The notes: generated by a model from the sequence alone, not told the origin. A stretch of DNA of 21,234 bases from a virus (IMGVR_UViG_3300004461_000622:1-21234); one strand, 5' to 3'. Numbered from the stretch's first letter, positions 1 through 21,234 are shown. Program-made: numbers and translations.

Positions 1-95
1 ATAATAGTAAATCAGATATTGCGATTTCTATTGCAGAAATATTATTAAACTCTAAAACAAAAAGTTATGAACAAAGACGAACAACAACAATTTGA
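1..95 (+). CDS. C-terminal end of an unidentified protein (5' truncated)
   Basis: Reading from base 3, the frame is open for 30 codons from the window edge and stops at the TGA at 93-95. The other two forward frames stop sooner. The peptide end (NSKSDIAISIAEILL, then a basic, Thr-rich tail) has an amphipathic helical look. It would overlap the next gene by 29 bases, which fits the packed style of this genome. The start lies outside the window, so no function can be given. It is too short to exclude a chance open frame. Confidence 0.4.
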   Translation, partial: NSKSDIAISIAEILLNSKTKSYEQRRTTTI

Positions 96-279
96 TGCAC
101 TACAATTAAGATGTAGTAAAACAAAATACCGAATAGATTTTATCCCATCAAATAATGATGGTGATAGGTATTGGGAATTTTATTCCGTAGATGAAAAAGG
201 TTATGAGTATGGTAGAGAAAATTTCTTTTCTATTAGACAATTGACTGAAACAGTAAATGATTATTTAGATATAAAATAG
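67..279 (+). CDS. small hypothetical phage protein (70 aa)
   Basis: The ATG at 67 follows an A-rich leader (aacaaaaagtt), the usual pattern here. The 70-residue product is soluble-looking and acidic, rich in Tyr, Phe and Asp, with no membrane segment and no motif I recognise. It may be an α/β fold, with strand-like YRIDFIP and WEFYSV segments and a helical C-terminus (RQLTETVNDYL). It is the last gene before a strong terminator at 326-355, so it probably closes a transcription unit coming from the left. Function unknown. Confidence 0.6.
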   Translation: MNKDEQQQFDALQLRCSKTKYRIDFIPSNNDGDRYWEFYSVDEKGYEYGRENFFSIRQLTETVNDYLDIK

Positions 280-295
280 TTTTGTTTCCATAACG

Positions 296-323
296 AGTTA
301 GGGTTACTGTCATACCCTTAACT
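296..323 (+). other. imperfect hairpin just upstream of the terminator
   Basis: AGTTA-GGGT (296-304) can pair with ACCCTTAACT (314-323), leaving one unpaired base, around a loop of about nine bases. There is no T-tract of its own. The true terminator hairpin begins three bases later, so the two stems stack end to end behind the stop codon at 277-279. It may help fold or protect the 3' end of the transcript; that role is inference. Confidence 0.4.
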
Positions 324-325
324 AA

Positions 326-355
326 CCGGCATCGTAAATGGTGCCGGATTTTTTA
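326..355 (+). terminator. Rho-independent terminator
   Basis: CCGGCATC (326-333) pairs with GGTGCCGG (340-347) in an eight-pair stem with one G-T wobble and a six-base loop (GTAAAT). It is followed directly by ATTTTTTA. The stem is far richer in G+C than its surroundings. It sits about 45 bases after the stop of the 67-279 gene and ends the transcription unit entering from the left. Confidence 0.85.
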
Positions 356-379
356 TGCTCAAAAATAAAGTTATTAACA

Positions 380-411
380 TTTGGTGTTTTGAAAAATCTT
401 TCATATATTTA
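380..411 (+). promoter_or_regulatory. candidate Bacteroidota housekeeping promoter
   Basis: TTTG at 380-383, a 20-base spacer, then TATATTTA at 404-411. This fits the known Bacteroidota pattern of a -33 TTTG and a -7 TAnnTTTG box 19 to 21 bases apart, with seven of eight -7 positions matching. It lies just after the terminator at 326-355 and points into the non-coding region. If used, its first product would be an untranslated RNA or a long leader. AT-rich DNA yields such matches by chance. Confidence 0.4.
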
Positions 412-565
412 TTATTGTCCGAAAGGATGGGGGCTCTGTTAAGGTAGGCGATACTCAAATCATATTAGGTATTCTCTTTTAATTATTCTCTCTCTTATCT
501 CTTCATTTTCTATGAGGGGGGTAAGGGGGGTGTAAGATAGACAATATCTAAATCATAAACGAAAA

Positions 566-581
566 CAGTAACACAGTAACA
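566..581. repeat. tandem direct repeat CAGTAACA x2
   Basis: CAGTAACA occurs at 566-573 and again at 574-581, and a partial third copy (GTAAAG) follows. Two short copies are too few to call iterons, but they lie in the non-coding region near other structured elements. Confidence 0.5.
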
Positions 582-740
582 GTAAAGCAGCTTTGAATAA
601 TTAAAGTGAAAGATTATAAAATAAATTTGGAAATGTCAGGAAAAAGTTGTAACTTCTAAAAAGTAAAGCACTAAGCAACTAAACATTAAAAAATAAAATC
701 TAAAATTTAAATACAAAATTAAAAAAGAATGTTATAATAC

Positions 741-799
741 TGTATCACTTAATCAATACTCTATCAGCATTTTGCAAAATTTATATAGAGTGTGATACA
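741..799. repeat. two-part inverted repeat enclosing a 12-base palindrome
   Basis: The outer arms TGTATCAC (741-748) and GTGATACA (792-799) are perfect complements. The inner arms ACTCTAT (758-764) and ATAGAGT (785-791) are also perfect. The left side carries an extra nine bases between arms, while the right arms abut. The loop contains the self-complementary ATTTTGCAAAAT (769-780). In RNA this would be a 15-pair stem with a one-sided bulge. In DNA it could be an operator or a replication-related site. A TATAAT lies just upstream at 733-738. Confidence 0.65.
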
Positions 800-812
800 A
801 TCTAAATATACT

Positions 813-879
813 GGGGTTAGCGGTTCTTATTTTTTGATTGCCATCTTAAATTTATTATTCTCCCGCTAACCCCTTTTTT
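813..879 (+). terminator. terminator-like hairpin with a large loop
   Basis: GGGGTTAGCGG (813-823) and CCGCTAACCCC (863-873) form a perfect 11-pair stem followed by six T (874-879). The 39-base loop is long for a simple terminator, so the element may instead be the end of a structured RNA. It closes the non-coding region just before the HNH gene and would insulate that gene from upstream transcription. Confidence 0.7.
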
Positions 880-918
880 ATGCGTTTCACTTTTGAATTT
901 AATATTTATACCAAAGGA

Positions 919-950
919 TTTGGCAATATCAGGAATTATTCGTATATTAG
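919..950 (+). promoter_or_regulatory. candidate Bacteroidota promoter for the HNH gene
   Basis: TTTG (919-922), a 20-base spacer, then TATATTAG (943-950). The spacing is ideal and seven of eight -7 positions agree with TAnnTTTG. The ATG of the HNH gene at 980 lies 30 bases downstream, which suits a short leader. This placement argues that translation starts at 980 and not at the upstream ATG at 893. Confidence 0.5.
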
Positions 951-979
951 AAGTATTATTAACAAAAACAATATATAAG

Positions 980-1378
980 ATGGCACAAAGTCAAAAAGAA
1001 CAATGGGTAATTCCAACCTATAATGGAATACAATACACAAAGTATTTAATATCTACATCAGGTAGATTAGTATCTAAAACAAATACAGGCCCAAATAGAA
1101 AAAATAGAACTGCTGTATTTGATAACTACAAAGAAATCAATCCTCTTAAATGTAAAATAGGATACACTACATTCAACATCTATGATGACAATAGTGAAAG
1201 AAACATTATGTATGGTCACAGATTAATGTGGGAAAGTTTTATATGTCCTATCACACCAGGTATGGTAATTGACCATATCAATGCAGATAAGAAAGATAAT
1301 AGATTATCTAACTTGCAAATGATGACATATTCAGAAAATTTATTAAAGTATCATAACGAAGATAAAAAGAAAAAATAG
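980..1378 (+). CDS. free-standing HNH homing-type endonuclease
   Basis: The 132-residue product has a NUMOD4-like N-terminus (W9-V-I-P to about S33, with the Y-x-I-S-x-x-GR pattern). It ends in an HNH_3-type nuclease: GHRLMWESF at 79-87 and VIDHINADKKDNRLSNLQ at 96-113, with H80, H99, N108 and N120 as likely metal or catalytic residues. Such enzymes nick or cut DNA to spread their own gene. An upstream ATG at 893 would add 29 hydrophobic residues unlike the family and would overlap the candidate promoter at 919-950, so I start at 980. A strong hairpin lies before it and its own promoter candidate drives it, the mark of a mobile insertion into the phage. The next gene starts two bases after its stop. 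Confidence 0.85.
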   Translation: MAQSQKEQWVIPTYNGIQYTKYLISTSGRLVSKTNTGPNRKNRTAVFDNYKEINPLKCKIGYTTFNIYDDNSERNIMYGHRLMWESFICPITPGMVIDHINADKKDNRLSNLQMMTYSENLLKYHNEDKKKK

Positions 1379-1379
1379 T

Positions 1380-1562
1380 ATGTGTATTTGGAGATTTGGA
1401 ACTTGGTTAGAAGGTTTAATTTCAGTATTAACCGCAGGACATGGAAAACAATTTGCTGCATGGATAACTTGGACATTCTTTAGAAATCCAGATTGTGGAT
1501 GTAAACGAAGACAAGAGTATTTAGATAACTTATTTGGATGTAATAATAATATAAAACTATGA
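1380..1562 (+). CDS. small Cys-containing phage protein (60 aa)
   Basis: The ATG at 1380 lies two bases after the HNH stop. The 60 residues are aromatic-rich at the N-terminus (six Trp/Phe in the first 33) and end with a basic, cysteine-bearing segment: C39-G-C41-KRRQEYLDNLFG-C54. A CxC-KR-x-x-x-LN-like segment recurs in small phage and phage-like virion-region proteins, so I believe the gene is real, but its role is unknown. It might bind a metal. It overlaps the next gene by four bases (ATGA), indicating translational coupling. Confidence 0.65.
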   Translation: MCIWRFGTWLEGLISVLTAGHGKQFAAWITWTFFRNPDCGCKRRQEYLDNLFGCNNNIKL

Positions 1563-1813
1563 TAGAAATAATACAAGAAGTAGAAACGGATTGGTTTCTT
1601 ATTCACTTAACAGACACAAGACATTATCAAATTTGGAATAAATGGGATTTGTATTCAACACTATTGAACGCAACAACAATAGATTTAACAAATCCAAAAC
1701 CATATAAAAGTTTATATGATGAAGATTTTCCTATGACACAAAACGATTTGACTAATATGGTAGGTGAATTGAAAAGAGTGAAAGAAGATAATAACAAAAA
1801 ATATAATAATTAA
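1559..1813 (+). CDS. hypothetical protein (84 aa)
   Basis: The gene starts in an ATGA overlap with the 1380-1562 gene. The 84-residue product has a compact N-terminal half rich in Trp, Ile and Thr (IQEVETDWFLIHLTDTRHYQ) and a lysine- and asparagine-rich C-terminal helix. There is no signal peptide or membrane segment, and no family I recognise. Its position in a tightly coupled run of small genes before the sigma-like gene suggests a minor regulatory or accessory job, but this is context only. Confidence 0.6.
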   Translation: MIEIIQEVETDWFLIHLTDTRHYQIWNKWDLYSTLLNATTIDLTNPKPYKSLYDEDFPMTQNDLTNMVGELKRVKEDNNKKYNN

Positions 1814-1816
1814 AAG

Positions 1817-2107
1817 ATGAAACAAGAAAACAGATTTGGATACACATTAGAAAAAGGAACATTGGAATTGGGTGGTAAACCTATTAGTAAAGACAAACTA
1901 TATCTAATTGATTTTAGTAAACTAAACTCCGTTAACGATTTAGTACTAATCTTATCAGCAATGTCTATTGCATTTCCAGGAGACCATCCACACATTGAGG
2001 TATTAAAACCATTCTTAAATACAGATAACCCAATGGATATGCCGGCAAGACCACAACAACCTAAACAAGAAGAATTTAAATTGCCTAAACTTAAAACTAT
2101 TAAGTAA
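1817..2107 (+). CDS. hypothetical protein (96 aa)
   Basis: It begins three bases after the previous stop and its TAA shares a base with the next ATG (TAATG). The 96-residue product has a β-like N-terminus (FGYTLEKGTLELGGKPISK), a hydrophobic central helix (NDLVLILSAMSIAF), then a Pro-, Gln- and Lys-rich tail from about residue 70 that looks disordered. The sequence shows an isolated compact domain plus a flexible basic end, as in small adaptor proteins. No family recognised. Confidence 0.6.
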   Translation: MKQENRFGYTLEKGTLELGGKPISKDKLYLIDFSKLNSVNDLVLILSAMSIAFPGDHPHIEVLKPFLNTDNPMDMPARPQQPKQEEFKLPKLKTIK

Positions 2108-2334
2108 TGAACTACGAACCAATAGGAGAAGAAAACTTTAATAAATTAGTAGGTATCTTAGATAAAATTACATCACACCTACCAGAACACGACGCACCTT
2201 TCATTTGGAATATGTATAATGATACAAGAGGCGTAGCAGAAAAACAACCGTGCACATGTGGAAGTGCAGGAAGATATTGGGGAGAAGCTACACAACATTT
2301 AAAGAGTTGGGTAAACGAAAGAAAGAATGCATAA
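2107..2334 (+). CDS. small protein with a CxCG motif (75 aa)
   Basis: It starts in a TAATG junction and overlaps the next gene by eight bases. The 75 residues are mostly helical (EENFNKLVGILDKITSHL) and end with a CTCGSAGRYWGEA segment (C49, C51) followed by an amphipathic helix. Small phage proteins with a similar Cys-Gly-Trp ending occur widely near terminase genes; that resemblance is from memory. It may bind metal or a nucleic acid partner. No specific function can be read from the sequence. Confidence 0.6.
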   Translation: MNYEPIGEENFNKLVGILDKITSHLPEHDAPFIWNMYNDTRGVAEKQPCTCGSAGRYWGEATQHLKSWVNERKNA

Positions 2335-2893
2335 TGAAGTAACTAGTAGTATACAAATAGAATGTGAAAGAAGATTAACAAATCTCTATGAACAATCGTA
2401 TACACTATTAGTTAAGATAGCATTTAAGATTACCAAACAAAAAGAAACTGCAGAGGATGTTGTCATGGAACTTTTTGAATATTTGCATAAGAAGCAAAAT
2501 ATAAAATTGTTTTGGGGGCCGGATAGTTACAACATAAAGTATTGCTGCAAGTTTATCAAACATAGGTTTCTAAATAAGACAAAGAAACTGAATAGAATAA
2601 GTTTAATGGAAGATTTACCAGATAATGAAATTGACATACCATACGACTATGATAATGATATCGGTATTCAAATAGCACATGAAGAAGTCATAAGAGAGTT
2701 AAAGAATTTAGAAGCAACTAAACTTTGGGCAAGCAGTCGTATCTTTGAATTGTATTGGATGACGCCGGACACACTAGATGAAGTAAGTGATAAGATAGGT
2801 ATCAGTAAGTCTACTACATTCCTAGCAGTTAAGAAAATAAGAAAGTATTTAAAAGAGATAATAGATAATCCATTTACAGATAAAGATGTTTAA
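2327..2893 (+). CDS. phage-encoded sigma-factor-like protein (ECF-like layout)
   Basis: The 188-residue product reads like a small σ70-family protein. Residues about 17-55 have the region-2 pattern of small sigma factors: a helical stretch, then KETAEDVVMELFEYLHK, close to the 'aEDlvQevFl' core. A linker (about 88-120) follows. Residues 148-176 form a region-4 helix-turn-helix (LDEVSDKIGISKSTTFLAV and a following basic helix). There is no large region 1 or 3, as in ECF sigmas. Known phages use such proteins to redirect host RNA polymerase to late promoters. Three matching AAC-containing two-box motifs at 6048, 9337 and 11881 are candidate targets, which is inference. It overlaps the genes on both sides. 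A DNA-binding regulator without sigma activity is the main alternative. Confidence 0.7.
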   Translation: MHNEVTSSIQIECERRLTNLYEQSYTLLVKIAFKITKQKETAEDVVMELFEYLHKKQNIKLFWGPDSYNIKYCCKFIKHRFLNKTKKLNRISLMEDLPDNEIDIPYDYDNDIGIQIAHEEVIRELKNLEATKLWASSRIFELYWMTPDTLDEVSDKIGISKSTTFLAVKKIRKYLKEIIDNPFTDKDV

Positions 2894-3293
2894 AAAACCA
2901 TTCAATAGAACTTTAGGAGAGGTAAGAATATGTAGACAATGTAAAGTAGAGTTTCATGCACATAAACCAATATGGAGTTGTATGGCATGTCTATGTAAAC
3001 AACAAAAGTTATATGCACCTCGTATCACAAAGAAAGATAAGTATCCATTTAGTGGCAACGAAAGAGATTTAAGATTTAGTAGAATACATGGTGAATTAAG
3101 TAGAGCATGGAAACAAAGTAGAGAAGCTTTAACTAAACATTATGATAAACAATTAAAAGAGATAGAACAAAACGGAGTATTAGATTGGATTAATGATAGA
3201 AGAAGTTGGGAAGCTAAAAAAGAAAATCAAGTAAAAAGTAGAAACACAACTCGCAAAGATTTCCCTGACACAAGAGGACACTATGAATACTAA
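2886..3293 (+). CDS. zinc-ribbon-like basic protein (135 aa)
   Basis: It overlaps the sigma-like gene by eight bases, so the two are probably made together. The N-terminus carries C16-x2-C19, a 12-residue gap and C32-x2-C35, with C37 close by: a likely zinc ribbon. The remainder is highly charged and helical (residues about 60-125), rich in Arg, Lys, Glu and Trp, ending in a basic tail. The pairing of a zinc ribbon with a basic helical body fits nucleic acid binding, possibly a partner of the sigma-like protein or of the packaging complex. No named family recognised. Confidence 0.65.
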   Translation: MFKKPFNRTLGEVRICRQCKVEFHAHKPIWSCMACLCKQQKLYAPRITKKDKYPFSGNERDLRFSRIHGELSRAWKQSREALTKHYDKQLKEIEQNGVLDWINDRRSWEAKKENQVKSRNTTRKDFPDTRGHYEY

Positions 3294-3456
3294 ACATCAC
3301 AATATAGATTATGAATATGTTTACTTTCGTTTTGATTGGAATTGGATTAAAGATAAACAAATTATATTAAGAGGTGATGAGGATAATGGTATATTAATAA
3401 TAGCAGATGCAGAAGGTAAAGCAATTAAGATGTTTGGATTTGAAAGAATACTATAA
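3283..3456 (+). CDS. small hypothetical protein (57 aa)
   Basis: The ATG at 3283 overlaps the end of the zinc-ribbon gene by 11 bases, and the TAA is at 3454-3456. The 57 residues are compact and aromatic (YEYVYFRFDWNWIKDKQIILRG), then GILIIADAEGKAIKMFGFERIL. The alternating hydrophobic pattern suggests a small β-rich domain. Tight overlap with its neighbour and the protein-like composition support it. Function unknown. Confidence 0.55.
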   Translation: MNTKHHNIDYEYVYFRFDWNWIKDKQIILRGDEDNGILIIADAEGKAIKMFGFERIL

Positions 3457-3474
3457 CTAAAGAAAACTAAAGAG

Positions 3475-3618
3475 ATGAACAAAGAACAAAATGGAATAGC
3501 AGACTTATTAAAGAGTATGTTTACCGAAGAAGAACTTAAAGAGATGGAAAGAAAGTTTGAAGAACTAAAACAGAACGCATTAAGTGGGTCAACTACAAAA
3601 GTTAACAATGAGTGTTAA
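3475..3618 (+). CDS. small acidic helical protein (47 aa)
   Basis: The ATG at 3475 follows an A-rich leader (aaagaaaactaaagag), and the TAA is at 3616-3618. The 47 residues are almost wholly one charged amphipathic helix (ADLLKSMFTEEELKEMERKF) with a short Ser/Thr-rich tail. It fills most of the space between the 57-residue gene and the terminase pair. Its size allows little more to be said; it could be a small packaging or regulatory peptide. Confidence 0.5.
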   Translation: MNKEQNGIADLLKSMFTEEELKEMERKFEELKQNALSGSTTKVNNEC

Positions 3619-3660
3619 ACATATAGAGGAGTCCGAATAATAAACGGGCAAAAACGAATT

Positions 3661-3960
3661 ATGGGAAAGTTTGAAGTAGGAAATAAGATGGGTGGTAGAA
3701 AGCCAGGTTCTCTTAATAGGAGTACCGAACAGGCGAAGCTGACTATTGCTAGACTTGCTAATAGAGGATTGGATAATATAATGGAAGACTTTGACAAAAT
3801 AAGAAAGGATAGTCCTGTTGAAGCAGCTAAGTTATATCTTAAACTATTAGAATATATTGTACCTAAGAAATCTTCTATTGATATATCAGGCGAAGTAAAT
3901 CATAAGGTGCAACAGATTAGTATTAATATAAACAGAAAGGAAATTGGAACTAACGATTGA
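3661..3960 (+). CDS. probable terminase small subunit
   Basis: The ATG at 3661 follows an A-rich leader. The 99-residue product starts with a basic, Gly-rich segment typical of phage packaging proteins (GNKMGGRKPGSLNRSTEQ, residues 8-25). Helices follow (KLTIARLANRGLDNIMEDF and VEAAKLYLKLLEYIVP). Small subunits recognise the phage DNA and load the large subunit. The assignment rests on this N-terminus and on direct overlap with the large subunit gene (17 bases). The gene is shorter than many small terminases, and I see no textbook helix-turn-helix, so another DNA-binding role is possible. Confidence 0.55.
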   Translation: MGKFEVGNKMGGRKPGSLNRSTEQAKLTIARLANRGLDNIMEDFDKIRKDSPVEAAKLYLKLLEYIVPKKSSIDISGEVNHKVQQISININRKEIGTND

Positions 3961-5110
3961 TACAACGATAACCTTCGATAATATTTTAAGCAGCAAATAT
4001 AAAGTTGTTCATAATGTTGGGGGCACAAGGTCATCCAAGAGCTACTCTGCTTTACAATACTGCATAGTAAAATCGATAGAAAAACCTACAATCGTAACAA
4101 TAGTAAGAAAGTCGATACCGTCTCTTAAAAGGACTATAATGAAGGATTTTAAGGATATCTTAGAACACTTAAACATATGGCATGAAGAAGATTTTAATGT
4201 TACTGATAGGGTATGGAGTTATGAGAAAAGTATTATTCAATTCATATCGACAGATGATGCTGAGAAGCTTAGAGGAATTAAGTCAGACATTCTTTTTATA
4301 GATGAAGCAAATGAGATAGATGAAGAAAGTTATTTTCAGTTAAGCATTAGAACAAAAGACAAAATAATATTATGTTACAACCCAACAATATCCCCATACC
4401 ATTGGCTTAGACAGATGCAAGATTGCGATAGATATGTTACAACTTATTTAGACAATCCTTATTTAGATAAAGAAATAATAAAGGGTATTGAAGAACTAAA
4501 AAATAAAAATGAAAAGTATTGGAAAATCTACGGACTTGGTGAATATACCGCAAATGATAAAGCTATATTTGAATTTAACATTGTGGATGATTTTGATGCT
4601 GATTTCGTTTCCTTTGGTATTGACTTTGGCTTTAGTAGTGACCCCAGTGCTATGGTTGCAGTATATAAGAAAGGTGATGAACTCTTTATGGAAGAAGTAT
4701 TTTATGAGAAAGGCCTTGTCACTAACGAAATCATTGACAAACTCAAAAAAGGAAACATTGATAAGTCCTACGAAATCTTCGGCGATAGCAGTGAACCAAG
4801 ACTTATCGAAGAAATCTATCGTAGTGGATTCAACATCAAACCAGTTACAAAAGGACCTGACTCAATTAAATTCGGAATAGCAGTGATGAACAACTATAAG
4901 ATAAACATATTAAAGTCTAGCCAAAATCTAATCAACGAGATGTATGGTTATGAATACATTACAGATAAGAATGGTAATGTGACAGACAAACCACAAGACT
5001 ATATGAACCACGCAATAGATGCAGCACGATATGCATGTATGATGAAGTTATCACAGAAACAACAAAGCAAAGGAAGATATGCACTTACAATCGGACAACA
5101 CAAATACTAA
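3944..5110 (+). CDS. terL: terminase large subunit (DNA packaging ATPase-nuclease)
   Basis: The 388-residue product has both halves of a large terminase. The ATPase part carries Walker A GGTRSSKS (26-33) and Walker B ILFIDE (116-121), which power DNA translocation into the procapsid. The RNase H-like nuclease part carries FGIDFGF (D227), FGDSSEP (D281) and NHAIDAARYA (D359), the three acidic metal sites that cut the concatemer. It resembles the Terminase_3/PBSX type. The start is TTG at 3944: the frame is closed by a TAA at 3929-3931, and the next in-frame ATG is at residue 66, beyond Walker A, so TTG is the only standard start. It overlaps the small subunit by 17 bases and the next gene by 32. 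Confidence 0.93.
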   Translation: MELTIDTTITFDNILSSKYKVVHNVGGTRSSKSYSALQYCIVKSIEKPTIVTIVRKSIPSLKRTIMKDFKDILEHLNIWHEEDFNVTDRVWSYEKSIIQFISTDDAEKLRGIKSDILFIDEANEIDEESYFQLSIRTKDKIILCYNPTISPYHWLRQMQDCDRYVTTYLDNPYLDKEIIKGIEELKNKNEKYWKIYGLGEYTANDKAIFEFNIVDDFDADFVSFGIDFGFSSDPSAMVAVYKKGDELFMEEVFYEKGLVTNEIIDKLKKGNIDKSYEIFGDSSEPRLIEEIYRSGFNIKPVTKGPDSIKFGIAVMNNYKINILKSSQNLINEMYGYEYITDKNGNVTDKPQDYMNHAIDAARYACMMKLSQKQQSKGRYALTIGQHKY

Positions 5111-5297
5111 TAGTGATAGACTATGGGATAGAGATGAGATAGCAGAACTAATTAATTATGCTAAACATCTACAACAAGAGAATGAGGACTTACAGGCAAA
5201 GATGATTATGATGAATGCTAAATTAGGTAATGAGGAAGCAAAAGTAAAAAGATTGACAATAACATTAAACGGATTATTATATGGTGAAAGAAATTAA
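5079..5297 (+). CDS. coiled-coil small protein (72 aa)
   Basis: It starts inside the end of the terminase gene (32-base overlap) and runs 17 bases into the next gene. After a polar N-terminus (SDNTNTNSDRLWDR) comes a continuous heptad-like helix, residues about 17-65 (EIAELINYAKHLQQENEDLQ and on), predicted to coil with itself or a partner. No later ATG would keep the helix whole, so I accept the overlapping start. It may be a scaffold or oligomerisation factor for packaging or assembly; no family recognised. Confidence 0.6.
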   Translation: MHLQSDNTNTNSDRLWDRDEIAELINYAKHLQQENEDLQAKMIMMNAKLGNEEAKVKRLTITLNGLLYGERN

Positions 5298-5940
5298 CTT
5301 AAGTGTTCCAACAGATTGGAATGACATAACTCTAAGAAGGTATTTAAGATTACAAAAAGAATTAGCTTCCTATGGTGATGATGAAGAAGCAACAGTTGCG
5401 GTGATGATGTCTAACCTATGTGGACTACCTGCAGAATATTTACATAGTATAGGTGTTGACGATTATAATCTAATAAGAGAAACCTTAACTAAATTTATTT
5501 CTAATACTGAGCATGACTTAGTAAAGTTTATTACAATAGACGGAGTAGAGTATGGATTCGAACCTAACATATCTAAGATGCCATACGGTGCATACATAGA
5601 CATCAGCAAATATCAAACTATGACTATTGATGACAACTGGGCAAGTATCATGTCAATACTTTATAGGCCTGTATTAGATAAGAAGGGAGATATGTATCAC
5701 ATAGCACCTTACACAGGAGAGATAGATAAAAAGAAATTCTTAGATGTAGGTATGCATGTTCACTTTGGTGCATTGTTTTTTTTTGTAAATTTGTCAATGG
5801 ACTTAATGAACGCTATCCTGAAATCTTTGAAGGTGGAGGAACTTCCACCCAACATCAAGTTAATTTTGGAAAGAAGTGGGGAAGTTATGCAACGATTGTT
5901 GAAATTGCAAACAACGACATCCTTAAATTTGAAGCAATAA
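5281..5940 (+). CDS. probable tail assembly chaperone, 0-frame product
   Basis: The 219-residue product starts with a pattern common to a Bacteroidota phage tail-region family (INLSVPTDWNDITLRRYLRL). Its middle segment (about 83-120) is β-like, with KMPYGAYIDIS at 100-110. After F166-F168, encoded by nine T, the zero frame continues for 51 residues (NLSMDLMNAILKSL, then a helical tail ending at the TAA at 5938-5940). The same T-tract gives access to an 88-codon open -1 frame, so I expect two products, as with the λ G and GT tail chaperones, which hold tape-measure protein for the tube. The chaperone role is inferred from this layout and family memory. It overlaps the coiled-coil gene by 17 bases. 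Confidence 0.65.
   Translation: MVKEINLSVPTDWNDITLRRYLRLQKELASYGDDEEATVAVMMSNLCGLPAEYLHSIGVDDYNLIRETLTKFISNTEHDLVKFITIDGVEYGFEPNISKMPYGAYIDISKYQTMTIDDNWASIMSILYRPVLDKKGDMYHIAPYTGEIDKKKFLDVGMHVHFGALFFFVNLSMDLMNAILKSLKVEELPPNIKLILERSGEVMQRLLKLQTTTSLNLKQ
5776..5784 (+). promoter_or_regulatory. T9 slippery site for -1 frameshifting
   Basis: Nine T encode F166-F168 in the zero frame. T5778 with TTT 5779-5781 and TTT 5782-5784 is a correctly phased X XXY YYZ heptamer (T TTT TTT). A -1 slip moves the ribosome to TGT at 5784 and the open -1 frame. RNA polymerase adding one U would have the same effect; losing one U gives an immediate TAA. A six-pair hairpin (GGTGGA 5832-5837 / TCCACC 5844-5849) begins 47 bases downstream, farther than usual stimulators. 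Confidence 0.6.
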
Positions 5941-6050
5941 CTGATTTACCATTAGAGAAGTGTTTATTATATCTTGCATACAAATCAGATAAGGTTGAAT
6001 TAGAAAACCTTTTACATAGAGAAGCATTGAAAAGACAGCAGCAGTCCTAA
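5784..6050 (+). CDS. -1 frame extension of the tail assembly chaperone
   Basis: Entered by a -1 shift at the T9 tract, this frame is open for 88 codons to the TAA at 6048-6050 and would give a 256-residue fusion. It has no ATG: the frame is closed upstream by a TAA at 5727-5729, and no Met occurs in it. Yet the peptide is protein-like and familiar, with FGKKWGSYATIVEIANNDIL, then a predicted helix with KCLLYLAYKSDKVELENLL. This matches my memory of a common Bacteroidota phage tail-protein domain (F-x-x-x-WGWYxxIYxLAxGDI). It fills the otherwise empty gap before the next gene. A true one-base indel in the assembly is the chief alternative. Confidence 0.6.
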   Translation, partial: CKFVNGLNERYPEIFEGGGTSTQHQVNFGKKWGSYATIVEIANNDILKFEAITDLPLEKCLLYLAYKSDKVELENLLHREALKRQQQS

Positions 6051-6075
6051 CGATATTTTCGTTTTAGATTGTTAT
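6048..6075 (+). promoter_or_regulatory. phage late promoter motif, copy A
   Basis: TAACGAT (6048-6054), 14 bases, then TTGTTAT (6069-6075). The same two boxes with the same spacing occur at 9337 and 11881. The first three bases are the stop codon of the -1 frame extension, so the promoter is fitted to the gene end. A transcript starting about seven bases after the second box would begin near 6082, leaving a short leader to the ATG at 6090. Confidence 0.65.
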
Positions 6076-6089
6076 ATCATAAAGATACT

Positions 6090-6356
6090 ATGGCTAAATG
6101 GTCTAACTCACGCAATGGAAACCTTCGCTACTCTGTTAATAGAGAGAATGCGAGTGGTATATTCCTTGGCCCTACTCAGGGTTTATCATCACCTAAGAAT
6201 AGCAGGAGAGCATGTTTATGTTTGAACTCTAATACTTACGATGTTAAATGTTGCAATGGTGCTTTGTTAGAACAAGGCATTGGTGTAATACAGGGAACAA
6301 GAATACATACAGGTGGTGGATTTAGCGATGGATACTCAAACGGATTTGACAATTAA
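6090..6356 (+). CDS. small Cys-rich virion-region protein (88 aa)
   Basis: I start at ATG 6090, not 6069, because 6069 lies in the -10-like box of promoter copy A and would be outside the transcript. The 88-residue product begins basic and polar, then carries the signature ACLCLNSNTYDVKCCNGALL followed by EQGIG, and ends Gly-rich (HTGGGFSDGYSNGFDN). The 'CLC...YD..CC.G.L..QGIG' pattern recurs in small proteins beside structural genes of many environmental phages, though its role is not known to me. The four Cys may bind metal or cross-link in the virion. It is the first gene of the block driven by promoter A. Confidence 0.7.
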   Translation: MAKWSNSRNGNLRYSVNRENASGIFLGPTQGLSSPKNSRRACLCLNSNTYDVKCCNGALLEQGIGVIQGTRIHTGGGFSDGYSNGFDN

Positions 6357-6373
6357 GTAAAACAAATTATAAT

Positions 6374-8578
6374 ATGGCTCAGTTAAGTAAACAGGCTTTA
6401 ATAGTAGGAAACAATACAAGTTTTCCAAATAATACAACCAATTACATTACACCTGCAATCTTACGCAGTTTCAATGTGGATATGATTGACTCATTCGTAG
6501 ATGAAATACCATATGGAGCATATACTCAATCGGTAAATTCTTCTTTGAACTCATTAAACCAATTCACTGCATCAGCAGCTGGATTATCAACAGGTAGTTT
6601 ATTAGTAACTGCTTCTGCAAATATAAATGTAATCACTTTCACTAAAGGTGATGGTACTACATTTAATGTGACAGTCGCTGATACAACAAACTTAACTCCA
6701 TTAAACCAATTTACTGCATCTCAAGCAACTATAAACACTGCGATAGGTGCAAGTACTTCTTCATTGAATAGTGCAACTGCAAGTTTATTTACTTCTGCAA
6801 GTTTAAGTTTAACAACTGCTTCGGTAAATCTTAACACAATTACATTTACTAAGGGTGACAAATCAACATTCGCTATAACAGTCAATACTGGTAGTAGCAC
6901 TGCATCAATACCAACAGGAACAATATCAGGCTCTCAACAAATAACTGCATTAGGTTTTGTTAGTTCATCTGTAACTGCATCTTCATTAGTGACTGCAAGT
7001 GTGAATGTAAACATATTAACATTTACTAAGGGTGATGGTTCTCAATTTAATTTAACAGTAGCGGCAAGTGGTAGTGTAACACCGGGTACTGTATCAGGTA
7101 GTGCGCAGATAGTAGGATTAGGATTTTTACAAACTTCTTCATTCCAAACTTATACATCTTCAATTGATAATAAATTTATTTCAGTTGGAGCTAGTACTGC
7201 TTCATTAAACACATATACTCAATCTAACGATACAAAGTGGACAACATTGGGTGGACAAACTGGAAGTTATATAACTAGTGCACAGACTAGTTCAATGTCT
7301 GTTGCAACAGCATCAATAGCATTAGCAGTATCTACTTCTATATCATCACAAAACTTACAACACTTTGTGACATTTGTAGATAATTCAACAGGCACTCAAG
7401 CAATATATGTTGATGGTGGAATAAAATACAATCCAAATCAAGACTTATTATTAGTAAACAATATAACTTCATCTGGATATATTTCAGCAAGTAGTTTAAA
7501 TTTAAGCGGAACACTAACTGCATCTTTACAAACAGGATATGTGTGGGTAGGCAATAGTGGTAATGTTTCTACAATAGTTGCTACATCTTCATTTGCAGCA
7601 GTTCCTTTGACATCATTGAATGCATACACTGCAAGTAATGATACTAAATGGAATACACTACAAACTACAACTGCATCATTCAGTGCTTCAGTTGCAAGTA
7701 TAAGTGCATTAACTGGAAGTTATGCAACAACAGGAAGTAACTCATTTATTGGAACTGAAATTATAACAGGTAGTTTAATTTTGAGTGGTTCTACAACTCC
7801 TTTAATTGTTAGTGGAAATATTACTCAGCAAGGAGCATTTAGTTTTATATTAAGTGGGTCAACTTCAAAAGTAACAATAAATCAAAATGCTGTAACAATA
7901 GCTAGTGGTTCGGTTTCTGGAGCACAAACACAGGCAATATTAGGTAGACTTATAGGTATAACACATATATCTGCAAGTAATCAAATTGGTATAATTTCTA
8001 ATGCAAATAGTTTAGGTTCTTATGGCCCGTATCCTGTAATATTTGTAACATCCGGTAGTAATTTTGCAACTTATAATCCAATTCAATTTCAAAATGCTAC
8101 TTCATATACTGATGGCAGAACAACATTTACGACACCAATACAAGCATTAGCAGGCGAAGAAGTAACAGGAAGTTTATCAGTAAGTGGTTCTAAAACAATC
8201 ATAGGAACGAATACAGTAACTGGCTCAATGATTACAACAGGTAGTTTTATTTTAACTGGAAGTGCACAAGGTAATGTAGTATCAATGTCTATTTCATCTA
8301 ACACTGCTTCTATGGATTTGACTAAAGGAAACTATTTTGAATTAACATCATCTGCAGTAGTTCCATTAAGAATTGAATTAACTAATATTAAAGCAGGCTT
8401 GACATCAACACTTATTATATCTGCATCAGTTTCTACATCAATTGTATTTAGTCCAAATGTAGGTCAACCTTCACCTGGAGCATATTCAGGAAGTGCTGCA
8501 GCAAGTACAGATATATTATCTTTTGTTGCATTCAATACATCTAAAGCAAACTTAGTAGCAACTAAAAATATAATTTAA
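6374..8578 (+). CDS. large repetitive tail fibre-like protein (734 aa)
   Basis: After a unique N-terminus (about 1-50, likely virion attachment), the protein is built from Ser-, Thr- and Ala-rich repeats of two kinds: SLNxxTAS-like helical or β-prism repeats and a (N)xITFTKGDGxxFNxTV unit seen three times. A GSLILSGS-type stretch follows, and a C-terminal domain of about 110 residues begins near GNVVSMSISSNTASMDL. The composition (few charged or aromatic residues) and the triplicated units fit a long trimeric fibre. A shorter paralogue at 15046 shares the repeats and C-terminal domain. The TAATG end is coupled to the lectin gene. It may be a fibre shaft or a decoration protein; exact location in the virion is not shown. 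Confidence 0.75.
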   Translation: MAQLSKQALIVGNNTSFPNNTTNYITPAILRSFNVDMIDSFVDEIPYGAYTQSVNSSLNSLNQFTASAAGLSTGSLLVTASANINVITFTKGDGTTFNVTVADTTNLTPLNQFTASQATINTAIGASTSSLNSATASLFTSASLSLTTASVNLNTITFTKGDKSTFAITVNTGSSTASIPTGTISGSQQITALGFVSSSVTASSLVTASVNVNILTFTKGDGSQFNLTVAASGSVTPGTVSGSAQIVGLGFLQTSSFQTYTSSIDNKFISVGASTASLNTYTQSNDTKWTTLGGQTGSYITSAQTSSMSVATASIALAVSTSISSQNLQHFVTFVDNSTGTQAIYVDGGIKYNPNQDLLLVNNITSSGYISASSLNLSGTLTASLQTGYVWVGNSGNVSTIVATSSFAAVPLTSLNAYTASNDTKWNTLQTTTASFSASVASISALTGSYATTGSNSFIGTEIITGSLILSGSTTPLIVSGNITQQGAFSFILSGSTSKVTINQNAVTIASGSVSGAQTQAILGRLIGITHISASNQIGIISNANSLGSYGPYPVIFVTSGSNFATYNPIQFQNATSYTDGRTTFTTPIQALAGEEVTGSLSVSGSKTIIGTNTVTGSMITTGSFILTGSAQGNVVSMSISSNTASMDLTKGNYFELTSSAVVPLRIELTNIKAGLTSTLIISASVSTSIVFSPNVGQPSPGAYSGSAAASTDILSFVAFNTSKANLVATKNII
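6620..7060 (+). repeat. three coding copies of the TFTKGD repeat
   Basis: Copies begin near 6620, 6829 and 7009, each encoding a TASxN.N.(I/L)TFTKGD..(T/Q)FN.TV unit. A fourth copy lies in the paralogue at about 15705-15759. The third copy and that one match at roughly 45 of 51 bases by eye, so the two fibre genes share recent ancestry or exchange sequence. Confidence 0.7.
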
Positions 8579-9324
8579 TGATATTTCAAAACTTTGGATT
8601 TAATCAATTAAGTATACCTGCAACAGGCGGCGGAGGTGGTGGTGTTGTGACTAATGGATTAATTGCATATTATGATATCGGTAATGCCGGCGGATATAGT
8701 GGTACAACACTTAATGATTTAAGTGGTAATAGCAATAATGCTTTATTAATGAATGGTGCAGCATATTCAGGAAGTAATGGTGGTGTAATTCAATTAAATC
8801 AATCTTCAGTATCAGCAACAAGATTATATATTGCAATTCCTGATGGGGTTATTGATACAATAAATGCGAATGGTACAAATGAAGCATCAATTCAATTATG
8901 GATTAAATTAGAAAATGCCGTACCAAATAATGACCCACAATCTGGTTTCATGCAATTCACTGCACAAACAAATGGTATTGGTGTTCACTATCCTTATCCT
9001 GATAATAATTTTTATATCAATACTCTAAAAGATTATAGACCTAGTCAAGGTACTCCAATAACTAATTTAGCAGTATGGCATTATACAACAATAAGAACTG
9101 CCCCTACAAGTAACGGATGGGATTTTTATATTAATACAACTCAACAAGGTATTAGTGATGGTTTAAATACCTTAACACTTATTAAACCATTTAAGATTGC
9201 AGAAGCTGGTGGAGGTAATGATTTACACTTACAAGGTGCAATTGGCCCTATATTAGTTTACAATAGAAAGATATCAAATGCAGATAGAAACCAGAATGCG
9301 GCTTACTTTGCAAGTAGATTCTAA
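8578..9324 (+). CDS. LamG-like lectin domain protein (probable receptor binding)
   Basis: The ATG shares a base with the fibre gene stop (TAATG). A short N-terminal peptide (MIFQNFGFNQLSIPA) joins through a run of six Gly (about 17-22) to a LamG/concanavalin A-like domain: GLIAYYDIGNAGGYSGTTLN followed by DLSGNSNNALLMNG, and the later strand motifs IQLWIKL and WHYTTIRTA, ending in GAIGPILVYNRKISNADRNQN, the usual last strand of Laminin_G_3 domains. These domains bind glycans, so it is probably a host-surface adhesin attached to the fibre. The first residues may be the attachment peptide. The following 60 bases hold promoter copy B. Confidence 0.75.
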   Translation: MIFQNFGFNQLSIPATGGGGGGVVTNGLIAYYDIGNAGGYSGTTLNDLSGNSNNALLMNGAAYSGSNGGVIQLNQSSVSATRLYIAIPDGVIDTINANGTNEASIQLWIKLENAVPNNDPQSGFMQFTAQTNGIGVHYPYPDNNFYINTLKDYRPSQGTPITNLAVWHYTTIRTAPTSNGWDFYINTTQQGISDGLNTLTLIKPFKIAEAGGGNDLHLQGAIGPILVYNRKISNADRNQNAAYFASRF

Positions 9325-9336
9325 AATAAAATAAAA

Positions 9337-9364
9337 TAACGATTTTTTCACAAAGGTATGTTAT
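9337..9364 (+). promoter_or_regulatory. phage late promoter motif, copy B
   Basis: TAACGAT (9337-9343), 14 bases, then ATGTTAT (9358-9364), matching copies at 6048 and 11881. It begins 12 bases after the lectin stop and lies 24 bases before the scaffold ATG at 9388. The second box is the centre of a perfect inverted repeat, AGGTAT-GTT-ATACCT (9354-9368), present only at this copy, which might be an operator or an RNA hairpin. It would drive the scaffold-capsid block. Confidence 0.65.
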
Positions 9365-9387
9365 ACCTGTATAAACAATAAAACAAT

Positions 9388-10212
9388 ATGAACTCAAAAA
9401 GCGTATTAAACAAAATATTAACTCTTTTATCTTTAGCAGATGAAAAGATGATTCAAGGAAAAACTGATGATGGTACAATTTTACAATCATCTAATTTCGA
9501 TGTTAATGATGATGTATCCGTAGTGTCTGAGGATGGAACAACAAGTCCTGCCGAAGATGGTGAATATACAATTTCATTTACAAATCCAGAAGGAAAAGAA
9601 GATACACAAGTAATTAGTGTTAAAGGTGGTAAGATTGAAGAAATCTCTACACCTGAAGATGTTGCAGCTGATGACACAGAAGAAATGTCTCACACAGGTA
9701 CTCCGCAAGACCCAGCAAATGGTAATGCACAAACTAGAAAAGACATCAATTCAGTACCAGGTTCTAAAGTAGCAGATACTAAATTAGCAAACGAATTCCC
9801 TGCAGCACCTAAAGGAGCTACAAAGGATGAAGCTAAATCATTACCTAATACAACTGATGAAGACCCTAGAAATTCAGTAGGTAACGATACTGATGATGGT
9901 AAAGACCCAATCATTTCATTGTCTTATAGAATTTCAGAAATGGAAAAGCAAATGAAAGATATGATGGAGAAATTTGCAGATATGAATCCACCAGCAGAAG
10001 AAGGTGCAGATGAGAGTGTAGCTCCATCAGCAAACTTACCTGAAGATGGTGTTGCAATGTCAGCTGACGAAGAAGAAGAGTTACCAAAATTAGATGGTGC
10101 TCCAATTGAAAATGCAGGATTTAAATTCAATTCTGATACAATTCACAAAACAAACAATAGCGGTAAGGTGCCAAATTCACAGAATAGCTTCTTATCAAAA
10201 TTATATAATTAA
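9388..10212 (+). CDS. probable capsid scaffold protein
   Basis: The 274-residue product is strongly acidic and low in hydrophobic residues. Residues about 24-90 resemble the 'DGTILxxxxFDVxxDVxVVxEDGxxxPxxDGEYxIxxxxGKxxxVxVKxGKIEEI' pattern seen next to capsid genes of Bacteroidota phages. A disordered Asp-, Glu- and Pro-rich middle follows, with a helix (SYRISEMEKQMKDMMEKF, about 179-196) typical of scaffold coiled segments, and a short C-terminal tail that could touch the shell. It lies 17 bases upstream of the major capsid gene, the usual place for a scaffold. A decoration or head protein is the alternative. The leader is A-rich (aaacaataaaacaat). Confidence 0.7.
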   Translation: MNSKSVLNKILTLLSLADEKMIQGKTDDGTILQSSNFDVNDDVSVVSEDGTTSPAEDGEYTISFTNPEGKEDTQVISVKGGKIEEISTPEDVAADDTEEMSHTGTPQDPANGNAQTRKDINSVPGSKVADTKLANEFPAAPKGATKDEAKSLPNTTDEDPRNSVGNDTDDGKDPIISLSYRISEMEKQMKDMMEKFADMNPPAEEGADESVAPSANLPEDGVAMSADEEEELPKLDGAPIENAGFKFNSDTIHKTNNSGKVPNSQNSFLSKLYN

Positions 10213-10229
10213 TTAAAAAAACAACAAAC

Positions 10230-11195
10230 ATGAAAAAATTTCAAAAGTTTGCTGAACCTACAGTAACCAACACCACGTATGCGGGTGAGGCAGCTGCACA
10301 ATACATTGCAGCAGCATTGTTATCAGCAAAAACACTTGACAACAAGTATGTGACTATCATGCCAAACGTGAAATACAAAGAAGTAATTCAAAAGTTAGCA
10401 GTAGATGGTATCGTACAAGACGCATCTTGTGATTTCGTAACTTCAGGTAGTGTAACTATTTCTGAAAGAGTAATCACACCTAAAGAATTGCAAGTTAACT
10501 TACAATTATGTAAGCAAAACTTCGTAGCATCTTGGGAAGCTTTACAATTAGGATTTTCTGCATTTGACGAAATTCCTAAATCATTCAACGACTACTTAAT
10601 CTCTTATGTAGGTGGTGTAGTAGCACAGGCTACTGAACAATCTATCTGGACTGGTAGTGCATCAACTAACGGACAATTCGGTGGTTTCTTACCTGCTTTA
10701 TCTTCATCAATTGCAGCAGCAACAGGTGTAATCTCTGCAAAATCTGGTAGTGTTGTAATCTCTGGAAGTATCACTTCTGCAAACGTATTATCTGTAATGA
10801 ACTCAGTAGTGGATACAATCCCTGCAACAGTTTATGGTAAAGAAGATTTGTTATTATATGTTCCTACAAACGTAGGTAAAGCATATCAACAAGCTTTAGC
10901 AGGTGGTGCAGTAGGTGCAAATGGTTGGAACAACCAAATGAACGTAGGTGATAAGCCTTTCAACTTCAATGGTATTGAAATCGTAATGTGTCCAGGTATG
11001 GCATCTTCTACAATCGTTGCAGCTCAAAAGTCTAACTTGTTCTTCGGTACAGGTTTACTTTCTGACTACAATGAAGTAAAAGTTATCGACATGGCTAATA
11101 TTGATGGTTCACAAAACTATCGTATCATTATGAGATACACAGGTGGTACACAAATTGGTATCTTAAGTGATGTAGTTTACTACGGAGCTTACTAA
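10230..11195 (+). CDS. major capsid protein
   Basis: The 321-residue product has the layout of a HK97-fold capsid protein: a short N-arm (MKKFQKFAEPTV), a helical Ala-rich segment (AAQYIAAALLSAKTLDNKYV), a spine-helix region (about 95-145, with FVASWEALQLGFSAFDEIP), a variable insertion, and a C-terminal strand series (YRIIMRYTGGTQIGILSDVV). It follows a scaffold-like gene, and it uses more C-ending codons (AAC, TTC, ATC) than its neighbours, as expected of the most abundant virion protein. The leader taattaaaaaaacaacaaac is A-rich without a Shine-Dalgarno. No protease domain is fused and none is obvious nearby. It is followed by a hairpin at 11210-11230. Confidence 0.85.
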   Translation: MKKFQKFAEPTVTNTTYAGEAAAQYIAAALLSAKTLDNKYVTIMPNVKYKEVIQKLAVDGIVQDASCDFVTSGSVTISERVITPKELQVNLQLCKQNFVASWEALQLGFSAFDEIPKSFNDYLISYVGGVVAQATEQSIWTGSASTNGQFGGFLPALSSSIAAATGVISAKSGSVVISGSITSANVLSVMNSVVDTIPATVYGKEDLLLYVPTNVGKAYQQALAGGAVGANGWNNQMNVGDKPFNFNGIEIVMCPGMASSTIVAAQKSNLFFGTGLLSDYNEVKVIDMANIDGSQNYRIIMRYTGGTQIGILSDVVYYGAY

Positions 11196-11209
11196 ATATA
11201 ACTGAATAA

Positions 11210-11230
11210 GGTGGGTGTAAAAAGCCCACC
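11210..11230 (+). terminator. hairpin after the capsid gene (attenuator or weak terminator)
   Basis: GGTGGG (11210-11215) pairs with CCCACC (11225-11230) around a nine-base loop. The following sequence (ATATTTAATA) is T-poor, so termination is likely partial. Placed 15 bases after the major capsid stop and before the tail-tube-like gene, it could raise capsid over tail transcript or stabilise the capsid message. Confidence 0.6.
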
Positions 11231-11265
11231 ATATTTAATAACTAACAAAATAAAAATTAACAGAT

Positions 11266-11823
11266 ATGCCATGTAACTTAACCGCAGGTAGACAGGAAGT
11301 ATGTAAAGAGAGTATAGGTGGACTTCAAGGAGTTTACTTTATCAATTACACATCTGGCTCCTTCACGCAAACAACAGGTAGTACAGCAGTTCCAGCTGGT
11401 TTAATCACAGGATTACCAACAGGAGTTAGCACAGTTTACTACTATGAGTTAAAAGGAACAAGTGCTTATACTGAAACAGTCAACACATCTCGTGAAAATG
11501 GTACAACTTTCTTTAGTCAAGAGTTATCTTTACACTTAAAGAAATTAACCAATGAAATGACTACACAATTAAAGTTGATGGCTTATGGTCGTCCTCAAAT
11601 CATTGTGTGGACAAATAACGGAGATGCATTGTTAGTTGGCCAACATTTAGGAGCAGATTTGACTGCGGGCACAATTTCAACAGGTGGAGCATTAGGAGAC
11701 CTTTATGGTTATTCTGCTACTTTCACAGGTATGGAACAATTCCCAGCAGCATTTTTATCCGGAAGTACAACTACTTCTCCATTTGCAGGATGGTCAGTAC
11801 AACCAACTATCGTTTACTCTTAA
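11266..11823 (+). CDS. putative tail tube protein
   Basis: The 185-residue product starts with C3 and a conserved-looking MPCNLTAGRQEVCKESIGGLQ segment trimmed here to its first residues (MPCNLTAGRQEVC). The middle reads TVNTSRENGTTFFSQELSLHLKKLT, and later comes GYSATFTGMEQFPAAFL, patterns I recall from a Bacteroidota phage family annotated as tail-tube or major tail protein. It is β-rich with few charged residues, fitting a tube protein that polymerises around the tape measure. It follows the capsid gene and ends before a terminator. The family link is from memory only; a minor head protein is the alternative. Confidence 0.6.
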   Translation: MPCNLTAGRQEVCKESIGGLQGVYFINYTSGSFTQTTGSTAVPAGLITGLPTGVSTVYYYELKGTSAYTETVNTSRENGTTFFSQELSLHLKKLTNEMTTQLKLMAYGRPQIIVWTNNGDALLVGQHLGADLTAGTISTGGALGDLYGYSATFTGMEQFPAAFLSGSTTTSPFAGWSVQPTIVYS

Positions 11824-11847
11824 TAGTATAACGCATTAAAAATATTA

Positions 11848-11877
11848 ACCCTACTCTTAACGGAGTGGGGTTTTTTT
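11848..11877 (+). terminator. strong Rho-independent terminator
   Basis: ACCCTACTC (11848-11856) pairs with GAGTGGGGT (11863-11871), nine pairs with one G-T wobble and a six-base loop (TTAACG). A run of seven T (11871-11877) follows. It ends the scaffold-capsid-tube block, and the late promoter motif begins four bases later. Confidence 0.88.
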
Positions 11878-11880
11878 ATT

Positions 11881-11908
11881 TAACGATATTTACTAATTAG
11901 GATGTTAT
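11881..11908 (+). promoter_or_regulatory. phage late promoter motif, copy C
   Basis: TAACGAT (11881-11887), 14 bases, then ATGTTAT (11902-11908). It starts four bases after the T-run of the 11848 terminator, so transcription of the portal block must restart here. The ATG of the next gene is at 11940, allowing a leader of roughly 25 bases. Together with copies at 6048 and 9337 it defines the motif. Confidence 0.7.
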
Positions 11909-11939
11909 TACTAGATAAGGACAAGATAAATTATAGCTA

Positions 11940-12305
11940 ATGTACGGATACCACATATCTCAATCCAACGAATATACATTCAGGATACAACCTACGGCAA
12001 GTGCTGAGTTCACTATGAGTTTGCAGGATATGACTACACTACAAAACTTCACAGGAAGTATTTCTAGTATGAGTTATCAACCCTACGAATCATATGTTTC
12101 ATTTAGTTTAAACATAAGTGGTGCAATAGTTGGTGAAGAATATAGAGCAACACTTTATAATTCAGGTAGTACAACCTCTTTATGGAATGGTTCATTTCAA
12201 TCATTTGCATCTACATCCGTATCTATTCCTAAATCAGATTATGAAAATCAAAATAAACAATATGTTTCTCATGTAACTGAGAACAGATTTGTAATACTAG
12301 ACTAA
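11940..12305 (+). CDS. small β-rich hypothetical protein (121 aa)
   Basis: The first gene after promoter copy C; its stop is followed one base later by the portal ATG. The 121-residue product is rich in Ser, Thr and aromatic residues, with alternating strands (FTMSLQDMTTLQNFTGS, YVSFSLNISG, EEYRATLYNSGS), a pattern of an Ig-like or other β-sandwich domain, and a charged end. It could be a head decoration protein or a virion accessory factor. I do not recognise a family. Three bases earlier, a tiny frame from 11902 overlaps the promoter and was not accepted. Confidence 0.65.
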   Translation: MYGYHISQSNEYTFRIQPTASAEFTMSLQDMTTLQNFTGSISSMSYQPYESYVSFSLNISGAIVGEEYRATLYNSGSTTSLWNGSFQSFASTSVSIPKSDYENQNKQYVSHVTENRFVILD

Positions 12306-12306
12306 T

Positions 12307-13605
12307 ATGAAACTACAACAAAAATTTGCAGTAATTAATGTAAATACAAACCAACTTCCTGTTATAACGGAAGATACAAAGACAAGATACTCATGGGTAC
12401 CATTTGGTGTTTATGGGCATGATGATTTCTTTGATGCAGTTAGAAGTGCATTCAATGTATCAACAACTACTTCTGCATGTGTGGAAGGTATATCTGATTT
12501 AATATTTGGTAAAGGTATTTATTCTAAAAATAAATTAATGAATGATGTTTTACAAAAGTTAATTCCACAAGAAGAAACTAAAAGAGTAGCATTTGATTTA
12601 AAATTATTCGGTAATGCTGCATACCAAGTTTATTGGGATGACGCACATGAGAAAGTAATTAAGTTTTATCACATACCTGTTCAAACTCTTAGAGCTGAAA
12701 AGTTATATGGTGAACCTAAAGTACAAAATTATTATTATTGTACTGATTGGAATGACCAAAGAAAGATTAAAGATAAAAAGAAAGTTCCTGCTTTTGGAAC
12801 TTCAAATGAAAAGATGGAAATACTTTACATAAAGAACTATTTCCCTGGACTATATTATTATTCACTTCCTGATTGGGTTTCTGCTATGCAATATTCAATA
12901 TCAGAAGGTGAAATCTCTAACTTACATTTAAATAACATTACAAATGGTTTCTTACCTGCAGTAATGATTAACTTTAATAATGGTGTACCGGCTCCTGAAG
13001 AAAGACAAACGATTGAAGATTTGGTTCAAGCTAAATTTACAGGAACTAATAACGCAGGTAGATTTATGTTATCATTTAACGATGATTCAACTTCCAAGCC
13101 TACAATAGATGTAATTAACATTGATAACTTACATGAGAAATATGAATATGTTGCAGACCATACGCAAGACCAAATCTTAGTAGCACATAGAGTTACTTCT
13201 CCATTACTTTTTGGTATCACAACAAAGAATAAAGGATTTAGTTCAAACGCAGATGAAATGATGACTGCATTTTCTATCATGCAAACAATGACTATTAGTC
13301 CATTCCAAAATCTTATCTTAAATACATTAGATATGGCATTGACAGAAGGTGGATATGAAGATACTAATTTATACTTTGAACAATTAACTCCATTAGTAAT
13401 TCTATCTAAAGCAGCGAGTGAGAGTGGAGATAGTGTTGCACAAATTGAAGACCAAACAAATAAGTCAATGGAAAATCCTGCAACACAGGACAATCCAGGT
13501 GACCAAACAACTGCAGAAGGTAATTTAGAATCTGAACCCGTACCAAATGTAAGTTTTAGTTCAAGACTTTTTGAAAAAGAATACGAAATATTTAAACAAA
13601 AATAA
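12307..13605 (+). CDS. portal protein
   Basis: The 432-residue product has the features of a phage portal: a WVPFG-type N-terminus, a segment TTTSACVEGISDLIFGKGI (about 53-71), then DLKLFGNAAYQVYWD and HIPVQTLRAEKL. A helical stem and clip region follow (PAPEERQTIEDLVQAKFTG), then HRVTSPLLFGI (about 294-304), matching the 'sh.vp..l.G' motif of portal proteins. The tail (from about 390) is disordered, Asn-, Glu- and Pro-rich. A dodecameric portal is the gate for packaging and the tail attachment site. Unusually, it lies after the capsid and tube genes, not just after the terminase. The connector gene follows two bases later. Confidence 0.82.
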   Translation: MKLQQKFAVINVNTNQLPVITEDTKTRYSWVPFGVYGHDDFFDAVRSAFNVSTTTSACVEGISDLIFGKGIYSKNKLMNDVLQKLIPQEETKRVAFDLKLFGNAAYQVYWDDAHEKVIKFYHIPVQTLRAEKLYGEPKVQNYYYCTDWNDQRKIKDKKKVPAFGTSNEKMEILYIKNYFPGLYYYSLPDWVSAMQYSISEGEISNLHLNNITNGFLPAVMINFNNGVPAPEERQTIEDLVQAKFTGTNNAGRFMLSFNDDSTSKPTIDVINIDNLHEKYEYVADHTQDQILVAHRVTSPLLFGITTKNKGFSSNADEMMTAFSIMQTMTISPFQNLILNTLDMALTEGGYEDTNLYFEQLTPLVILSKAASESGDSVAQIEDQTNKSMENPATQDNPGDQTTAEGNLESEPVPNVSFSSRLFEKEYEIFKQK

Positions 13606-13607
13606 TC

Positions 13608-14126
13608 ATGGCAATAGCACTTTTTATTACAAGAAACGATATTATAAAGAATACACCATTACAGGGTGCAATTGATGCAGATGCTCTATTGCCGTTTGTA
13701 AGTGTTTCTCAAATTAAGTATCTTAAGAATCTTTTAGGAACAGTCCTTTATGATTTTATAGATGCACAAATCTTAGCAGGTACATTTGATAACTTAAGTA
13801 TTTACTACCAAGATTTAATGACTGACCACATTAAACCATGTTTGATTTGGCACGCATGTGCTGAATATATTCCGTTTAGTTCTGTTCAATTCAAATCTAA
13901 TGGAGCAGTTAAACAACAAAGTGAGCAAGGTGTTGCACCATCAAAGTCTGAATTAGATTATTTATTAGCTAAAGCAAATGAAAATGCTAACTACTATGAT
14001 TTAAGATTACAAAACTATTTGATTGCATATTCAAACAACATCCCACAATATTTACAATCAGTTGGTAATCAAACACAGATTTACCCTGATATGACAAACC
14101 AATATTTCGGAGGAATACAATTATAA
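13608..14126 (+). CDS. head-tail connector protein (DUF6712-like)
   Basis: The 172-residue product opens with ALFITRNDIIKNTPLQGAID, followed by a helical bundle (IKYLKNLLGTVLYDFIDAQI), then LMTDHIKPCLIWHACAEYIPF, and a late helix (SELDYLLAKANENANYYDLR) and NYLIAYSNNIPQYL. I associate this pattern with the DUF6712 group, an adaptor-like fold found next to portals in Bacteroidota phages. Connectors extend the portal ring and receive the tail. Placement directly after the portal (two-base gap) and before a tail-completion-like gene supports this. Confidence 0.72.
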   Translation: MAIALFITRNDIIKNTPLQGAIDADALLPFVSVSQIKYLKNLLGTVLYDFIDAQILAGTFDNLSIYYQDLMTDHIKPCLIWHACAEYIPFSSVQFKSNGAVKQQSEQGVAPSKSELDYLLAKANENANYYDLRLQNYLIAYSNNIPQYLQSVGNQTQIYPDMTNQYFGGIQL

Positions 14127-14129
14127 ACT

Positions 14130-15026
14130 ATGGCGTATCCATTAACACACGAAGCAAATCAACAAATTGTTCATAATACCGGTACAAACTATTCATTATA
14201 TTACAATGTATTGAATTATTTCAAAACCATTATGAATAATCATCCATCTATTTTGCAAGTATCACAAGGTGATATTTTTGAGGTGGATAATATTGCTTTT
14301 CCTACATATCCAGTAGGTAATATCAACATTACTAATTCTAAATTTTCAACATCAACAACTGATTTTAATATTTCAATCATAGTTGCTGACAAAGTTAAAA
14401 ATAAGAACAACGAATCAGAGGGAGCAACAAACAAACAAATTGTTCCTTTTTATGGTGTGGATGATATGGTTGATATACATGCTAACACACTTGCCATTTT
14501 AAATGACTTAACGGCATATACGCAAAGAGGAGTAGCTGGTTTTGAAATAAACGGAGAAATTGAGTGTACTCCATTTGGGGATAGATTTAATAATGGACTA
14601 GCTGGGTGGCAAGCAGAGTTTACTCTAACCACTCACAATGATAAAAATCGTTGTCTTTTTTTTTTAGTTAATCCAAGTGGTAGTGGGTATATTATTCAAA
14701 ATTGTGCAACACAAGATTATTATAAAGCAGTTTTAACCGAAAGCGGAAGTATAGGACAAATATTTGCAAGTAGATATCAGCCAAACTTTGGACGTGGATA
14801 TGTTGACCTTACTACTTATTTAGGTTTACAATGTTATACTATTGTGGATACATTTACTGGTGAAAACGATTATGATTTCGTAAATTTACCAATTTTGTAT
14901 ATACCACATGCTGACTTTGGAACTTGTGATTATTGTAGTTTATGGATAAGTCCTCAAAAATGGGGAACATCGCCGGCACAATGGGAAGGATATTGGGGAG
15001 AGATTCGAAAATGGCAATATGTTTAA
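14130..15026 (+). CDS. tail-completion/neck-like protein with an extra C-terminal domain
   Basis: The 298-residue product seems built of two parts. Residues 1-178 look like a Bacteroidota phage neck or tail-completion protein, ending in LAGWQAEFTLTTHNDKNRC, where such proteins usually finish. A T10 tract codes the next residues (L176-F-F-L179), and a further 119 residues follow, with Cys-rich, aromatic repeats (IIQNCATQDYYKAVL, DFGTCDYCSLW) that I cannot place but that look like an adhesin-like add-on. Both shifted frames stop within a few codons of the tract, so a short product is easy to make. The start lies three bases after the connector stop. Part 1 probably fits the connector ring; the role of part 2 is unknown. 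Confidence 0.6.
   Translation: MAYPLTHEANQQIVHNTGTNYSLYYNVLNYFKTIMNNHPSILQVSQGDIFEVDNIAFPTYPVGNINITNSKFSTSTTDFNISIIVADKVKNKNNESEGATNKQIVPFYGVDDMVDIHANTLAILNDLTAYTQRGVAGFEINGEIECTPFGDRFNNGLAGWQAEFTLTTHNDKNRCLFFLVNPSGSGYIIQNCATQDYYKAVLTESGSIGQIFASRYQPNFGRGYVDLTTYLGLQCYTIVDTFTGENDYDFVNLPILYIPHADFGTCDYCSLWISPQKWGTSPAQWEGYWGEIRKWQYV
14656..14665 (+). promoter_or_regulatory. T10 slippery tract with in-phase T TTT TTA
   Basis: T14660 with TTT (14661-14663) and TTA (14664-14666) is a zero-frame U UUU UUA heptamer, the same heptamer used by HIV-1 gag-pol. A -1 slip reads AGT then TAA (14669-14671), giving a 180-residue product. Loss of one U gives an immediate TAG. Staying in frame gives the 298-residue protein. 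Confidence 0.5.
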
Positions 15027-15045
15027 AAGTAAAAATTAAAAATAA

Positions 15046-16437
15046 ATGGGAAGTTTAAATAATTTATATATTTCACAGAGTTATCAAGGTTTATTAACCT
15101 TTTCAACTAATTCTGGCTCCACCTCTACACTAACTCAAATTAGCGATGGTACTGGACAAGGTTTGGGTTTATACTTAAACAATTCAGGAAGTGCATCATT
15201 GAACTCTAATATGTATATTGGTGGCAACTTAACTGTAAGTGGTGCATTTGATATTGAAGGAGCAGTAGTGATTAGAGATAATGTTTTTGTAACAGGGTCT
15301 ATCTATTCATCGGCCGATATATCTTCATCTAGAATGTTAGCAGGAGAAATGACTGCATCAAATATGACGATTGCAGGAACTTTGAATGTATATAAGATAA
15401 ACACTACCATTGAAAGTAGTTCTGTCATATTCTCGTCTGGGTCTAATATTTTAGGAGATTCTATTTTAGATACACAAACACTCAACGGAACAATTATAAT
15501 GTCAGGAAGCAGTTCTTTGACAGGTTCTATGGGTATTACAGGTAACTTAAATGTATTAGGTGATATCAGTTCATCAACATTAAGTGGAGTAGGTAATGTA
15601 ACAAATTATTCTGCATCAGTTCAAACAAAATTTAATTCAACTAATAATGCAACTGCGTCTTTATTTACATCTGCATCTTTAGGTTTAACAACTGCAAGTG
15701 TAAGTATAAACGTATTAACATTTACTAAAGGAGATGGTACACAATTTAATTTAGCAGTACAACCAATATCATTTAATAGTGGGTCATATCTTTTAACTGC
15801 ATCGTTTAACGCATATACACAATCTGCAAATAGTAGATTATCAAATTTAGAATTAACTTCTCAAAGTATAAATGTTTATACTGCAAGTATGAATTTATAT
15901 ACTGCAAGTAACGATACAAAGTGGAATACATTACAAATCGTAACACAATCATTGAATGCATTCACTGCATCTCAAAATAATTTGAATGTTACATTTGCAA
16001 CAACTGGAAGCAATAGATTTTTAGGAGACCAATTTATAACAGGTGCTGTATTCATTTCAGGAAGTGCAGCAAATGATTTTAATGTAATTGGTGGTTCAAT
16101 ATTTAGCGGCAGTGTAAGAGGACAAGTATTTCCATTAACAATTACATCTCAAACGGCTAGTTTAGATGCAAGTTTAGGTAATTTCTTTACATTAACTTTA
16201 GCATCTGGAAGTTCAACAAGATTAACAGCAACAAATATAAATCCAGGTGAAACAATTGGATTAAGAATAACTCAACCAAATGGTGGATACGGAACATTAA
16301 CTACTGATGGAACTATAAGATTCCCTCAATCATTCCCATATTACCCAACTCCATCAGGAAGTGCAGTTGATATAATTTCTTTTCAATCATATGATACATC
16401 TGTTTTATACGGAGTAGCAGTTAATACTATGAGATAA
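15046..16437 (+). CDS. second repetitive tail fibre-like protein (463 aa)
   Basis: The N-terminus (about 1-90) is a β-rich segment with LYLNNSGSASLNSNMYIGGN then NLTVSGAFDIEGAVV repeats typical of phage structural fibres. A Ser/Thr/Asn-rich middle carries a single TFTKGDG unit and SLN-type helical repeats. A C-terminal domain of about 105 residues (from near GQVFPLTITSQTASLDAS) is homologous to that of the 734-residue protein at 6374. The shared ends and repeats suggest gene duplication with divergence of the N-terminus, so the two may attach at different places or form a mixed fibre. It precedes the adhesin gene by a few bases. Confidence 0.72.
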   Translation: MGSLNNLYISQSYQGLLTFSTNSGSTSTLTQISDGTGQGLGLYLNNSGSASLNSNMYIGGNLTVSGAFDIEGAVVIRDNVFVTGSIYSSADISSSRMLAGEMTASNMTIAGTLNVYKINTTIESSSVIFSSGSNILGDSILDTQTLNGTIIMSGSSSLTGSMGITGNLNVLGDISSSTLSGVGNVTNYSASVQTKFNSTNNATASLFTSASLGLTTASVSINVLTFTKGDGTQFNLAVQPISFNSGSYLLTASFNAYTQSANSRLSNLELTSQSINVYTASMNLYTASNDTKWNTLQIVTQSLNAFTASQNNLNVTFATTGSNRFLGDQFITGAVFISGSAANDFNVIGGSIFSGSVRGQVFPLTITSQTASLDASLGNFFTLTLASGSSTRLTATNINPGETIGLRITQPNGGYGTLTTDGTIRFPQSFPYYPTPSGSAVDIISFQSYDTSVLYGVAVNTMR

Positions 16438-16440
16438 TTT

Positions 16441-18192
16441 ATGTATATACCTTTAACATACTTTTCATCACAAGGAAGTTGCATTACTGCAACAACAACT
16501 TCAATAACAGGTAGTGGTTTAATTACTACTGGTAGTTTTATATCAGGTGGTTTTATTTGGCAATATTATAAATTTGAAAATATTGCTGATGTTAATAATG
16601 GTGTTAGTTCTTCATTTACTGCATCATTCAACATAGTAAGTGGCTCTACTTCTCAAGCAAAACTTTTAATAGTAGGTGGCGGAGGTGGTGGTGGATTTAC
16701 TTCATGTTGGCAATTGGGAGATTGTGGACAACAAGCAGGAGCAGGGGGTGGTGCAGGAGGTGTTGTTTATTATGATAATTTTCCATTAGCATCAGGAAGT
16801 TATGAAATTTCTGTTGGTTCTACTGGCGTTAATTCAACTTGTCAAAGTGGATATGATAGAGTAATTGTAGGAACTATTCCATGGCTTGCTACTAGCGGTA
16901 GTGTCTCTTATATTAAATTACCAAATAATGAAATTTATACACCATTTACATCTTCATATATAATTGCAAAAGGTGGAGGTTCAGGTGCACAAATGGGAGT
17001 TGGAACTGGTGGATTATCATTCGGTGGAAGAAGTGGTGGAAGTGGTGGTGGAGCAGCTGCTTATAATAATACTTATACTGGTTTTCCTTCTAATGCAAAT
17101 GGATTGGGTGGTTTAAATAGTGCAAATCAAGGAAATACAGGTGGTGCTGCAACTGGTTCGGGTGGTGCAGCTGCAGCAGGTGGTGGAGGTGCTGGAGGAA
17201 ATGCACCTGATAATAATCATACTATACCAGGCATACCTGGAAATGGTCTTACATTTAATTTAACAGGTACTCCTACATTAGTTGGACAGGGTGGATATGG
17301 AACTTATTCTTATACAAAAGTTTCAGGAAGTACAGGATATGGTGCCGGCGGAAGTGGTGGTATTGGTGGTTGGTATAGTTCTCAACCTTGTCCAGACCAA
17401 GGACAAAATGGTGTTGTAATTATTGCATATCCTATTTGTTCTTCTAAATTTGCTTGTACAAACTTTGCAATAACAGGGTCAGGTGGGCCTATTAGTTGGA
17501 CTGAATGTTCATATGGTAGATATGTAACTCAAACTGCTTATATAGGATATAATTACGGATTTACTGCATGTTTAACTACATGGTCAGGAAGTAATGTTCC
17601 ATATCAATTAGAAGGTGCAATCATAACATCAAGTGTAGTTGGAAATTGTAGTTCAGCATTTACATCATCTACAAGTTGTAGTTGTGAATCATATTATTAT
17701 TCTCCAAATGGTACACAAACATTAACATGGGCATATTGTGATTCAACATTACTTCGTTCACAAAGTATATCTACTGGAACTTATAAATGTACAAACCCTG
17801 CAGTACCTGGACAAGGTATAACAGGTGCAGGAAGTACAATTACTTTTTTAGGTATTTGTGCAACAGGAAGTTGTTCAGGTCAAACTACAACAACAACTAC
17901 GACTACAACAACAACAACTACGACTACAACAACTACTACAACTGCAAAACCACCAACAACTTACGCAACATGTAGTTGTAGGTCTTATTTATTTAAAGCA
18001 GGGCCTGAACCTACTAATACTGCAACAGGAATTATGTATTGCGGCAGTGCAACTTCTGGTAGTTTTGTTTTAACTTCTGGAAGTAGTGCAACAATTTGCG
18101 TAGTATCATCATCAGCTAATTATTTTGGATTAACAGGTGGTGAGTCTACAATAACTTTTTTAGGAACATGTACAACTTCAAGCTGCGCATAA
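16441..18192 (+). CDS. glycine-rich adhesin with Cys-rich repeats and a polythreonine linker
   Basis: The N-terminal two-thirds contains a Gly-rich domain (LLIVGGGGGGGF, many GGG and GGAAAAGGGG tracts) ending near NGVVIIAYPI, the hallmark of phage tail-fibre glycine-rich tip domains that bind receptors. Then come Cys-rich repeats: a CTNFAITGSG part, a CSCESYYYSPNG domain and, after a 20-Thr linker (residues 482-501), a CSCRSYLFKAG domain. The last two are homologous, each ending with ITFLG(T/I)C and a CS/CA finish. This looks like a receptor-binding tip plus modular decoration. It lies four bases after the fibre gene and one base before the next gene. Confidence 0.72.
   Translation: MYIPLTYFSSQGSCITATTTSITGSGLITTGSFISGGFIWQYYKFENIADVNNGVSSSFTASFNIVSGSTSQAKLLIVGGGGGGGFTSCWQLGDCGQQAGAGGGAGGVVYYDNFPLASGSYEISVGSTGVNSTCQSGYDRVIVGTIPWLATSGSVSYIKLPNNEIYTPFTSSYIIAKGGGSGAQMGVGTGGLSFGGRSGGSGGGAAAYNNTYTGFPSNANGLGGLNSANQGNTGGAATGSGGAAAAGGGGAGGNAPDNNHTIPGIPGNGLTFNLTGTPTLVGQGGYGTYSYTKVSGSTGYGAGGSGGIGGWYSSQPCPDQGQNGVVIIAYPICSSKFACTNFAITGSGGPISWTECSYGRYVTQTAYIGYNYGFTACLTTWSGSNVPYQLEGAIITSSVVGNCSSAFTSSTSCSCESYYYSPNGTQTLTWAYCDSTLLRSQSISTGTYKCTNPAVPGQGITGAGSTITFLGICATGSCSGQTTTTTTTTTTTTTTTTTTTTAKPPTTYATCSCRSYLFKAGPEPTNTATGIMYCGSATSGSFVLTSGSSATICVVSSSANYFGLTGGESTITFLGTCTTSSCA
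17884..17943 (+). repeat. ACN trinucleotide repeat encoding a 20-Thr linker
   Basis: Twenty consecutive Thr codons, mostly ACA and ACT with a recurring ACG. An 18-base unit (ACAACAACAACTACGACT) occurs at 17887-17904 and 17908-17925. Changes by whole triplets would keep the frame, so the linker could vary in length between related phages. Confidence 0.85.
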
Positions 18193-18193
18193 T

Positions 18194-18577
18194 ATGGCAA
18201 CATTACAAGATATAGCAAAACAGATTAGTTCTCTTGCACAATTAAATTTGCAAAGAAAACCAACTCGTGCAATTGATACAGGCAATTTACTTAAAACAGT
18301 TGCAAGTTATAATACTCCTGCAAGAATGATAAATGAGGTTACAACTGCAGATAATTATTCATTTGAAGTTGTATTAGATTATGCACCACCAGGAGCAGAA
18401 TATGGTAAATATGTAAACGATGGTACATATAAAATGCTAGCAAGACCTTTTGCTACAAATGCAATGGAAGACCCAACCGTCTTATCAATGTTAGACCAAT
18501 ACTACGAAGATGTTGTTGACAAATTAGTTGTTGGAAATATATCCAAAGAATTGGATAAGATGGAAGCTGAATACTAG
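18194..18577 (+). CDS. HK97 gp10-like neck/tail protein
   Basis: The 127-residue product is helical at both ends with a short strand core. Residues 85-112 read PGAEYGKYVNDGTYKMLARP then FATNAMEDP, matching the 'Y..yve.GT....arPF..pA' motif of HK97 gp10-like tail or neck proteins. The family helps join the head-tail interface or ends the tail tube. The gene starts one base after the adhesin stop and precedes the large tail proteins. The assignment is by motif memory. Confidence 0.65.
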   Translation: MATLQDIAKQISSLAQLNLQRKPTRAIDTGNLLKTVASYNTPARMINEVTTADNYSFEVVLDYAPPGAEYGKYVNDGTYKMLARPFATNAMEDPTVLSMLDQYYEDVVDKLVVGNISKELDKMEAEY

Positions 18578-18627
18578 CATCAATAACAATCCAAAAATGA
18601 TGTGTTATACTATAAAGGATTATATAC
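18578..18627 (+). promoter_or_regulatory. gap with a weak late-promoter-like sequence
   Basis: TAACAAT (18584-18590) and GTGTTAT (18602-18608) resemble the two boxes of the late motif, and the sequence after the second box (ACTATAAAGGAT) is close to copy A. The spacer is 11 bases, not 14, and the first box has a mismatch, so I rate it weak. The ATG of the next gene at 18628 is 19 bases beyond. Confidence 0.25.
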
Positions 18628-19794
18628 ATGTCATTATCAATCACTCAAACTCCTGCAGTCGTATCATTGGCACAATCGCCAATCATTTTTACAGTCTCAG
18701 AAAGTAATGCACAATTAAGAACATCAGCATCATTTCAATATGTTGGTGAATTATATTATTGGCAAGGAGGCCCAGCTGCATCTTCATCAGTAGCAAATTA
18801 TACAATCAACAAATATAAAAACACATCAAATGTTGGTATATTTGATTTGAATAGAATTATCAACTCAACCCTTACAGATTATCTTCAAGCAAATCCATCG
18901 AATGTGGAATACTTTGCAGTTGATTTCTATACACAATATCTTTCGGGTGTATCTTATATAACAGGCTCTCATGTTCGTTCTGCAACATATAAAGCATTAG
19001 ATGGTTATGGTATTTTCCAAGAACCAATCGGACAGGCAGTTTATAGTAAAACACCACATTGGCCATTGATGACCGATGGGCCTGTAACTCAAAGTTGTTT
19101 TACAACTAATTATGGTTTAGCAGGAGTATATGGTGGTGATGCAGGAACAACACAACCGACAAAAGTAGTTTATACAGGTAATACAGGAACAGGTGATTAT
19201 ACATTAACTTCAAATGTATCATCTTCAGGACAAGTACAACAATATCCAATCGGCCCTTCAGAAGCAGGGTTTCCAATTTCAGCAGTAGGTTTAACATATT
19301 TTAAAACACAAGCTTATAATGGTGCAACTCCATTAGGAACAGCTATTACTTATGAAGTAGATTGTTTACAAAAATATCCTAATGTAAGAATCAAATGGAA
19401 AAATAGATTTGGTCAATTTGATTACTTTAACTTTTATATGGTTAATAAACAATCATTCCAAACCGAAAAGAAAACATATCAACCACAATTAGGAACATGG
19501 GAAGGTAGTTCATTGTCTTATCAAGATTATGATTCAGGTATATTAAATTATATTTCTGATTCCAAACAAGCTATTCAAGTAAATTCATTTTGGATTCCTG
19601 AAACTTATAATGATATTCTAAAACAATTATTAGTATCTGATGAAATATATTGGGTTTATAATGAAGCAACTAATAGTGTTAGACCATTAACTATTGCTAC
19701 ATCTAATATTTTATTTAAAACAGGAGTTGTAGATAAATTAATTCAATATCAATTTGATTTCAATTTTGGACAGGCCTATAAACTTATCATATAA
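18628..19794 (+). CDS. tail structural protein (388 aa)
   Basis: The 388-residue product is β-rich with alternating Ser/Thr and aromatic strands. The pattern IKWKNRFGQFDYFNFYMVNK (about 255-274) and the following segment VNSFWIPETYNDILKQLLVS are typical of a Bacteroidota phage tail family I recall as a minor tail or baseplate-associated protein. It is coupled through a TAATG junction to the next gene, another tail or hub-like protein. It may link the tail tip to fibres. No enzymatic motif is visible, so a structural role is the safe reading. Confidence 0.6.
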   Translation: MSLSITQTPAVVSLAQSPIIFTVSESNAQLRTSASFQYVGELYYWQGGPAASSSVANYTINKYKNTSNVGIFDLNRIINSTLTDYLQANPSNVEYFAVDFYTQYLSGVSYITGSHVRSATYKALDGYGIFQEPIGQAVYSKTPHWPLMTDGPVTQSCFTTNYGLAGVYGGDAGTTQPTKVVYTGNTGTGDYTLTSNVSSSGQVQQYPIGPSEAGFPISAVGLTYFKTQAYNGATPLGTAITYEVDCLQKYPNVRIKWKNRFGQFDYFNFYMVNKQSFQTEKKTYQPQLGTWEGSSLSYQDYDSGILNYISDSKQAIQVNSFWIPETYNDILKQLLVSDEIYWVYNEATNSVRPLTIATSNILFKTGVVDKLIQYQFDFNFGQAYKLII

Positions 19795-21234
19795 TGGGTA
19801 TAATTTCTACGCAAGGTTTTGTATTTCGTTTATTAGCAGGAGATTCACCACAAACACAATTAGACTTATTCAAAGACGAAGATATTAAATTATCTAATAA
19901 TGTTACAGGTCTTTTTGATGTTGGTATTTTACCGGCTGATTTTACTCGTCAAATTACTGTTCCAGGAACAAAAGTAAATAATGCATTTTTTGAACATTGT
20001 TATGATATCAGTATTAAAAATCCATTTGTGTTTGCAACGAATATTAAAGTTCCTTGCTATTTTGACTTTGGTGGATTTTATTTATCAAATGGGTATTTAC
20101 AACTTAATAAAGTAAATGTCATTGCTAATAAATTTATTGAAAGTTATGAGATAACAATCTTTGGTGCTTTATCATCATTCGGTAGAGATACTAATAGATT
20201 ATACTTAACAGATTTAAATTCATTAGCACAATATAATCATACATCATCTTTACAAAATATTACAAGTAGTTGGGAAGGTAATTTATTTGGTGGTAAAATA
20301 GTTTATCCATTGGCAGAATATGGTCAGCAAATAAGTTATACACCAGAAGAAACTCAGTTTGGTATAGATTCACCTTATGGTGGATTATGTGTGCAAGATT
20401 TTAAACCTTCAATTAGAGTTAAGACAGTTCTTGATGCAATATTTCAAGAAGCAGGATATACATACTCATCTTCATTTTTTGCACAAGCTTGGATTGATGA
20501 TGTTTATATGGTTTGTAATACTGCATTAAAGTATCCTGAATATGCAGCAGTTGACCCTGAGACATTTGGTTTATTTAAAATAGGGTCAATATCAGGTAGT
20601 GGAATGACAAGTGTGACTATGTCAGCAAGTACTGATTTACAAGTACCTTGGTTTAATGTTTTAACAAATCCAGGTGGACAATTTGACCCAGCAACAGGTA
20701 CACTTAATACTCAATATGGTACTGGACTTAGAGGTACAATAAATCTTAATTTTAATATAAGTTCATCTTATTCACAAATTCCTGTTTTTGCATTACGAAT
20801 TAAAGATGATACAGGTGCAACAATATCAAATCAAAGACTAGGAGTTATTAACACTTATTTAGAAAATGTTAGATTATATAATAACGGCCCTACTAGGCCA
20901 CAAACAATAGAAGCATCTCAACAATTTAACTCTGGATATTTACCATCAGGTAGTTATAAATTTTATTTAGAATATGAAAATTATAATAGTACAGGGCCCG
21001 TTCAAGTTGTATTAGACCCAAACAATACTGTCAAATCTTATTTAGAAGTAACTAAAGCAACATCAATTGGTGATGGATTAGTATTAGATATACCTTCTAA
21101 TATGCCATTTGGTACATCAGGTATTAAACAGATTGATTTTATATTAGGATTACAGAAAAAGTTTAATTTAGTAATTTATCCAAATAATACTAAACCAAAT
21201 GAATTTATAATTGAAACATTTAATAATTGGTATA
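19794..21234 (+). CDS. tail hub/baseplate-like protein (3' truncated by window)
   Basis: The ATG at 19794 shares a base with the previous TAA. The frame stays open for 480 codons to the window edge, so the gene continues outside. The start (residues 1-60) contains DLFKDEDIKLSNNVTGLFD and ILPADFTRQITVPGT, followed by NPFVFATNIKVPCYFDFGG, a pattern of Bacteroidota phage tail-hub proteins. Later come IRVKTVLDAIFQEAGY and, near the edge, IDFILGLQKKFNLVIYPNN then FIIETFNNWY. These match the N-terminal and middle part of a long baseplate or tail-tip protein that may carry an enzyme at the far end. The ending is not in view. The family link is from memory. Confidence 0.65.
   Translation, partial: MGIISTQGFVFRLLAGDSPQTQLDLFKDEDIKLSNNVTGLFDVGILPADFTRQITVPGTKVNNAFFEHCYDISIKNPFVFATNIKVPCYFDFGGFYLSNGYLQLNKVNVIANKFIESYEITIFGALSSFGRDTNRLYLTDLNSLAQYNHTSSLQNITSSWEGNLFGGKIVYPLAEYGQQISYTPEETQFGIDSPYGGLCVQDFKPSIRVKTVLDAIFQEAGYTYSSSFFAQAWIDDVYMVCNTALKYPEYAAVDPETFGLFKIGSISGSGMTSVTMSASTDLQVPWFNVLTNPGGQFDPATGTLNTQYGTGLRGTINLNFNISSSYSQIPVFALRIKDDTGATISNQRLGVINTYLENVRLYNNGPTRPQTIEASQQFNSGYLPSGSYKFYLEYENYNSTGPVQVVLDPNNTVKSYLEVTKATSIGDGLVLDIPSNMPFGTSGIKQIDFILGLQKKFNLVIYPNNTKPNEFIIETFNNWY

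Follow-up and report, generated by a model that had tools for sequence, protein, structure and literature searches.

Two-box elements ahead of virion gene blocks

Three blocks of virion genes in this phage DNA are each preceded by the same pair of short boxes at the same spacing, which raises the question of what these elements do and which protein would read them. The window, by which we mean the whole stretch of DNA analysed, is 21,234 bases long, a fragment of a virus record; near-complete relatives measure ~30-34 kb. A first-pass annotation had placed TAACGAT, 14 bases and then (A/T)TGTTAT at 6048, 9337 and 11881 on the coding strand, and a pattern search confirmed this exactly: TAACGAT-N14-WTGTTAT has three exact matches in the window, all on the + strand, vs none in 100 dinucleotide shuffles. 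Allowing one mismatch revealed no additional copy in the window, and the reversed control pattern gave 0 matches there. TAACGAT alone occurs nine times in the window (1.8 expected), always on the + strand, and only the three intergenic copies carry the second box. The other six had indeed been described as lacking it, but some of their coordinates were off by 1-2 bases; the true starts are 1933, 3951, 7225, 9882, 13077 and 15909.

The elements and the genes that follow them are these:

6048..6075, + strand: putative late-promoter element 1, TAACGAT-N14-TTGTTAT, exact match; orthologous element in 65/68 relatives' regions. Followed by a conserved 89-aa gene (ATG 6090) and a large fibre-like gene, 6374-8578.
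9337..9364, + strand: putative late-promoter element 2, exact match; present in 81/83 relatives' regions and 40/40 pattern-found contigs. Followed by a scaffold-like gene, 9388-10212, and a capsid-like gene, 10230-11195 (phrog_11320).
11849-11877, + strand: intrinsic terminator read in the sequence, CCCTACTC-TTAACG-GAGTGGGG-T7, which would close the capsid transcript before element 3.
11881..11908, + strand: putative late-promoter element 3, exact match; present in 67/68 relatives' regions. Followed by a gene at 11940-12305 and the portal gene, 12307-13605 (portal operon).

Each copy thus opens a virion gene block, as had been proposed, and the distances from the second box to the start codon (14 bases to ATG 6090, 23 to ATG 9388 and 31 to ATG 11940) are close to the 13-32 bases given earlier. 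Element 3 starts only 4 bases past the T-run of the terminator.

Conservation among relatives

Searches with the capsid-like protein found >599 relatives in the viral collection, and 80 loci were read. Of 219 regions from relatives, 213 keep the element ahead of the same three genes, although neighbouring genes differ; the gene 5' of element 2 is often unrelated between relatives, and the element is nonetheless present in nearly all close ones. Across the family, box 1 takes the form T(A/T)AC-N-A, followed by 16 bases and a second box of TGTT and then AT, AA, AG or TT. The exact letters of the first-pass annotation, TAACGAT-N14-WTGTTAT, are not the family consensus. The spacing is rigid, with 64 strong forward matches at the correct distance vs 0-4 at most others; an excess at +3 is these sites echoed in a shifted register because of A-tracts. 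Since fetching loci by gene biases the sample, the family consensus AATAACTATTTTT-N10-TTGTTATTA was also searched for as DNA across 2.9 million viral contigs. This gene-unbiased scan returned 40 contigs, all 40 of this phage family, with the element directly before the scaffold gene.

Six near-complete relatives carry 5-7 coding-strand sites each, which almost always fall between genes and precede the 89-aa gene, the scaffold-capsid pair, portal, a gene starting MKLYELK, a gene starting MIK, and the sigma operon described below. Median distances from box 2 to the ATG differ by position, at 23, 28 and 36 nt, with 12 nt at two further genes. In the near-complete relatives, box 2 begins exactly 12 nt 5' of the ATG of the MKLYELK- and MIK-start genes, so the messages of these two genes may be leaderless. 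At the place of 11849-11877, a terminator-like hairpin and T-run occur in most relatives, the terminator-promoter pair being kept. The element was absent from five relatives (L079-L083) whose capsid protein is 50% identical, which provide no clean negative control because their sigma region lies mostly outside the available sequence. A host search of genome contigs returned four distant MAG contigs (two Bacteroidetes/Bacteroidia, one Polaribacter and one Woesearchaeota).

Conservation, rigid spacing, strand, the adjoining terminator and proximity to start codons together support putative phage late promoters as the best reading, "late" being taken from the genes served. Neither absence from relatives nor many copies within genes, two of the findings named beforehand as speaking against promoters, was encountered.

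A phage-encoded sigma factor and its operon

A likely reader protein, missed in the first-pass annotation, is encoded within the window, downstream of a different type of promoter:

919..949, + strand: host-type (sigma-ABfr-like) promoter, TTTGG-N18-GTATATTA, ahead of the sigma operon.
2327-2893, + strand: ECF-like sigma factor, 188 aa, with sigma2 at ~residues 8-95 and sigma4 at ~112-184.

The sigma ORF matches phrog_1740, an RNA polymerase sigma factor (2.8e-8), as well as TIGR02985 (1.9e-11; 44.4 bits, below the curated cut-off of 126.4) and TIGR02937 (6.7e-9; 35.6 bits, below the cut-off of 42.9). Both of the latter models were matched by 20/20 sigma family members at E <= 0.01, with the family scoring below curated Pfam and NCBIfam cut-offs. 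The architecture, sigma2 and sigma4 only in 188 aa, is that of ECF (group 4) factors (range ~160-200 aa). The structure model has two helical domains (pLDDT 80), its pTM reaching only 0.43 because the two sigma domains are flexibly placed. Modelled sigma2 superposes on Streptomyces SigR (1h3l; Z 8.7, rmsd 2.2 A) and modelled sigma4 on E. coli sigmaE region 4 bound to -35 DNA (2h27; Z 8.8, rmsd 2.7 A), and the best structure matches were all sigma factors. Two weak Pfam matches, Peptidase_A2_2 for the sigma ORF and Toxin_BN_H for ORF 3661-3960, fell under their cut-offs and were taken as chance.

The sigma gene lies just 5' of the terminase genes in 66/66 loci with enough sequence, a count that is biased because most of these loci were fetched by the sigma protein; in the unbiased, capsid-fetched loci the order was the same in 4/4. 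The motif TTTGG-N18-GTATATTA precedes the sigma operon in 35/38 relatives, vs 0.1 expected per region. The housekeeping sigma-ABfr consensus of Bacteroidota consists of -33 TTTG and -7 TANNTTTG (PMC6847099). These boxes are absent from elements 1-3 and approximately matched only at 919-949. With a host-type promoter at 919-949 and phage-type elements elsewhere, the regulator would lie behind the former and the virion genes behind the latter.

Further sites and a candidate noncoding RNA

One weaker and one very weak candidate copy of the element lie elsewhere in the window, the first of them followed by a candidate RNA:

708..735, + strand: weaker fourth element, TAAATAC-N14-ATGTTAT, score 10.4; ahead of a candidate ncRNA, no gene.
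738..878, + strand: candidate structured ncRNA, with a hairpin at 741-799 and then an intrinsic terminator at 813-878; no ORF.
18581..18608, + strand: possible fifth element, very weak, score 9.9; before gene 18628-19794.

The copy at 708-735 is probably real too, because relatives carry a site at that place: most sigma loci whose 5' sequence extends far enough have one, 1.2-3.3 kb ahead of the sigma gene. For the copy at 18581, the corresponding position before the orthologue of gene 18628-19794 scored 14.0 and 10.8 in two relatives, and its standing as a promoter element is uncertain.

The hairpin at 741-799 comprises a stem, a 9-nt bulge and a second stem (z -4.8), and the hairpin-plus-terminator shape of 738-878 recurs in 31-32 relatives. 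When anchored on the inner stem alone, 85% of cells pair in the outer stem vs 52 +- 4% with re-dealt 3' arms; RNAalifold on a MAFFT alignment recovered the inner stem only, because the outer arms were misaligned. An Rfam search with 738-878 gave no match. A small late phage RNA would be the natural reading, and it may act in antisense control or by binding RNA polymerase or a host partner.

These sites also bear on the idea that the element acts in RNA, as a leader motif, or marks a border at which gene cassettes recombine. Nearness to start codons and the varying genes 5' of element 2 would suit this idea. Against it, the interval between box 2 and the ATG changes with position (medians of 23, 28 and 36 nt, with 12 nt at two further genes), the fourth site has no downstream ORF, and the genes 5' of element 1 are conserved. 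We give this idea almost no credence.

Concerted change of sites and a possible link to sigma

Within a genome, pairs of sites share the two letters that follow TGTT in 95/103 cases, vs 41.9 +- 4.5 (maximum 59) when letters were permuted within each gene position, a concerted pattern that points to one shared reader for all sites of a genome. Shared ancestry also contributes to this agreement. Mapped on a capsid-protein tree, the two sites with the best sampling undergo 10 changes apiece and need only 13 joint steps, so that at least 7 changes coincide; a formal independent-pairs test had few pairs and little power. Box-2 class is most strongly associated with sigma residues 71, 74 and 75 and, lower in the ranking, with 78, an association confounded by phylogeny; their spacing places all four on a single face of the last sigma2 helix. 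It is only suggestive that this helix, the expected -10 reader, tracks box-2 class.

The same variation helps to weigh a host alternative (ECF) sigma as the reader in place of the phage protein. Bacteroidota hosts have abundant ECF sigmas of the TIGR02985 kind, which commonly use an AAC -35 box. However, related phages differ in box-2 class, with all sites of a genome shifting together and the phage retaining a sigma gene of its own, and in the six near-complete genomes the sites precede phage gene blocks only. A host reader is accordingly hard to credit, and the phage sigma is the preferred candidate.

Probable related circuitry in a cultured Nonlabens phage

The Nonlabens phages P12024S and P12024L encode a capsid protein that is a distant homologue (27% identity). 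When cultured phages were searched by tblastn with the 2327-2893 sigma, no match appeared at E <= 1; the marine phage P12024S was reached via the capsid protein, and its sigma-like gp33 via profile. This gp33 sits shortly 5' of the terminase and profile comparison relates it to the sigma family studied here (hhalign 92% probability; HMM 8e-5). The forward motif CGTTA[AC]TA has six copies in P12024S vs a mean of 1.8 by mononucleotide shuffle, and 6/6 lie exactly 12 nt before an ATG (gp01, gp05, gp08, gp41, gp44 and gp45), with AAC 21 bp (once 20) 5' of GTT. P12024S has the same layout with a slightly different consensus, and probably the same switch.

The P12024S sites also inform the possibility that the elements are operator or activator sites, where a phage protein would recognise the inverted repeat TAAC...GTTA as a dimer, activating or repressing a promoter close by. 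In the window the two boxes are reverse complements, and reverse-strand matches consequently recur at the same sites. This symmetry is not conserved: the TGTTTTTA class alters box 2 while box 1 stays TAAC (L064 and L076), and P12024S pairs AAAACAAA with CGTTAAT, so symmetry is lost there too. The palindrome idea was rejected on these two cases. Nor is a further conserved promoter box seen between box 2 and the ATG, which are only 12-37 nt apart, and the conserved regulator at hand is a sigma gene. An operator is consequently improbable, if a little less so than a host sigma as reader, and the sigma-read promoter remains our preferred explanation.

A model of the late switch

An explanation in which elements 1-3 are ECF-type late promoters, read by host RNA polymerase with the phage sigma 2327-2893, is favoured at a probability of roughly 0.86. 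The distance from AAC to GTT, 22 bp in the window elements and 20-21 bp in P12024S, agrees with the ~20-22 bp between AAC and the -10 box of ECF-type promoters. We infer that the sigma binds its sites and works with host core RNA polymerase, and likewise where and when transcription starts, and the model would run as follows. TAAC(N)A would serve as the -35 box and (T)TGTTA(T/A) as the -10 box, with transcription starting a few bases 3' of the second box. The host-type promoter at 919-949 would start the sigma operon, so that sigma would be made first. Host core RNA polymerase, equipped with the phage sigma, would then read the elements, turning on the scaffold-capsid, portal and fibre blocks together with the short structured RNA.

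Beyond this, we lean towards regarding the whole as an undescribed Bacteroidota phage system, in which an ECF-like sigma and two-box promoters serve virion operons and a late structured ncRNA, and in which -10 specificity has shifted several times with the promoters in step. A search of the literature outside subscription journals found no paper that describes a phage sigma and late promoters for phages of Bacteroidota. How small phages of this phylum control transcription is hardly charted, although such phages are common in lakes and seas. Because a promoter consensus is here tied to a specific sigma family over ~100 phage genomes, late genes should be callable from sequence. Naming a cultured phage, Nonlabens phage P12024S, makes the circuit testable in the laboratory; the natural, in-step variation of the -10 box offers a data set on sigma-promoter co-evolution, and the parts could serve as orthogonal promoters for Bacteroidota.

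Comparison with known systems

Cellular ECF promoters, such as those of E. coli sigmaE, have AAC in the -35 box, ~21-22 bp from AAC to the -10 GT, and a GTC-type -10. The present elements share the AAC -35 box and a comparable spacing, whereas their -10 is TGTTA rather than GTC-type and the sigma is phage-borne. Late promoters of the T4 gp55 type consist of a -10 box, TATAAATA, alone, without a -35 box; here, in contrast, two boxes are conserved and box 2 is TGTTA. Bacteroidota sigma-ABfr promoters are represented ahead of the sigma operon (919-949), not at elements 1-3.

Closer parallels come from other phages. In phiEco32/SU10, an ECF sigma (gp36) serves ~six phage promoters (three middle, three late), including those of structural genes, and its own gene stands behind a host-type promoter (PMC4281155). 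Both features resemble the arrangement proposed here. The phiEco32/SU10 motif is a single block, tAATGTATAtA, 6-8 nt before the start (PMC4281155), unlike the two boxes at fixed spacing seen here. Those phages also have enterobacterial hosts and 77 kb genomes, vs ~30-34 kb and a different host phylum here, and a known anti-sigma factor, gp73, whereas no anti-sigma gene was found in the present phage. In Salmonella phage 7-11, late motifs, tgtgatGTTATA, have been predicted before structural genes with a phage sigma as reader (PMC4331800). Their GATGTTAT core is nearly identical to box 2, although no -35 box is reported, the motifs are predicted rather than mapped, and the phage belongs to another group. 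Late promoters read by a phage sigma are thus already known from phiEco32 and 7-11, and it is the Bacteroidota version, with its two-box consensus, that appears to be new.

In the cultured Nonlabens phage P12024S (L096), the start of the second promoter box (box 2) lies exactly 12 nt upstream of the ATG in six virion genes, and the same holds for the genes MKLYELK and MIK in the near-complete relatives L167-L178. This spacing suggests that the late messages of these genes may be leaderless.

Two features lie near the predicted sigma factor operon and the fourth, weaker promoter copy:

980-1378, gene for an HNH endonuclease, with the host-type promoter on one side and the sigma operon on the other
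738-878, candidate structured phage ncRNA downstream of the fourth promoter copy, with a bulged hairpin and a terminator

The HNH gene is probably a mobile insertion, because a homologue was found in just 13 loci. The shape of the ncRNA candidate is kept in 31-32 relatives, and Rfam returned no match for it.

Three observations concern contigs among the relatives. IMGVR_UViG_3300043395_001957 (62.6 kb; L015 and L026) carries two capsid copies from different phages, each accompanied by sigma and promoters, which could reflect a double prophage, concatemer formation or chimeric assembly. A 48% capsid relative occurs in CP070803.1 (L180), named as a Candidatus Woesearchaeota chromosome, where it may represent a provirus, a fossil or a binning error. 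Another 48% capsid relative lies on a Bacteroidia MAG contig (L179) that also weakly matches the sigma family (L179:6867; 1.2e-7), possibly a third branch of the sigma/promoter system.

Two further observations concern genes of the window:

6374-9324, large T/S/G-rich fibre-like genes upstream of element 2, the promoter preceding the scaffold-like and capsid-like genes
about 17850-17940, run of ~20 threonine codons within ORF 16441-18192

Several relatives (L050-L052, L057) have similar poly-Thr tails upstream of element 2. Gene content preceding element 2 varies among relatives whereas the promoter itself is constant, an arrangement resembling a cassette of receptor-binding genes.
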